From positions 186,001 to 250,000 of the forward strand of contig JACQFZ010000022.1 in the NCBI GenBank assembly GCA_016199745.1: a stretch of DNA of 64,000 bases, in the 5' to 3' direction. A program made the position numbers and the translations under genes. This stretch comes from Gammaproteobacteria bacterium. Lineage in GTDB: Bacteria; Pseudomonadota; Gammaproteobacteria; Acidiferrobacterales; Sulfurifustaceae. Under the pieces are notes generated by a model. The model ran no database searches. It was not told the DNA's origin and saw only the letters and a list, made by a program, of their open reading frames with translations. Below, one piece after another: positions 1 to 64,000 of the stretch (within the stretch, counting starts at the first letter, position 1; every line of letters begins with the position of its first letter).

Positions 1-822
1 ATAACGCGCCGGTTGCTGCAGCACGATGTCGGCGCTGTCGATCATGCCGGCGCGGTCGTCTTCGAGATCGATCAGGAATTGGCAATTCGGTTCCGGTCGT
101 GCCGCCGCTGCTTGCAGCACCGCCAGATCGGCGTAACTGTCGAGATACTGGTCGATCTTGGCGATCATGCGCGACGGTAAGTGATACGGGTCGCCGAGGT
201 CGATCAGCAACGCATGCTTGTAGGCGTCGGCGATCGTGCCTTTACCGCGCGCGCCGTTGAGCGGATCGTCGATTTGCGCGATGGTCAGATGTAATTGCTC
301 GGCGTGACGATAGAGCTGATGAATCTCGCGCCAGACGCCCGGCGGTACCGGCGAGTACGACAGATGCGAGGTCAGCACAACCTCGGTGAGATGACGAATC
401 GCTCGTTGTACCGGCAGCGCTAATTCGACCGCTTCCTTGAAGGTTTTCGGTGTCAACGCGTTGGCATGCGCCAATACGATTTGTTTGTAACCGTGCGCCA
501 GCTCTACCTGAAATTCGCGGTTCTGTTCGGCGATGCTCTTGTGCCGCTCCGACAGCGGCAGCGGCAAGCCGACGTATTGTTTCTGCAATTCCAGCCCGAT
601 CTGTTTGATCGGCGCGCGATACAGCTCGAGCAGCTTTAGCCGCAACGCCGGTTCGAGCGTGGTTCGGTTATAAGTATTAAGCGTGGAGTGAAGCTTATGC
701 CCGGTCTCGGTCACGTTCAGTAACGGTAACGTCGCCAGCCATTTTTCGACTTTGGCCGGTCGTTGTTCGACGTCGGTGAGTAGCCGGGTCGAGATGCTCG
801 GAACAGAGAGTTGAAGCGTCAT
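1..822 (-). CDS. Conserved hypothetical protein, N-terminal 274 residues (gene runs off the window)
   Basis: Reading from an ATG at 822 the frame stays open for 274 codons to the window edge, so the C-terminus is missing. The product begins MTLQLSVPSISTRLL, is soluble and largely helical in character, and has no signal peptide or membrane segment. Its style (a tandem of aromatic/Leu-rich helices with a KHALLIDLGDPYHLP-type stretch near residue 220) recalls the N-terminal half of large gammaproteobacterial proteins that end in an atypical PilZ domain, but the part needed to prove this lies outside the window. It follows aspA on the same strand after a 60-base gap and may be cotranscribed with it. 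I do not assign a function. Confidence 0.75.
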   Translation of the reverse strand, partial: MTLQLSVPSISTRLLTDVEQRPAKVEKWLATLPLLNVTETGHKLHSTLNTYNRTTLEPALRLKLLELYRAPIKQIGLELQKQYVGLPLPLSERHKSIAEQNREFQVELAHGYKQIVLAHANALTPKTFKEAVELALPVQRAIRHLTEVVLTSHLSYSPVPPGVWREIHQLYRHAEQLHLTIAQIDDPLNGARGKGTIADAYKHALLIDLGDPYHLPSRMIAKIDQYLDSYADLAVLQAAAARPEPNCQFLIDLEDDRAGMIDSADIVLQQPARY

Positions 823-882
823 AGATTATGCTGCCCCCGTGTTCGTCTGGCGGCCAAAGCAGCGCCAGCAACTGAATCGCGG

Positions 883-2277
883 CTACTTCGCCACCCCGGC
901 GAGTGCCGCTTGTTCGACCAAGCGTTCGAACTCGGCCGTCGTCATCAGCCCTCTTTCGGCGACGATATCGCGCACCGATCGGCCGGTGCGTGCCGATTCT
1001 TTGGCGACTTCGGCCGCGGCGGTATAGCCGATCGATGTGTTCAGCAACGTCGCCAAGCCGACACTGGTGTGAGCATAGTATCGGCAACGTTCGCGGTCGA
1101 CCTTTAGACCTTTCAGACCTTTCTCGGTGGCGGCGTCGATGGCATGCGTCAGCCAATCGAGCGCGTCGAACAGCGCCGAGCCGAGCGCCGGCATCAGCAC
1201 GTTAAGCTCGAGCTGACCGGCCTGCGTCATGTACGCGACCGCGGCGTCTTGGCCGAGCACCTGATAACACACCTGGTTCAGCATCTCGAACATGACCGGG
1301 TTGACCTTGCCGGGCATGATCGACGAGCCTGGTTGTACCGGCGGCAATTCGATTTCGGCCAGACCGGTGCGCGGGCCGGAGGCGAGCAGCCGCATATCGT
1401 TGCTGATACGCGTGAGCTCGAGGGCGAGCAGCCGCACGCCGTTCGATAGCCGCTGCACGTCCATCATCGATTGCATCTGCGCCGTGAGATTCGCCGCCGG
1501 TTTGATCGGCTCGTGGGTCAGGCGCGCCAGTTCCTGAGCGGCCCGATCGCTGTAATTCGGCGCTGTATTGAGCCCGGTGCCGACCGCTGAACCGCCGAGA
1601 CCGATCTCGGCGAGCGTTGGCCGATTAGCGGCCAACTCGCTGGCGCAACGGCGCAAGGTCCACGCGTAAGCACCGAACACGCGCCCGACCGTCGTCGGCA
1701 CGGCGTCTTGTAAGTGCGTGCGCCCGCTCTTAACAGTCGCCGCCTCGCGCGCGCCCAAGCGTTCGTACTCGGTCGCCATCGCTTCGATTGCCACTAGCAG
1801 CCGCGGCAACTTTGCCAGTGCTGCCAACCGGATCGCCGTCGGGATCGTGTCGTTGGTGCTCTGACTCATGTTGACGTGGTCGTTCGGATGCACCGGCTGG
1901 TACTGACCGCGCTTGCCGCCGAGCGCAACGTTCGCCAGGTTGGCGATCACTTCGTTGGTGTTCATGTTGTGACTGGTGCCGGCGCCGGCCTGGAACCGAT
2001 CGACCACGAACTGATCGTGATGTTGTCCGTCGACGATTTGATCGGCGGCCGTGACAATGACGCTGCTTAGGCGCGGCTCCAGCCAGCCGGCCGTCTGATT
2101 GGCGACGGCAGCGGCGCGCTTGATGCGCGCATGGGCGATAATGAAATCGCGATCGGCGCAACGGCCGGAGATAGGGAAGTTGGCGACGGCGCGCGCCGTC
2201 TGGATGCCGTACCACGCATCGGCTGGAACCGGAAATTCGCCGAGCGTGTCTTTTTCGGTACGCGTCGCTTGGGTCAT
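883..2277 (-). CDS. aspA: Aspartate ammonia-lyase (aspartase)
   Basis: Predicted to deaminate L-aspartate reversibly to fumarate and ammonia in the cytoplasm. The 464-residue product carries the fumarase/aspartase superfamily signature GSSIMPGKVNP at about 317-327, the SGRTHLQDAVP block and the SxNMNxNEVIAN-type block (here SHNMNTNEVIANLAN). Downstream of the signature it reads VMFEMLNQVCYQVLGQD, which matches aspartases (PVMPEVMNQVAFQV) better than class II fumarases (PTQCEAMTMLCCQV), and the N-terminus RTEKDTLGEFPVPADAWYGI is also aspartase-like. I chose the ATG at 2277 because GGAG lies 6 bases upstream; the frame extends 51 codons further without family similarity. Fumarase activity cannot be fully excluded from sequence alone. 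Confidence 0.88.
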   Translation of the reverse strand: MTQATRTEKDTLGEFPVPADAWYGIQTARAVANFPISGRCADRDFIIAHARIKRAAAVANQTAGWLEPRLSSVIVTAADQIVDGQHHDQFVVDRFQAGAGTSHNMNTNEVIANLANVALGGKRGQYQPVHPNDHVNMSQSTNDTIPTAIRLAALAKLPRLLVAIEAMATEYERLGAREAATVKSGRTHLQDAVPTTVGRVFGAYAWTLRRCASELAANRPTLAEIGLGGSAVGTGLNTAPNYSDRAAQELARLTHEPIKPAANLTAQMQSMMDVQRLSNGVRLLALELTRISNDMRLLASGPRTGLAEIELPPVQPGSSIMPGKVNPVMFEMLNQVCYQVLGQDAAVAYMTQAGQLELNVLMPALGSALFDALDWLTHAIDAATEKGLKGLKVDRERCRYYAHTSVGLATLLNTSIGYTAAAEVAKESARTGRSVRDIVAERGLMTTAEFERLVEQAALAGVAK

Positions 2278-2317
2278 GGGAAGCTCCAATCGGTTTGGAT
2301 TATAAGGTCGTGCTCCG

Positions 2318-2824
2318 TTGACTGCATTGAAACATGTCGGACGTCGTCGCTGGTGGCTGACGATATTGTTACTGATTCCGCTACTGAGCGCCGCCGGGTC
2401 GTTGCTGGTATTGCAAGAGCCGAACGGCAAGCGCCGCGATGCCCGCGAATTTATCGGTCACGGACGGTGGACGGTGGTAATGGTGTGGTCGGTGGATTGC
2501 CTGGTTTGTCAGCGTGAGATCCATCATATGACGTCTTTTTACGAGGCGCACAAGCATGACGGCCTGCGCGTTCTCGGTCTATCGATCGACGGTCATTGGC
2601 AGCGGCAGCGGGTCGAAGATTTTATCGCCGTGCATTCCCTCAACTTTCCTATTCTCATCGGCGATACGCGCGATCCGATGCGATTGAGCGGTCGCCCCTT
2701 TATTGCCACGCCGACTTATTATTTCTTCGCGCCGAATGGCGCGTTCAGGGCGATCCGCATAGGGGCGATGGATCAAAAGGGCATCGAGCAGTTGCTCGAT
2801 GCGTTACGGGGAATTCGGCGATGA
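2318..2824 (+). CDS. TlpA/redoxin-family membrane-anchored thioredoxin-like protein
   Basis: A 168-residue protein with one N-terminal membrane segment (about 12-32) followed by a thioredoxin fold that should face the periplasm. The redox motif is C61-L-V-C64, preceded by VMVWSVD, and a cis-proline is visible in FIATPTYYF near 132. These are features of the TlpA/AhpC-TSA group of thiol-disulfide oxidoreductases. The usual Trp before the first cysteine is replaced by Asp, so substrate preference may differ. The start is a TTG at 2318 with a weak AAGG upstream. The stop codon overlaps the start of the acylphosphatase gene (ATGA), so the two are probably translationally coupled. No cytochrome-maturation genes are nearby to indicate a partner. 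Confidence 0.8.
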   Translation: MTALKHVGRRRWWLTILLLIPLLSAAGSLLVLQEPNGKRRDAREFIGHGRWTVVMVWSVDCLVCQREIHHMTSFYEAHKHDGLRVLGLSIDGHWQRQRVEDFIAVHSLNFPILIGDTRDPMRLSGRPFIATPTYYFFAPNGAFRAIRIGAMDQKGIEQLLDALRGIRR

Positions 2825-3090
2825 CGGTGTGTCGACATTACTATGTTTCCGGACGTGTGCAGGGTGTTTATTACCGCGCTAGTGCCTGTGATGAGGCGCG
2901 TCGACTCGGGCTCACCGGCTGGGTGCGCAATTTGGACGATGGTCGCGTCGAGGCGCTCGCCTGTGGTGACGCCTCGACGTTGGCCGAATTCGAACGCTGG
3001 TTGTGGAAGGGACCGTCGGCGGCGCGGGTGGAACAAGTGGCGATTTCGGAAGCAGCGCCAATATTGTTCGACGATTTTGAAATTCGTTAG
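2821..3090 (+). CDS. acyP: Acylphosphatase
   Basis: An 89-residue protein of standard acylphosphatase length that should hydrolyse acyl phosphates such as acetyl phosphate or carbamoyl phosphate. The phosphate-binding loop GRVQGVYYR (11-19) supplies the catalytic Arg19, and GWVRNLDDGRVEA supplies the catalytic Asn37. Both key residues are intact. The ATG overlaps the stop of the preceding redoxin gene by four bases. The C-terminus ends in DDFEIR, the usual last strand of the fold (consensus FxIR). A pair of CT-rich palindromes follows directly downstream. Confidence 0.9.
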   Translation: MTVCRHYYVSGRVQGVYYRASACDEARRLGLTGWVRNLDDGRVEALACGDASTLAEFERWLWKGPSAARVEQVAISEAAPILFDDFEIR

Positions 3091-3121
3091 CAGGGGTTTC
3101 CATACCGCTTAATCGCAGCGT

Positions 3122-3200
3122 TCCTCTCTCCCCTTGCGGGAGAGAGGACAGGAGAGAGGGGGCCTATTACCACCCCTCTCCCGCAAGGGGAGAGGGAGAC
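3122..3200. repeat. Paired CT-rich palindromes (BIME-like), copy 1
   Basis: Two palindromic units around CTCCCCTTGCGGGAGAG lie in inverse orientation with a short spacer. The arrangement and the spacer text (GGACAGGAGAGAGGGGG then TATTA) are nearly repeated at 35972-36066. It sits between two convergent genes, where it could also act as a bidirectional transcription barrier. Confidence 0.75.
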
Positions 3201-3234
3201 GCCAGAATAAATTCCTAGGGCGAATCGTAACTCG

Positions 3235-3846
3235 CTACTGTCGGTACCAGCGCGTCTTTAACGCACGATTCACCAACGCCGGATAGGTGTAGCGCCCGCG
3301 GCTGCCGTTATAACGTGCCAGCGCGTTCGCCAGATTGCCGTTCTCTTTGTTCAAATAATATTTAAGGATGGTGCAGCCATAGCGCAGGTTGGTTTGGGTG
3401 CGGAACAGACTGTCGCCCGGTTTACCGATTTCCTTCAGCCAGAATGGCATCACCTGCATCAGCCCACGCGCGCCGACGTTGGAGATGGCGAATGGATTGA
3501 AGTTGCTTTCCACCTCGATCACTGCCAGCACCAGCTCTGGGCTCAAACCGGCGCGGGTCGCTTCGTGGTGCACCTGCTTCAAGAAATCGATGCGGTATTG
3601 CGTTTGCGGCAGCTTCGGTTCCAAGCGCCGCGACATATCCATGAGCCATACCTCGGCTTCGAACCGATCGGGAAACGACGCCGATTCGTTGACCGCGCGT
3701 ATCAGCGTCGCCCGCAACTCGGGGTCGACCGCGGCGCGCGGCGGCGCGGCTAACGCGATGTTGCCGATGAAATAGAGGCCAGCGAGGACCGGAAGGCGAA
3801 ATAGCGACGGCATTCGAAAAATGGACTTTGTTTTAGGAGGAAGCAT
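3235..3846 (-). CDS. Lytic transglycosylase, SLT-domain (MltC/Slt-like)
   Basis: A 203-residue exported enzyme predicted to cleave peptidoglycan glycan strands. An N-terminal hydrophobic segment (around FRLPVLAGLYFIGNIALA) ends in an Ala-rich signal-peptidase-like site. The catalytic domain shows AVIEVESNFNPFAIS with the conserved Glu-Ser of family 1 (Glu at about 113), then GARGLMQVMPFWL and an ALARYNGSRGRYTYP block typical of the SLT fold. I chose the ATG at 3846 because GGTGAG precedes it; a GTG three codons upstream is an alternative. The gene is divergent from relA. Family membership is clear; the precise type is not. Confidence 0.88.
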   Translation of the reverse strand: MLPPKTKSIFRMPSLFRLPVLAGLYFIGNIALAAPPRAAVDPELRATLIRAVNESASFPDRFEAEVWLMDMSRRLEPKLPQTQYRIDFLKQVHHEATRAGLSPELVLAVIEVESNFNPFAISNVGARGLMQVMPFWLKEIGKPGDSLFRTQTNLRYGCTILKYYLNKENGNLANALARYNGSRGRYTYPALVNRALKTRWYRQ

Positions 3847-3953
3847 AGCGCTCACCGCCGCCGGTGCCAGCCTTGGCGGTTTGGAGGGCGGTAGATCGCC
3901 GACAAGATGCGCAATTTTTGCGCCAAATTGCTATCCGCCCCATAATTGCGCCC

Positions 3954-6164
3954 ATGGTTACTGTCACTCGTTCTATCGCTTATTCGGCCATCAACACCGC
4001 CAGCCCCGACGCCTGGCTCGAGGCGCTGGCAGCCGATCGCAGCCCTACTGAAATCGACCTCATTGCGCGTGCCTGCCGCTTCGCCGAGCGTGCCCATCAG
4101 GGCCAGACGCGCGCGACCGGCGAGCCGTACTTTCAACACGCGTTCGCCGTCGCCTGCATCCTCGCCGATCTGCGGCTCGATCACGAGACCATCGCTGCCG
4201 CGATTCTACATGACGTCGTCGAGGACACCGACACGACCCTGGCCGACCTATCGCAGCAGTTCGGCCCGCGGGTGGCGGCGTTGGTCGACGGCGTCACCAA
4301 GATGGACGTGATCCACGAATACAAAGGCTTGAGCGCGATCGGCCGGCGCGAGCATGCCCAGGCGGAGAGCCTGCGCAAGATGTTGCTGGCGATGGCGGAA
4401 GACGTCGGCGTGGTGTTGATCAAGCTGGCCGATCGGCTGCACAACATGCGCACGCTCGGGCCGTTTACCGAAGAGAAGCAAAAGCGCATCGCCCGCGAAA
4501 CCATGGACATCTTCGCGCCGCTGGCCAATCGCCTCGGCATCTGGCAGCTCAAGTGGGAGCTGGAAGATTTGGCGTTCCGTTATCTCGAACCGATCGCCTA
4601 CAAGCAGATCGCCGGCCTGTTGGCCGAGAAACGCGTCGATCGCGAGCATTACATCGAACGCTTCGTCGATTGGCTCGGGCAAGAGCTACAGAAGGCCAGC
4701 GTCAAAGCCGATATCAACGGCCGGCCCAAACATATCTACGGCATCTGGCGCAAGATGCGGCGCAAGGGTAAAGACTTCGGGCAGATCTCTGACGTGCGCG
4801 CGGTGCGCATGTTGGTCGATAATGTGCGCGATTGCTATGCCACGCTCGGCGTCGTGCACATGTTGTGGCAGCACATTCCCGGCGAGTTCGACGACTACAT
4901 CGCCACGCCGAAAGAGAACAACTATCGTTCGATTCACACCGCGATCATCGGCCCCGAAGGCAAGACCGTCGAAGTGCAGATCCGCACGCACGAAATGCAT
5001 CAGCAGTCCGAGCTCGGCGTCGCCGCGCACTGGCGCTACAAGGAAGGTGCGCGCTCCGACGAGAGCTTCGACAAGAAGATCGCTTGGCTGCGCACGCTGC
5101 TCGAGTGGAAAGACGAAGTCGCCGAGGCGACCGAGTTCGTCGATCAATTCAAATCGGAGGTGTTCAGCGAACGCGTGTACGTGTTTACACCGAAGGGCAA
5201 GATCATCGATCTGCCGGCGGGCGCGACGCCGCTCGACTTCGCCTATCACGTGCATACCGATATCGGTCACCGCTGCCGCGGCGCCAAGGTCAACGGCCGC
5301 ATCGTGCCGCTGACGTATTCGGTTAAGACCGGCGAACGCGTCGAGGTACTGACGGTGAAAGAGGGCGGCCCATCGCGCGATTGGCTCAATCCGCACCTCG
5401 GTTATCTGCATTCGTCGCGTGCGCGCTCGAAGGTGCAGCACTGGTTTCGGTTACAAAACTACGACGTCAGCGTTACCGACGGCCGCGCACTGCTCGAGCG
5501 CGAGTTCCACCGTTTAGGCATTGCCGACGTCAACTACGAACGTCTGACGAACCACTTCGGCTTTCCCAAGGTCGACGATTTTCTCGCCGCCATCGGTCGT
5601 GGCGATGTAAAGCCGTCGCAGATCATGACGGCGGTGCAAGAGCTCATCGAGCCGCGGCCGAAGGAGACCAAGCCGGCGTCGATTCCATCGTCGCCGACAC
5701 GCACCAATGCGCCAACCGGTTTGACGATCCAAGGGATCGGTAATCTGTTGACGCGCATGGGCCGTTGTTGCAATCCGGTGCCGGGCGATCCGATTTTGGG
5801 ATTCATTACTCGCGGTCGCGGTATCACGGTGCATCGCCGCGATTGCCAGAATACGTTGCGTCACCGTGACGAGCACGACGAACGCCTGATCGAAGTGAGC
5901 TGGGGTGCGCAGGCCGGCCGCACGTTTCCGGTCGACATCGAAATCATCGCCTACGAGCGTTCCGGCCTACTGCGCGACATCACCGCGCTGTTGGCCAACG
6001 AGCCTATCAATGTGATTGCCGTGAACACGTTGACCGACAAGGCGCAGCACGTCGCGCACATGACCTTTACGTTGGAAGTTCCTGATATCGACGCGCTTGC
6101 GCGGGTGCTGGCGTTGCTCGATCGAATCCCGAACGTGATGGAAGTTCGGCGGAAAGTGCAATAA
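3954..6164 (+). CDS. relA: RelA/SpoT-family (p)ppGpp synthetase with intact hydrolase motif
   Basis: A 736-residue long RSH enzyme controlling the stringent response. Domains in order: HD hydrolase (about 40-200), synthetase (about 250-365), TGS (about 408-468), and a C-terminal zinc-finger/ACT region (about 640-735, with RMGRCCNPVPGDPI). The TGS-adjacent text (PSRDWLNPHLGYLHSSRARSK) and the EFDD motif at 311-314 are RelA-type. Yet the HD site reads HDVVED at 86-91, with a further His at 62 and LADRLHNMR downstream, so the hydrolase centre looks intact, unlike enterobacterial RelA. The start is uncertain: the ATG at 3954 gives normal RelA length but has no clear ribosome binding site, and a GTG 30 codons upstream is possible. 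Confidence 0.93.
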   Translation: MVTVTRSIAYSAINTASPDAWLEALAADRSPTEIDLIARACRFAERAHQGQTRATGEPYFQHAFAVACILADLRLDHETIAAAILHDVVEDTDTTLADLSQQFGPRVAALVDGVTKMDVIHEYKGLSAIGRREHAQAESLRKMLLAMAEDVGVVLIKLADRLHNMRTLGPFTEEKQKRIARETMDIFAPLANRLGIWQLKWELEDLAFRYLEPIAYKQIAGLLAEKRVDREHYIERFVDWLGQELQKASVKADINGRPKHIYGIWRKMRRKGKDFGQISDVRAVRMLVDNVRDCYATLGVVHMLWQHIPGEFDDYIATPKENNYRSIHTAIIGPEGKTVEVQIRTHEMHQQSELGVAAHWRYKEGARSDESFDKKIAWLRTLLEWKDEVAEATEFVDQFKSEVFSERVYVFTPKGKIIDLPAGATPLDFAYHVHTDIGHRCRGAKVNGRIVPLTYSVKTGERVEVLTVKEGGPSRDWLNPHLGYLHSSRARSKVQHWFRLQNYDVSVTDGRALLEREFHRLGIADVNYERLTNHFGFPKVDDFLAAIGRGDVKPSQIMTAVQELIEPRPKETKPASIPSSPTRTNAPTGLTIQGIGNLLTRMGRCCNPVPGDPILGFITRGRGITVHRRDCQNTLRHRDEHDERLIEVSWGAQAGRTFPVDIEIIAYERSGLLRDITALLANEPINVIAVNTLTDKAQHVAHMTFTLEVPDIDALARVLALLDRIPNVMEVRRKVQ

Positions 6165-6177
6165 ACGGCAGTCGTGG

Positions 6178-7119
6178 TTAAGATGAGGCGCTCGCCTTTT
6201 TCAGCGTCGGTCTGATGGCTCGCGGTCGTCGCAATCGTGCATAATTTTTTACGACGATGTCGCCAATGACGGCGATCATGACGACGGTACCGCCGATGAC
6301 CGTATTGGTCGACGGTATTTCGAGAAACACCAGCCATACCCAGAACGGCGACAACGGCGTATCGAGCGCGCCGATCAAGGCGGTTTGCGCGGCGGGAATC
6401 AGGCGCGAGCCGATGATGAAGAACGTGAGGCCGATGGTCATCTGCACGAAGCCGAACAGCACCAAATAAATCATGTCGACCGGCGCGGCCGCGAGCGGCG
6501 TCGCCAGCGGCAGCGTGATGATTGCGACGACGAGATTCGATAAGCATGCCGTCGGCAGCATGGCGATGGTTCGATAACGTCGGACCATGACCGTGATCGC
6601 GGCTGTTGCCAATGTCATGATCAGCGCCAATAAATTACCGAGCATATTTCCATTCAGACCGGCGCTGTTGAGCATGACGGCGACGCCGGCGAACGCTAAG
6701 ACGCTCGCCATCCATGTGCTGAGCGATGTCCGCTCGCGTAACCAGAGCCAGGCGAGCAGCGCTGTCAAGAACGGCAACGTGGCATAAATGACGGCGACAT
6801 CGGCGACCGTCGTCAGCTTGAGCGACGAGATAAAGGCAGTCATTCCCAAGGCCGACAACAGTGTGACGATCCAGCCCGGCCAACCGATGGAGCGGATCGC
6901 GGCCCAGGTGCCGCGACGATAGTGCCAGACGATATAGCCGGCGACGAACAGCCCGCCAAACACGCCGCGCCAAAACAATGTGGTCCAGGCATCGAGCGGA
7001 ATCAGGCGCGTGAATAAACCGGCGGTGCTCCAGGCGACCGCGGAAATGGTGACGAGCAACAATCCCATGCGGTGACTGGCGTGCGCATCCGAATGCGCGC
7101 CGTTGTTGTTTTTAGTCAT
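6178..7119 (-). CDS. EamA/DMT-family transporter (RhaT/YdcZ-like)
   Basis: A 313-residue inner-membrane protein with about ten hydrophobic segments arranged as two repeats of the EamA fold, as in drug/metabolite transporters. The first repeat begins GLLLVTISAVAWSTAGLFTR and the second contains MTIGLTFFIIGSRLIPAAQTALIG, a typical DMT second-half block. The substrate cannot be inferred. The ATG at 7119 is preceded by GAGG at eight bases; a TTG two codons upstream is less likely. The gene ends a few bases from the convergent relA and lies 34 bases downstream of the acyltransferase gene on the same strand, so the two may share a transcript. Confidence 0.88.
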   Translation of the reverse strand: MTKNNNGAHSDAHASHRMGLLLVTISAVAWSTAGLFTRLIPLDAWTTLFWRGVFGGLFVAGYIVWHYRRGTWAAIRSIGWPGWIVTLLSALGMTAFISSLKLTTVADVAVIYATLPFLTALLAWLWLRERTSLSTWMASVLAFAGVAVMLNSAGLNGNMLGNLLALIMTLATAAITVMVRRYRTIAMLPTACLSNLVVAIITLPLATPLAAAPVDMIYLVLFGFVQMTIGLTFFIIGSRLIPAAQTALIGALDTPLSPFWVWLVFLEIPSTNTVIGGTVVMIAVIGDIVVKNYARLRRPRAIRPTLKKASASS

Positions 7120-7152
7120 TACCAAAACCTCGTCTGAAAAATAATAACTAGA

Positions 7153-8928
7153 TCAGCGGCCTTGCCGAACGTGGCGGTCGGCCGATCGTGTCAACGTCGG
7201 TGTCACGGCGTCGGTGGGTTGCATCAGCGTTTCAAAAACCACACCGATGGATTCTTCGAGCAGGGCGGCAAAGTGCGCGGTGTCGTCGCGATAGCCGGTA
7301 ATAGCCACCAGCGTATGACCGCGTTGCGGTATGTAGCCGATGCCAAAACCGTCGGCTCGTACCGGTGCGAATGCCAGCAGCTCTAAATTGGGAATATCGC
7401 CGTTGGTTTGCGGATGGACGCGCACGGACGAGCTGCACAGTACCGTCGGCCCGAGCACTGCCTGGTAGGTGGCATCGGCAAATAGCGCCGGCATCCGACC
7501 TAGTTGTTGGGCGACACGTTGGAGCGCGAACAAGTGCCGGTTAATTCCTTCGCCTTTGCGCGAGTGCGCGGCGCGCGTGGTCATTTCTTCCATCGCTCGA
7601 TAAGCGAGGCCGCTGAGCTCCGAGGTTGCGGCGCCGGCTAACAATCGCCGGCAAAACGCCAGCGAGCTTGGTGTGACCGGATGAACCGCCTCGGTTCGTC
7701 CGTCGACGAATCGGCGCATATGGACTGGCTTATATACGCTGGTGATCGTCCCCGTCAGTTTTAGATAGCTGAGCTGAATGGCCAACTGAATCGCATGATC
7801 CAGTGTGGAAAGATCGGCCGGCGATTGCCACTTCACGACGACGGTGCGTAGACCACGACAGCATGTTGCACGCGCCGTTTGCGCGCGGCGCAGGTCGATC
7901 GCGCAGGCCTCGCGGTCCCAAGCGAGTGGTGCTATCGGCATAAGCCTTGGCAGCGGTGACGGCGTGAGCAAATCCATATACGGCAGCCGATCGCAGATTT
8001 TTTGCGCGAGCAACGCGCAGGCATGTCCATCGACGGCGCTGTGCTCCATGTTGATGCCGAAAAATGGTTGCTCGAACACGACGAGCTGAAGCACCTTGTC
8101 GTACCAACGGTTCGATGCGTGCTCGTGCAAGATCCGATTCGCCAATATCGCCGGGTTGGCGGATGTATCCGGTTCCAAGCAAAGAACGAAGGCGGCGGTG
8201 TCGATGGTTCGGAGCGTATCTCTCGTCGATGGCGCGCGCCGCAGGCGGCGGCGTAGCGTGGCCCATTCGGTGCGTGGCAACGTTGTCAGAATTCCGAGGC
8301 CTAACTCGGTCGACGGCGTGCGCAAAATTTCTGCGATCGCTGTTTCGATTTCACCGACGCTATGTCTACCGTTATCGGGCGCGGCAATTTTAAAAAGATT
8401 TCCGCCATGGGCGACGACAAAATGTTTATTGCCGCTGGTTCGGACGATACGATCGCGGCGTTCCCCCGGAAGACGAATGGATCCGAACATAAACTCGTAC
8501 TGCGCGTCGCACAGCGGGTTGCCACGCTCGGAATCGCTGCCGAAGGACTTGCTCTGTATTTGCCGTGCCAGCTCCAGCGCGCTTGCGGCGATGACGGCGG
8601 CGCGCCGCGAAAAGCGGCGTGTGCTGATCGCAGTGGGCAGCCGGCATAGCAATGCCGGGTTGTGATAGGGCGAAAGCGGTTCGCGCGCCTGCAAATACAT
8701 ATCCCGCCAAAATTTAGCGACGTAGTTGTCGGTGGTGTCGCTCGTTGGCTGAGCGAGTTGTTGCTGCAGCAGCGGACCGTCGTGCGCGAGAAAATCTTGA
8801 ACCAGTCGCTCGGTTTGCAGAAAGGCGTTTTCGGAGACTAGCGGACGCACGATCTCGAGATAGCGGCGACAGGTTTGTTCGAGCGACGGTGGTTGCAGTT
8901 TTTTTAGTGCGCTGGAATTGCGAATCAT
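7153..8928 (-). CDS. Choline/carnitine O-acyltransferase family protein
   Basis: A 591-residue protein matching the choline/carnitine acyltransferase fold, which transfers acyl groups between CoA and carnitine or choline. Visible family blocks are YEFMFGSIRLPGERRD (about 144-159), the catalytic-histidine block NMEHSAVDG (293-301, His296), RTEAVHP (about 455), and KGEGINRHLFAL (about 500), which corresponds to the GEGxDRHL block of eukaryotic enzymes. An S-S-S-V stretch near the C-terminus resembles the STS substrate-binding motif. The start ATG at 8928 has a strong GGAGG seven bases upstream; upstream codons in frame lack similarity. The family is mostly eukaryotic and is sporadic in bacteria. 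No carnitine catabolism genes are adjacent, so substrate is open. Confidence 0.85.
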   Translation of the reverse strand: MIRNSSALKKLQPPSLEQTCRRYLEIVRPLVSENAFLQTERLVQDFLAHDGPLLQQQLAQPTSDTTDNYVAKFWRDMYLQAREPLSPYHNPALLCRLPTAISTRRFSRRAAVIAASALELARQIQSKSFGSDSERGNPLCDAQYEFMFGSIRLPGERRDRIVRTSGNKHFVVAHGGNLFKIAAPDNGRHSVGEIETAIAEILRTPSTELGLGILTTLPRTEWATLRRRLRRAPSTRDTLRTIDTAAFVLCLEPDTSANPAILANRILHEHASNRWYDKVLQLVVFEQPFFGINMEHSAVDGHACALLAQKICDRLPYMDLLTPSPLPRLMPIAPLAWDREACAIDLRRAQTARATCCRGLRTVVVKWQSPADLSTLDHAIQLAIQLSYLKLTGTITSVYKPVHMRRFVDGRTEAVHPVTPSSLAFCRRLLAGAATSELSGLAYRAMEEMTTRAAHSRKGEGINRHLFALQRVAQQLGRMPALFADATYQAVLGPTVLCSSSVRVHPQTNGDIPNLELLAFAPVRADGFGIGYIPQRGHTLVAITGYRDDTAHFAALLEESIGVVFETLMQPTDAVTPTLTRSADRHVRQGR

Positions 8929-9037
8929 TGACTGGCCTCCATGCCAGATCGTCGATGGTTTTTGTGAGGAGTTGTTGTTGTCTGCTTCTTCATGAAGCAT
9001 GACAGGACTACATGGCGGCCTAATTACAGCGGCGCGA

Positions 9038-9065
9038 ATTATAGGCAATGGGACCGATGATTGAA
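9038..9065 (-). promoter_or_regulatory. Candidate sigma-70 promoter for the acyltransferase gene
   Basis: On the minus strand a perfect TATAAT (9038-9043) lies 16 bases downstream of TTCAAT (9060-9065), about 110 bases upstream of the acyltransferase start. The -10 is perfect; the -35 is weak. The rest of the 300-base gap between this gene and proS (8929-9228) shows no coding or other structure. Confidence 0.35.
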
Positions 9066-9228
9066 GCGCTCTGGCGGATTCTTCGGTCAAACGCTATCGA
9101 CCAACCGACGAACGTTCGCAAGCGATCAACGTCATTGCGGCAGTAGCGGGCGGCCGCCGCGGTTTCGCCGATACGCTACGGCAACTCTCGTCCGTATCGG
9201 CAATTCGGCGCGTCGGCTGTCCTGGGTG

Positions 9229-10950
9229 TTATCGTTTGATCAGCGTTTTCAGCTCGTCGATGGCGCGTTCCGCCGGTAATTCGCGGGCCGCCGCATCGCG
9301 TCGGTGCTTGTATTCAATGGTGCCTTTATCCAATCCTTTTTCGCCGATCACCAGGCGATGCGGAATTCCGATCAGGTCGATGTCGGCGAACATCACGCCC
9401 GGACGTTCGTTGCGATCGTCGAGCAGGACGTCGTAGCCGGCAACGGTGAGCTCGTTGTAGAGCTGATCGACCGCTGCTTTCACGCGTTCGGATTTCTGAT
9501 AACCGATCGGCACCAGGGCAACGTGGAATGGCGCGATCGTGTCCGGCCAGACGATGCCTTTGTCGTCGTTGTTCTGTTCGATAGCGGCGGCGACGACGCG
9601 CGATACGCCGATGCCGTAACAGCCCATGGCCATCACTGTCGCTTGACCACTTTCGTCGAGCACGGTCGCATTCAGCGTCTCGCTGTATTGCTTGTCGAGC
9701 TGAAAGATATGGCCGACCTCGATGCCGCGGCGGATCGACAGCTGGCCTTCGCAGCCGCCGTTGTTCGACGTCGGGCAGGGATCGCCGGCGACTACGTTGC
9801 GCAGATCGGCGATGACGGGCTCGGGCAGGTCGCGACCCCAATTCACATTGATCGAGTGCTTGTCGTTGACGTTGGCACCGCAGACGAAATCGGCGAGACG
9901 CGCCGCGCTCTCGTCGACGATCACCGGAATTGTCAGGCCGACCGGACCGATCGAACCCGGGTCGCAACCGGTGGCGGCTTGCACCTCACCGGGCGTGACG
10001 AATTCGATCGGCTTCGCCACTTGCGGCAGCTTGGCCGCTTTGATCGGGTTGAGCTCGTGATCGCCGCGCAGAATCAGCGCGACCACGCCGCCGGTACCGC
10101 GTACCAATAGCGTCTTCACCGTTTGGCTCGGTTTCATTTTTAAGAAACGGCTGAGCGCATCGATCGTGTGACAACCGGGGGTATCGACCGTCGTCAGCGC
10201 TCCGTTCGGCGCGGCGCGCTTACCGAGCGGCGGTAACGCTTGTGCGAGCTCGATGTTGGCGGCGTAGTGGCAGCGGTCGCACAACGCGATAGCGTCTTCG
10301 CCGGAGTCGGCGAGCACATGAAATTCGTGCGAGGCGCGGCCACCGATCGAGCCGGTGTCGGCTTCGACTGGGCGGAACTGTAAGCCTAGACGGGTGAAGG
10401 TACGCGTGTAGGTCTGGTACATCAGCTCGTAGGTTTCGCGTAGCGACGTCATGTCGATATGAAACGAGTACGCATCCTTCATCAGAAATTCGCGCGCGCG
10501 CATGACGCCGAAACGCGGCCGGATTTCGTCGCGGAATTTCATTTGGATCTGGTAGAAGTTCGCCGGTAATTGGCGATAGCTGCGCAACTCGTTGCGCGCG
10601 AGATCGGTGATAACTTCTTCATGCGTCGGGCCGAAGCAAAAATCGCGATGATGACGATCTTGCAGCCGCAATAGCTCGGGACCGTACTTCTCCCAGCGAC
10701 CGGATTCCTGCCACAGCTCGGCCGGCTGCACCGCCGGCATCAGCACTTCCTGCGCGCCGGCACGGTTCATTTCTTCGCGCACGATGTTCTCGACTTTATG
10801 CAGCACCCGCAGGCCCAGCGGCAGCCAGGTGTACAACCCGGCGGCGAGCTTGCGGATCATGCCGGCGCGCAGCATCAGTTTATGCGAGATGACTTCAGCG
10901 TCGGCTGGTGTTTCTTTGACGGTGGCGAGGAGTAATTTTGACGTACGCAT
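9229..10950 (-). CDS. proS: Prolyl-tRNA synthetase
   Basis: A 573-residue class II aminoacyl-tRNA synthetase, the normal length for bacterial ProRS. Motif 1 to 2 text is visible ([19 protein letters not shown] followed by [12 protein letters not shown]), then the YbaK-like editing insertion in the middle (about 225-385, with [11 protein letters not shown] and [10 protein letters not shown]), then motif 3 ([16 protein letters not shown]) and the C-terminal anticodon-binding domain ([11 protein letters not shown]). The start ATG is followed by [20 protein letters not shown], the usual N-terminus. All catalytic blocks appear intact. Transcribed alone or with mak upstream. Confidence 0.96.
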
Positions 10951-11013
10951 GGGATTTCCAGGTGAAAAAGCCCGTGCAGTATAAGCGAGGCGGGCGTCCC
11001 ATTAAACGACGCT

Positions 11014-11907
11014 TCACATGATCGCTGGCCAGAGCTGAGCGGCGCCGCGAACGCCGGCGGAATCGCCGTGCACGTTGCGCAGAATGGGGGTGCGTAGCTC
11101 GTCGTTGAAGACGTGCGCGGCAACGGCGGCTTTACCGTCGACATACAGTCGGTCGATGTGGGACATACCGCCGCCGAGTACGATGGCGTCTGGATCGAGA
11201 ATGTTGATCACGCCGGCGAGCGCACGGCCGAAGTGGGCGACAAAGCGCTGCATCGTTGCCTCGGCGAGCGCATCGCCGCTGGCGGCACGGTCGACGATCA
11301 TCGGCACCGTGAGTCCGGCATCACCGCCGTGCGCCAGGTAATCGCGCGCCAGCCCCGGTCCTGACAGCAATGTTTCCACGCAGCCGCGTCGGCCGCAATA
11401 ACACGGCGGACCGTTCGGCTCGAGCGGGTTGTGGCCCCATTCGCCGGCGATATGTTGATGGCCCGCGAGCAGTTGGCCGTTGACGACGATACCGCCGCCG
11501 ACGCCGGTACCCATGATGACGCCGAACACGACTGCCTGGCCGCGGCCGGCGCCGTCTTGCGCCTCCGCTAAGGCGAAGCAGTTGGCGTCGTTAGCGATAC
11601 GGATCGGACGTGCCAGCAAACGTTCGAGGTCCGCATGTATCGGTTGGTCGTTCAAGCAAACGGTATTGGAATTTTTGAGACGACCGGTGCGTGTCGACAT
11701 CGCGCCGGGTGTGCCGATGCCGACGCTACAACTCGTTTTGACCTCGGTCTCGAGCCGCATTACCAGCGCGGCGATGTTGGCGAGAATGGCGTCGTAACCT
11801 TCAACCGCGGGTGTCGATCGACGTTCGCGCTGCAGTATTCGGCCGGTGGGGTCCATGACGACGCCTTCGGTTTTAGTGCCGCCGAGGTCGATGCCAAGCC
11901 TTAGCAT
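11014..11907 (-). CDS. mak: ROK-family sugar kinase, fructokinase-like
   Basis: A 297-residue ROK kinase. The N-terminal phosphate-binding loop is LGIDLGGTKTEGVV, the ROK zinc signature is CYCGRRGCVETLLSG, and AGEWGHNPL supplies the conserved Glu-Trp-Gly-His. The C-terminus HGDSAGVRGAAQLWP and NILDPDAIVLGGGMSHIDRLY resemble E. coli Mak (manno(fructo)kinase) closely, so ATP-dependent phosphorylation of fructose, mannose or glucose is likely; exact sugar is inference. The gene lies just upstream of proS on the same strand. A CT-rich palindrome of the dispersed repeat type precedes it. Confidence 0.85.
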   Translation of the reverse strand: MLRLGIDLGGTKTEGVVMDPTGRILQRERRSTPAVEGYDAILANIAALVMRLETEVKTSCSVGIGTPGAMSTRTGRLKNSNTVCLNDQPIHADLERLLARPIRIANDANCFALAEAQDGAGRGQAVVFGVIMGTGVGGGIVVNGQLLAGHQHIAGEWGHNPLEPNGPPCYCGRRGCVETLLSGPGLARDYLAHGGDAGLTVPMIVDRAASGDALAEATMQRFVAHFGRALAGVINILDPDAIVLGGGMSHIDRLYVDGKAAVAAHVFNDELRTPILRNVHGDSAGVRGAAQLWPAIM

Positions 11908-11920
11908 GAATTTTTACCAA

Positions 11921-11972
11921 CTCCCCCGCTCTCGCGATAGCGGGAGCGGGTAAGGGGAGAGGGTGATGAGCG
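11921..11972. repeat. CT-rich palindromic intergenic repeat, copy 2
   Basis: CCCGCTCTCGC pairs with GCGGGAGCGGG around a 3-base loop with one mismatch, followed by AAGGGGAGAGGG. It belongs by composition and position to the dispersed palindrome family, though it is more divergent than the other copies. Confidence 0.55.
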
Positions 11973-11992
11973 GAGTCGCCAGCGTTGCTTGT

Positions 11993-12694
11993 TCAACGCA
12001 ACCCCCGTATCCACCGCTCGTAAAACCGATCGGCCACCCGGTTCAATTTCGCCGCACGTCTTACTAAGTTGGAATGAATACGTCTGGTGCTGTGAACCGT
12101 GGCCGACGTTTTAGCAATTTCCGCTGCGCCGGTACGCGTCCAGGAACGTACGAGTGCCGGCGTCATTTCGATGTGGCATTGGAAGCCGAGGTGCTTGCCG
12201 ATGACGAATGCTTGCTGCTGGCAGGCGCGGCTTCGCAGAATCGGTGTTGCGCCTGTCGGGATCTCGAAAGTTTCGCCGTGCCAGTGAAACACCTCAAAGC
12301 GCGGCGGCAGACCGTTGAGCCAAGCGTTGGCTGTCGGCGAGTCGACGCGGTCGACCGGTAACCAGCCGATCTCTGGCACGCGGTTGCGCACAACCTTTGC
12401 GCCGAGTGCCTTCGCCAACAATTGACCGCCGAGGCAATGGCCGAGCACGGGTACATCGGCGGCGATGGCGTGTTGAATCAAACGAATCGATTTAGCAATC
12501 CACGGTAGCGGATCGTTCACGCTCATCGACCCGCCCATAAAAGCGAGGCCGGAAATCCCGGCTAGACTTTCAGGTACGGGGTCGTTGCGATCCACCCGCA
12601 CGAGCCGATAAGGAATGCGTCGGCTGTCCAAGAACTCGGCAAAGTAGCCGGGACCTTCATGCGCGGCGTGGCGGAAAATTACGATCGGATGCAT
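11993..12694 (-). CDS. Class I glutamine amidotransferase-like protein
   Basis: A 233-residue GATase1 domain protein without a fused synthetase. The nucleophile elbow is GHCLGGQ with Cys87, and the His-Glu pair of the triad is in FQCHIEM (about 170-176); FMGGSMSVND forms the oxyanion strand. FHWHGETFEIP is the family block preceding the His. Such stand-alone proteins are annotated as GMP-synthase-like amidotransferases; some are gamma-glutamyl hydrolases or act in amine/glutathione catabolism. No partner subunit is adjacent, so the reaction is open. The catalytic triad appears complete. The gene is divergent from the retropepsin-like gene. Confidence 0.85.
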   Translation of the reverse strand: MHPIVIFRHAAHEGPGYFAEFLDSRRIPYRLVRVDRNDPVPESLAGISGLAFMGGSMSVNDPLPWIAKSIRLIQHAIAADVPVLGHCLGGQLLAKALGAKVVRNRVPEIGWLPVDRVDSPTANAWLNGLPPRFEVFHWHGETFEIPTGATPILRSRACQQQAFVIGKHLGFQCHIEMTPALVRSWTRTGAAEIAKTSATVHSTRRIHSNLVRRAAKLNRVADRFYERWIRGLR

Positions 12695-12710
12695 GCCGGA
12701 ATTTTAACTC

Positions 12711-13355
12711 ATGAAGCGTGTCGTTGTGTTGGTATGGCTGTGTTTGGCCGCCGCCTCTGCGGCAGCGGTTGAATCCGTGTCATTACATGCATTGTTCAAG
12801 GATAAGGCGATATTCGTCATCGACGGTGCGCGCCGTATGTTGACGCGTGGCGGTGACGCCAGCCCGGAAGGGGTGCGTTTGTTATCGACCGATACCGCTG
12901 CCGAGCAGGCGGAGATTGACATCAACGGTCGCCATGAAGTGGTGAAGCTCGGTATGGTGATGGGCGGGTTCAGCCCGACAACGGCGGCGAGTGTGACGTT
13001 GTGGGCCGAGCCGAGCGGTCATTTTTATGCCGACGGTATGATTAACGGCCGTCCAGTCAAAATGATGGTCGATACCGGTGCGACCTCAATCGCGATGAGC
13101 GGCACCGACGCGAAGCGCTTGGGAATCGATTACCAACGGTTCGGCAGCGGCGGTTACGCCAATACTGCCGGCGGGGTCGTTAAAACGTATCGCTTAACAC
13201 TGGAGTCGGTACAGGTGGGTCCGATTACCCTCTACAACGTCGATGCCGGCGTCGTCGAGGGCAATTTTCCGCGGGAGATACTGCTCGGGATGTCGTTTCT
13301 GAGCCGCCTTAGCATGAAGCGCGACGGCAACCAGATGGAACTGACGCAACGCTGA
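12711..13355 (+). CDS. Exported retropepsin-like aspartic protease (clan AA, TIGR02281-like)
   Basis: A 214-residue protein with a signal peptide (about 1-19, ending in AAASAAAVE). The C-terminal half is a single-lobe retropepsin-like domain: MVDTGATSIAMS with catalytic Asp121, a flap-like region GSGGYANTAGGVV, and the closing ILLGMSFLSRLSMKRDG block. Such proteins would have to dimerise to form an active site. A Pro-rich or transmembrane N-terminal region seen in some relatives is replaced here by about 90 residues of unknown fold. The periplasmic substrate is unknown. The gene stops three bases before the convergent folE2. Confidence 0.85.
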   Translation: MKRVVVLVWLCLAAASAAAVESVSLHALFKDKAIFVIDGARRMLTRGGDASPEGVRLLSTDTAAEQAEIDINGRHEVVKLGMVMGGFSPTTAASVTLWAEPSGHFYADGMINGRPVKMMVDTGATSIAMSGTDAKRLGIDYQRFGSGGYANTAGGVVKTYRLTLESVQVGPITLYNVDAGVVEGNFPREILLGMSFLSRLSMKRDGNQMELTQR

Positions 13356-13358
13356 CGG

Positions 13359-14180
13359 TTACGGCTTCTTCTCCGTGCTCTTGTCGCGGTGAATCATGGC
13401 GTAGGCCGAGTGGTTATGGATCGATTCGAAATTTTCCGACTCGACCCGGTAAGCTTCAATACGCTCGTCGGCGTTCAACATCGCCGCGACGTCGCGCACC
13501 ATGTCCTCAACGAACTTCGGATTGTCGTAGGCGCGTTCGGTGACGTACTTTTCGTCCGGGCGCTTCAGTAGACCGTAAAGCTCGCAGCTCGCCTGCTTTT
13601 CGACCAGCTCGATAATTTCTTCGATCCAGACGAACGCCGGCGCCCGCACGGTAACGGTGACGTGCGAGCGCTGGTTGTGCGCACCGCGATCGGAAATTTC
13701 TTTCGAGCATGGGCACAGGCTTGTGACCGGCACGACCACTTTGGTGGTTGTGCAATGCTTGCCGTCGCGGATCTCACCGAGGAACGTGACCTGATAGTCC
13801 ATCAGGCTCTTCACGCCGGAAATCGGCGCCGCCTTGTTGATGAAGTAGGGGAACGTCATCTCGATATGGCCGACCTGGGTATCGAGCCGTTCGGTCATTT
13901 CGCGCAGCATGTCCTTGAACGACGCCACGGAGATTTCCATGTCGTGGTTGTTCAGGATCTCGACAAAGCGCGACATGTGCGTGCCCTTGAAGTTATGGGG
14001 CAGCTCGACGTACATGTTGAAGGTGGCGATGGTGTGCTGCTCGCCCTGGCTCTTGTCCTTGACCCGCACCGGGTGACGGATGTCCTTAATGCCGACCTGA
14101 TCGATTTGCAGCCGGCGCGTGTCCGGGCTGTTCTGTACGTCGGCAATGGAAACCGGTTGGGTTTGGCTTTTGAGCTTCAT
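13359..14180 (-). CDS. folE2: GTP cyclohydrolase FolE2 (type IB)
   Basis: A 273-residue GTP cyclohydrolase I of the FolE2 type, making dihydroneopterin triphosphate for folate and, in some bacteria, queuosine. The diagnostic active-site block [20 protein letters not shown] (151-170) is present with the cysteine and histidine ligands, as are the N-terminal DVQN and the C-terminal [15 protein letters not shown]. FolE2 works with metals other than zinc and is often induced under zinc shortage in Zur-bearing bacteria, and this window has a zur gene 20 kb away, but I see no Zur-like dyad upstream. It is the first gene after dxs on this strand. Confidence 0.93.
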
Positions 14181-14227
14181 AGGGGACGATCGACCGCGGC
14201 TAGAAAAGTTGAGTTACGCAGTCAAGT

Positions 14228-16120
14228 TTAGGCCGATTCGACAATACCGGCAACACCGCGCGGTCGGCGTCGCAGGATTTGTCGGCGAATACCCTCGGCA
14301 TCCAGACCGCATTCCGCCAGCAATTGCTTGTGGTCGCCGTGTTCAATGAACGTGTCCGGCAGGCCGAGATTGAGCAGCTCCGGCTGTAGACCGGCGGCGG
14401 CGATACATTCGTTGACGCCGCTGCCAGCCCCACCGGCAATGACATTCTCCTCGACCGTTACGATGAGCTTATGCGTGCGCGCGACCTCGACGATCAATTT
14501 TTCGTCGAGTGGCTTAACAAACCGCATATTGATCACGGTGGCGTTGAGCAATTCGCCGACAGCGAGCGCTGCTGGGACTAGGCTGCCAAAGGCCAGAATG
14601 GCGACCTCGCGCCCTTCGCGTCGCACCTCGGCCTGACCGATCGGTAGGGTGGTCAGTGCGCGGCTCGGTTTAACGCCTGGGCCGGTGCCGCGCGGATAAC
14701 GGACCGCGGTCGGGCCGTTGTATTGGTAGCCGGTGGTTAGCATCGCCCGGCATTCTTCTTCATCGGCCGGCGTCATGATGACCATGTTCGGGATGCAGCG
14801 CAGGAACGATAAATCGAACGCGCCGGCATGGGTCGCACCGTCGGCGCCGACGAGACCGGCACGGTCGATAGCGAGCAGCACCGGCAGATTTTGCAGTGCG
14901 ATGTCGTGGATCAGTTGGTCATAGGCGCGTTGTAGGAACGTCGAGTAAATCGCGACGACCGGTTTTAATCCGTCACAAGCGAGGCCGGCGGCAAATGTCA
15001 GCGCATGTTGCTCGGCAATGCCAACGTCGAAGTAGCGCCCGGGAAAGCGTTTAGAAAATTCCACTAGGCCCGAGCCTTCGCACATCGCCGGTGTGACGCC
15101 GACGAGCTGCTGATCCTGAGCGGCCATGTCGCACAGCCAGTCGCTGAAGACTTGCGTATAAGTTTTACCGGACGGTTTCTTCTCGATCTTGCCAGTTTCT
15201 GGGTCGAACGGTGTGATCCCGTGGTAGAGGCACGGGTCGGCCTCGGCCGGTTCGTAGCCTTTGCCTTTACGCGTAACGACATGCAGGAAACGCGGGCCTT
15301 TCAACTTGCGCAGATTCCGTAGGGTCGTAACGAGCGTATGCAGGTCGTGGCCGTCGATCGGCCCGAAGTAGTGGAAGCCCAGCTCTTCGAACAGCGTGCT
15401 CGGCATAAGCATGCCTTTCATGTGTTCCTCGGCGCGCTTGGCGAATTCGAGCACCGGCGGCACCGACGACAACACGCTCTTCGAGCCTTCGCGCACGCTG
15501 CTAAAAAAACGACCGGAAAGAATACGGGCGAGATAGTTCGACATGGCGCCGACGTTCGGCGAGATCGACATGTCATTGTCGTTTAGGACGACCAATACAT
15601 CGGCGTCCATATCACCGGCATTGTTCAACGCCTCGTAGGCCATGCCGGCGGACAACGCACCGTCGCCGATGATAGCGACGGCGTGTTGATCGAGCCCCTG
15701 ACGCGCGGCGGCGACTGCCATACCAAGAGCGGCGCTAATCGAGGTGCTTGAATGGCCGGCGCCGAAGGTGTCGTAAATACTTTCATCGCGCCGCAAGAAT
15801 CCGGACAGACCGTCTTTTTGTCGCAGTGTGCCCATGCGCTGGCGGCGACCGGTTAATACTTTATGCGGGTAGGCCTGATGGCCGACGTCCCAAACCAGGC
15901 GATCGTGCGGCGTGTTATAGACGTAGTGCAGCGCGATCGTCAGCTCGACCGTGCCAAGACCCGCCGCCAGATGGCCGCCGGTCTTCGAGACCGTCTCTAT
16001 TAAGAAGCGCCTTAATTCGTCGGCAAGCGTGACGAGATCCGCCTCGTCGAGATTGCGCAGCTCGCTCGGCGTATCGATGCCTTCGAGTAGGGGGTAGTTT
16101 AGGTTAGGCGCGTTAGTCAT
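14228..16120 (-). CDS. dxs: 1-deoxy-D-xylulose-5-phosphate synthase
   Basis: A 630-residue thiamine-diphosphate enzyme condensing pyruvate and glyceraldehyde 3-phosphate in the MEP isoprenoid pathway. The TPP-binding [16 protein letters not shown] region is at about 152-167 with [12 protein letters not shown] following. The transketolase-like central domain includes [17 protein letters not shown], with the catalytic Glu, and the C-terminal domain contains [10 protein letters not shown] and [16 protein letters not shown]. Length is normal for Dxs. Its ATG overlaps the ispA stop by four bases (ATGA), so xseB, ispA and dxs form one operon, the usual gammaproteobacterial order. Confidence 0.97.
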
Positions 16121-17031
16121 TGGCGGCGTTCGACAATATAGCGGGCAAGATCGCTCAATAAGCGCGCATTATCGCCCAAAGGCTTTAGGCTTTCGAGGGC
16201 GAGCGTTAAAAGCTCCTGCGCCCGCGCTTTTGCCGCCGGTAAGCCGAGAACCGATGGGTAGGTCGGTTTGCCGCGGGCGCGGTCGGCGCCGGCGGTTTTG
16301 CCTAAAGTGGCGGTTTCTTCTTCTTCGTCGAGCACATCATCGACAATCTGAAATGCCAGGCCCACGGCCCAGCCGTAGCGATCGAGTGCCGCCAACACGG
16401 CGGGTTCGACCGGCGTTGCTGCCCAGGCGCCGAGCATAACGGCGGCATGAATGAGCGCGCCGGTCTTGCGGCGATGCATGTCTTCAAGTTCGGTCGGCGT
16501 AAGCACGCGGCCGACGGCACCGAGGTCGATGGCTTGGCCGCCGGCCATTCCTTGGGCGCCGATCGCGCGTGCGAGCAATCGGGTCATGACCAATCGCCGC
16601 GGATCGTCGCGCTCGGCCAAAATCTCGAACGCCAGGCCCTGCAGCGCGTCGCCGGCGAGCAGTGCCGTTGCTTCGTCGAAGGCGCGATGACAAGTTGGTT
16701 TACCGCGGCGTAGATCGTCGTTGTCCATGCACGGCAGATCGTCGTGAATCAGCGAATAACTGTGAATCATTTCGACGGCACAGGCGGCATCGTCCAGCGT
16801 CGTGCTGTCGGCGCCGAGCGCTTCACCAGTGACGTAAATCAAGCAGGCGCGGATACGTTTGCCGCCGTTCAGCGTGGCGTAGCTCATCGCTTGCAACAAG
16901 CGCGCCGCCGGCGGCTCGGCCGCCGGCAAGCGCATTGCTAACGCCTGCTCGGCACGCAGTTGCAGGCGTTTCAGAGTATCGTGCAATGGCGACAAGCGCG
17001 GCTCGGTGGACTTAGCTAGGGGTTTCGTCAT
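16117..17031 (-). CDS. ispA: Farnesyl diphosphate synthase (short-chain polyprenyl synthase)
   Basis: A 304-residue trans-prenyltransferase that builds geranyl and farnesyl diphosphate from IPP and DMAPP. The first Asp-rich motif is in [16 protein letters not shown] and the second in [18 protein letters not shown]. The second motif is DDVLD as required and is followed by an acidic Glu run where most IspA proteins have Asp-Val. [11 protein letters not shown] provides the substrate Lys/Arg. The gene overlaps xseB by 20 bases and dxs by four. Confidence 0.95.
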
Positions 17032-17269
17032 TGCCCACCAGCGGTTCCGCTTTCAGCTCGCCGCCTTCGCGTATCAGCTTCTCGACGCGTTGTTCGGCGT
17101 CTTTGAGACCTTGCTGGCAGGCGCGCGTCAGCTCAACGCCACGCTGGAACGCGGCCAGCGACTCTTCCAGCGTTTGCTCGCCCGATTCCATTTTGTGGAC
17201 GATGCGTTCGAGCTCGGCAAGCGCGGCCTCGAAGTCGGGCGCCGGCGGCGTGGGGGATTTTTTGGCCAT
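17012..17269 (-). CDS. xseB: Exodeoxyribonuclease VII small subunit
   Basis: An 85-residue helical protein with the XseB pattern FEAALAELERIVHKMESGEQ, then LEESLAAFQRGVELTRACQQ and LKDAEQRVEKL. It pairs with XseA to form the single-strand exonuclease; xseA is not in the window. I chose the ATG at 17269 giving MAKKSPTPPAPDFE, which fits family length; a TTG nine codons upstream is possible. First gene of the xseB-ispA-dxs operon. Confidence 0.93.
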   Translation of the reverse strand: MAKKSPTPPAPDFEAALAELERIVHKMESGEQTLEESLAAFQRGVELTRACQQGLKDAEQRVEKLIREGGELKAEPLVGNDETPS

Positions 17270-17427
17270 GAGTTTTCGGCAGATTGGGCGGCGCAACGCT
17301 AACGCGTGGGGGAACGGCCGTCAATCGTAAGGGTGGTTTCAACCGGGCAAATGAATACACTGAGCCGGCGTTAGCGTAGTTCGAGTACCGATCACATCAT
17401 GATGCGTGACAACTGGGAGATACTTAA

Positions 17428-17850
17428 ATGAGCACAAAAACGAATATGAAACGTTGGCTGCTTGCCGCTTTAGGGGCTTTTGTCATGTATGTCGTATTGC
17501 AGACGGTATTACATGGAATGCTGTTGAGCGATCTCTACCAGCAAACCGCATCGGTCTGGCGCAGCGAGACGGAGATGCAGCGGTTGATGTGGGTGTTGTG
17601 GCTGTCGTATTTAATTGCGTCGCTGGCGTTCGCTTTTATCTATACCAAAGGCTACGAGCCGGGCAAAAGCGGCTTAGGTCAGGGTCTGCGGTTTGGTTTT
17701 TTGATGGGCCTGTTTATAGCGAGCTTGCAGAGTCTCGGACACTATTTTTCGCTGCCGGTACCGTGCGAGCTAGTGATTTATTGGTTTGTCGGTGGGCTTG
17801 TTATCACCACCATCACGGGTGGCGTAGTCGGTCTGATTTATCGTAAATAG
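17428..17850 (+). CDS. Small multi-pass membrane protein, function unknown
   Basis: A 140-residue hydrophobic protein with four predicted membrane helices: about 9-29, 50-70 (VLWLSYLIASLAFAFIY), 87-103 (FGFLMGLFIASLQS) and 113-137 (ELVIYWFVGGLVITT followed by a Gly-rich turn). The loop GYEPGKSGLGQGLRFG between helices two and three is a recognisable feature of a conserved bacterial membrane family whose function I cannot name. GGGAG stands nine bases before the ATG at 17428. The gene is alone, and a GC-rich hairpin follows it. Confidence 0.8.
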   Translation: MSTKTNMKRWLLAALGAFVMYVVLQTVLHGMLLSDLYQQTASVWRSETEMQRLMWVLWLSYLIASLAFAFIYTKGYEPGKSGLGQGLRFGFLMGLFIASLQSLGHYFSLPVPCELVIYWFVGGLVITTITGGVVGLIYRK

Positions 17851-17863
17851 GGCCAAACGAACC

Positions 17864-17890
17864 GGGCGACGGCAGCTACTCCCGTCGCCC
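17864..17890. terminator. GC-rich hairpin between convergent genes
   Basis: GGGCGACGG (17864-17872) pairs perfectly with CCGTCGCCC (17882-17890). There is no T-run, so a classical Rho-independent terminator is doubtful, but its place just after the membrane-protein stop and before the convergent Rrf2 gene suggests transcript ending. Confidence 0.4.
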
Positions 17891-17933
17891 GTCCCTGGCT
17901 GCCTAATCATCCATGCGAGCTTTATCTCTGTAC

Positions 17934-18404
17934 TTAGTCACGGCGCATATTGTCGGTGGTGCTGCGCGCATCGTTTATCGTCGCAGTGATAGCGTTGGCG
18001 GCGCCGTCTTCACCCTTACTGCGGCGAACGACATCTTCTAAGGTGATGCCTTTCAGAAAACCGTGGAATACTTTGCTTAGGTCTCCCCACATTTCGGCCG
18101 TCGGGCTGTGATCTTGGCCTAGGCTCCGGCGCGGCGCAGCTTCATCGGCACCGTCCACGGCTTCAACGATATCGGCGAGGCTGATGTCGCTTGCCGGACG
18201 AGTCAGGATATAGCCGCCACCCGGTCCACGCACGCCTTGCACGAGACCGCCACGACGCAGGTAAGCGAAGAGTTGTTCGAGATACGAAACGGAAATTCCT
18301 TGTTCTTCGGAAAGATCAGCCACGTTCAACGGACCATCCTTATAATGCAGTGCGAGACTCAACGTGGCAGTAACTGCAGACTGAGCTTTAGTCGACATTC
18401 TCAT
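17934..18404 (-). CDS. Rrf2-family regulator, IscR-like but without cysteine ligands
   Basis: A 156-residue winged-helix regulator close to IscR in its first 80 residues: MSTKAQSAVTATLSLALHY, then EEQGISVSYLEQLFAYLRRG and VRGPGGGYILTRP. In IscR the following loop holds three cysteines and a histidine that bind a [2Fe-2S] cluster. Here the loop reads RRSLGQDHSPTAEMWGDL and the whole protein has no cysteine, so it cannot bind a cluster that way. There are no isc or suf genes beside it. It must sense something else or act constitutively. AAAGGTG precedes the ATG at 18404. A perfect 6-6 dyad lies just upstream and may be an autoregulatory operator. Confidence 0.9.
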   Translation of the reverse strand: MRMSTKAQSAVTATLSLALHYKDGPLNVADLSEEQGISVSYLEQLFAYLRRGGLVQGVRGPGGGYILTRPASDISLADIVEAVDGADEAAPRRSLGQDHSPTAEMWGDLSKVFHGFLKGITLEDVVRRSKGEDGAANAITATINDARSTTDNMRRD

Positions 18405-18427
18405 AAAGGCACCTTTCTAATTGGTAA

Positions 18428-18443
18428 ATCGCCTAGTGGCGAT
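18428..18443. promoter_or_regulatory. Dyad upstream of the Rrf2 gene, candidate operator
   Basis: ATCGCCTAGTGGCGAT has perfect six-base arms around a four-base centre and lies 24-39 bases before the Rrf2 start codon, where a repressor would block transcription or translation. That the Rrf2 protein itself binds it is inference. Confidence 0.45.
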
Positions 18444-18489
18444 GGTTTACAACATGGGCACGATAAGCGTTCGCTTTCACAAGCCGGCG

Positions 18490-18921
18490 CTATGCACCCT
18501 CCATGAGCGAGGCAAGGCGTGGCGCCTCATCCTCGGTAAAATCGGTTCGAACGGAAAATAATTGGGGTCGCCCATCGATCTCATGCGCCTTCTGTTCGGT
18601 GTTCTGCCGCGACAGCAACAACATGACGAGCGTGCGAAAGGCAGTGACGTCGTATTGATCGAACATGAGTCCGGCACCATCGCCGGTCAGGCGTACCACA
18701 ATTGCAGGAAGACGATAGACCCGCGTATTACCTTCGGTGTCGAGCAATAACACCAGCTCGACTGGCGCATTCATCCGCAGCGCAGTTGCCTCGGTCTTCA
18801 CGAATAGGCCGCCAATGCTGACGTCACCTATTTGTCCAGGTAAAAGAGACATCGGCTGATTGTCGATGACCACATTGACTTCAACGGGCTTGCGAGTGCC
18901 CCAACGGCGTTCCATTCCCAT
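18490..18921 (-). CDS. PilZ-domain protein (c-di-GMP receptor candidate)
   Basis: A 143-residue single-domain PilZ protein. The c-di-GMP-binding signature is split as expected: an Arg-rich RRWGTR at the N-terminus and DVSIGGLFVKT about 30 residues later (D/N-x-S-x-x-G). VYRLPAIVVRLTGDGAGLMF forms the closing strands. The C-terminal 30 residues are variable and lack a known effector domain. I chose the ATG at 18921 because GGAGGGTCAC directly precedes it. It follows the two-component genes on the same strand after about 180 bases. It resembles the PilZ protein at 21922 in length and layout, so the two may be paralogues. Confidence 0.88.
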   Translation of the reverse strand: MGMERRWGTRKPVEVNVVIDNQPMSLLPGQIGDVSIGGLFVKTEATALRMNAPVELVLLLDTEGNTRVYRLPAIVVRLTGDGAGLMFDQYDVTAFRTLVMLLLSRQNTEQKAHEIDGRPQLFSVRTDFTEDEAPRLASLMEGA

Positions 18922-19101
18922 GTGACCCTCCAATGGCTCAGGATGAATCTGTGTTTGTCACCCTGAAAAATGATTTCCCCCGAAGCACCCCAGGCGCTTC
19001 TTACACGTACGGCTTAGAAGGGGTTCCTAAAGTTACGTAACAATGCGGGTTTTATACGCGAAGGCTAATGCCCCCGACATTGGGAGATATACCATGAGAA
19101 T

Positions 19102-19725
19102 TCAGGGTTTCCCCCTAAGGTCTTCTCGAGGAAGCACCATGCGCATAAGTTCAGCAAGGCTCCGGGCCTGCAGTTTTTGCATCATATTCGCCCGGTGTGC
19201 TTCAACGGTCTTTTGGCTGATATGGCGTTCGGCGGCAATGACCTTATTGGACTTACCTGAAATAACGTCGCGCAGAATCTCCTGCTCACGCGGGGTGAGT
19301 AGGGCGAAGCGGGCGGCCAAATTAGCTCGCTCGGCGTTGTGGGCTTTTTGGCGCCGGGCTTCGCCGATGCACTGATTGATCCGATCAAGCAGGGCTTCTT
19401 CACTGAACGGTTTGGTCAGAAAGTCGACCGCGCCGGAACGCATGGCACTGACCGCGTTTTGAACCGTGCCATGCGCCGTGATGAAAATAATCCCAATGGG
19501 AATTCGGCGGCTAATTAGCTGTTTTTGCAGGGCCATTCCGTTCATGCCCGGCATGCGGATATCGAGCACCAGACATCCGCCGCGGCCAGAGTCGTAAGCC
19601 GTCAAGAAGTCCTCGGCACTGGCGAATGTTTCCACCCGCAAGCCCGCGCCTTCAATCATCCAACGCAACGAATCGCGGACGGCGGCGTCGTCGTCAACGA
19701 CGTAAACAGTTATCTCATCATCCAT
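19102..19725 (-). CDS. FixJ/TtrR-type response regulator (LuxR-type HTH)
   Basis: A 207-residue response regulator. The receiver domain (about 1-120) has the acidic pair VYVVDDDAAVRDSL, phosphoacceptor Asp in CLVLDIRMPGMNG, the Thr/Ala switch IIFITAHG and Lys in DFLTKPFSEE. The C-terminal LuxR-type helix-turn-helix reads LTPREQEILRDVISGKSNK followed by ISQKTVEAHRANMMQKL. This is the FixJ/TtrR/TodT class. The start overlaps the end of the kinase gene by eight bases, so kinase and regulator are coupled. The codons at its C-terminus coincide with a GGGGGAAACCC motif that also occurs upstream of the operon. Confidence 0.93.
   Translation of the reverse strand: MDDEITVYVVDDDAAVRDSLRWMIEGAGLRVETFASAEDFLTAYDSGRGGCLVLDIRMPGMNGMALQKQLISRRIPIGIIFITAHGTVQNAVSAMRSGAVDFLTKPFSEEALLDRINQCIGEARRQKAHNAERANLAARFALLTPREQEILRDVISGKSNKVIAAERHISQKTVEAHRANMMQKLQARSLAELMRMVLPREDLRGKP
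19105..19115 (-). promoter_or_regulatory. GGGGGAAACCC motif, copy B
   Basis: On the minus strand the 11-mer GGGGGAAACCC falls in the last codons of the response-regulator gene, about 185 bases before the PilZ gene at 18921. The same 11-mer, extended to a symmetric GGGG-AAA-CCCC, is at 22424-22435 before the other PilZ gene. A binding site for the FixJ-like regulator is a guess. Confidence 0.3.
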
Positions 19726-21874
19726 GTGCAGGCATCTCGGTGGGGACCGTAAAACGGAATGTCACTCCACGGTCGGGATTAGCCGTGACCCACAGCCGGC
19801 CACCGTGTGTCTCAATAATACTGCGGCTAACCGCCAACCCCAGACCGATTCCATCCGGTTTGGTGGTGAAGAACGGTTCGAACAGCTTGGCGCGTAATCG
19901 CGGCGGTAGGCCAGGACCGGTATCGCTGACAGATACCTCAATGGCTCCTTCGTGGTCGAGTGCGGTACGCAATTTGAGTTCGCGCGCCGGGCCATCGGCA
20001 TCGGCCAAGGCCTCGGCGCCATTGCGCAATAAATTTAGGATCACTTGTTCGATTTGGATACTATCGACGCATGCCGGCGGCAACTCGCGCGATAGATCGA
20101 AGGCAATGGCGATGCCGCGCGTGCGTGTCTCGCCGATAGCGAGCGCCGCTGCCTGAGTAACGAGCTCGTTAATGTTGGTTGTCACGCGTGTGGCGTCGCG
20201 TCGTGCCAGGAAACGACGTAGATGCAGCAACACATCGGCTGTCCGCTGCGCTTGCGCGACGATCTGTTGCAGCGATTCTAACAGGGCTGGTTGTGCGACT
20301 TCAGCGGTACGAACGCGGCGCACGCAACCGTTGGCGTAGTTGACGATCGCGGTCAATGGTTGGCTGATTTCATGCGCTAAGCTCGACACCATTTCGCCGA
20401 TGATGCTGACCCTTGCCGTATGCGCCAGCTGCTCTTTATGTAATTGCAGTTCTTCTTCGGCGCGTTTCTTTTCAGTGATGTCGCGGCCAGTGGCGACGAA
20501 GTGGGTAATGTGCCCGCTGGCGTCGGTTAGCGGCGCCACGGCGATTTCGGCATGAAACTGCGCCCCATCTTTGCGGCGGCTGACAACCTCGTCGCGAAAT
20601 GACTCGCCGCGCTGCACGGTTTCCCACAGCCGCTGATAGAGGTTGAGGTCGTGACCGTCGCAGCGCAACATTGCCGGTGTTTGTTCACGCATGTCGGTGG
20701 CCGCGTAGCCGGTGATGCGGCTGAACGCGGGGTTCACATACTCCACTCGACCGTTCTGGTCGAGAATCATGACGGCGTCCGCCGTCTGCTGAACGGCACT
20801 CGAGAACATCTGCATTTCTTCTTGTGTCTGCCGGCGCCAGTTGATTTCCTGCGCCAGCTTACGATTTAGCCAGGACACATAAACCGTGCCGGCCAGCATT
20901 GCTGCCAGCGCCACCAGTCCGATCAGCACTGTCAGCTGATTGTCGTTGGCAAAGGCGCTGAAGTTGGTTCGTCGTTGGTGCTCGTAGCGGCCGAGCTGCA
21001 GTTCTTGGTACAGCGTCTCCATCGGCCGATAAGAGCGGGCGACGGTCCAGCCGACATAACCGCCGACACGCGCGGCGGGGTCGTTGTCTGACATCTTAAG
21101 CAATGCGCTAGCGACCCGGCGTACCAGATGTTCGGGCGTATGCTCGGCGGCGGCCAACGGCCATTCAGGATAGAGCTCGGTGCTATGTACCAGCGGAAAA
21201 TGGAACGAGTGCTGTTCGTTGAGCACGCGGAACATCGAACGTTGGATGCGTCCTTCGCTCACCATCTGCTCGAGCGTGCCGGTCGGGACGGCGCCGGCAT
21301 CGACTTGACCGTCGCGCACGGCGAAAACAATTTGCTCGGGCTCGCGTTCGCGTATGACCTGAAAGAAGTGGCGCGACGGAACGATACCTTGCGCCCGCAA
21401 TTCATGCCGGACTAAGTGATACGTGCTGAATGGTTCACTGGTCGACATGAAAGATTTTTGTTTCAGGTCGGAAAGCGTATTGATATCCGTGCGATCGGCG
21501 CGCACTAAAATGGTCGCGCCGAAGTCGGCGTAGGCACCGTCTTGATGGCGAACAACGCGAGTGACAACTGCGCTGGCGTCGAACAAGCTCTCAAGATCGA
21601 TAAAGTGGCCTGGATCGGTCAACGCGAAATCAAGTTTCTGCTCTTCCATGGCGGCATATAACTGATCCTCGTTGAGCGTAACGATGGCAAAGTGATGCTC
21701 GGGTATCAGTCGATTGAGATAGTCGGCGGTAGCCGACCACTGTGCCTGCATCGCCGCAGCGTCGTTTTCGGTCGACAGTACGCCTATCTCGACATCGTGA
21801 TCGGTAAACGCGCCGCTGAAAGTGACGAGCCACAGACCAAGGGTGATGAGTAGACGTTTACTGAAACAACGCAT
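19718..21874 (-). CDS. TtrS-like sensor histidine kinase with periplasmic PhnD-type domain
   Basis: A long hybrid sensor kinase (718 residues from the ATG at 21874). Order: signal peptide/anchor, a periplasmic phosphonate-binding-like (PhnD) domain (about 25-290, with EIGVLSTENDAAAM and LDFALTDPGHFIDL), a membrane helix (about 315-335), a PAS domain (about 355-470, with VEYVNPAFSRITGYA), a dimerisation H-box LAHEISQPLTAIVNYANG, and an ATPase domain with N-box LNLLRNGAEAL, DTGPGLPP and GIGLGLAVSRSII. The arrangement matches TtrS, the tetrathionate sensor, but no ttrBCA reductase genes are present, so the ligand is unknown. An upstream ATG at 21922 overlaps the preceding PilZ stop (TAATG) and could be the true start; I prefer 21874 because it gives a normal signal peptide. 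Confidence 0.92.
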   Translation of the reverse strand: MRCFSKRLLITLGLWLVTFSGAFTDHDVEIGVLSTENDAAAMQAQWSATADYLNRLIPEHHFAIVTLNEDQLYAAMEEQKLDFALTDPGHFIDLESLFDASAVVTRVVRHQDGAYADFGATILVRADRTDINTLSDLKQKSFMSTSEPFSTYHLVRHELRAQGIVPSRHFFQVIREREPEQIVFAVRDGQVDAGAVPTGTLEQMVSEGRIQRSMFRVLNEQHSFHFPLVHSTELYPEWPLAAAEHTPEHLVRRVASALLKMSDNDPAARVGGYVGWTVARSYRPMETLYQELQLGRYEHQRRTNFSAFANDNQLTVLIGLVALAAMLAGTVYVSWLNRKLAQEINWRRQTQEEMQMFSSAVQQTADAVMILDQNGRVEYVNPAFSRITGYAATDMREQTPAMLRCDGHDLNLYQRLWETVQRGESFRDEVVSRRKDGAQFHAEIAVAPLTDASGHITHFVATGRDITEKKRAEEELQLHKEQLAHTARVSIIGEMVSSLAHEISQPLTAIVNYANGCVRRVRTAEVAQPALLESLQQIVAQAQRTADVLLHLRRFLARRDATRVTTNINELVTQAAALAIGETRTRGIAIAFDLSRELPPACVDSIQIEQVILNLLRNGAEALADADGPARELKLRTALDHEGAIEVSVSDTGPGLPPRLRAKLFEPFFTTKPDGIGLGLAVSRSIIETHGGRLWVTANPDRGVTFRFTVPTEMPAHG

Positions 21875-21921
21875 GGCGTTTCCGCCCGGCAGGATGATGT
21901 TGCGCTCCGCAGTATGCGCCA

Positions 21922-22326
21922 TTAGAGGTCGTGCGCTTCTTCCTTTGAGCGCCGGCGCGCGGAGGACGGTTGGTGGTTAATGGTGTGCATGCGCGGCACC
22001 GTGTCACGGGCAGTCGTGTGGGCAAACTTTCGCGACAGCGCGGCGAGGGTCGCCGCCTCGACATTTTTGAATCTCAAACCGATGTGCGCCTCTTGAGTTC
22101 GCATCACGATGGCGGTCAGACGATGTAATCTCGTTGTATCCCCATCTTTTATCTGCAGAATAAGTTCGACCGGAGTGTCTGCATTAAGAGAACACTGACA
22201 CTGCACGAGCGCACCGCCACTACTGATATTCAATAAGTGTCCACTGAAAAGACCGCCTGGATGACAGGTAATCGTTACGTCGCCGTCGATTGATCGGCGG
22301 GTGGCCCATCGGTGTTCCAGTCTCAT
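21922..22326 (-). CDS. PilZ-domain protein, first gene of the kinase-regulator operon
   Basis: A 134-residue PilZ protein with the Arg motif RWATRRS near residues 6-12 and NISSGGALVQC as the second half of the c-di-GMP site. HRLTAIVMRTQEAHIGLRF provides the last strands; the C-terminal 30 residues are basic and probably disordered. The ATG at 22326 follows GGGGA at eight bases. Its stop overlaps a possible kinase start (TAATG), which ties this c-di-GMP-binding candidate to the two-component system in one transcript. Confidence 0.85.
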   Translation of the reverse strand: MRLEHRWATRRSIDGDVTITCHPGGLFSGHLLNISSGGALVQCQCSLNADTPVELILQIKDGDTTRLHRLTAIVMRTQEAHIGLRFKNVEAATLAALSRKFAHTTARDTVPRMHTINHQPSSARRRSKEEAHDL

Positions 22327-22423
22327 GTCTATGTCCCCGGAAAGAGAAAGCAAACTAGGTCATTCCCTGGATCCTAAGGGAAAATCATGATCTTAATATG
22401 CGAGCGATCAGGGAACCACCATA

Positions 22424-22435
22424 GGGGTTTCCCCC
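22424..22435 (-). promoter_or_regulatory. GGGGGAAACCCC palindrome, copy A, upstream of the PilZ-kinase-regulator operon
   Basis: The site lies about 100 bases upstream of the first gene of the operon. Its core GGGG-N3-CCCC dyad is of the type bound by some LuxR-HTH response regulators. It shares 11 identical bases with the motif at 19105-19115. Confidence 0.35.
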
Positions 22436-22507
22436 AACTTCAGACGACGGTTTGCCTTTTGTCCGACAAACGGCACTTCCCGCAGGCTCAACGGTAGTAC
22501 TGCTTTT

Positions 22508-22990
22508 CTATTCGAGTGGCCCCTTGGCCAGTGGTGCAACAGCGCTGCGTATGTGGGATTCGGACAGTTGTGATGAGCACCGTTCAATAAAACGGTAGGC
22601 GAAGTCGCGCAGATAGTGATTTTTACGCACCGCGATTTTTGTCGTGTTTTGCGGAAAATTATCGGCACCGTCGAGCAAGCGAAGATTAGTATCGCGGGCG
22701 GGATCGAATGCCATTGACGCGATGATGCCAATGCCGAGTCCTAGCTCGACGTAGGTTTTAATGACATCGGCATCGCCACTGAGTAGCATCGAAACGATTT
22801 CGTTGGGACTCGCTTGGTGCAGCACCAAATGCACGCGTGGAAATTGCGTCTTGAAAGCTTTGACTATCTTTGGCAGGGCATAGCGCGCTTGTGTGTGTTG
22901 TGGCGATGCTCAAGTGACCTTGGTCGCGCTGTGAGAATTGCTCGGCGATGCGCTTAATATTTTTGGCATCGAGCAATATTCGGCAATGTC
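22508..22990 (-). pseudogene. cysB: cysB remnant (LysR-type sulfur regulator), truncated, frameshifted and internally deleted
   Basis: Two overlapping frames together spell parts of CysB, the regulator of sulfur assimilation. The first (from about 22985) reads [20 protein letters not shown], a CysB hallmark just before the ligand-binding domain; the helix-turn-helix N-terminus is gone. A frameshift near 22910 breaks the IATTHTQARYALP block. The second frame reads HLVLHQASPNEIVSMLLSGD and then jumps directly to ADVIKTYVELGLGIGIIASM, skipping about 90 residues of the domain present in intact CysB. The end, IRSAVAPLAKGPLE, looks like a normal CysB C-terminus. The fragment cannot be functional. 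It is fused to the cysW remnant upstream. Confidence 0.85.
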
Positions 22991-23157
22991 ACGTGCCAGA
23001 AGATGCTAAAGCCCGGCGCGCTCAGCACCATCGCCGCTTCTTCCTCTTCCCATCCCTGCGCTTCCATCAACGGAATCAGCTCGCGAGCGATGAATGGAAA
23101 GGTGACGAAGATCGTCGCTAGCACGATGCCGGATACGGCGAAGATGATCTTAAGGTC
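22988..23157 (-). pseudogene. cysW: cysW remnant (sulfate/thiosulfate ABC permease), internal fragment
   Basis: One frame spells about 57 residues of Cys[21 protein letters not shown], then [25 protein letters not shown] and WHVTLPNI. This is the EAA-loop region of the permease that docks to the CysA ATPase. Both ends are cut: upstream it abuts ssuD sequence, downstream cysB sequence, each within a few bases. There is no start codon or ribosome binding site. Too short for an open-reading-frame call because it begins inside another gene. Confidence 0.8.
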
Positions 23158-23408
23158 GTGCGCGCCGCTAAGCTCGGCTGCGTCAGGCCCGGGCGTACTG
23201 CCACTAAAAATTTAAACTGGCGCGTAACGCCGGTCAGACTGGAGGCGACCACCCACGGGTCTTCGCACGAGCGTCCGGTCGGCAATAGCACGCCGTCGTA
23301 GCCGAGCGTGTCGGCAGCGACGGCGATCTGTTTCACGTAGTCATAGTTGACCTCGCGCGCCCCTTCGCAAAGTTCTAGCCGTATCGGCACGTAAAAAATT
23401 TTCGGCAA
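23157..23408 (-). pseudogene. ssuD: ssuD remnant (FMNH2-dependent alkanesulfonate monooxygenase), N-terminal fragment
   Basis: About 75 of the roughly 380 residues of SsuD remain: [20 protein letters not shown], then [20 protein letters not shown] and [19 protein letters not shown]. The extreme N-terminus is altered: IFYVP is followed by IRLELC instead of the conserved THGDGRYLGT-like segment. The frame then runs into cysW sequence and stops. It overlaps the damaged end of ssuA. The catalytic and flavin-binding parts are absent. Confidence 0.85.
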
Positions 23409-24292
23409 TTTTCTGTTGCTCAGCCAACACCACTGGGCTTACCGGTTTGGTGCCGTAGCTCAGGCGCGAGACGGCGAGGCCGATGATGTCGGCGTTCAAT
23501 CCGGTCTGACCGACCAGGAGATCGGTCGCTTCTTGCGGATGCACCGCTGCCCATTTATCGAGCTTGGCAAGCTTATCGAGCGTCGCCGCGATGATGTCCG
23601 GTCGGCGATCGGCATATGGACGCGCCGCTAGGAAGAACACGTGGTTCGATACGACGCCGGTACCGTCAGCGAGCACGCGCGCACCGAGTTGCTTCTGGGC
23701 CGCGGCGAGGAACGGATCCCAGATGACCCACGCATCTACCGCGCCACGTTCGAACGCCGCACGTGCGTCGGCCGGCGCGAGATACGAAACCTGTACGTCG
23801 TTGTAAGCGATGCCGACTTGCTCCAGCGCCTTCACTAACAGGTAGTGCACATTCGAGCCTTTGTTCAGCACGACCCGCTTGCCTTTGAGATCGGCGACCG
23901 ATTTGAGCGCTGAATCCTTCGGCACGATGATCGCTTCGCTGGTCGGTGCCGGCGGTACGTTACCGACGTACACGAGATCGGCACCGGCGGCTTGCGCGAA
24001 GATCGGCGGCGCTTCGCCGACGAGGCCGAAGTCGATTGTGCCGACGTTGAGGCCTTCGAGGAGTTGCGGACCGGCCGGGAACTCGGTCCATTTAACGTCG
24101 ACGTTAAGCGCCGCCAGTCGTTGCTCGAGTGTGCCGCGCGCCTTGAGCAGCACTAGCGTGCCGAATTTTTGATAGCCGATGTGCAGTTGCTCATGCGGCT
24201 TGGACGCTGCGCGCAAGGATCAAGCCGAGTGCGACAACGGCTCTGGCAACCGGTTGCGTCCATTGGCGCAACTCTGTATTCGAACGATTCAT
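23341..24292 (-). pseudogene. ssuA: ssuA remnant (periplasmic aliphatic-sulfonate-binding protein), frameshifted and C-terminally truncated
   Basis: The ATG at 24292 has GGAG eight bases upstream and starts a signal peptide (VARAVVALGLILARSVQAA) that hits a stop at the mature junction. The mature protein continues in another frame from about 24216: HEQLHIGYQKFGTLVLLKAR, PAGPQLLEGLNVGTIDFGL, PPIFAQAAGADLVYVGNVPP and DARAAFERGAVDAWVIWDPF, all SsuA blocks. About 270 residues are preserved, but the last 20 or so are replaced where ssuD sequence begins (near 23395). A frameshift at the signal cleavage site plus a lost C-terminus make export and function unlikely. If the frameshift were a sequencing error, the protein would still lack its C-terminus. 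Confidence 0.85.
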
Positions 24293-24340
24293 GGTGGGAC
24301 TCCTTATTTAATTAATTGCAGATAGCCGAACAGAACCATT

Positions 24341-24361
24341 CCCTCCCCCTGAGGGGGAGGG
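24341..24361. repeat. CT-rich palindrome, copy 3, between the short ORF and ssuA
   Basis: CCCTCCCCC and GGGGGAGGG form a perfect nine-pair hairpin with loop TGA. It resembles the dispersed CT-rich palindromes. Its position 18 bases after the stop of the Cys-Cys ORF and before the ssuA ribosome binding site would also suit an attenuator, though no T-run follows. Confidence 0.6.
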
Positions 24362-24378
24362 GAAGTCGGTGAAAATCT

Positions 24379-24537
24379 TTATTTAGATGATGGGCAACAT
24401 CGTGCTCGTGAGAGCAAATCGATCTTGGCAACGGCGGAAGCGGTTGAGGGACTAACGTACCGCCGCCGCTCACCGATAACTTCGAGCAAGCTCGCAGATT
24501 GCGGTTGGGTTGGACTATCGATGAGTAGCGGCGTCAT
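24379..24537 (-). CDS. Short ORF (52 aa) ending in a Cys-Cys pair, in the sulfur locus
   Basis: Starts with ATG at 24537, eight bases after AAGGA, and ends TAA at 24379. It encodes MTPLLIDSPTQP, a charged centre with GERRRYVSPSTASAV, and the end SRARCCPSSK. No transmembrane or signal segment is seen, and I do not recognise the family. It is the only frame in the sulfur locus that appears unbroken. It lies between the sbp and ssuA remnants, and the tandem cysteines four codons from the stop recall leader peptides whose translation reports cysteine supply. Whether it is translated is unproven. Confidence 0.5.
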   Translation of the reverse strand: MTPLLIDSPTQPQSASLLEVIGERRRYVSPSTASAVAKIDLLSRARCCPSSK

Positions 24538-24565
24538 GACGGCTTTCCTTAGCGATTCCTGGCGA

Positions 24566-25171
24566 TTACGACTTACCGAGTTGCGTACTGATTTGGTCGA
24601 AGATGCCGTTGTCGTCGAAGTGCGTCTTCTGCGCTTTGGTCCAACCGCCGAAAACCTCGTCGATCGTGAACAGCTTCACCGGCACGAATTGCTTGCCGCG
24701 CTTGTCGACAACCTTATCAACGATTGCCACCGGCGGTTCCGCCAGAATCGACAGCGACGGCGTGATGATGTCGAACTTATCCGGGCCGAGTTCCTTAACC
24801 GACAAGTAAGCCTCGTTTTCCCAAGCGATCAACACGTCGCCGATGCCACGCTCGACGAAAGTTGTGGTCGCGCCGCGCGCGCCGGAGTCGAGCACCTTCA
24901 CGTTCTTGTAGACCTGCGTAACGAAATCACGCGCCTTAGTCTCGTTACCGCCAGGCTGTTTTAACGCATAATCCCAAGCGGCGAGATAGTTCCAGCGCGC
25001 GCCGCCGGACGTCTTCGGGTTCGGTGTGATGACGTCGATGCCGGGCTTCGCGAGATCAGTCCAGTCCTTGATGCCCTTCGGGTTGCCCTTGCGCACCAGG
25101 AAGACGATGGTGGAGGTGTACGGCGTGCTCGCTTGCGGCAACTTCTTCTGCCAGCCGTCTTTAAACCGCAT
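24566..25171 (-). pseudogene. sbp: sbp/cysP remnant (periplasmic sulfate-binding protein), N-terminally truncated with internal deletion
   Basis: The 201-residue frame spells the C-terminal two thirds of a sulfate-binding protein: [71 protein letters not shown] and [18 protein letters not shown]. The signal peptide and first roughly 110 residues are missing; the apparent start (MRFKDG) is not a family start. After [10 protein letters not shown] the frame jumps to [17 protein letters not shown], omitting about 35 residues containing the conserved AYLxYLY segment of intact Sbp. The end of the protein ([15 protein letters not shown]) is normal. It might still be translated but should not bind sulfate. 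Confidence 0.85.
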
Positions 25172-25313
25172 ATTCGAACGTATTGGCAGGAAAAGGGCGG
25201 GGGTGAGCCTGGGTTAGCGGCGGAAATCGCCGCAAAAAACACGTACTCGCCGGAGCTACGTTGCAATCCTATAGTTAAGAGATGAACCGACAGGTACGGA
25301 AGGGCACCGACGT

Positions 25314-25943
25314 ATGGGTAAGCTAGTCATCAAATTCCAAGGCAAGTTGATCGGCGAAGTGAACCTGAAACTGGGCGATACGAAAATCGGTCGCAAAGTT
25401 GGCTGCGATATCGTCCTCAACGACAACGCCATCAGCGGCGAGCATGCCGTGGTCAAAACGGTGGGCATGAAATCCTCGATTCAGGATCTCGGCAGCACCA
25501 ACGGTACCTTCATCGAGAACAAACGTGTGCAGCAGCACGAGCTCAAGCACGGCGAGTCGGTCATCATCGGCGGACACACCTTAATATATCGCGACGACCT
25601 GAATCTCGACGTACCGGTGCTCGGCAAGCAACCGGCGCCCGCTGTACCGCCGCCGGCGCCGCAGGAAAAAACTACGGTCATGATGTCGTTCGGTCAGTTG
25701 TTGGTGATCGACGGCAAGGACAAGGGTAAACGTTTGCCGCTGGTCAAAGAAGAAGTTGTGATCGACAACCCGGGTAAAGGTCCGGCACGCATCATTCGCA
25801 CCTCCGAAGGTTACGTGTTGCAAGCGGGAATTGGGCCGGGCGAGCCGCGATTAAATGACAGACCGGTGCCGCCGGGCGGTCAGTTGCTGGAGAAAGGCGA
25901 TGTGATCGAAGTGGCGGGAGCGAAGTTTCAGTTCTTTGGATGA
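25314..25943 (+). CDS. FHA-domain protein
   Basis: A 209-residue cytoplasmic protein. The N-terminal FHA domain (about 1-95) shows IGRKVGCDIVLND, the Ser-containing ISGEHAVV loop and DLGSTNGTFIENKRV, so it should bind phosphothreonine peptides. A Pro/Ala-rich linker (about 105-118) leads to a second, degenerate FHA-like repeat (about 130-205, ending GDVIEVAGAKFQFFG) that lacks the GR and STNG motifs. No Ser/Thr kinase is nearby. Transcribed alone, divergent from the sulfur remnants, with a palindromic repeat after its stop. Confidence 0.85.
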   Translation: MGKLVIKFQGKLIGEVNLKLGDTKIGRKVGCDIVLNDNAISGEHAVVKTVGMKSSIQDLGSTNGTFIENKRVQQHELKHGESVIIGGHTLIYRDDLNLDVPVLGKQPAPAVPPPAPQEKTTVMMSFGQLLVIDGKDKGKRLPLVKEEVVIDNPGKGPARIIRTSEGYVLQAGIGPGEPRLNDRPVPPGGQLLEKGDVIEVAGAKFQFFG

Positions 25944-25955
25944 TTAACATCAAAC

Positions 25956-26029
25956 CGTAGCCCGAAGCGAAGCGCAATCCGGGGCTGCGTTTCCCGGATG
26001 GAGGCGCTTCGCGCCTCCATCCGCGCTAC
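25956..26029. repeat. Nested inverted repeat downstream of the FHA gene
   Basis: Outer GTAGC / GCTAC ends enclose a perfect 12-pair hairpin, GGATGGAGGCGC-TTC-GCGCCTCCATCC (25996-26022). The GTAGCCCGAAGCGAAGCGC text is of a type commonly dispersed in gammaproteobacterial genomes. It differs from the CT-rich family. Confidence 0.6.
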
Positions 26030-26052
26030 AAACTGGTGTACGGCCTCCGCCC

Positions 26053-26089
26053 AAAAAAAATCCCCGACCAACATCGATCGGGGATTTTT
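26053..26089 (-). terminator. Rho-independent terminator of ssrA
   Basis: On the minus strand TCCCCGA and TCGGGGA form a seven-pair stem with an 11-base loop, followed by TTTTTTTT. It starts four bases after the CCA end of tmRNA. Confidence 0.9.
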
Positions 26090-26092
26090 ACT

Positions 26093-26445
26093 TGGTGGAG
26101 GTGGCGGGAATTGAACCCGCGTCCGCAAGTCCTACATCGCCAGTTCTACATGCGTAGTCTGTCTAGAATTTAACACACCGCTCCCCGACAGACAGGGTAG
26201 TCGATGCGCTTAGCCTGCTTGGATTTAACGTTGACTCAACAGGCACGAGCCACCGCGATCCCATGTATTTGACCCCTCGACCCCAACCCATAGGAGAAAC
26301 CGGGCGAGAGGCTAGCGGGGATTAAGCCGCTAGAGCGTAGTTGTCGTCGTTGGCAACTATGTGTTTGCAGCTGGATTTACGAGGAGATCTGCACCTCGGC
26401 ATGCTCCAGAGGTTTCGTAACCCACGTCGAAGCCGTGTCACCCCC
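26093..26445 (-). ncRNA. ssrA: tmRNA (transfer-messenger RNA)
   Basis: A 353-base one-piece tmRNA. The 5' end GGGGGTGACACGGCTTCGAC and the 3' end GGTTCAATTCCCGCCACC followed by TCCACCA form the tRNA-like half with an encoded CCA. The resume codon GCC begins the tag reading frame ANDDNYALAA, then TAA. The usual gammaproteobacterial tag is ANDENYALAA, so Glu is replaced by Asp; the ClpXP/SspB-directing ALAA end is unchanged. The partner gene smpB lies 380 bases downstream on the same strand. Ribosome rescue is the role. Confidence 0.96.
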
Positions 26446-26454
26446 TGTGAACGG

Positions 26455-26483
26455 ATATTAGGGACTGGCCCCCGGTAATACAA
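26455..26483 (-). promoter_or_regulatory. sigma-70 promoter of ssrA
   Basis: On the minus strand TTGTAT (26478-26483) and TAATAT (26455-26460) are separated by exactly 17 bases, and the tmRNA 5' end follows about nine bases after the -10. Confidence 0.7.
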
Positions 26484-26578
26484 GGTATATAGACCGGGGA
26501 ATGGCGGCGGCGTTCCCGGCGTCGGATAAACAGCGCTTGCCGCCGCTCGATGACAACGAGTGGCTTAGGGTAGTCGTG

Positions 26579-26782
26579 TTATCGACGAGGTTTGGTAACT
26601 GACATTGCTTGTTTCAGCACGTCGATCAATTCTTCCAAGCGCACCGGCTTTAACAAATGATGGTCAAACCCGGCCTGCTGCACCTGTTGCACATCGTTGG
26701 CATGGCCATAGCCGGTGACGGCGACCAGCAGCGGACGTGGGTTCGATGCATTTTGTTTGATTTGGCTCGCCACTTCATACAA
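26579..26782 (-). pseudogene. Response-regulator receiver-domain fragment
   Basis: Sixty-seven residues match the second half of a CheY-like receiver: YEVASQIKQNASNPRPLLVA, then VTGYGHANDVQQVQQAGFDH and LLKPVRLEELIDVLKQA. The Thr switch (AVTGYG) and conserved Lys (LKP) are present, but the N-terminal half with the phosphorylated Asp is missing and there is no ribosome binding site. The sequence directly upstream does not continue the domain. It is probably the tail of a lost hybrid kinase or response regulator, stranded between ssrA and smpB. Confidence 0.7.
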
Positions 26783-26822
26783 AGAAATTAGCTAATGCTG
26801 GCAATTACCCGGTTATCGAGCG

Positions 26823-27293
26823 TCAACGCGACTTCAGGGCGCGCGCCACTTCGCGTTCCGCCTCACGGCTCTTGAGGTCGGCGCGTTTGTCGTGCTGTTG
26901 TTTACCGCGGGCAAGACCGACCTCGATCTTTGCGCGACCGCGTTTCCAATACAACGATAGAGGTACCATGGTATAGCCGCGACGTTCGACCGCACCGATG
27001 AGCTTGCTGATCTCTTCGCGGTGCAATAGCAACTTGCGCGCGCGGGTCGGGTTCGGATGGATGTGGGTCGAGGCCGACGTTAACGGCGAGAAGTGTGCGC
27101 CAATCAGAAAGACCTCGCTGCCTTCGACGGTGACGTAGCCTTCCTTCAATTGTGCGCGACCGGCGCGCAGGCTCTTGACCTCCCAGCCTTGCAGCACCAG
27201 GCCGGCCTCGTATTTCTGCTCGATAAAGTAGTCATGCCGCGCCTTGCGATTCTGGGCGATCGAGGCGGGGGTCTTTTCTTTCTTTTGGCTCAT
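26823..27293 (-). CDS. smpB: SsrA-binding protein SmpB
   Basis: A 156-residue OB-fold protein that delivers tmRNA to stalled ribosomes. Family blocks are [40 protein letters not shown] and [13 protein letters not shown], and the C-terminal tail ([19 protein letters not shown]) that occupies the empty mRNA channel is complete. It starts with ATG at 27293. Adjacent to ssrA, as is common. Confidence 0.96.
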
Positions 27294-27493
27294 GGGTGCA
27301 ACATCAGATCAACGCGGGCGCCATATTATAGGTGTGCCTGCCCCCGTGTCCTTGTTTCTTAAATTGTGATCGAAAACTCTCGCTCGGCCTATGGACAGGC
27401 GGTCCAGCGCGTGCCAGATTCTGCGCCGCCCGTGTCCCGGGAAGCAGCGGCTATTATTCTTAAATATAGAACTATTCGTTAGGGGGTAAACGC

Positions 27494-28930
27494 ATGCCGG
27501 GGTTGAGTCGTCGCAGTCGCAAGAGCGCAGCTGCCCCCGTTGCCCATTCCGCCGATATCGCTGGTTCCGTCGGTTCCAAGCGTTGGTCCGACACCTTCAC
27601 GTTCGTGCTGGCATTGACCGGCGCCGCCATTACCTTCAAGACCCTCTGGCAGTTTCCCTATCTCGTGAGCGAGAACGGCGGTGGTGCGTTCATCTTGATT
27701 TATTTGTTGCTGGCATTTCTCGTCGGTGCGCCGTTGTTGATTGCGGAAGTGATGCTGGGGCGGCGCGCACATGCGTCACCGATCACGGCGCTTGCCGATT
27801 TAGGCCGGGGCGCGCGTGGCGGTCGACATTGGGCGCTGCTGGGGTGGTTGACGGTACTCGGTGGGTTTATCGTTTTCTCTTATTTAAGCGTGGTCGCCGG
27901 TTGGGCCATCGGCTACTTCGTGCGCACGGTATTCGGCGTGATGACCGGGCTTACCGCCGACGGTATCGCCAGCGTGTTCACCGGCTTCGTGCGCGATCCG
28001 GAAAAACAGATTTTCTGGTACAGCCTGTTCATTACGACGACACTGACGATTACCGCCGGTGGCCTGCGCCGGCGGCTCGAGCCGACGATTCGGGTATTGG
28101 TACCGTTACTGTTAGTGGCGCTGCTGACGCTCGCCGGTTATGCGCTCAGCGTCGGTAATTTTCGCGACGCCGCAACGTTTTTGTTTACGCCCGATTTCGC
28201 CAAGCTGTCGCCGGTCGCCTGGCTGGCGGCGTTGGCGCAGGTATTTTTCAGTCTCGGTCTCGGCACGGGTATGGCGATGATGTACGGCGCCTATCTCGAT
28301 CGGGAGGCATCGATCGCGCGCGCGGCGTTGACGGTCGTCGGGCTGGATGCATTGATCGCGGTGTTCGGCAGTGTCATTGTCTTTGCCGTTTTGTTGGGCG
28401 GCGGCGTAGCGCCGACTTCCGGCCCTAGTTTGGTGTTCCAGGCGTTGCCGTTGGCGTTCGACCATTTGCCGTACGGCAGATGGTTCGGCAGCTTGTTCTT
28501 CGCGCTAATCGTCATGATTGCGTTGGCGACGGCGATCGCGCTGATCGAGCCGGTGATCGCCTGGATGACCGAGCGGTTTGGTATCGCCCGCCGGCGCGCG
28601 GCGATCGTGGTTGGCTTGTGCGCCTGGTTGCTCGGGCTGGTGTCGCTATTTTCATTCAACTATTGGGCGTTCTCGTTTAAATTTTTCGGCATGGAAAAAC
28701 AGATCGGCGCGTTCGACGTGCTGCAAATCCTCACCGCTCAAGGCATGTTGCCGCTGGCCGGTTTAGCGCTGGCGCTATTCGCCGGCTGGTTTCTGCCGGT
28801 CGACAATGCCCGTGCTGATTTAGCGTTGCGCTCGTCGTGCGCGTTTGATGCTTGGCTGTGGTTGTTGCGCCTCGTCGTGCCGCCGTTATTGCTGCTGTTG
28901 TTCGTCAGCCTATCGATCATCTACGCGTGA
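27494..28930 (+). CDS. Sodium-dependent transporter, NSS/SNF family
   Basis: A 478-residue inner-membrane protein with about 11-12 helices, of the neurotransmitter:sodium symporter family (LeuT fold). The first helix text WSDTFTFVLALTGAAITFKT, then LWQFPYLVSENGGGAF, carries the unwound TM1 that binds Na+ and substrate (usual form GNxWRFPYL; here the Gly-Asn is Lys-Thr and Arg is Gln). TM6-region QVFFSLGLGTGMAMMYGAYL and PVIAWMTERFG are clear family marks. An amino-acid or related substrate is likely but unspecified. AGGGGG stands nine bases before the ATG. Its stop overlaps the ratA start (GTGA). Confidence 0.88.
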   Translation: MPGLSRRSRKSAAAPVAHSADIAGSVGSKRWSDTFTFVLALTGAAITFKTLWQFPYLVSENGGGAFILIYLLLAFLVGAPLLIAEVMLGRRAHASPITALADLGRGARGGRHWALLGWLTVLGGFIVFSYLSVVAGWAIGYFVRTVFGVMTGLTADGIASVFTGFVRDPEKQIFWYSLFITTTLTITAGGLRRRLEPTIRVLVPLLLVALLTLAGYALSVGNFRDAATFLFTPDFAKLSPVAWLAALAQVFFSLGLGTGMAMMYGAYLDREASIARAALTVVGLDALIAVFGSVIVFAVLLGGGVAPTSGPSLVFQALPLAFDHLPYGRWFGSLFFALIVMIALATAIALIEPVIAWMTERFGIARRRAAIVVGLCAWLLGLVSLFSFNYWAFSFKFFGMEKQIGAFDVLQILTAQGMLPLAGLALALFAGWFLPVDNARADLALRSSCAFDAWLWLLRLVVPPLLLLLFVSLSIIYA

Positions 28931-29364
28931 CCGCCATCCATCGTTCGGCGTTGGTGCCTTATAGCGATCACGAGATGTACGAGCTGGTTGCCGACATTCT
29001 GTCGTATCCGAAATTTCTGCCGTGGTGCGGTGACACGCGCGTCCTCAAACAAAGCGAAGACATTGTCGAAGCCGCTATCACTATCGCCTATCACGGTGTG
29101 CACAAGACTTTCGTCACGCGCAATCTGCTGCAGAAAGACAAGATGATGGAAATTCGGTTGCTGGAAGGACCGTTCCGTTATCTGCAAGGTTTTTGGCGTT
29201 TCGCCGCGCTCGATGCAACGTCGAGCAAGATTGCGCTCGATCTCGAATTCGAAGTCGCTAATCGACTACTCAGCGCCGTGCTGACACCGGTGTTCAGCAC
29301 CATCGCCGGTCAGATGGTCGAGGCGTTTCATGCGCGCGCGAAGACGCTGTACGGACAGCGGTGA
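28927..29364 (+). CDS. ratA: RatA / START-domain ubiquinone-binding-like protein
   Basis: A 145-residue START/Coq10-like protein. It reads [20 protein letters not shown], then [14 protein letters not shown] and [20 protein letters not shown], followed by [20 protein letters not shown], the normal RatA pattern. E. coli RatA inhibits 70S assembly when overproduced; a lipid or quinone ligand role is suggested by homology to Coq10. The GTG at 28927 overlaps the stop of the transporter gene. The neighbourhood smpB-ratA-ratB-bamE is a standard gammaproteobacterial set. Confidence 0.92.
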
Positions 29365-29645
29365 ACGCGGCGATGCGGATCGAAGTCGCTTACGCGCGCG
29401 CTGACGTACAAGCGGTTGCAACGGTGCAGTTGCCCACTGGCGCCACCGTCGAGCAAGCGATCATTGCCTCCGGATTAGTCGCTCGTTTCCCGGAGATCGA
29501 TCTTACGCAAGCAGCGGTGGGGATTTACGGTACGCGGGCGAAGCTGAGCGATTCGGTGGCTGACGGCGATCGGGTCGAGATTTATCGACCGTTATTGATT
29601 GACCCGAAGGAGCAACGGCGCCGTCGCGCCCGTTCGCGTTTATAA
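29361..29645 (+). CDS. ratB: RnfH-family ubiquitin-like protein (RatB)
   Basis: A 94-residue beta-grasp protein: [20 protein letters not shown], then [20 protein letters not shown] and [20 protein letters not shown] and [18 protein letters not shown]. It pairs genetically with ratA; function is unresolved. GTG at 29361 overlaps the ratA stop. The ATG four codons later is an alternative start. It converges on bamE, overlapping its end by six bases. Confidence 0.9.
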
Positions 29646-30011
29646 CGACGGCTGTTGCGTATTCGACGATTCCGCCGAGCCGGCGATATCGGCCGGCTTG
29701 AGTGCCTCGCCTTCCCAGCGTAATAGCGCGTCGTTCTCGAAGATGGCGGCCAGACGGCGTTGCTCGGCGGGCGCGCCCATTTCTTTTTGAAACCGGTAAA
29801 CGTAGTCCCAGCGGTTTTGATGGAACGGATCGTTGATCAGCGGTGTACCGAGCACGTACCGCACTTGATTTTTTGTCATGCCTGGCTTGAGCTTATCGAG
29901 CATTTCTTGTGTGACGATGTTGCCCTGTTGAACTTCCGGGCTATAGGGATGCAAGCAGCTCGATAATAATAAGAGCGCGGTGAATAAGATCCCGAGGCGA
30001 TAGGCGCGCAT
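29640..30011 (-). CDS. bamE: Outer-membrane assembly lipoprotein BamE (SmpA)
   Basis: A 123-residue lipoprotein of the BAM complex that inserts outer-membrane proteins. The lipobox LLSSC lies at about 15-19 after a hydrophobic signal. The SmpA/OmlA core reads [40 protein letters not shown] and YVYRFQKE. The C-terminal Ala/Ser-rich tail is dispensable in the family. Divergent from fur with 79 bases between, the usual gammaproteobacterial arrangement. Confidence 0.93.
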
Positions 30012-30090
30012 AATTTTTGGCGTTGCTCCGCAAGTACATTTAAACTGCCTGCATCATAACCGCAACCCCGCAATTGGGTATACGCCTGCC

Positions 30091-30528
30091 ATGCCAGACA
30101 CCGACGCCGATCTTAAGAAGGCCGGCCTGAAAGCCACCACCCCGCGCCGGAAGATTCTCGAAATCCTCGAATCAGCCGAGCATCCGCACCTGACGGCGGA
30201 GGAGGTCTATCAGCGCCTGCACCAAGGCGGCGAAGATGTCGGCCTGGCCACGGTCTATCGCGTGCTCACTCAGTTCCAAGAGGCCGGCCTCGTCATTCGC
30301 CACAACTTCGAGGGCGGCCGGTCGGTGTTCGAGATCAATCAGGGTGGACATCACGACCACATGGTATGCGTCGCTTGCGGTCAGGTGTTCGAGTTCTACG
30401 ACAAGGCCATCGAAGAACGGCAGCGCCACGTTGCCGAGCAGGCTGGCTTTACCATCGACGATCACGCGCTCTACCTGTTCGGCGTATGCGAAGGGATGAA
30501 GCGAAACGGCAAGTGTTCGAAGAAGTAA
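30091..30528 (+). CDS. fur: Ferric uptake regulator
   Basis: A 145-residue Fur repressor. The winged helix reads GLKATTPRRKILEILESAEH, then LTAEEVYQRLHQGGEDVGLA and TVYRVLTQFQEAGLV. The metal sites are in GGHHDHMVCVACGQVFEF, which includes the His triad and the CxxC pair, plus IDDHALYLFGVC. The E. coli-type features EGGRSVFE and a Lys-rich tail are present. It represses iron uptake genes when iron is bound. A zinc-sensing paralogue (zur) lies 3 kb away. Confidence 0.95.
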   Translation: MPDTDADLKKAGLKATTPRRKILEILESAEHPHLTAEEVYQRLHQGGEDVGLATVYRVLTQFQEAGLVIRHNFEGGRSVFEINQGGHHDHMVCVACGQVFEFYDKAIEERQRHVAEQAGFTIDDHALYLFGVCEGMKRNGKCSKK

Positions 30529-30570
30529 CGCCGTCCATGTCAGCGGTAGCGTAGTCTGCGATAGTTCGGG

Positions 30571-30596
30571 GGCAGCGCTAGGACGACAGCGCTGCC
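30571..30596. terminator. Hairpin at the fur/znuA convergence
   Basis: GGCAGCGCT (30571-30579) pairs with AGCGCTGCC (30588-30596) around an eight-base loop, overlapping the znuA stop codon. No T-run is present; it may act as a bidirectional barrier. Confidence 0.35.
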
Positions 30597-31486
30597 ATCA
30601 ACGTTCGCGTGTTGTGCCGGAACATATCGAGGTAGGTAGCGGCCGGTCCGCTCGAATCCGACAATGCGTCGGAATACAGCGTACCGCCCACCTTGGCGCT
30701 GGTTTCTCGGGCGATCTGATCGAGCAGGCGGTGGTCCGAAATGTTCTCTAAGAATATCGCCGGAATTTTCTGCGTCTTGATCTGGCGAATGATGCTGGCA
30801 ACGTCTTTTGCCGACGCTTCGCTTTCAGTATTCACTCCTTGCGGGGCGATAAACTCCAATCCATAGCTGGTCGCAAAATAGCCAAAGGCATCGTGTGAGG
30901 TAATGACGCGGCGTCGATCCGACGGTAGCTTGGCGACGTTGGCCTTTACTTCCGCGTCGAGCCGATCGATGTCAGATAGGAACTTGTTGGCGTTGGCTTC
31001 ATAAGTCGCTTTCCCGAACGGATCGGCTGCGATCAATGCGTCGCGAATATTGCGGACGTAGATTTTTCCGTTGGCAAGGCTCTGCCAGGCGTGTGGATCG
31101 ATGACCTTCTGTTGCTTGCCATTTTCTTCTTCCTCCATTTGATGCGGCGCAATGCCGGTCGTCGCTACGACCACCGCGCCTTTGAAGCCGGCTGATTTTT
31201 CGAGCCGGCTGATCCAGCCCTCGAATCCAAGACCATTGATGATGAGAACATTAGCGGCAGCAACGATTTTGACGTGGCCGGGTGCAGGCTGAAAGACATG
31301 GGTATCACCATTGGCTCCGACCAGCGTGCTGACCTCAACGCGGTCGCCACCCACTTGGCGCGCCATGTCGCCGAGAATACTGAACGACGCGACAACCTTG
31401 AGCTTGTTGGCAGCATGCACACTGTTCGATAGAACGAGTAACGGCGCGATAAGGGCGATCGCTCGCAGCAACAAACGTTTGTTCAT
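30578..31486 (-). CDS. znuA: Zinc/manganese ABC transporter substrate-binding protein (ZnuA/MntA family)
   Basis: A 302-residue periplasmic cluster A-I metal-binding protein with a signal peptide (about 1-25, ending SNSVHAA). Metal ligands expected from the family are present: His in GDTHVFQPAPG, His in VIDPHAWQS, Glu in GVNTESEASAK and Asp in TLYSDALSDSSGP. The H-H-E-D set is that of Mn/Zn binders such as MntC/PsaA. The His-rich loop of enteric ZnuA is reduced to MEEEENGKQQK. Since it is encoded after zur-znuC-znuB, zinc is the likely cargo. GGTAGAG precedes the ATG. Confidence 0.9.
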   Translation of the reverse strand: MNKRLLLRAIALIAPLLVLSNSVHAANKLKVVASFSILGDMARQVGGDRVEVSTLVGANGDTHVFQPAPGHVKIVAAANVLIINGLGFEGWISRLEKSAGFKGAVVVATTGIAPHQMEEEENGKQQKVIDPHAWQSLANGKIYVRNIRDALIAADPFGKATYEANANKFLSDIDRLDAEVKANVAKLPSDRRRVITSHDAFGYFATSYGLEFIAPQGVNTESEASAKDVASIIRQIKTQKIPAIFLENISDHRLLDQIARETSAKVGGTLYSDALSDSSGPAATYLDMFRHNTRTLMAALSS

Positions 31487-31506
31487 GTTTCTCTACCTTT
31501 AGTTAA

Positions 31507-32373
31507 TTAACCCTGGAGATGCTTGTGCGGGAATAGTCGCCCGATGAGGCTGCCTCGCGGGCCGAAGAGAAGCGAGACGATGTAAAAGACGCCGCTGGCG
31601 AGAATGATCGCCGGACCCGATGGCAGGTTGCCGTAATAGGACAACAGTAAACCGATGGCGCTGGCACCCAGTGCTGATGCCACCGCGACGACAATAAGTT
31701 TCGAGATGTCTTCGACCCAAAACCGTGCGGTCACCGCCGGCAACAGCATGAGCCCGACCGCCAGCAAGGTTCCGAGGGCATGGAACCCGGCGACCAGATT
31801 GAGGACGACTAGCCCAAGGAAGAAGAAGTGCGTCGGCGAGCTTGCCCGACTCACTGAGCGAAGAAACATCGGGTCCAGGCACTCCAGCACCAGCGGCCGG
31901 TAGATGACCGCCAACGCCGCCATCGTCACCGTCGCGATAGCGCCGATGAGGATGAGGGCGTTGTTGTCCAGTGCGAGCACCGTGCCGAAGAGCACGTGCA
32001 GCAGATCGATACTACTGCCGCGCATCGAAATGATCAGCACGCCTGAGGCGAGCGATATCAAGTAAAACGCCGCCAGGCTCGAGTCTTCGCGCAGTACGGT
32101 TGAGCGCGCGACGACGCCCGCGAGTAAAACGACCGTAATGCCAACGACCAGACCGCCGACCGTCATTGCGAATAACGATAGGCCGGCAATCAAATAGCCG
32201 ATGGCGGCACCGGGCAAAATCGCGTGCGCCATTGCGTCGCCCATCAGACTCATGCGGCGCAGCATCAAGAAAACCCCGATGGGCGGGGCGCCAAGCGATA
32301 GCGCCAAACAACCGACGAGCGCTCGGCGCATGAAGGAAAATTCGACAAACGGCTGGGTGAGAACGTCGATCAT
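31507..32373 (-). CDS. znuB: Zinc ABC transporter permease (ZnuB-like)
   Basis: A 288-residue permease with about eight helices of the ABC-3 family. The start ATG at 32373 overlaps the znuC stop (ATGA). Family text includes SLMGDAMAHAILPGAAIGYL, the cytoplasmic coupling loop after the second helix, and LLAVGLMLLPAVTARFW near the C-terminal third. It should carry Zn2+ or Mn2+ across the inner membrane with ZnuC and ZnuA. Confidence 0.92.
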   Translation of the reverse strand: MIDVLTQPFVEFSFMRRALVGCLALSLGAPPIGVFLMLRRMSLMGDAMAHAILPGAAIGYLIAGLSLFAMTVGGLVVGITVVLLAGVVARSTVLREDSSLAAFYLISLASGVLIISMRGSSIDLLHVLFGTVLALDNNALILIGAIATVTMAALAVIYRPLVLECLDPMFLRSVSRASSPTHFFFLGLVVLNLVAGFHALGTLLAVGLMLLPAVTARFWVEDISKLIVVAVASALGASAIGLLLSYYGNLPSGPAIILASGVFYIVSLLFGPRGSLIGRLFPHKHLQG

Positions 32374-33164
32374 GCGGTCTTCCGTTGCGCTTCGTGCGTG
32401 CCGCGTTCGCAAATCTCTGCGTTCTCGTCCCACGCTTCGCACAGTTGTCGGGCTTTGAAAAGATTGTCGGGGGTGAGGACAGCGTTGGTTTCGCCCCAGG
32501 CGACGAGCTCGCGTGCAAGGACCAAGGTCCGCGGGAAATGGGCGCGCACCTGCTCGAGGTCATGCAGCGCGGCGATGATGGTGCGACCTTCGGTGTGCCA
32601 GGTTAAAACGAGCTCGACCAGATCGCTGACCGTTTTGATATCGACCGCCCGGAACGGTTCATCGAGCAGAACGATGGGCGCGTTCTGCAGCAACAGACGC
32701 GCGAACAGCATGCGCTGGAATTGGCCGCCGGAAAGCGTGCCGATCATGCGCGTTTCAAATTCCTTGAGACCGACCTTCGCCAACGCGTCAAGAACGGTGC
32801 CTTTCCAATAAGCATTGATGCCGCGCCAAATTCCAAGGCGGGGCCAAAGGCCCATCGCCACGCAATCGAACACAGTGATTGGGAAACTTCGATCGAGCTC
32901 AGCCTGCTGCGGTAGATAAGCGATATCACGGGCGCGCAGCCCATGGCGCCGCATCGTGCCGTCCAACGGGCGCAGTTGTCCGGCGATGCCCTTGAGCAAC
33001 GTCGACTTACCCGCGCCGTTCGGCCCGACCAAGCCGAGGAGGTCGCCGGTTTTGATTTCGCCGGAGAGATGATGCACCGCTGGATGCTGCTCGTAGCCGA
33101 AGGTGACGTTTTCAAACGAAACGACGGCAGAATTCGCTTGATGTCGGACGGGTGCTACGTTCAT
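32370..33164 (-). CDS. znuC: Zinc ABC transporter ATP-binding protein (ZnuC-like)
   Basis: A 264-residue ATPase. Walker A is GPNGAGKST, the Q-loop AYLPQQAELDRSFP, the signature LSGGQFQRMLFARLLL, Walker B IVLLDEPFRAVD and the switch His ALHDLEQ; these are all intact. The ATG at 33164 gives the usual N-terminus, but the frame is open back to an ATG at 33269 preceded by GGTGA, so a 35-residue extension is possible. Third-party regulation is by the zur gene directly upstream. Confidence 0.92.
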   Translation of the reverse strand: MNVAPVRHQANSAVVSFENVTFGYEQHPAVHHLSGEIKTGDLLGLVGPNGAGKSTLLKGIAGQLRPLDGTMRRHGLRARDIAYLPQQAELDRSFPITVFDCVAMGLWPRLGIWRGINAYWKGTVLDALAKVGLKEFETRMIGTLSGGQFQRMLFARLLLQNAPIVLLDEPFRAVDIKTVSDLVELVLTWHTEGRTIIAALHDLEQVRAHFPRTLVLARELVAWGETNAVLTPDNLFKARQLCEAWDENAEICERGTHEAQRKTA

Positions 33165-33304
33165 GCGAGCGCCCACAAGATCGCCAACCAAAGAACTGCT
33201 GATATCGCCGCAACGATCGTCAGGCGAACGAATATGCTGACGCGCAGCAGCGAAAATCCGAGCTTATTCATGATGAGATTCACCGCCACAATCAGTATTA
33301 GTGA

Positions 33305-33730
33305 TTATCGAACCCGTACGCACTGTGCACAGCGGCCGCGAATTTTCAGATCCACATGGGCAACGCGGAATCCTTGCGGAACACGCGGTTTCGCCGACGG
33401 CAATGCCTCTAGGCAATAGACGCGCCCGCAGTCGTCGCAGCGAAAATGGCCGTGCTCGGTATGCGGCACGTGCGCTGCGGCGGTTGCGCTGAAGCGAAAT
33501 ACGCGCGCGTCGTCGGTCAGCTTGTGCGCAAGCCCAGCTTGCACCAACGAATCGAGCACGCGATACAGCGTTACCCGATCCGCACGCCCGCCAAAGTGTG
33601 CCTCGACCTCTTGATGGCTCAAGGCGTGCCCGGCCGTGGACAGTAGTCGCAACACCTCGACCCGCGCGGGTGTCGCGCGGACACCCGCGTTGCGAATACG
33701 TTCGGTAATCGCGTCGGCCCGGTTCACCAT
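33305..33730 (-). CDS. zur: Fur-family zinc uptake regulator Zur
   Basis: A 141-residue Fur-family repressor. The winged helix reads VRATPARVEVLRLLSTAGHA, then LSHQEVEAHFGGRADRVTLY and RVLDSLVQAGLAHKL. Metal sites: HVPHTEHGHFRCDDCGRVYC contains histidines and one CxxC, and RGRCAQC at the C-terminus supplies the second CxxC of the structural zinc site. The layout and the following znuCBA genes identify Zur rather than Fur or PerR. The ATG at 33730 has CGGGAA upstream. A 40-bp dyad just before the gene is the likely operator, implying autoregulation. Confidence 0.9.
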   Translation of the reverse strand: MVNRADAITERIRNAGVRATPARVEVLRLLSTAGHALSHQEVEAHFGGRADRVTLYRVLDSLVQAGLAHKLTDDARVFRFSATAAAHVPHTEHGHFRCDDCGRVYCLEALPSAKPRVPQGFRVAHVDLKIRGRCAQCVRVR

Positions 33731-33758
33731 TGGTTCCCGTTTCGGCATGCGCGCTAGG

Positions 33759-33798
33759 ATAATGCAATCAAATTGCTTGAGCAACTCAGTTGCATTAT
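33759..33798 (-). promoter_or_regulatory. 40-bp imperfect palindrome, candidate Zur operator of zur-znuCBA
   Basis: ATAATGCAA (33759-33767) and TTGCATTAT (33790-33798) are perfect inverted arms, and an inner TTGCTTGAGCAA dyad (33773-33784) shares the same centre. Fifteen of 20 positions pair. It begins 28 bases upstream of the zur start. Binding by Zur is inferred from position and symmetry. Confidence 0.6.
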
Positions 33799-34077
33799 AG
33801 CCCAGGCGGTTCTGACAACTCTCGTGACTATGTGGTCTCCCAAATCGGTTTAGGGTCGGCGGCTTTTCATTTTGAGCGAGCACGCAATGAATCAATAGCT
33901 CATATCGCTATGCCGCCTGTTGTTGCCGTGGATATGTTTTACCGTGAACGTACATGGGCACGAGATTGGTCCCTCGTTGCTGACAATGTCCGTCGAGGTC
34001 AGTAGGCTGGCTGGCTTCGGTAGTGGCGCGCCACGATACGTTTGAGGTGGGGGCTCATGCGAGGTTTGGTTTTATTT

Positions 34078-34671
34078 TTACGGACTGTTCATGAGTTCGA
34101 CGTCGCTCGCCTCGATGACATAGCTCGCGTTCGCGAGCTCGTTGTGGGCGTGCTCGGTTTTCAGGCGGCCGACGACCGACACCTTGTCGAACACTTGTTG
34201 CACCTTGAAAGGTTTGGTACCGGTGCGCACGAGAACGATTTGATTGGACGGCGGCGGCGGCACATGGATACAGGCGCCGAAGTAGGGTACCAGCAGAAAT
34301 TCCGAGACCGCCTTGCCGTCGCCTTCGAGCGTTACCAGGAAGCCGGACAGCTTCACCTGCTTGTTGTTCAGTGCGTCGACCACCGGTGCGTTCTCCCAGG
34401 CGGCGCGCAGCTCGTCGGCGTACTGCTGCGCGCGCGGATCGCTGTCGCTCAGCTTGGCCATCTTCTTGCTGTAGCGTCGCATCATTTCGTCCGGGCGGAA
34501 ACTCGTCGGGACGAGGTCTTCCCAACTGATCGCTTTTATCGCACCGGCATTCTGCGGTGCGGCTTTGGTCGCCGGCTTCGCCGGTGTGGGCTGCAGTGCC
34601 TGCGCGGCGGGGCCGGCGAACAGGCCGATCGCAAGACCGACCGTCATCAGAAAAGCGCGAGCGATGTTCAT
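34078..34671 (-). CDS. DUF3299 periplasmic protein of the Zrg-like zinc cluster
   Basis: A 197-residue exported protein with a signal peptide (about 1-25, ending PAAQALQ) and an Ala/Pro/Lys linker. The DUF3299 core reads VKLSGFLVTLEGDGKAVSEF, then LLVPYFGACIHVPPPPSNQI and VVGRLKTEHAHNELANASYV. The CIHVPPPPxN block is the family hallmark; a Cys and His close together could bind metal. It is the last gene after zrgA-zrgC-zrgB on the minus strand, and DUF3299 genes are commonly in such loci. Exact role unknown. Confidence 0.85.
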   Translation of the reverse strand: MNIARAFLMTVGLAIGLFAGPAAQALQPTPAKPATKAAPQNAGAIKAISWEDLVPTSFRPDEMMRRYSKKMAKLSDSDPRAQQYADELRAAWENAPVVDALNNKQVKLSGFLVTLEGDGKAVSEFLLVPYFGACIHVPPPPSNQIVLVRTGTKPFKVQQVFDKVSVVGRLKTEHAHNELANASYVIEASDVELMNSP

Positions 34672-34689
34672 AGAGATACCTTCGTCTAA

Positions 34690-35946
34690 CTAAATATGGA
34701 TCATCATGCCGTCTGCCAACGATTGGCGATAGGCACGTAGCGCCGGTAGAAGACCGGCGAGCATGCCGGCCAGCAGCACGGCGGCCAGCAAGCCAAGCTC
34801 ATAGGTCGTCGGCAGACCAATGTCGAGATAAATACCGAAATAACTTTGGATCAGCGGCCGCACGAAGAATAGCGCGAGGTACAACAATACCACGCCGAGA
34901 ACGACACCGATCGCGGTCAGCGCCGTCGCTTCACCGACGATCAGCGTCAAAATATGCCGTGGTCGTGCGCCGACAGAACGTAGGACCGCCATTTCCCGCC
35001 GGCGTTCGTTTAAGCCGGTGAGCAGTGCCGTGACCATGCCGCATAAGCCGACCAATGCGACCAGCGACGATACCGCTAGCAGCACTTTTTCGACGATGCC
35101 GATCGTGTCCCACAGTTCTTGCAGCACCACGCCCGGCAATATCGCCAACAGCGGTTCGCGGCGGTATTCGTTGACGAAGCGCTGCACGTGGAAGACCGCG
35201 GTGCGCGAGTCGAGGCCGACAAGAGCGGCGGTGATGGTTTGCGGCGTGAGATCTTGTTTGCGTGCATCCTTGGCCGAGATCTTGGCGCCGGGCACGCGCA
35301 TGCCGCTTTGCCAATCGACGTGAATCGCTTCGAGGCCGTCGAGACCGACGTGCACGGTACGATCCACCGGTGTGCCGGTGCGCTGCAGGATGCCGACCAC
35401 ACGAAACGGTTTGTCGTCGTGCATGGCGCCTTCGCTCTCGACCGCGCCGTGGGCGATAACGATTGACTGGTTTAGGCGATAACCGAGCTCGCGGGCGACG
35501 TCGGCGCCGAGCACGGCATCGTACACGTCGGCGAACGGTTTACCTTCGGCGAATTCGAGACGGCGGTTGCGCGCGAAATGATAGTGCGTGAAGTAATCCG
35601 CGGTCGTGCCGAGCACGACGAAGCCGCGGTGCGAATCGCCGAGCGAGATCGGTACGGTCCAGGCGACGCGCGGGTGGTGCGCAACGTCGAGGTAACTGCG
35701 CCACGACATGTTGTTACTGGCGTAGCCGATGCGGAACACTGATTGCAGTAGCAGGGCGGTGGTGCCGGTGCGGGCGCCGACGACCAGGTCGGTGCCGGAG
35801 ATGGTGTTGGCGAAGCCGGTGCGTGCCTGCGTGCGCAAGCGTTCGACACCGAGCAGTAACGTTACGCTGAGCGCGATCGACAGCACCATCAAGAACGCCG
35901 TCACGCGCCGGTTGAGCAAACTCTTGAATGCCAGTGTTAGAACCAT
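34690..35946 (-). CDS. FtsX/MacB-type ABC permease (ZrgB-like)
   Basis: A 418-residue protein with one N-terminal helix (LNRRVTAFLMVLSIALSVTL), a large periplasmic domain (about 40-285) and three C-terminal helices beginning VLLAVSSLVALVGLCGMVTA; NERRREMAVLRSVGARPRHI is the FtsX-domain coupling helix. This is the MacB/LolCE topology. Together with the adjacent LolD-like ATPase and the DUF2796 protein it forms a Zrg-type system implicated in zinc acquisition in Vibrio. The zinc role here is inferred from family and from the zur-znu genes beside it. Confidence 0.87.
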   Translation of the reverse strand: MVLTLAFKSLLNRRVTAFLMVLSIALSVTLLLGVERLRTQARTGFANTISGTDLVVGARTGTTALLLQSVFRIGYASNNMSWRSYLDVAHHPRVAWTVPISLGDSHRGFVVLGTTADYFTHYHFARNRRLEFAEGKPFADVYDAVLGADVARELGYRLNQSIVIAHGAVESEGAMHDDKPFRVVGILQRTGTPVDRTVHVGLDGLEAIHVDWQSGMRVPGAKISAKDARKQDLTPQTITAALVGLDSRTAVFHVQRFVNEYRREPLLAILPGVVLQELWDTIGIVEKVLLAVSSLVALVGLCGMVTALLTGLNERRREMAVLRSVGARPRHILTLIVGEATALTAIGVVLGVVLLYLALFFVRPLIQSYFGIYLDIGLPTTYELGLLAAVLLAGMLAGLLPALRAYRQSLADGMMIHI

Positions 35947-35971
35947 GTCAGTGACTCGTTCGAATCGCAGG

Positions 35972-36066
35972 GTCCCTCTCCCCCCTCGCGGGGGAGAGGA
36001 CAGGAGAGAGGGGGTTTATTATCACCCCTCTCCCCCTTCCCCTCTCCCGCAAGGGGGGAGAGGGGA
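35972..36066. repeat. Paired CT-rich palindromes (BIME-like), copy 4
   Basis: Palindromes around CTCGCGGGGGAGAGG and CTCTCCCGCAAGGGG flank a spacer GGACAGGAGAGAGGGGG-TTTATTATC that nearly repeats the spacer at 3145-3171. It separates the permease and ATPase genes of the Zrg-like operon, where it could reduce downstream expression. Confidence 0.75.
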
Positions 36067-36113
36067 GCGCTGAGTTATTCGATGAAGATGGTCTGACGGA
36101 GAAGAAAGCTGCC

Positions 36114-36830
36114 TTAATCATTCGTGTCCTCCCGTTGCACTGCCGCACGGTTGATGTCGTGCAGCGCGACGGTGCGGTCGAATAATCGCTGCAAGTTGAT
36201 GTCGTGGCTGACGAACAGTAGCGTCGTGCGTTGCTCACCGCATTCGCGGAACAGCAATTTCAGAAACGCCTCGCGTCGGTCGCTGTCGAGCGCCGACGTC
36301 GGTTCATCGGCCAGCACAATTTCCGGCCCACCGATCAACGCGCGCGCGGCGGCCACCCGTTGTTGCTGGCCGACGCTCAAGCGTGTCACCGCGCGTTCCG
36401 ACGACGCCGCTTCGGCAAGATCCAGATGCTCGAGCAAACGCCGCGCCTCGTCATCGGCGCCACCGCGCGCCGTTACGCGCTCGCGTCGGCGCGACGAGAA
36501 TCGGCAGGGTAGCGTAATGTTCTCGACGATGGATAAGTACGGCACTAGATTGAACATCTGAAAGATGACGCCGATGTGATCGGCGCGAAAGCGATCACGC
36601 GCCGCCGCCGGCAATTTCGCTAGCTCGGTATCCAAAACTTTCATCCGGCCCTGTTGCGGTACGACGACGCCGGCGAGCAAGCTGAGTAGGCTGCTTTTAC
36701 CACTGCCACTCGGCCCGTGCACGAACACGCGCTCACCGGCGTTGATCGCCAACCGCTCAATCTGAATCAGTGGGCGGTCCTTCGCCCAGCTGAATTCCAG
36801 ATCGTTGATATCGATGACCGGCACGGTCAC
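36114..36830 (-). CDS. LolD/MacB-type ABC ATPase (ZrgC-like)
   Basis: A 238-residue ATPase. Walker A GPSGSGKSS, Q-loop VIFQMFNLVPYLS, signature LSVGQQQRVAAARAL, Walker B IVLADEPTSALD and switch His FVSHDINLQ are all intact. The signature has Val in place of the first Gly (LSVGQ), as in many LolD relatives. The GTG at 36830 overlaps the stop of the DUF2796 gene (GTGA). It should energise the FtsX-like permease at 34690. Confidence 0.88.
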   Translation of the reverse strand: MTVPVIDINDLEFSWAKDRPLIQIERLAINAGERVFVHGPSGSGKSSLLSLLAGVVVPQQGRMKVLDTELAKLPAAARDRFRADHIGVIFQMFNLVPYLSIVENITLPCRFSSRRRERVTARGGADDEARRLLEHLDLAEAASSERAVTRLSVGQQQRVAAARALIGGPEIVLADEPTSALDSDRREAFLKLLFRECGEQRTTLLFVSHDINLQRLFDRTVALHDINRAAVQREDTND

Positions 36831-37384
36831 GGCGTCAACGCGAGTCGGGTGTTATCGGCCTTTAATACTTTCTCGTTTTGACCGTTCGGCGTCACCATTT
36901 GCACCTTCAGCTGCTTGAGCTTGGGAAACGCCTTGAACATGCGCACGTCGATTTGCTTCAGCTCAGCCGGCGTCTTGCACTGCCAGCGCCATTGGGTTTC
37001 GAGATCGGAATGTTTTTCTTTGCTGCCCGCGGTTGGCAGCTTGATGTCTACCGTCGATGGTTGCGCTTGGCACTGCGCCGCCGCCGGCAGCTCAAACAAT
37101 TTTTCCGGCTGTTTTAACAGTTGCTCGGTCTCTTGCACCTTCTTCTTCTGCGCCGCGGTGTTGGCGGCATGTTCGAAGCCGAGGAAGCTGTCGGTGGGGC
37201 TATCGAGGCCGATGCCGAGCTCGTTACCTTCCAGTGTGACTTGCAATTGACCGATGCCGTGGGTGTGGCCGGCGTGTTGCTCGAATCCGGCCTCTTTATC
37301 GGTGCTCTTGCTGGTACTTGTGGCAGCGAATGCCGGGGCCGCGGCAATTGCAGTGACGAGAAATAGTAAAGAAAACTTATGCAT
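36827..37384 (-). CDS. zrgA: DUF2796 (ZrgA-family) periplasmic zinc-binding protein
   Basis: A 185-residue exported protein with signal peptide (about 1-20, ending PAFAA). The DUF2796 start block FEQHAGHTHGIGQLQVTLEG has three closely spaced histidines, and DSFLGFEHAANTAAQKKKV and the Cys pair regions (AAQCQAQ, WRWQCKTP) follow. In Vibrio the ZrgA relative is a zinc-regulated periplasmic protein. AGGAG precedes the ATG at 37384. First gene of a four-gene operon (zrgA-zrgC-zrgB-DUF3299). Confidence 0.85.
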   Translation of the reverse strand: MHKFSLLFLVTAIAAAPAFAATSTSKSTDKEAGFEQHAGHTHGIGQLQVTLEGNELGIGLDSPTDSFLGFEHAANTAAQKKKVQETEQLLKQPEKLFELPAAAQCQAQPSTVDIKLPTAGSKEKHSDLETQWRWQCKTPAELKQIDVRMFKAFPKLKQLKVQMVTPNGQNEKVLKADNTRLALTP

Positions 37385-37482
37385 GGTTTTTCTCCTAAAG
37401 CAGCAGCTCCGGGAATAAATTTTTCGGAGTGCGATTTCAATCGAATGTTACTACCAGCGACGGATAGCGCCGCTGGGCGATT

Positions 37483-37803
37483 TCAAACAATCGCTAGCAA
37501 TCGGGGAGGGCCGCGCGCGACGGCGCTGGGCACGGTGCGCGATAGCAGCACCAATAGAGACGGAGAAATGTTTTCGCTGACGCTGGCCGACGCGACCATC
37601 AGCAGCAACGGCGGTGCCGGTGCCTTCGCCAAGTTATCGGCCATGAAGTGCTGCGCGCACGGCCCTTCGTGATGATGAAATACATGCTCGTATTCATGCA
37701 CCAACGCCGCCAATTGCACAGCGACGAACATCACCGCCAGCAGCGGCACGAGCGCTCGTGCACGGCGAAGGATCGATCGGCCGATGGTTTTCGTTTTGGC
37801 CAT
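37483..37803 (-). CDS. Small His-rich membrane protein, DUF2946-like
   Basis: A 106-residue protein with an N-terminal membrane segment (VPLLAVMFVAVQLAALVHEY) that runs into the metal-binding-looking text HEYEHVFHHHEGPCAQH, a second hydrophobic stretch (PPLLLMVASASV) and an SRTVPSAVARGPP end. The CxxH placement and terminal RGPP recall DUF2946 proteins found in metal-responsive operons. It lies directly upstream of zrgA in the same direction, so a metal-related role is plausible. No clear ribosome binding site; the family call is tentative. Confidence 0.6.
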   Translation of the reverse strand: MAKTKTIGRSILRRARALVPLLAVMFVAVQLAALVHEYEHVFHHHEGPCAQHFMADNLAKAPAPPLLLMVASASVSENISPSLLVLLSRTVPSAVARGPPRLLAIV

Positions 37804-38006
37804 TAGTGTTGAGCGAAGCGATGACGCGTCGATAACTTAAGGAGAGAGCAGACTAGCGCCACGTTAGATGCTTCGCAAGTTAGTCGCACCGCGTGACGAT
37901 CGTTAACACGCCATCACATTTGTTAAGTTTTTGTTGATGTGACTGACTACCGTAGAACGCTAGCTGGTTCCAGCGAACGTTCTCGTGCAGGTTTCGGAAG
38001 ATTCTT

Positions 38007-38471
38007 TCAGTGCAGCTCTTTCAACACCGCGATCTCGTCGCAGTTGTTGAACTTATAACACTTGATGCACACACCCCAGACTTTTTCCGGCAGCGTTTCT
38101 TTCGGCACGGTCGTGAAACCGAGCTTGTGAAAGAACGGCGGCACATACGTCAGCGCCATCAATCGGCGCAGGCCGATGAGGCGTGCTTCATCGATCACAC
38201 GTTCCACCAATAAGTGGCCGTAGCCGCGGCCTTTGTAATTGTCGGCCACCACCAGCGAACGGACTTCACCGAGGTCTTCGGTGAAGATCTCGAGCGCACT
38301 GCAACCGGCAACCTTGCCGTCGATTTCAACGACGAAGAAATCGCGCAGGTGTCGATAGATCTCGCTCATCGGTCGCGGCAGCAAATTACCTTGCGTGGCG
38401 TAGCCTTCGATCAGGTGATGAATGTCGGGAACGTCGCCGATGGCGGCGGGGCGCACGATGGGCGACGGCAT
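38007..38471 (-). CDS. GNAT N-acetyltransferase, short ArgA-like
   Basis: A 154-residue GNAT protein. The acetyl-CoA loop is VADNYKGRGYGHLLVERVID, preceded by the strand LGEVRSLVV, and the C-terminal FFHKLGFTTVPKETLPEKVW is followed by GVCIKCYKFNNCDEIAVLKE, which closely resembles the end of N-acetylglutamate synthases (ArgA). It lacks the amino-acid kinase domain of full ArgA, like short NAGS enzymes. It may start arginine synthesis. The ATG at 38471 sits 14 bases after the recN stop. Confidence 0.82.
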   Translation of the reverse strand: MPSPIVRPAAIGDVPDIHHLIEGYATQGNLLPRPMSEIYRHLRDFFVVEIDGKVAGCSALEIFTEDLGEVRSLVVADNYKGRGYGHLLVERVIDEARLIGLRRLMALTYVPPFFHKLGFTTVPKETLPEKVWGVCIKCYKFNNCDEIAVLKELH

Positions 38472-38484
38472 TTTCGATTTTGCG

Positions 38485-40158
38485 TTAGGCGGTTGCACGG
38501 CTGAGCATATCCTCGGCGTGCGCAATCGTTTTCTTGTTGATCTCGACACCGCCCAGCATGCGGGCGATTTCGAGTACGCGATCGGCGTCGGTCAACGGGC
38601 GCACGTCAACGACTGTAGCAGTTTCTTTTGTCTGTTTCGCCACCTGCAAATGATGCTCGCCTTGAGCGGCGACTTGCGGCAAGTGAGTGATGCACAGTAC
38701 TTGCCGCGACTGACCGAGTTCGCGCAGTTGCTGGCCGACGATTTCGGCGACACGGCCGCCGACACCGACGTCGACTTCGTCGAAGATTAATGTCGGCACG
38801 CGACCGATCTTTGCGGTCACGACTTGCAGCGCCAAGCTGATACGCGACAGCTCGCCACCGGATGCCACCTTGGCCAATGGCCGTGCCGGCTGGCCGGCGT
38901 TGGCCGTCACGAGCAACTCGATACGATCGAGGCCATACGCGCTGATTTCGCCATCGGCTAACGGCGTGACTTCGACCTCGAAGCGGCCGCCGGCCATGCC
39001 GAGTTCTTGCATGCGTTCGCTGACGATGCGATTCAGCTTTTTAGCGGCGTCGCGACGTTTGCGCGAGACCGCTTGCGCCGCTTCGAGGTACGACGCGCGA
39101 ATGCGCGTTGCATCTTCCAGCAAGCGCGTGAGGTTGTCGTCGAAATGCTCGATGTCGCCGAGCTCGGCGCGTAACCGCTCGAGCAACGCCGGCAGCTCTT
39201 CCGGGCGCAGGCGATACTTGCGTGCCAAGCCGTGAATCGCGCCTAAGCGTGCTTCGAGCCATTGCAGGCGTTCGGGATCGAGATCCAAGCCGTCGAGATA
39301 ACGATGCAAGCGGTTGGCCGCTTCATCGACATGAATGACGGCTTCACTGACCAGCGCTGTCACTTCACTCAACTGCGGATCGTGATGCGCCAACCCTTCG
39401 AGTTTGGTGGCAACGCGGGCGAGCAACTGCGAGGCCGATGTTTCATCGTCGTCGTACAACGCTTGTACCGCGGTTTGGGCACCGTCGAGCAGTTCGGCGC
39501 CGTTGGCGAGGCGCGCGTACTCGTCCTCGAGGCCGGCGATCTCTTCGGCTTTGAGATTGAGCGCGTCGAGCTCCTTCACTTGATGTTGCAGCAGTTCCAA
39601 GCGGGCGCTGCGATCGGCTGTCTGTGTACGCAAGGCGTCGATGCGGCTTTCGAGCGTGTGCAACTCTTGGTAGAGGCGAGTGACATCGGCGACGGCGTTC
39701 GTGTGTCCGGCGTAGTCGTCGACGATGTCGCGTTGCGCGTCGCGCTTCAACAGCGACTGGTGCTCGTGTTGGCCGTGAATATCGACCAAGTGCTCACCGA
39801 GCTCGCGCAGCATCTGAATCGGTACCGGCCGGCCATTGATGAAACCTTTCGAACCGCGTTCGCGTTCGATCACGCGTCGCAGCACGCACTCGCCGTCGGC
39901 GTCGAGGTCGTTTTCTTTGAGCCAGCGCGTCGCCGGCGCCGTCGATTTGAGCGTAAAGCCGGCAGAGACATCGGCCCGCTCGACACCGTGGCGTACGACA
40001 CCGGCATCGGCGCGGTCGCCGAGCACGAGCGCCAGCGCATCGATCAAGATGGATTTGCCGGCACCGGTTTCGCCGGTGAGCACGGTCAGCCCCGACGAGA
40101 ATTCGAGCGTGAGGCTCTTAACGATGGCGAAATCACGGACGTAAAGCGAAGTCAACAT
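38485..40158 (-). CDS. recN: DNA repair protein RecN
   Basis: A 557-residue SMC-like ATPase in double-strand-break repair. Walker A is TGETGAGKSILIDAL (28-42), a long coiled-coil region fills about 150-400 with RLELLQHQVKELDALNLKAE, the signature is KVASGGELSRISLALQVV and Walker B LIFDEVDVGVGG. GFINGRPVP and DIHGQHEHQSLL are RecN-specific. Length is standard. Neighbouring nadK, hrcA, grpE, dnaK follow the usual order. Confidence 0.96.
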   Translation of the reverse strand: MLTSLYVRDFAIVKSLTLEFSSGLTVLTGETGAGKSILIDALALVLGDRADAGVVRHGVERADVSAGFTLKSTAPATRWLKENDLDADGECVLRRVIERERGSKGFINGRPVPIQMLRELGEHLVDIHGQHEHQSLLKRDAQRDIVDDYAGHTNAVADVTRLYQELHTLESRIDALRTQTADRSARLELLQHQVKELDALNLKAEEIAGLEDEYARLANGAELLDGAQTAVQALYDDDETSASQLLARVATKLEGLAHHDPQLSEVTALVSEAVIHVDEAANRLHRYLDGLDLDPERLQWLEARLGAIHGLARKYRLRPEELPALLERLRAELGDIEHFDDNLTRLLEDATRIRASYLEAAQAVSRKRRDAAKKLNRIVSERMQELGMAGGRFEVEVTPLADGEISAYGLDRIELLVTANAGQPARPLAKVASGGELSRISLALQVVTAKIGRVPTLIFDEVDVGVGGRVAEIVGQQLRELGQSRQVLCITHLPQVAAQGEHHLQVAKQTKETATVVDVRPLTDADRVLEIARMLGGVEINKKTIAHAEDMLSRATA

Positions 40159-40204
40159 TAGAGTCTGCAGCCCGTCATGACGTGAGTTGGATTCACTGTG
40201 CTAG

Positions 40205-40230
40205 CCCTCTCCTGCATCTACGGGAGAGGG
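40205..40230. repeat. CT-rich palindrome, copy 5
   Basis: CCCTCTCC and GGAGAGGG form a perfect eight-pair hairpin with a 10-base loop in the recN-nadK gap. Single unit of the dispersed family. Confidence 0.65.
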
Positions 40231-40266
40231 CGAGTGGGTTCGCTAATGCGATCATTTCGGTTGGCA

Positions 40267-41145
40267 TCAGTATTTCGTACCCCAATGCAATTTTTCACGC
40301 AGCACATCATAGTGGTTGCGACCGATCGGCCGCAGCAGTTTGACCGAACGTTTCGCCCGCCGCACATTGACGCGATCGCCGGCCGCCAACATAAAGTTGG
40401 ATTGGCCGTCGAAGGTGACGTGCGCATGACTGCTCGATAATTCCAAAATGACGATTTGAATGAGCGAGTCAGCCGATACCATAATCGGCCGATTGCTGAG
40501 CGTGTGCGGACAGATCGGCACCAGCGCCAATACTGGCAACGTCGGCTGCAGGATCGGGCCGCCGGCGGACATGGCATAAGCGGTCGAGCCGGTCGGGCTG
40601 GCGACGATGACGCCATCGCCACGGGCGCTGTTGACGAACTCGTCGCCGATGTACGTTTCGTACTCGATCAGACGCGCGAGCTCGCCCTTGCTGATGATGA
40701 CATCGTTGAACGCACGCGCCGTATGGAGGATTTCGCCGTTGCGTTCGATCTCGGCGTGCAATAGCAGTCGCGGTTCGATCTGGCTCTTGCCGTCGAGGAT
40801 GCGACCGACTTCCTGCTCCATGTCGGCGAGGGCGATATCGGTAAGGAAACCGAGCCGGCCTTGGTTGACACCTATGATCGGGACTTCGTAGTCCGACAGG
40901 TGGCGGGCGACGTGCAGTAGCGTGCCGTCGCCGCCGATGACGATGGCGAGATCGATCGCCGGGCCGAGGCGCTCGAAGGGCAGGGCCTGGCCGATGGGCT
41001 CAGGCATCCTGCGCGCGGCACTTTCGTCGATAAGCACCTGTAGACCGCGGGTTTTCAGAAATCGACCCAGCTGCAGCAGCGGGCCGACCACATCGTCGTC
41101 CTGGTATTTACCGAACAAACCAACGGTTTGGAAGGCGCGCTTCAT
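40267..41145 (-). CDS. nadK: NAD kinase
   Basis: A 292-residue kinase making NADP from NAD and ATP. The diagnostic GGDGTLL motif is in VIGGDGTLLHVAR, followed by VNQGRLGFLTDI, the DGVIVASPTGSTAYAMSAGG block and PICPHTLSNRPIMV. These match bacterial NadK in order and spacing. The ATG at 41145 (MKRAFQTVGLFGKYQD) gives the family N-terminus; upstream in-frame codons lack similarity. Divergent from hrcA. Confidence 0.95.
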   Translation of the reverse strand: MKRAFQTVGLFGKYQDDDVVGPLLQLGRFLKTRGLQVLIDESAARRMPEPIGQALPFERLGPAIDLAIVIGGDGTLLHVARHLSDYEVPIIGVNQGRLGFLTDIALADMEQEVGRILDGKSQIEPRLLLHAEIERNGEILHTARAFNDVIISKGELARLIEYETYIGDEFVNSARGDGVIVASPTGSTAYAMSAGGPILQPTLPVLALVPICPHTLSNRPIMVSADSLIQIVILELSSSHAHVTFDGQSNFMLAAGDRVNVRRAKRSVKLLRPIGRNHYDVLREKLHWGTKY

Positions 41146-41236
41146 GCTAATGCCCAAAATAGGAGCGCGATAAGCTAGCACGCGCGGCGCGCGGGCGACC
41201 AGCCGCATCGAAAAATCATTTATAGGGTGCGATCGC

Positions 41237-41263
41237 TTGGCACTCGGTCCATTCGAGTGCTAA
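41237..41263. promoter_or_regulatory. CIRCE element (HrcA operator)
   Basis: TTGGCACTC-N9-GAGTGCTAA differs from the consensus TTAGCACTC-N9-GAGTGCTAA at one base. It lies 40 bases before the hrcA start, between the divergent nadK and hrcA genes, so HrcA should repress its own transcription. Confidence 0.92.
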
Positions 41264-41303
41264 ATTCCCTGGGTATACAGGCGCTTTGTAATTTACCCTC
41301 TCT

Positions 41304-42377
41304 ATGACACTCAATCCGCGCGCTGAACTTCTATTAAAGACGCTCATCGAGCGCTACATCGCTGATGGCCAGCCGGTGGGGTCGCGTTCGCTCGCCCGCC
41401 ATGGTGGCTTGGATCTGAGCCCAGCGACCATTCGCAACGTCGTCGCCGACCTCGAAGAAATGGGCCTGGTGCGCTCGCCGCATACTTCGGCGGGGCGCGT
41501 TCCTACCCAGCGTGGATACCGGATCTTCGTCGATAGTTTGCTCAAGGTGCAGCCGCTCGATGCTAGCGAGGTGCGTAAGTTGAAGGGCGAGCTGTCGTCC
41601 ACACAGGATCCGCAACAGCTAATCGAGCACGCCTCACACTTATTATCTGAAGTCAGCAAGCTCGCCGGTTTAGTGTTAATGCCGCGGCGCGAGGAGCAAC
41701 CGGCATTTCGGCATATCGATTTCGTCGGTCTGTCCGGGCGGCGTTTATTAGTGATCCTGGTCACCCAGGATGGGCACGTCGACAACCGTCTCATCAACAC
41801 CGACCGCGATTACACCCCCTCGGAATTGGTCGAAGCCGCTAATTATTTCAACGCGAGCTATGCCGGCATGTTGCTGACCGACGTAAAGCAGGCGTTGCTG
41901 AAAGAGATGCAGCAGGCGTCGACCGACATGCAGCGATTCATGAATTTGGCGATGGAAATGGCCGGAAAGGCCTTTGCGGGCGAGAAAAGTGAGGTCGATG
42001 AGCTAGTTGTTAGCGGCGAATCCAATTTGATGGATATTCCGGACCTTGGTGACGTCAAAAAGTTACGTAAGTTGTTTGACGCTTTCGAGGCGAAGCGCGA
42101 TTTGTTGCATCTACTCGATCAGAGTATGCGGGTGAGCGGCGTCAAAATATTTATCGGTGCGGAATCCGGTTACGAAGTGTTGGAAGATTGCAGCGTTGTG
42201 ACCGCGTCGTACACGGTCGATCAGCAGGTCGTCGGTACGCTCGGGGTGATCGGCCCGACGCGTATGTCGTATGAGCACATCATTCCGATTGTCGATATTA
42301 CCGCCCGGTTGTTGAGCGCCGCCCTTAGCGGCACCTCGGGACCGTCCGGGCCACGCCTTGAAAGCTCGGGGTCCTAA
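41304..42377 (+). CDS. hrcA: Heat-inducible transcription repressor HrcA
   Basis: A 357-residue repressor of CIRCE-controlled genes. The winged helix at the N-terminus reads LLKTLIERYIADGQPVGSRS, then LSPATIRNVVADLEEMGLV and RSPHTSAGRVPTQRGYRIFV. The GAF-like domain and the C-terminal VGTLGVIGPTRMSYEHIIPI and VDITARLLSAAL are canonical. The last codons overlap the sigma-32 promoter for grpE. Its operator lies directly upstream. Confidence 0.96.
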   Translation: MTLNPRAELLLKTLIERYIADGQPVGSRSLARHGGLDLSPATIRNVVADLEEMGLVRSPHTSAGRVPTQRGYRIFVDSLLKVQPLDASEVRKLKGELSSTQDPQQLIEHASHLLSEVSKLAGLVLMPRREEQPAFRHIDFVGLSGRRLLVILVTQDGHVDNRLINTDRDYTPSELVEAANYFNASYAGMLLTDVKQALLKEMQQASTDMQRFMNLAMEMAGKAFAGEKSEVDELVVSGESNLMDIPDLGDVKKLRKLFDAFEAKRDLLHLLDQSMRVSGVKIFIGAESGYEVLEDCSVVTASYTVDQQVVGTLGVIGPTRMSYEHIIPIVDITARLLSAALSGTSGPSGPRLESSGS

Positions 42378-42384
42378 CCCCATT
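42357..42384 (+). promoter_or_regulatory. sigma-32 heat-shock promoter of grpE
   Basis: CTTGAAA (42357-42363), a 14-base spacer and CCCCATT (42378-42384) match the E. coli sigma-32 consensus. It overlaps the end of hrcA and lies about 40 bases before grpE. Confidence 0.8.
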
Positions 42385-42422
42385 AGGCAGTCCATCATCT
42401 AAAAAGCGTATGAGGGGTTGTT

Positions 42423-42998
42423 ATGTCTGAAGAACAGGGGCGAGCGCAGCCGGCCCAGGGATCTGCCGTTACCGACGGTGGCGTAGCAGGAGCCGATCCA
42501 CAGCTAACCGATTTGCAGCAACAGCTGCAGACGATGAAAGCAGAGGCTGTACAGAATTCTGAGAAATTCCTGCGGGCGCGGGCCGATATGGAAAATATCC
42601 GCCGGCGCGCCGAAATCGATGTTAGTAATGCTCATAAATATGCTATCGAGCGCTTCGCCAGCGAGCTGGTCGCGGTACGGGATAGTTTAGAGCTAGCACG
42701 CACCGTCGATATTCGTCAGGAGAGCGACACGGCCCTGCAAAAGATGCATCAGGGGCTAGATCTGACGTTAAAGCTGATGGACGACGTGTTGCGCAAGTTT
42801 TCCGTCACTATCGTCGACCCCAAGGGCGAGAAATTCGACCCCGCCAAGCATCAGGCCATTAGTATGGTAGAGAGCAACGAAGTCCCGCCGAATCACGTGG
42901 CCGCCGTTATGCAGAAGGGGTACTTACTGCATGACCGGGTTATCCGGCCGGCGATGGTGGTCGTGGCGCGGGCACCAGCGACCCAGCCGACTGAATGA
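42423..42998 (+). CDS. grpE: Nucleotide exchange factor GrpE
   Basis: A 191-residue DnaK cochaperone that promotes ADP release. An acidic/Gln-rich N-terminus precedes the long helix (FLRARADMENIRRRAEIDVS), and the beta domain contains KFSVTIVDPKGEKFDPAKHQ, then AISMVESNEVPPNHVAAVMQ and LLHDRVIRPAMVVV. These are standard. Followed by a palindromic repeat and the dnaK promoter. Confidence 0.95.
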   Translation: MSEEQGRAQPAQGSAVTDGGVAGADPQLTDLQQQLQTMKAEAVQNSEKFLRARADMENIRRRAEIDVSNAHKYAIERFASELVAVRDSLELARTVDIRQESDTALQKMHQGLDLTLKLMDDVLRKFSVTIVDPKGEKFDPAKHQAISMVESNEVPPNHVAAVMQKGYLLHDRVIRPAMVVVARAPATQPTE

Positions 42999-43016
42999 GC
43001 GTTAGCGAATCGACTT

Positions 43017-43042
43017 CCCCTCTCCCCTCGCGGGGGAGGTGA
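43017..43042. repeat. CT-rich palindrome, copy 6
   Basis: CCCCTCTCCCCTCGCGGGGGAG is one half-site pair of the dispersed family, located between grpE and the dnaK promoter. Confidence 0.55.
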
Positions 43043-43109
43043 GGCGGCGGAGCGAAGCCGGTATAGATTGGTAGATCCCGCTCAAACAAACGACACGGTG
43101 ATAGGGCCT

Positions 43110-43138
43110 CTTGAAAACGCGGGCCCTAGCCCCATAAG
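43110..43138 (+). promoter_or_regulatory. sigma-32 heat-shock promoter of dnaK
   Basis: CTTGAAA (43110-43116), 13 bases, then CCCCATAAG starting at 43130 match the sigma-32 consensus. It lies 45 bases before the dnaK start. Confidence 0.85.
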
Positions 43139-43179
43139 GCACCCCAATACACATTTCGGAATTTTTTGAGGACACAGCA

Positions 43180-45111
<1,932 letters not shown>

Positions 45112-45170
45112 GGTTCGCGAGCCAATGCAGTGCTCAAGGACGATCGTTGCAGTTAATTAAGTAGCGCGCC

Positions 45171-45202
45171 AAAGGCACCGTGAGAGTTCACAGTGCCTTT
45201 TT
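45171..45202 (+). terminator. Rho-independent terminator between dnaK and dnaJ
   Basis: AAAGGCAC-C-GTGA pairs with TCAC-A-GTGCCTTT around a short loop and runs into TTTTT. It would end most dnaK transcripts, so read-through or an internal promoter is needed for dnaJ. Confidence 0.8.
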
Positions 45203-45243
45203 GGTGTGTCCGCGAATCGCGGACGATGACAGGGCAAAAACGC

Positions 45244-46383
45244 ATGGGTAAGGCCGATTACTACGAGACACTGGGTGTTGCGCGCAACGCCTCCGAGGCC
45301 GAGATCACCAAGGCCTTCCGCCGGTTGGCGATGAAGTATCACCCCGACCGCAATCCCGATGACAAAAGCGCCGAGGCCCGCTTCAAAGAAGCGAAAGAGG
45401 CGTACGAAATTTTAGCCGATGCGCAAAAGCGCGCCGCTTACGATCAGTTCGGCCATGCCGCCGTCGATCCAGCGGCAGCGGCTGCTGGTGCCGGTGGTTT
45501 CTACGGTGCCGGTGGCGCCTCGCCGTTCGGCGACATCTTCGGCGATGTGTTCGGGGATATCTTCGGCGGCGGTCGCCGTAATCCCAAGCAGGCTTATCGC
45601 GGTGCCGATCAGCGTTATAGCCTTGAGCTCTCGCTCGAAGATGCGGTGCGCGGCACGGAAGTGCAAATACGCGTGCCGACCAACGAACGTTGCGACACCT
45701 GCAAAGGTTCCGGCGCTAAGCCCGGCACGTCGCCGACCGTTTGCCGTACCTGCGAAGGTTACGGCCAAGTGCGCATGCAGCAAGGTTTCTTCTCGATCCA
45801 GCAAACCTGCCCGACCTGTCGCGGCGCCGGTCAGCGCATTACCGATCCGTGCACCGCGTGTAACGGCCAAGGTCGGGTCGAGCGCACCAAGACGTTGTCG
45901 GTCAAAGTGCCGGCCGGTGTGGACGACGGCGATCTGATTCGCTTGGCCGGCGAAGGCGAGGTCGGCGAGCGTGGCGGGCCGGCGGGTGATTTGTTCGTGC
46001 AGATGCAGCTTAAACCGCATCCGATTTTCGTGCGCGAGCAAGATAACTTGCAGTGCGAGATGCCGATTAGTTTCGCCACCGCCACTCTCGGCGGCGATCT
46101 CGAAGTACCGACGCTCGACGGTCGCGCGAGCATCAAGATTCCCGCCGGCACGCAGAGCGAGAAAACGTTCCGCCTGCGCGGTCGTGGTGTGCGCAACGTG
46201 CGCAGCGGGCATGTCGGCGACATCTATTGCCGCGTAAGTATTGAAACGCCGGTCAACCTCACCAGCGAACAGAAAGAATTGCTACGTCAGTTCGAGGAAT
46301 CGATCCAACATGGTGGCGAACGGCACAACCCACGTGCCAGCTCATGGGTCGAACGCTTGAAGGGATTTTTCGGGGCGTCGTAG
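45244..46383 (+). CDS. dnaJ: Chaperone DnaJ (Hsp40)
   Basis: A 379-residue type I DnaJ. The J domain (about 1-70) carries [10 protein letters not shown] with the HPD tripeptide. A Gly/Phe-rich region follows ([16 protein letters not shown]), then four CxxCxGxG-type zinc repeats ([32 protein letters not shown]) and the substrate-binding C-terminal domain with [11 protein letters not shown]. The ATG at 45244 starts the J domain directly; two further in-frame starts upstream add 6 or 17 residues without similarity. Confidence 0.97.
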
Positions 46384-46386
46384 TTG

Positions 46387-47085
46387 TTACTTCTCGCTCG
46401 CCGGTGTGAGCGAGAATTCCAAGACTTCGGATGTCGCCGCCAGCACATCGGCCAGGCGACGGAAGTTTTCGGTCTCGGCGCTGCGGATGGATAATTCGTA
46501 GTCGAAGAATTTGCCTTCGGCACTCTGCCGATAGGTCGTGTTTGATGCCACGGAAATGTCTTGCCGTTGAATCAGCATAATCAGCGTGTTTTCCGAGATC
46601 TGGGCGGTGCGTGTATAGCGCACTGCCAGCCGTGCATAGGCCAGGGTTGGCACCGTCGCCTCGAGCCAGCGGAACAAGGACAGCGTTGCTAACGTCAGCG
46701 CTGTCGCCATCGCCGCCGGTAAATAAAAGCCGGCACCGATAATCACGCCGATTGACGCCGTGATCCAGATCGATGCCGCCGTCGTCAGTCCCCGCACCGA
46801 TAACCCATCTTTCATGATCACACCGGCGCCGAGAAAGCCAATGCCGGTCATGATGCCCTGAGCCATCCGCGCCGGATCGATCCGCAACGATTCGGGCGGT
46901 AGCCCGGACAGAATTGCCGCTTGTTTGGTGCCAAGCAACATCAGCAAGCTCGATGCGGCACACACCAGCACGTGCGTACGAAATCCGGCGGGTCGACCGT
47001 GGTAAGTGCGTTCTAAACCGATAAGGGCGCCGGCGAGCGTGGCGCCGAGCAGGTGGGTGAGCACGGTGATGACTGACGTGTCCAT
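46387..47085 (-). CDS. MgtC/SapB-family membrane protein
   Basis: A 232-residue protein with four or five N-terminal helices and a cytoplasmic ACT-like C-terminal domain. GALIGLERTYHGRPAGFRTH and MTGIGFLGAGVIMKDGLSVR followed by GLTTAASIWITASIGVIIGA are the MgtC signature. In Salmonella MgtC protects against low magnesium and inhibits ATP synthase; the role in a free-living bacterium is unclear. It ends three bases from the convergent dnaJ and starts 84 bases from the divergent dapB. Confidence 0.9.
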   Translation of the reverse strand: MDTSVITVLTHLLGATLAGALIGLERTYHGRPAGFRTHVLVCAASSLLMLLGTKQAAILSGLPPESLRIDPARMAQGIMTGIGFLGAGVIMKDGLSVRGLTTAASIWITASIGVIIGAGFYLPAAMATALTLATLSLFRWLEATVPTLAYARLAVRYTRTAQISENTLIMLIQRQDISVASNTTYRQSAEGKFFDYELSIRSAETENFRRLADVLAATSEVLEFSLTPASEK

Positions 47086-47147
47086 GAATCAAGTGTATAC
47101 CGCGCTCGCGGCGCCGTGGTCGGCCTCGCGAAAATCCATTATTCTGA

Positions 47148-47963
<816 letters not shown>

Positions 47964-48140
47964 GGCGGCTATTAGCTTTAACGGCTGATGGTTTTGCTTG
48001 TGCAATCGCCCCTTTGGCAGAAGGCTCATGGTATCCAGCGACGGTTTCTGGAAGCTAAATTTAATGTCGGCGAAGTAAGCGCGTTGATCTTGCGCGTTCA
48101 CCCCCGTAAAATGCCGGCCTTAGCCGAAACTAATAATCAG

Positions 48141-48170
48141 CGGGAGCAAGGCTTGCTTGCTCCCGTTTTT
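48141..48170 (+). terminator. Rho-independent terminator or attenuator in the carA leader
   Basis: CGGGAGCAAG (48141-48150) pairs perfectly with CTTGCTCCCG (48156-48165) and is followed by TTTTT. It lies between dapB and carA, 25 bases before the carA start, so it ends dapB transcription or attenuates carAB. Confidence 0.82.
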
Positions 48171-48195
48171 GCGCGCACGTTCGAGGTAGATACTG

Positions 48196-49362
48196 ATGCC
48201 GTCCGCATTGCTTGCTCTGGAAGACGGTTCCTTGTTTTACGGGGAGTCCATAGGTATTCCGGGACAGGCGGTGGGAGAGGTGGTGTTCAACACCGCCATG
48301 ACCGGGTATCAAGAGATCCTCACCGACCCTTCTTACTATAAGCAGATCGTTACCCTGACTTACCCCCATATCGGCAACACCGGTACTAATCCGGAAGATG
48401 TCGAATCGGGGCGGGTTTATGCCGAGGGGTTGATCATTCGCGATCTGCCGCTGCGCGCCAGCAACTTCCGTTCGACCGAGACACTCGCCGATTACATGCA
48501 GCGCAATCGGTTGGTCGGTATCGCCGATATCGACACGCGCCGGCTGACGCGCCTGTTGCGCGACAAGGGTGCGCAGAACGGCTGCATCCTGGCGGTCGAG
48601 AAGGGTAAACGTCTCGATAAGAAAGCAGCGTTGGCGGCCGCCCGCGGTTTTCCCGGTCTTAAGGGCATGGACTTGGCGAAGGTTGTCAGTACGGCCGAAC
48701 CTTATCGATGGCAAGAAGGCTCGTGGAAGCTCGGTTCCGGTTTCGCGAACCACAGCGACGGCCGTTTTCATGTCGTCGCTTTCGACTATGGCGTTAAGCG
48801 CAACATTTTGCGCATCCTGGCCGACCGCGGCTGCCGTTTAACCGTGGTGCCGGCGACCCTGTCGGCGGCAGAGGTACTCAAGCTGCGGCCCAATGGTGTG
48901 TTTCTTTCCAACGGCCCGGGCGATCCGGAGCCGTGTAGCTATGCCATCGAGGCGATTCGTAAGATCGTCGCCACCGGTTTGCCGGTGTTCGGCATCTGCC
49001 TCGGTCATCAGCTGCTCGGTCTCGCTTCTGGTGCGCGCACGATCAAGATGAAGTTCGGCCATCACGGCGCCAATCATCCGGTGCTCGAAATCGACAGCGG
49101 CCGGGTCATGATCAGCAGCCAGAATCATGGATTCGCCGTCGATGAAACCAGCTTGCCGGCGAATTTACGGGTAACGCATCGTTCGCTGTTCGACGGCTCG
49201 ATCCAAGGCCTCGAGCGCACCGATGTTCCAGCGTTCTGTTTCCAAGGTCATCCTGAAGCGAGCCCAGGACCGCACGACGTGCGGCCGCTGTTCGATCGCT
49301 TCATTCAAATGATGGAACAGCGGGCCACTGAGGCTCCCAAGATTCCTGCGACCGTAGGGTGA
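48196..49362 (+). CDS. carA: Carbamoyl-phosphate synthase small (glutaminase) subunit
   Basis: A 388-residue glutamine amidotransferase that feeds ammonia to CarB. The N-terminal domain reads [20 protein letters not shown] and [19 protein letters not shown]. The class I GATase nucleophile is in [17 protein letters not shown], and [20 protein letters not shown] holds the His and Glu of the triad. Length is standard. GAGG precedes the ATG. Unusually, a 150-base gap with a strong hairpin separates it from carB. Confidence 0.97.
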
Positions 49363-49373
49363 GGCGGGGTAGT

Positions 49374-49400
49374 CGTGGATGCACCTAACGTGCATCCACG
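49374..49400. other. Perfect hairpin in the carA-carB spacer
   Basis: CGTGGATGCAC and GTGCATCCACG pair over 11 bases with loop CTAAC. There is no T-run. It begins 11 bases after the carA stop and could be an RNA processing or stability element. Confidence 0.6.
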
Positions 49401-49513
49401 CCGTCGAACGCCCGCACACGGAAGTGCGAGCCGGGGTCAATCGAAGTCGAGGGGTCGCGCTAGGGACGGCTGACGAAGCTCTTAACTAAAGTTAATCAAA
49501 TTCTCAGGTTGGT

Positions 49514-52500
49514 ATGCCTAAACGCACTGACATCAAGAGTGTGCTGATCATCGGCGCCGGTCCGATTGTGATCGGCCAAGGTTGCGAGTTCGACTATTCC
49601 GGAGCGCAGGCTTGTAAGGCGCTCAGGGAAGAAGGCTACCGCGTCATTTTGGTCAACTCGAACCCGGCCACCATCATGACCGATCCGGAGATGGCCGACG
49701 CCACCTACATCGAGCCGGTCAATTGGCAGTCGTTGGCGCGCATCATCGAACGTGAGCGGCCGGATGCGGTGTTGCCGACCATGGGCGGCCAAACCGGATT
49801 GAATTGCGCGCTCGATCTGGCGCGCGAGGGCGTGCTGGAAAAATTCGGTGTGCAAATGATCGGCGCGACCCGCGATGCGATCGACAAGGCCGAAGACCGC
49901 GAGTTGTTCAAGAAGGCGATGGAGTCGATCGGTCTCGGCACCGCCCGCGGCGCGGTCGCCCACAGCATGGAAGAAGCGCTGCAGGTGCAGGCGATGATCG
50001 GTTTTCCGGCCATCATTCGTCCGTCATTTACGCTCGGCGGTTCCGGCGGTGGTATCGCTTATAACAAAGACGAATTCGTCACCATCTGCGAGCGCGGTCT
50101 CGAAGCGTCGCCGACCAACGAGCTGTTGATCGAAGAATCGATCATCGGTTGGAAAGAATACGAGATGGAAGTCGTGCGCGACCGCGCCGACAACTGCATC
50201 ATCGTCTGCTCGATCGAGAACCTCGATCCGATGGGTGTGCATACCGGCGACTCGATCACGGTGGCGCCGGCGCAAACGCTGACCGACAAGGAATATCAGA
50301 TCATGCGCGATGCGTCGATCGCGGTGTTGCGCGAGATCGGCGTCGACACCGGCGGCTCGAACGTGCAGTTCGCGATCAATCCGGCCGACGGCCGCATGAT
50401 CGTGATCGAAATGAATCCACGCGTGTCGCGCTCGTCGGCACTGGCGTCGAAGGCCACCGGCTTTCCGATCGCCAAAGTGGCGGCGAAGTTGGCTGTCGGT
50501 TACACGCTCGATGAGCTCAAGAACGAGATCACCGGTGGCGCGACGCCGGCGTCGTTCGAGCCGACGCTCGACTACGTCGTTACCAAGATTCCACGCTTTA
50601 CTTTCGAGAAATTTCCGAAGGCCGACACCACCCTGACCACGCAGATGAAGTCGGTCGGCGAAGCGATGGCGATCGGTCGTACGTTCCAGGAATCACTGCA
50701 AAAGGCGCTGCGTTCGCTGGAAATCGGCAGCTACGGTTTCGAGCCTAAGGTCGATCCAGCGTTGACCGAAGACGAGGCGCGTAAGCGCATTCAGCACGCA
50801 TTGCGCGTGCCCGGACCGGATCGGCTTTGGTATGTCGGCGATGCATTTCGTATCGGCATGAGCCTCGACGACGTGTTTGGCCTGACCAACATCGATCCGT
50901 GGTTCTTGGCGCAGATCGAGGAGTTGATCGCGATCGAGGGGGATATCGCCAAGCGGCCGAAGAAGAAACCGGCCGAAGTCGCGCTGCGCCAGTGGAAGCG
51001 CAAAGGTTTTTCCGATCGGCGACTAGCGCAATTGCTGCAAGTGCCGGAACAGCGCCTGCGCAAATGGCGCCATGAATTGAAGATCCGGCCGGTATACAAG
51101 CGTGTCGATTCTTGCGCCGCCGAATTCGCCTCGACCACGGCGTACATGTACTCGACCTATGAAGAAGAGTGCGAGGCACTGCCGACTAAGACGAAGAAGA
51201 TCGTCGTTCTCGGCGGTGGTCCCAACCGTATCGGCCAGGGCATCGAGTTCGACTATTGCTGCGTGCACGCGTCGCTGGCAATGCGCGAGGATGGTTACCA
51301 AACCATCATGATCAATTGCAATCCGGAGACGGTATCGACCGACTACGATACCTCCGACCGGTTGTACTTTGAGCCGCTCACGCTCGAAGACGTGCTCGAG
51401 ATTATCGATCTTGAAAAGCCGACCGGCGTGATCGTGCAGTACGGTGGTCAAACGCCGCTCAAGCTCGCGCGCGGTTTAGCGGCGGCCGGTGCGCCGATTA
51501 TCGGCACTACACCGGATTCGATCGATGTCGCCGAAGACCGCGAGCGTTTCCAGAAGCTCATTAAGAAACTGAAGCTGATGCAGCCGCCGAACGCGACCGC
51601 GCGCACGATCGAGGCGGCGGTGAAGGCGGCGGAGAAGATCGGTTATCCGTTGGTGGTGCGTCCGTCGTATGTGCTCGGCGGCCGGGCGATGGAAATCGTG
51701 CACACGCGCGAAGATCTCGACTACTACATGCGGCACGCTGTGCGAGTTTCCGAAGATTCTCCGGTCTTGCTCGATCGCTTTCTGAGCGATGCCAGTGAAG
51801 TTGACGTCGATGCCGTTTCCGACGGCACTGATGTCGTAATCGGCGGCATCATGGAGCATATCGAAGAAGCCGGTGTGCATTCCGGCGATTCGGCGTGCTC
51901 GTTGCCGCCGTACAGTTTGTCGAAGAAGCTGCAAGATGAGCTGCGGCGGCAAACCGTGCAAATGGCAAAGGCGTTGAAGGTTATCGGTCTCATGAACGTG
52001 CAGTTTGCCGTCAAAGACGGCGACGTCTACGTGCTCGAGGTCAATCCGCGTGCGTCGCGTACCGTGCCGTATGTTTCCAAGGCCACCGGTCGTCCATTGG
52101 CGAAGGTCGCGGCGCGCTGCATGGTCGGCCAAAGCCTGCGCGAACAAGGAGTGGTTAGCGAGATCGTACCGTCTTACTATTCGGTCAAAGAAGCCGTGTT
52201 CCCGTTTATCAAATTCCCCGGCGTCGATACCGTGCTGGGCCCGGAGATGAAGTCGACGGGCGAAGTGATGGGTGTCGGCCGCACCTTCGGTGAGGCATTC
52301 GCTAAGTCACAGGTGGCAGCCGGAGCAGCGATTCCGCAGCACGGACGGTTATTCGTCAGCGTGCGCGATGCGGATCAGGCTGGCGTGGTCGAGGTCGTGC
52401 GCTATTTCAGTCAGAATGGCTTTGATATTCTGGCTACACGCGGCACCGCCGCTGTACTCGAGACGGCTGGCATTGCCGTCAAGGCGGTCAATAAAGTATC

Positions 52501-52741
52501 GGAGGGCCGGCCGCACGTGGTCGATATGATCATGAACGATGAGATTGATATCATTATTAACACGATTTCCGATAAGCGCAGCCTAGAAGACTCGTATGCT
52601 ATTCGGCGGCAGGCGTTGCAGCATCGAGTAACCAACTATACGACCCTCGCTGCCGCGCGCGCTGCCTGCGAGGCACATGGACAAATGCAAGAGCTGCGGG
52701 TCACTCGCCTGCAGGATCTGCACCGGGAGATATCAGCGTGA
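49514..52741 (+). CDS. carB: Carbamoyl-phosphate synthase large subunit
   Basis: A 1075-residue enzyme making carbamoyl phosphate from bicarbonate, ammonia and two ATP for pyrimidine and arginine synthesis. The two homologous ATP-grasp halves are clear: [20 protein letters not shown] at the start and [19 protein letters not shown] near 555, each followed by an ATP-grasp domain ([16 protein letters not shown] and [15 protein letters not shown]). The C-terminal MGS-like domain (about 930-1060) includes [20 protein letters not shown] and IINTISDKR, the allosteric site. Its stop overlaps the greA start. Confidence 0.98.
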
Positions 52742-53214
52742 GCAAAGTTCCGATGACGGTCGTTGGCGCCGAGAAGCTCGAAGCCGAGCTGATAAAGCTG
52801 AAAACCGTCGAGCGTCCACGCGTCATTCAAGCGATCTCTGAGGCGCGCGCTCATGGCGATTTATCGGAGAATGCCGAGTATCACGCTGCCAAAGAGCAGC
52901 AGGGTTTTATCGAGGGTCGCATCAACGAATTGGAGTACAAGCTCGGGAATGCGCAGATCATCGATCCGACCAAAGTGAACGCCAACGGCCGCGTGGTATT
53001 CGGGGCAACGCTCGATCTCGTCGAAGAGCAGAGCGGACAGCAGGTGACCTATCAGATTGTCGGCGATCACGAGGCTGATATTGCCCAAGGTAAAATCTCT
53101 GTAAGCTCGCCGATTGCCCGCGCTCTTATCGGCAAGGTACCGGGCGATGTCGTGGACGTGCAGGTGCCGGGCGGTACTCGCCAGTACGAAATTCTCGAAA
53201 TCCGGTACATATAG
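52738..53214 (+). CDS. greA: Transcription elongation factor GreA
   Basis: A 158-residue factor that rescues backtracked RNA polymerase by stimulating transcript cleavage. The N-terminal coiled coil contains [20 protein letters not shown] followed by [11 protein letters not shown], whose acidic tip (D and E) is the catalytic part. The C-terminal FKBP-like domain includes [20 protein letters not shown]. The GTG start overlaps the carB stop (GTGA) with GGAG upstream. Confidence 0.97.
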
Positions 53215-53235
53215 GGCGCATCAGCGCCACCAACT

Positions 53236-53352
53236 CCCCCTCTCCCTCCGGGAGAGGGCAAGGGGTGAGGGATGCGAACAATCGGCGAGATTTTCTCACC
53301 ACCGAGTTCTCTGATATCCCTCACCCCACCCCCTCTCCCGGCGGGAGAGGGG
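53236..53352. repeat. Paired CT-rich palindromes with long inverted ends (BIME-like), copy 7
   Basis: The left 36 bases (CCCTCTCCCTCCGGGAGAGG followed by GCAAGGGGTGAGGGAT) and the right end are near-perfect inverted copies around a 40-base centre, giving a 117-base element. It fills the greA-rlmE gap and is the longest copy of the family. Confidence 0.75.
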
Positions 53353-53385
53353 CTACCCGAGGCGCCAACATCAGGCGCATTGTTT

Positions 53386-54006
53386 ATGGCCCGAAGCAAA
53401 AGCAGCCAAGCGTGGTTGCAGCGTCATTTCAGCGATAACTTCGTCAAACGCGCGCAGAAAGAGGGCGTGCGTTCGCGTGCGGTCTACAAGCTGGCTGAGA
53501 TTGACGAGCGCGACAAACTGATACGTCCCGGGATGACTGTCGTTGATCTCGGTGCTGCCCCAGGCGGTTGGTCCGAGTACGCGGCTAAGCGGGTGGGGCC
53601 GAAGGGTCGAGTGATCGCCCTCGATTTACTCCCTATCGAGCCAATCCCCGGTGTCGACATTCTCCAAGGCAACTTCATTGAAACCTCGGTGCTAGACTTG
53701 TTGTGGGAACGGCTGGGGGATGCGCCGGTAGACCTTGTAATTTCCGATATGGCCCCCAATATCAGCGGCATTGCCTTGTCGGATCAGGCGCGTAGCGTCG
53801 AATTAGCTGAATGTGCAATCGAATTTGCCGAGCAAGCGCTGCGACCGCAAGGCACTTTCCTGGTAAAGACCTTTCATGGCGCAGGGTTTGATGAGTTGAT
53901 TAAGCACCTGCGAGCACGTTTTACGAAGGTTTTGGTACGCAAGCCCGAGGCATCACGCGCCGAAAGCCGCGAAACCTACATTCTGACCAAAGGATTCAAG
54001 GGCTAA
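53386..54006 (+). CDS. rlmE: 23S rRNA 2'-O-ribose U2552 methyltransferase
   Basis: A 206-residue RrmJ/FtsJ methyltransferase. AWLQRHFSDNFVKRAQKEGV and RSRAVYKLAEIDERDKLIRP form the RNA-binding start, VVDLGAAPGGWSEYAAKRVG is the SAM motif, and the K-D-K-E tetrad is represented by Lys in RSRAVYKL, Asp in ISDMAPNISG, Lys in GTFLVKTFHG and Glu near RAESRETYIL. The ATG at 53386 excludes an upstream in-frame extension that lies in the palindromic repeat. The rlmE-ftsH-folP-glmM order is conserved. Confidence 0.95.
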   Translation: MARSKSSQAWLQRHFSDNFVKRAQKEGVRSRAVYKLAEIDERDKLIRPGMTVVDLGAAPGGWSEYAAKRVGPKGRVIALDLLPIEPIPGVDILQGNFIETSVLDLLWERLGDAPVDLVISDMAPNISGIALSDQARSVELAECAIEFAEQALRPQGTFLVKTFHGAGFDELIKHLRARFTKVLVRKPEASRAESRETYILTKGFKG

Positions 54007-54176
54007 GCGTCCTAGTGCCGTGAAACGCACGGTGGCAAACGGGTCAGGGTTGTTACGGTAATTGTGCCCGCCACAGGGTCGTAGCAGAATAGAATTGTGT
54101 TTAATCCGCCCAGGGAAGGTCGGGCATTTCGCAGACACACCAGTGTTTGCTATACGCGCAACTGCAGAGGTCGGCT

Positions 54177-56104
<1,928 letters not shown>

Positions 56105-56108
<4 letters not shown>

Positions 56109-56935
56109 CGGTGTTGGACTGCGGTGGGCGGACGCTCGATTTGTCCCGCCCCGTAGTCATGGGCATTCTCAATATCACCCCCGATTCCTTCATGGATGGG
56201 GGTGTTTTTTTTGAGCGTGAGAAAGCGATTGCCCGTGCCTGCGAAATGGTGGAGCAGGGCGCCGGGTTAGTCGATATCGGCGGCGAATCCACGCGGCCGG
56301 GTGCGCGCATTGTCGGTGTGCAGGAAGAAATCGATCGCGTAATACCGGTGATCGAGGCCTTAGCTGGCGTCGTGTCGGTGCCGATTTCGGTCGATACTTC
56401 TAAACCCGATGTCATGCGTGCCGCGGTTGCCGCTGGTGCCGGGGTGATCAACGATGTGCGAGCGCTGTGCGAACCGGGGGCAGTCGAAGCGGCAGCGGCG
56501 CTCGAGCGGCCGGTGGTGTTGATGCACATGCAGGGCCAGCCGGCGACCATGCAGCAAGATCCGCATTATCACGACGTCGTGCGCGAGGTCAGCGAGTTCT
56601 TGGCGCAACGTATCGCCGTCGCTGCCGCCGCCGGCATCCCGCGTGAGCGTCTCATGATCGATCCCGGCTTCGGCTTCGGTAAGACGGTCGATCACAATCT
56701 CGAGTTGTTGCGGCAATTGCGCCAGCTGACAACGTTGGCGCCGGTGTTAGCCGGGTTATCGCGCAAATCGATGATCGGTAAGTTGCTGGGTTTGCCAGTA
56801 GAGCGTCGTCTGCAGGCAAGTGTGGCGCTGGCGTTAATCGCTGTGCAAAATGGTGCGCGTATCGTCCGTGTTCATGACGTTGCACCAACTGTCGAGGCGC
56901 TGCGCATGTGGCAGGCCGTGTATCCGACCCAATAA
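56105..56935 (+). CDS. folP: Dihydropteroate synthase
   Basis: A 276-residue enzyme joining p-aminobenzoate to the pterin diphosphate, the sulfonamide target. The signatures [16 protein letters not shown] and [14 protein letters not shown] are present, with [11 protein letters not shown] and [19 protein letters not shown] and [15 protein letters not shown] following. The ATG overlaps the ftsH stop (ATGA). Confidence 0.96.
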
Positions 56936-56954
56936 CAAGCCTTAGAAGATTCCT

Positions 56955-58310
56955 ATGAAAAAACGTAGTTACTTTGGAACCGATGGAATACGTGGAATGG
57001 TCGGCGAAGAGCCGATCACGCCGGAGACGGTGCTTAAGCTGGGCTGGGCCGCCGGGCGCGTACTCGGTACGAATGGCGGTGAAGCCGGAAAGATTTTGAT
57101 CGGCAAGGACACGCGTGTGTCCGGCTATTTGCTCGAATCGGCGCTCGAGTCAGGACTATCGGCCGCCGGTGTCGATATCCGCTTGCTCGGACCGATGCCG
57201 ACGCCGGCAATTGCCTATCTGACTCGCACCGCTCGTGCGCGCGCCGGCATCGTCATCAGTGCCTCGCACAATCCGTATGAAGACAACGGCATCAAGTTTT
57301 TTTCTTCGGAAGGAACGAAGCTGCCGGACGATGTCGAGCTGGCGATCGAAGAGGCAATGCGGGAACCGCTAAAAATGGTCGCCTCGAATGCACTCGGCAA
57401 GGTCAAGCGCTACGAAGATGCCGGCGGACGCTACATTGAATTTTGCAAGAGCACATTCCCGCATCGTGCCAACTTGAGCGGTCTGCGCATTGTCGTCGAT
57501 TGTGCCAACGGCGCTGCTTATAACGTTGCGCCGTTGGTGTTCAGCGAGCTCGGCGCCGAGGTCACGGCCATCGCCAATGAGCCCGACGGTTTCAATATCA
57601 ACCGCGAATGCGGCTCGACCCATCCTGCGATCTTGCGCCGTACCGTTTTGGATACCGGCGCCGATGTCGGTATCGCCCTCGATGGCGATGGCGATCGTGT
57701 GGTGATGGTCGATAGCAACGGTACGGTTATCGACGGCGATCAACTGCTTTATATCATCGGCTTCGATCGGTTGGCCGCCGGTTCGTTGCGCGGCGGTATT
57801 GTCGGCACCCTGATGAGTAATTTCGGGTTAGAGACAATCTGTCGGCAAAGCAATGTCCCATTCGTGCGCGCCTCGGTCGGCGATCGCCATGTCATGAGCG
57901 CCTTGAGCGAAAAGGGTTGGGACCTCGGTGGCGAGTCGTCCGGTCATATTATTTGCCTTGATAAACACACCACGGGCGATGGCATCATCGCTGCATTACA
58001 GGTGCTGTCCGCCATGGTGCGTTCCGGCCGCTCGTTAACCGAGCTGAAGGACGGCCTGGAGATGTATCCGCAGTGCATGATCAACGTACGCTTGAGCCGG
58101 CGTGTCGACGTGCAGAGTTCAACCCGGGTTCAAGGGGCGGTGCGCGACGTTGAACGTGAGCTGAACGGGCAGGGGCGGGTGGTGCTGCGTCCATCGGGTA
58201 CCGAGCCGGTCGTGCGGGTCATGGTCGAGGGTCGCGATGCAGCCTTGGTCGAACGGTTATCACGGCAGCTGGCTGATGTGGTGCGGGCTGCGGTCGAAGA
58301 AGCCTCGTGA
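56955..58310 (+). CDS. glmM: Phosphoglucosamine mutase
   Basis: A 451-residue alpha-D-phosphohexomutase that converts glucosamine 6-phosphate to glucosamine 1-phosphate for peptidoglycan and LPS. The phosphoserine loop is [20 protein letters not shown], the metal loop [13 protein letters not shown], the sugar loop [12 protein letters not shown] and the phosphate-binding loop [18 protein letters not shown]. The N-terminus [17 protein letters not shown] is typical. Length is normal. Confidence 0.97.
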
Positions 58311-58388
58311 GGTGCCGGCGCAAATTGCATTATTAAGGCCTCGCCGGTAACATCGGCGCCCGTTTTTGCGGGATGTGGGGAAGAAGAA

Positions 58389-59150
58389 ATGGCCGGGCGC
58401 CGACCGTTGGTAGCAGGAAACTGGAAAATGAACGGCAGCCGTGCCGAGTCGACGGCGCTGTTGACTGCCCTAGTGCAGGGCGTTGTTACCGTTTCCGGCA
58501 CGGAAGTCGTGGTTTGCCCTCCTTTCATACTAATTCCGCTGGCGGCTGAGCGATTGGCAAAAAGTGCCATTGCTTGGGGTGGGCAGAATTTAGATCCGCG
58601 CAAATCAGGCGCGTACACCGGTGAGGTGTCGGGGCCGATGTTGCGCGATTATGACTGTCGCTATGTAATCGTTGGCCATTCCGAGCGGCGCGCGCTGTAT
58701 GGCGAAACCGATGCGGTCGTCGCCGACAAGTTTGGCGCGGCGCAAGCGGCGGGATTGGTGCCGATCCTATGCGTCGGCGAAACGCTCGCCGAGCGTGAAT
58801 CCGGGCAGACGCAAGCGGTCGTGCAGCGCCAACTCGAAGCAGTATTGGCACAGCATAGCGTCGCTGCGTTGGCGCAAGCCGTAATCGCCTATGAGCCGGT
58901 ATGGGCCATCGGCACCGGACGTACGGCGACGCCGGCGCAGGCGCAAGACGTACATCGATTTATTCGCGCGCAGATCGCGGCGCGCGATGCCAAAGTGGCC
59001 GATGGTATACGCATTTTGTACGGCGGCAGCGTGAAGGGCGCGAATGCGCGTGAGTTGTTCAACCAACCCGACATCGACGGCGGGCTGATCGGCGGAGCAT
59101 CGTTGCAGGCGGAGGAATTCCTCACCATCTGCCGCGCGGCTACCGCGTAA
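58389..59150 (+). CDS. tpiA: Triosephosphate isomerase
   Basis: A 253-residue TIM barrel interconverting dihydroxyacetone phosphate and glyceraldehyde 3-phosphate. The substrate residues are in LVAGNWKMNGSRAES (Asn and Lys), the catalytic His in YVIVGHSERRALYGE and the catalytic Glu in VIAYEPVWAIGTGRTATPAQ; ILYGGSVKGANA and GGLIGGASL close the barrel. GGGGAAG precedes the ATG. Confidence 0.97.
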   Translation: MAGRRPLVAGNWKMNGSRAESTALLTALVQGVVTVSGTEVVVCPPFILIPLAAERLAKSAIAWGGQNLDPRKSGAYTGEVSGPMLRDYDCRYVIVGHSERRALYGETDAVVADKFGAAQAAGLVPILCVGETLAERESGQTQAVVQRQLEAVLAQHSVAALAQAVIAYEPVWAIGTGRTATPAQAQDVHRFIRAQIAARDAKVADGIRILYGGSVKGANARELFNQPDIDGGLIGGASLQAEEFLTICRAATA

Positions 59151-59162
59151 TCTAAATTAAGC

Positions 59163-59194
59163 GTTGAAAAATTCCATGCACGGAATTTTTCAAC
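59163..59194. terminator. Perfect hairpin between tpiA and secG
   Basis: GTTGAAAAATTCC and GGAATTTTTCAAC pair over 13 bases around a six-base loop. The A/T runs make it a possible bidirectional terminator. It ends three bases before the secG ribosome binding site. Confidence 0.55.
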
Positions 59195-59207
59195 AACGGA
59201 GTGGAAT

Positions 59208-59543
59208 ATGCGTGAAATTATTATCATAGTCGACGTATTGGCGGCGCTGGGCTTAGTGACGCTGGTATTGTTGCAGCAAGGTAAGGGTGCTGATATGGGG
59301 GCTGCCTTCGGCAGTGGCGCATCGCAGACGCTATTCGGCAGTCGCGGTACCGCTAACTTTTTAACACGAGCGACCGCCGTGCTCGCGGTTGTTTTTTTTC
59401 TTTCGAACTTAGGGCTTGCGTATCTCGCTAAAGGACATGCGCAGCCGTCGAGCGTGACAACGGTACCGGCAACGCAAACGCCAGCAGTGCCGGAAGTGCC
59501 AGTGACACCCGCTACCCCGTCCGTGCCGGAGGTTCCTAAGTAA
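59208..59543 (+). CDS. secG: Preprotein translocase subunit SecG
   Basis: A 111-residue two-helix membrane protein of the SecYEG channel. Helices at about 2-20 and 53-72 flank the conserved loop LQQGKGADMGAAFGSGASQT followed by LFGSRGTANFLTRATA. The C-terminal Pro/Val/Thr tail is a normal low-complexity extension. GGAG precedes the ATG. The secG-tRNA-Leu pair is widespread in gammaproteobacteria. Confidence 0.94.
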   Translation: MREIIIIVDVLAALGLVTLVLLQQGKGADMGAAFGSGASQTLFGSRGTANFLTRATAVLAVVFFLSNLGLAYLAKGHAQPSSVTTVPATQTPAVPEVPVTPATPSVPEVPK

Positions 59544-59676
59544 GGCGGTAGAGAGGAAGCGGAAAAATTTTTGCGAAGGAATTTTCAGATTACTTCGCCG
59601 GTGCCGACGAAAGCGCCGAATAAATCTAGGCTTCCTATTCTCCTCGCGCGCTTACTCGTGTTTTAATTCAAGCTCG

Positions 59677-59761
59677 GCCGAAGTGGTGAAATTGGTATAC
59701 ACGCTATCTTGAGGTGGTAGTGGCGAAAGCCGTGCGGGTTCGAGTCCCGCCTTCGGCACCA
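59677..59761 (+). tRNA. leuU: tRNA-Leu (anticodon GAG)
   Basis: An 85-base class II tRNA. The acceptor stem GCCGAAG / CTTCGGC is perfect and is followed by A and the encoded CCA. The anticodon arm CTATC-TTGAGGT-GGTAG presents GAG, the variable arm TGGCGAAAGCCG is long as in tRNA-Leu, and the T arm GCGGGTTCGAGTCCCGC is standard. It lies between secG and an EpsA-like regulator gene. Confidence 0.95.
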
Positions 59762-59901
59762 TTCATTGAGGAGTTGTAGGGAAGTACGTGGTTCGTCAGT
59801 GATGATGCCTGATCATCTGCTTGGCGATGGTTGTAGACTCAAATCACATCGTCAATAGCGACCAGGTTCTCGTTCGATATGCGCTTGAGGGGAGACAGGG
59901 C

Positions 59902-60651
59902 ATGAACGACGCGTTAATCAGGGCTGCTGCCGAGTCGGTTCGTACGGCAGACGATTACAAACAATGGACGCGGCGGCACATTCGTCCGGTCCTTCCCCAC
60001 GGTTCCATGCTTTCCGGCTTGGGCCATCTGCACGCCGGCGGTGCCGGCCTCGACTATATCGTCATGGTCGATTGCCCACTTGAGCACATCGAATCCATCC
60101 GCAATTGTGCGGGTGCGATCGATACTCCTATCGTGCGTCGTTGGTTGTCGGTGCTACAGCCCGTATATTTCGACGGTCGGAACCCTTGGCCTGAGACTCC
60201 GCCGATTTGGCTCGACAGTTTCCGGCGCCATGGTTTTCATAACGCCATCGCTCACGGAATGGTCGATCATGAAAAATGTTTCGGCACCTACCACTGTTTG
60301 TTCCAAATTCCCGGAATACCGTGCGAGGAACACTTTGATGTGTTGCAGCGGTTGACACCGGCGCTGCATCTGGCGCTTTGTCGGGTCATCGAGTTTGTCA
60401 AAGGCGATAATTTCTTCGCCGAGCGTTTATCGAAATTAACGGAGCGCGAACGCGAAGTGGTGCACTGGTTGGGAATGGGGAAAACCAACGCCGAAATCGC
60501 CCACATCATCGATTTGCGAGAGAGTACGGTTAAGCATCACTTAACGCATATTTTCGATAAGGTTGGCGTCTTCAATCGGTCGCAGTTGGTGCGTTGCCTG
60601 GCGGAGTATGAGGCGCGATTGGTGCCGGGATCGCCGACTCGACTGTTGTAG
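59902..60651 (+). CDS. LuxR-family transcriptional regulator, EpsA-like
   Basis: A 249-residue protein. The C-terminal LuxR helix-turn-helix is clear: LTEREREVVHWLGMGKTNAE followed by DLRESTVKHHLTHIFDKVGV. The N-terminal domain (about 10-170) lacks autoinducer-binding residues and resembles the EpsA regulators of exopolysaccharide/exosortase clusters, for example LPHGSMLSGLGHLHAGG and RRHGFHNAIAHGMVDHE. No polysaccharide genes are in the window. I chose the ATG at 59902 with GGAGA eight bases upstream; starts at 59821 or 59827 would add 25-27 residues. It lies directly 3' of the tRNA-Leu gene, an uncommon place for such a gene. Confidence 0.75.
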   Translation: MNDALIRAAAESVRTADDYKQWTRRHIRPVLPHGSMLSGLGHLHAGGAGLDYIVMVDCPLEHIESIRNCAGAIDTPIVRRWLSVLQPVYFDGRNPWPETPPIWLDSFRRHGFHNAIAHGMVDHEKCFGTYHCLFQIPGIPCEEHFDVLQRLTPALHLALCRVIEFVKGDNFFAERLSKLTEREREVVHWLGMGKTNAEIAHIIDLRESTVKHHLTHIFDKVGVFNRSQLVRCLAEYEARLVPGSPTRLL

Positions 60652-61039
60652 CTTGCTCAAGTACGTCGGCACTAAAGTGCCTTTCGCGTACGTCTTCTGC
60701 TTGTTAGCGTCTGGCCCGCCTTACATTTGTTGGACGGGAATGCGGACCTGCGGGGGCAGGGGGAATGGGAGGCGGCAGCAGTTGCGAACTTCAGGGAGGC
60801 CGAGAAGCTCGCAAGGAAATGCGTAAGGGGGTAGCAAGGAAGTTAATGAGGTCGGGAAGCTTCCGCTTGTTGCCGTTTCTATTCCGATCCGCATTTCCCG
60901 TCCTCTTTTATTTTTGTTTACACACATCTGTAACGGAAATCATGCGCCGCGGTATTGGGTTCCCCCGGATTTTGTCTTGATTTTGTGACACTGGCTAAGT
61001 AGACTCGCCAGCGTTTTCGCGGGTGGCTGGCGGCCTTCA
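60652..61039. other. Gene-free region upstream of the nuo operon
   Basis: No open frame with coding character, RNA gene or strong repeat is seen in these 388 bases. The nuo promoter should lie in the last 100 bases, where TTGTGA and an AT-rich stretch occur, but no convincing -10/-35 pair is visible. Confidence 0.5.
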
Positions 61040-61396
61040 ATGCTGCAAAATTATCTCCCCATTTTGATATTCATGTTAGTTGCGCTCGCGCTCGGCATCG
61101 TCATGATGCTGCTCGGCCGGCTATTGGGTCCACATCGGCCCGATCCTGACAAACTTTCCCCCTACGAGTGCGGATTCGAGGCATTCGAAGATTCGCGCAT
61201 GAAGTTCGACGTGCGCTACTACTTAGTCGCCATCCTCTTCATCATCTTCGATTTGGAGATCGCCTTTTTATTTCCGTGGGCGATCGCGCTGCAAGAAATC
61301 GGTTTGTTCGGTTTTCTGTCGATGATGTTGTTTCTCGGTATCCTGGTGATCGGATTCATCTACGAGTGGAAGAAAGGGGCGCTTGAATGGGAGTAG
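61040..61396 (+). CDS. nuoA: NADH-quinone oxidoreductase subunit A
   Basis: A 118-residue three-helix subunit of complex [21 protein letters not shown] and [20 protein letters not shown] are the family blocks, the second including acidic residues of the quinone-coupling region. First gene of the nuo operon; overlaps nuoB by 10 bases. Confidence 0.97.
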
Positions 61397-61869
61397 CGGA
61401 CGGCGGCCTATTGGATCGCGGTTGGGCGATCACCAGCATCGATAAAGTCACGAATTGGGCGCGCACCGGTTCGTTGTGGCCAATGACTTTCGGCCTCGCT
61501 TGTTGTGCCGTCGAGATGATGCACGCCGGCGCCTCGCGCTACGACCTCGATCGTTTCGGCGTCGTATTCCGGCCGAGCCCGCGCCAGTCGGACGTGATGA
61601 TCGTCGCTGGTACACTGGTTAATAAGATGGCACCGGCGCTGCGCAAGGTGTATGACCAAATGGCCGAGCCGCGTTGGGTCATTTCCATGGGCTCATGCGC
61701 CAACGGCGGCGGTTATTATCATTATTCCTACGCGGTCGTACGCGGTTGCGACCGCATCGTTCCGGTCGATGTCTATGTTCCGGGTTGCCCGCCGACTGCG
61801 GAGGCGCTGCTATACGGAATTTTGCAACTCCAGAACAAGATCCGGCGCACCCACACGATCGCGCGCTAA
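61387..61869 (+). CDS. nuoB: NADH-quinone oxidoreductase subunit B
   Basis: A 160-residue subunit that holds cluster N2, the last Fe-S centre before quinone. The ligands are in [14 protein letters not shown] (tandem Cys), [11 protein letters not shown] and [14 protein letters not shown], so all four cysteines are present. It starts ATG at 61387 within nuoA. Confidence 0.97.
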
Positions 61870-61891
61870 CGCAACGGACGAATAGCCAATA

Positions 61892-62497
61892 ATGAGCGAG
61901 GCACTGCAGGCGCTTGCGACAAACGTCGCCGAGAAATTAGGCGGATTGGTCACGCGCGTCGTTTTAGCGCATGGCGAGCTGACATTAGAAATTCGACGCG
62001 ACGGAATTTTAAAAGCGGCGCGTGCACTGCGTGACGATTCGGCGTTCGCCTTCGAACAACTCATCGATGTCTGCGGCGTGGATTACGCGACTTATCGCGC
62101 GGAATCGCGCGAAGGCGTCAAAGCCGGCCCACGCTTCGCCGTTGTCTACCATCTGTTGTCGATCAAGCACAACCGCCGAGTACGGGTACGAGTGTTACTC
62201 GACGACGACATGCCGCGCGTCGATTCGGTGAGCGAGATTTGGAGCGCGGCCGATTGGTTCGAGCGCGAGGCGTTCGATCTATTCGGCATTATCTTTGAAG
62301 GGCATCCGGATCTGCGTCGATTACTGACCGACTACGGTTTCATCGGCCACCCGTTCCGCAAAGATTTCCCGCTGATCGGCAATGTCGAAATGCGTTACGA
62401 CGAGACCAAACGGCGTGTTGTCTACCAACCGGTGTCGATCGAGCCGCGCGTGTTGGTGCCGCGCGTAATTCGTGACGAAGGATTCGCCCGTGGCTGA
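61892..62497 (+). CDS. nuoC: NADH-quinone oxidoreductase subunit C
   Basis: A 201-residue 30-kDa-type subunit of the peripheral arm. The signature [19 protein letters not shown]-like text appears as [20 protein letters not shown] followed by [20 protein letters not shown]. It is a separate gene, not fused to nuoD as in E. coli. Its end overlaps the nuoD start by eight bases. Confidence 0.96.
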
Positions 62498-63743
62498 GAT
62501 CCGTAACTACACCATGAACTTCGGGCCGCAACATCCGGCGGCGCACGGTGTGTTGCGCCTGGTGATGGAGCTCGACGGCGAAGTCATTCAGCGGATCGAT
62601 CCGCATATCGGTTTACTGCATCGCGGCACTGAAAAGCTGGCCGAGAGCAAGCCATACAACCAATCGATCGGTTACATGGATCGGCTCGATTACGTATCGA
62701 TGATGTGCAACGAGCACGCCTACGTGCGCGCCATCGAGAAGTTACTCGGCATCGAAGCGCCGGTGCGGGCGCAATACATTCGGGTGATGTTCGACGAGAT
62801 CACGCGCATCCTGAATCATTTGCTCTGGCTCGGCGCCCACGGTCTCGATATCGGTGCAATGACGGTGTTCCTGTACTGCTTCCGCGAGCGCGAAGATTTG
62901 TTCGATTGCTATGAAGCGGTGTCCGGCGCGCGCATGCACGCGACCTATTACCGTCCGGGCGGCGTTTATCGCGATTTGCCGGACAGCATGCCGAAGTACC
63001 AGTCGTCCAAGTGGCACGACGAAAAAGAAGTCGCGCAGCTCAACACTAACCGCCAAGGTTCGTTACTCGATTTCGTTTGGGACTTCACCGAGCGCTTCCC
63101 CGGTTATGTCGACGAGTACGAAACGCTGTTGACCGACAATCGCATCTGGAAGCAACGCACCGTCGGTATCGGCGTCGTCAGCCCAGAGCGTGCATTGCAG
63201 CTCGGTTTTACCGGTCCGATGTTGCGCGGCAGCGGCATCGAGTGGGATTTGCGCAAGAAACAACCGTATGCCGTTTACGATCGTGTCGATTTCGATATCC
63301 CGGTCGGCGTCAATGGCGACTGCTACGACCGTTATCTCGTGCGTATTGAAGAGATGCGGCAAAGCAACCGCATTGTCCGTCAATGCGTCGATTGGTTGCG
63401 GCGCAATCCAGGCCCGGTGATGGTCGATGACCACAAGGTGGCGCCGCCGCGGCGCGAAGAAATGAAGGCCGATATGGAGGCATTGATTCACCACTTCAAA
63501 CTTTTTACCGAAGGGTACTGCGCGCCCGAAGGCGAGGTGTATGCCGCGGTCGAAGCGCCGAAGGGCGAGTTCGGTGTGTACTTGATTTCCGATGGTGCTA
63601 ATAAGCCGTATCGGGTGAAGTTGCGCGCACCGGGCTTCGCGCATTTGGCGGCGCTCGATGAAATGTGCCGCGGCCACATGATCGCCGACTTGGTAGCCAT
63701 TATCGGTACGCAGGACATCGTCTTCGGGGAGATCGATCGCTAA
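62490..63743 (+). CDS. nuoD: NADH-quinone oxidoreductase subunit D
   Basis: A 417-residue 49-kDa-type subunit forming the quinone pocket with Nuo[21 protein letters not shown] and [20 protein letters not shown] are hallmarks; the quinone-binding His and Tyr (Tyr in [12 protein letters not shown]) are present. The GTG at 62490 is preferred over a GTG six codons upstream because AGGA lies eight bases before it and the family begins [15 protein letters not shown]. Confidence 0.97.
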
Positions 63744-64000
63744 TGGCCACGTCGTCTAAGCCGCATCCAGCGCATACGCTATCGGCCGCTGCGCGCGCCG
63801 AGATCGATCGTTGGTTAACGAAATATCCGGCCGACCGCCGGCGGGCGGCGACGTTGCCGGCGCTGACGATTGTGCAGCGCGAGAACGGCGGTTATCTCAC
63901 GCCGGTGTTACTCGAGGCCGTGGCCGATTACCTCGGTATTCCGCAAGTGGCAGTGCAGGAAGTCGCTACCTTTTATAGCTTGTACGACTTGCAACCGGTC
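63743..64000 (+). CDS. nuoE: NADH-quinone oxidoreductase subunit E, N-terminal part (runs off the window)
   Basis: The first 86 codons of the 24-kDa-type subunit. The start ATG overlaps the nuoD stop (TAATG). LTIVQRENGGYLTPVLLEAV and IPQVAVQEVATFYSLYDLQP match NuoE before its [2Fe-2S] cysteines, which lie beyond the edge. Conserved nuo order supports the call. Confidence 0.93.
   Translation, partial: MATSSKPHPAHTLSAAARAEIDRWLTKYPADRRRAATLPALTIVQRENGGYLTPVLLEAVADYLGIPQVAVQEVATFYSLYDLQPV

Follow-up and report, generated by a model that had tools for sequence, protein, structure and literature searches.

A gammaproteobacterial member of the choline/carnitine acyltransferase family with conserved acceptor residues and a changed donor loop

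The DNA analysed here, referred to as the window (64,000 nucleotides, positions 186,001 to 250,000 of contig JACQFZ010000022.1, assembly GCA_016199745.1), carries a real and intact gene of the choline/carnitine acyltransferase family (PF00755). The family itself is known, and the gene is an uncommon member of it in a host where one would not expect it, not a new kind of system. With moderate confidence we regard the product as a catalytically competent carnitine O-acyltransferase working with a thioester partner, on the assumption that CoA is bound in an altered way. To our knowledge, reversible acyl transfer to carnitine has been treated as a eukaryotic activity.

The reading frame runs on the minus strand from an ATG at 8928-8926 to a stop at 7155-7153, i.e. 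591 codons:

7153..8928, minus strand: PF00755 choline/carnitine acyltransferase family gene, 591 aa (frame, Pfam, model, structure alignment)
8936..8940, minus strand: GGAGG ribosome-binding site with a 7-nt spacer to the acyltransferase ATG (read directly)

This gene is the sole PF00755 match in the 4.26 Mb assembly, with 394.1 bits (cut-off 22.3), E 1.4e-117 and profile positions 4-574 of 574 covered. The sequence-only reading had assigned it to this family on kept catalytic motifs, and the assignment holds: the profile match is full and the three blocks quoted, NMEHSAVDG, RTEAVHP and KGEGINRHL, are all found in the translation. A phmmer comparison with solved structures returned 15 distinct sequences, every one ChAT, CrAT, CPT2 or carnitine octanoyltransferase (COT); human ChAT was the best PDB match by sequence (E 2.6e-50), and human CrAT gave 1.1e-46. 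No family was matched in an NCBIfam search at E 0.001.

The structure prediction proposed in the same reading as a check was made with AlphaFold2, the input being the window protein together with 23 relatives from bacteria. The ligand-free model (mean pLDDT 84, pTM 0.87) has the two-domain fold of CrAT, ChAT, COT and CPT2 and aligns with the CrAT and ChAT structures at Z of about 40. In VIA-align the values were 40.8 with mouse CrAT (1ndb, over 561 residues; the human structure is 1nm8), 40.7 with human ChAT (2fy3; also solved as 2fy2), 40.6 with COT (1xl7, compared by fold only) and about 39 with CPT2 (38.8 with 2h4t). The 23 family entries listed span Z 38.3-40.8, and the first fold from outside the family is at 15.7. 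Identity to CrAT, ChAT or CPT2 is about 25-30 % (25 % to CrAT and 28-29 % to ChAT, the top value among solved relatives, in the structural alignments), and at this level a prediction of the acceptor from a few residues can fail.

The active site was compared in an alignment of 47 rows in CrAT numbering, which besides the window protein holds 43 bacterial relatives and three chains from animals. The catalytic His is missing in 18 of the 47 rows, and the positions below refer where stated to the 29 His-bearing ones:

8041..8043, minus strand: codon of H296, equivalent to the catalytic His343 of CrAT (47-row alignment)
8029..8031, minus strand: codon of D300, at the E347 position of CrAT; Asp in 28 of 29 His-bearing rows (alignment)
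7801..7830, minus strand: residues 367-376, the shortened loop replacing the K419/K423 CoA-phosphate loop of CrAT, six alignment columns deleted (alignment, model)
7729..7734, minus strand: codons of Y399 (equivalent to Y452) and K400 (at the E453 position of CrAT, here Lys) (alignment)
7693..7695, minus strand: codon of T412, equivalent to T465; carnitine-type, Val in ChAT (alignment)
7537..7539, minus strand: codon of R464, equivalent to R518; carnitine-type, Asn in ChAT (alignment)
7429..7431, minus strand: codon of S500, equivalent to S554 (alignment)

Passages of PMC11852590 identify H343 as the catalytic base of CrAT. In the alignment H343, D430, Y452, T465, R518, S554 and F566 are all kept, as H296, D377, Y399, T412, R464, S500 and F520, respectively, and H343, Y452, T465 and R518 are also common to CPT2. 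The S-T-S motif retains S554 (S500), but S552 is changed to Cys498. At the M564 position the window protein has Leu where CPT2 has Gly, and a narrower acyl pocket would be expected from this. We take T465 and R518 to be carnitine-contacting residues which mark that branch of the family, and Val, Asn and Asn at T465, T467 and R518 to be the signature of the choline branch. Y452, T465 and R518 are all present as Y399, T412 and R464. As human ChAT has Val/Asn/Asn at T465/T467/R518 and the window protein Thr/Ala/Arg, the acceptor site appears to be of the carnitine type. Arg at the R518 position occurs in nine of the 29 His-bearing rows (CrAT, CPT2, the window protein, L002, L008, L032, L033, L038 and L042).

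In the proposed mechanism, an acyl group would pass from a thioester to the 3-hydroxyl of L-carnitine, or to that of a closely similar quaternary-ammonium carboxylate with a hydroxyl group, or in the reverse direction. The general base would be H296, while Y399, T412 and R464 would hold the carboxylate, and S500 and F520 the rest of the acceptor; part of this assignment of roles is presumed by us. It is quite unlikely that the acceptor is instead choline or another alcohol, for example in a choline ester made for storage or for export via the DMT transporter encoded next to it. That ChAT is the nearest solved relative in sequence speaks for choline, but the ChAT residues at the three distinguishing positions are absent.

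The donor site differs more. According to passages of PMC11852590, K419 and K423 of CrAT recognise the 3'-phosphate of CoA, and D430 and E453 are hydrogen-bonded to each other in the pantetheine site. In the window protein the donor loop is six columns shorter, K419 is deleted, K423 is replaced by Pro370 and E453 by Lys400, while D430 is kept as D377; thus neither the lysines nor the D430-E453 pair are present. The linking loop is short in the model too, in which a strand covers 361-367 and a helix begins at 376 (mean pLDDT 86 for 361-370 and 78 for 371-380). An 8-column insertion after the S-S-S motif, a further difference from CrAT, belongs to the regions modelled with the least certainty (pLDDT below 50 at 505-509). 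Among the 29 His-bearing rows, the loss of both CoA lysines combined with Lys in place of E453 is unique to the window protein. At the K423 position there is Lys in 24 rows, Leu in four rows of the gammaproteobacterial family f155 and Pro in the window protein; at the E453 position, Glu in 27, Gln in one and Lys in the window protein only. The K419 position is less conserved (Lys in 6/29). These replacements make ordinary CoA binding doubtful, and acyl-CoA use cannot be assumed from the motifs. CoA could still be used if basic residues elsewhere took over from the lost lysines.

It is possible, although unlikely, that the acceptor is carnitine-like and the donor an acyl carrier protein or a pantetheine thioester without 3'-phospho-ADP, and not free acyl-CoA. 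Both 3'-phosphate lysines have been lost through the shortened loop and E453 has become Lys, while the His and the acceptor site were kept, which is in favour of such a donor. There is also a parallel within the family: passages of PMC10901484 describe cAT domains of fungal polyketide synthases (LtbA, Tv6-931) which offload ACP-linked chains, using ACP-bound donors and polyol or glycoside acceptors. These domains, likened here by description, are fused to the PKS, whereas the window protein stands alone, and neither PKS nor ACP was found among the nine window proteins scanned with Pfam. An Arg or Lys from elsewhere could replace the lysines, and the model is ligand-free. Moreover, the f155 proteins L002 and L008 are without the lysines yet keep H343, Y452, E453, T465 and R518, so CoA may be tolerated without them.

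The gene lies in a two-gene insertion between core genes:

3864..6164, plus strand: open frame of the spoT/relA family, left border of the two-gene insertion (Pfam, synteny)
6178..7119, minus strand: EamA/DMT-family transporter gene, possible operon partner (Pfam; start and gap read)
9229..10950, minus strand: proS, right border of the two-gene insertion (Pfam, synteny)

The ATG of the DMT gene follows 33 nt after the acyltransferase stop on the same strand, and cotranscription of the two is plausible from this arrangement. The gap between spoT and proS is about 3 kb in the window, with the two genes in it, compared to 344 bp in Sulfuricaulis limicola HA5 (G006), where the gap and 300 bases on each side contained no ATG-started ORF of at least 120 aa. 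The gap measures 2.6-6.0 kb in Sulfurifustis variabilis skN76 (G004), G013 and G009, and there neither gene was matched in it. The DMT protein has two paralogs in its own genome (54 and 39 % identical) and matches in 6/59 relatives, with identities of at most 36 %. When the nine neighbouring window proteins were searched by tblastn against loci L001-L046, only the window's own locus (L001) matched, the flanks of L002-L017 being about 1.5 kb long; a conserved neighbourhood of the gene was found in none of these loci.

Contamination or misbinning of the window was considered and rejected. The contig is 376 kb long, the gene is flanked by the core genes spoT and proS and the wider gene order is kept in relatives, so the gene is not on a stray contaminant contig. 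The 3-kb insert is unremarkable in composition: a lower correlation with the remainder of the window was seen for 13 of 40 sliding pieces. The GC3 of the acyltransferase (0.657) is the lowest of the nine genes compared, yet a neighbour is at 0.662, and we do not count it as evidence. A tblastn search against plasmids gave no match to the acyltransferase, and two scans of viral contigs gave no relative of it. Elsewhere in the window, about 18.5 kb from the gene, 27494-28930 encodes a protein of the sodium:neurotransmitter symporter family (PF00209, 130 bits).

The window genome belongs to a lineage of sulfur oxidisers and shares its taxonomic family with Sulfurifustis variabilis and Sulfuricaulis limicola. 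With the genome itself counted each time, PF00755 was found in 1/57 genomes of the order (34 of the 57 being at least 90 % complete and at most 5 % contaminated), 6/369 sampled from the class and 3/398 from the phylum; it was found in 0/14 control genomes. The family occurred in 12/32 and 1/48 genomes of the orders to which two other carriers belong. A genome of the same genus (G001, 89 % complete) is without the acyltransferase gene, its contig stopping just past proS and leaving the spoT-proS site unreadable. The class and order counts agree with the sporadic bacterial distribution claimed in the sequence-only reading. Common vertical inheritance in the order, which that reading had named as an argument against itself, is unsupported with the gene in one of 57 genomes.

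Twenty-nine further loci (L018-L046) were obtained by scanning named genomes of bacteria and archaea; this set leans to His-bearing members, as one of the two search patterns includes the catalytic His. They come from Nocardia, Frankia, Actinomadura, Streptomyces and other Actinomycetota, from Gammaproteobacteria MAGs including a Cycloclasticus sponge symbiont, and from a Magnetococcales MAG, Enterococcus florum and two Oscillospiraceae MAGs. The window protein is 19-29 % identical to the bacterial rows, with none close. In a tree of 47 rows it groups with CPT2, ChAT and CrAT with support 92/89 (not starred) on a branch of 1.91, and in a tree of 24 rows with 94/89 (not starred) on a branch of 3.07; the trees hold three animal sequences and are without fungal or protist members, and with 24 rows the AU test allowed two alternative placements (p-AU 0.175 and 0.127). 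The gene was probably gained by horizontal acquisition, with a eukaryote as one possible source. Passages of PMC1472686 class yeast CAT2, a carnitine acetyltransferase, as of eukaryotic origin. No bacterial carnitine acyltransferase appeared in the titles or abstract starts among the literature matches listed, most subscription papers being outside the search, and phrases for bacterial carnitine or choline acyl- or acetyltransferases did not occur in the full texts searched.

The long branch of the 47-row tree and the lost donor residues could also be read as those of a degenerating or moonlighting member with little transferase activity, similar to the bacterial relatives without the catalytic His, which is missing in 18/47 rows including 8/12 of the f155 proteins. 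We consider this very unlikely, as the frame is unbroken and has a good ribosome-binding site in front of it, and relaxed drift would not be expected to leave the His, the Asp and all the acceptor residues in place, as they are here.

The other bacterial members vary widely at these sites. The family f155 (L002, L006, L008-L017) has a PF00755 gene in 12/12 sampled genomes, the catalytic His being replaced by C, S, T or Q in eight of the 12 proteins and K423 being kept in 0/12. In the family f88 Arg replaces the His in all three proteins found (L003-L005), and at eight Nocardia loci (L019, L020, L021, L024, L026, L029, L034 and L044) Glu does so (IEES); seven of these eight are in the site table and keep Y452, T465 and R518. 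In an Oscillospiraceae MAG (L038, 4347-9710) the acyltransferase has H343, Y452, T465, R518 and both CoA lysines, and adjoins an ATPase of a betaine/proline/choline-type ABC transporter (TIGR01186, over the cut-off) and a weakly OsmF-like binding protein. With these residues and neighbours, the protein is a good candidate for a genuine carnitine acyltransferase in bacteria.

At 17 of the 29 loci the acyltransferase is near a gene for a HalD-like Fe/2OG halogenase or hydroxylase, three loci having been tested with Pfam and the remainder by tblastn. Examples are:

HalD-like cassettes: L018 4640-8095; L023 5877-9788; L025 7986-11507

Fifteen of the 17 have a further protein of about 300 aa nearby with at most a weak methyltransferase match, and among the His-bearing rows Gln at the Arg518 position occurs in these 17 and in no others. 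The arrangement, shared by Actinomycetota with Gammaproteobacteria MAGs (a sponge symbiont included), resembles a biosynthetic cassette whose acyl acceptor would be a different one. It is arguably a more interesting lead than the window gene.

The earlier statement that there are no genes for carnitine transport or catabolism nearby is correct for the neighbouring genes scanned but not for the genome, which holds a carnitine dehydrogenase cluster, choline oxidation genes and binding proteins elsewhere. On contig C50, at about 92-99 kb, an L-carnitine dehydrogenase scores 639.9 bits (cut-off 414). The same cluster contains a BKACE protein (322 bits in Pfam; best substrate-specific NCBIfam score 242, cut-off 382), a 4HBT thioesterase matching half of the fused carnitine dehydrogenase model (151 bits, cut-off 592) and a GbdR-like regulator (356 bits, below the cut-off of 480). 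Betaine-aldehyde dehydrogenase (BetB) and choline dehydrogenase (BetA) are encoded on C51 and a choline-sulfatase on C50, all over their cut-offs. Of nine PF04069 (OpuAC-type) proteins in the genome, five are over the choline-binding cut-off (408-473 bits, cut-off 379) and three below it (165, 67 and 60). The ninth, a substrate-binding protein in the window (23341-24216), has a weak OpuAC match and is of the sulfonate (SsuA) type. The choline-type binding proteins are putative carnitine binders. A BCCT carrier (PF02028) was not found in the window's genome, while the same search matched in 4/14 control genomes.

Taken together, this gene content suggests that both L-carnitine and choline can be degraded by the host. 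The choline uptake and oxidation genes are also in favour of a choline acceptor, as is the setting of the 54 % identical DMT paralog, which is flanked on C50 (L105, 3547-8036) by genes for an MTTB-family methyltransferase and a phosphorylcholine phosphatase. This phosphatase gene is one of two related genes, 79 % identical, on C50 and C51, the C50 copy matching phosphorylcholine phosphatase 4as2 with 503 bits. The setting hints that this DMT subfamily may handle quaternary amines.

The link between the acyltransferase contig and the carnitine cluster rests on binning, in an assembly with 2.22 % estimated contamination. Tetranucleotide usage fits, without proving, an origin of the contigs from one genome. 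Correlations with the whole window were 0.70-0.87 for pieces of the own genome and 0.47-0.69 for the homologous regions of five relatives; with 15-kb window pieces they were 0.59-0.81 and 0.37-0.68, respectively, the window pieces giving 0.71-0.81 among themselves. The lowest own-genome values were those of the C50 pieces L105 (0.59-0.69) and L102 (0.64-0.69), and the carnitine-cluster piece L108, also on C50, gave 0.70-0.75. It speaks against the carnitine acyltransferase reading that the cluster is on another contig, and there is no evidence of its co-regulation with the acyltransferase.

If the protein is a carnitine O-acyltransferase, it may act in salvage, converting an imported acylcarnitine and a thiol carrier to an acyl-thioester and carnitine, and the freed carnitine would enter the dehydrogenase pathway. 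As the host seems able to oxidise carnitine, this direction has an obvious benefit, and the transfer would conserve the ester-bond energy that a hydrolase would waste. Alternatively, the enzyme could serve in storage or export of acyl groups. In P. aeruginosa, according to passages of PMC5806209, carnitine and short acylcarnitines are degraded by caiX-cdhCAB-hocS, and the dehydrogenase, BKACE and thioesterase cluster on C50 resembles its cdh part. The Pseudomonas system as described there hydrolyses short-chain acylcarnitines and involves no acyl transfer, whereas the acyltransferase of the window is on a contig separate from the cluster.

We consider it rather unlikely that the donor site has been rebuilt to be independent of the 3'-phospho-ADP of CoA, so that acyl groups would pass from ACP or pantetheine thioesters to carnitine in a carnitine-catabolising bacterium; if true, this would be a bacterial carnitine ester pathway outside CoA metabolism. 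The missing CoA-phosphate lysines provide a natural test of how much of the donor site the family needs. A carnitine acyltransferase together with a carnitine degradation cluster in one bacterium would offer an energy-saving route into acylcarnitines.
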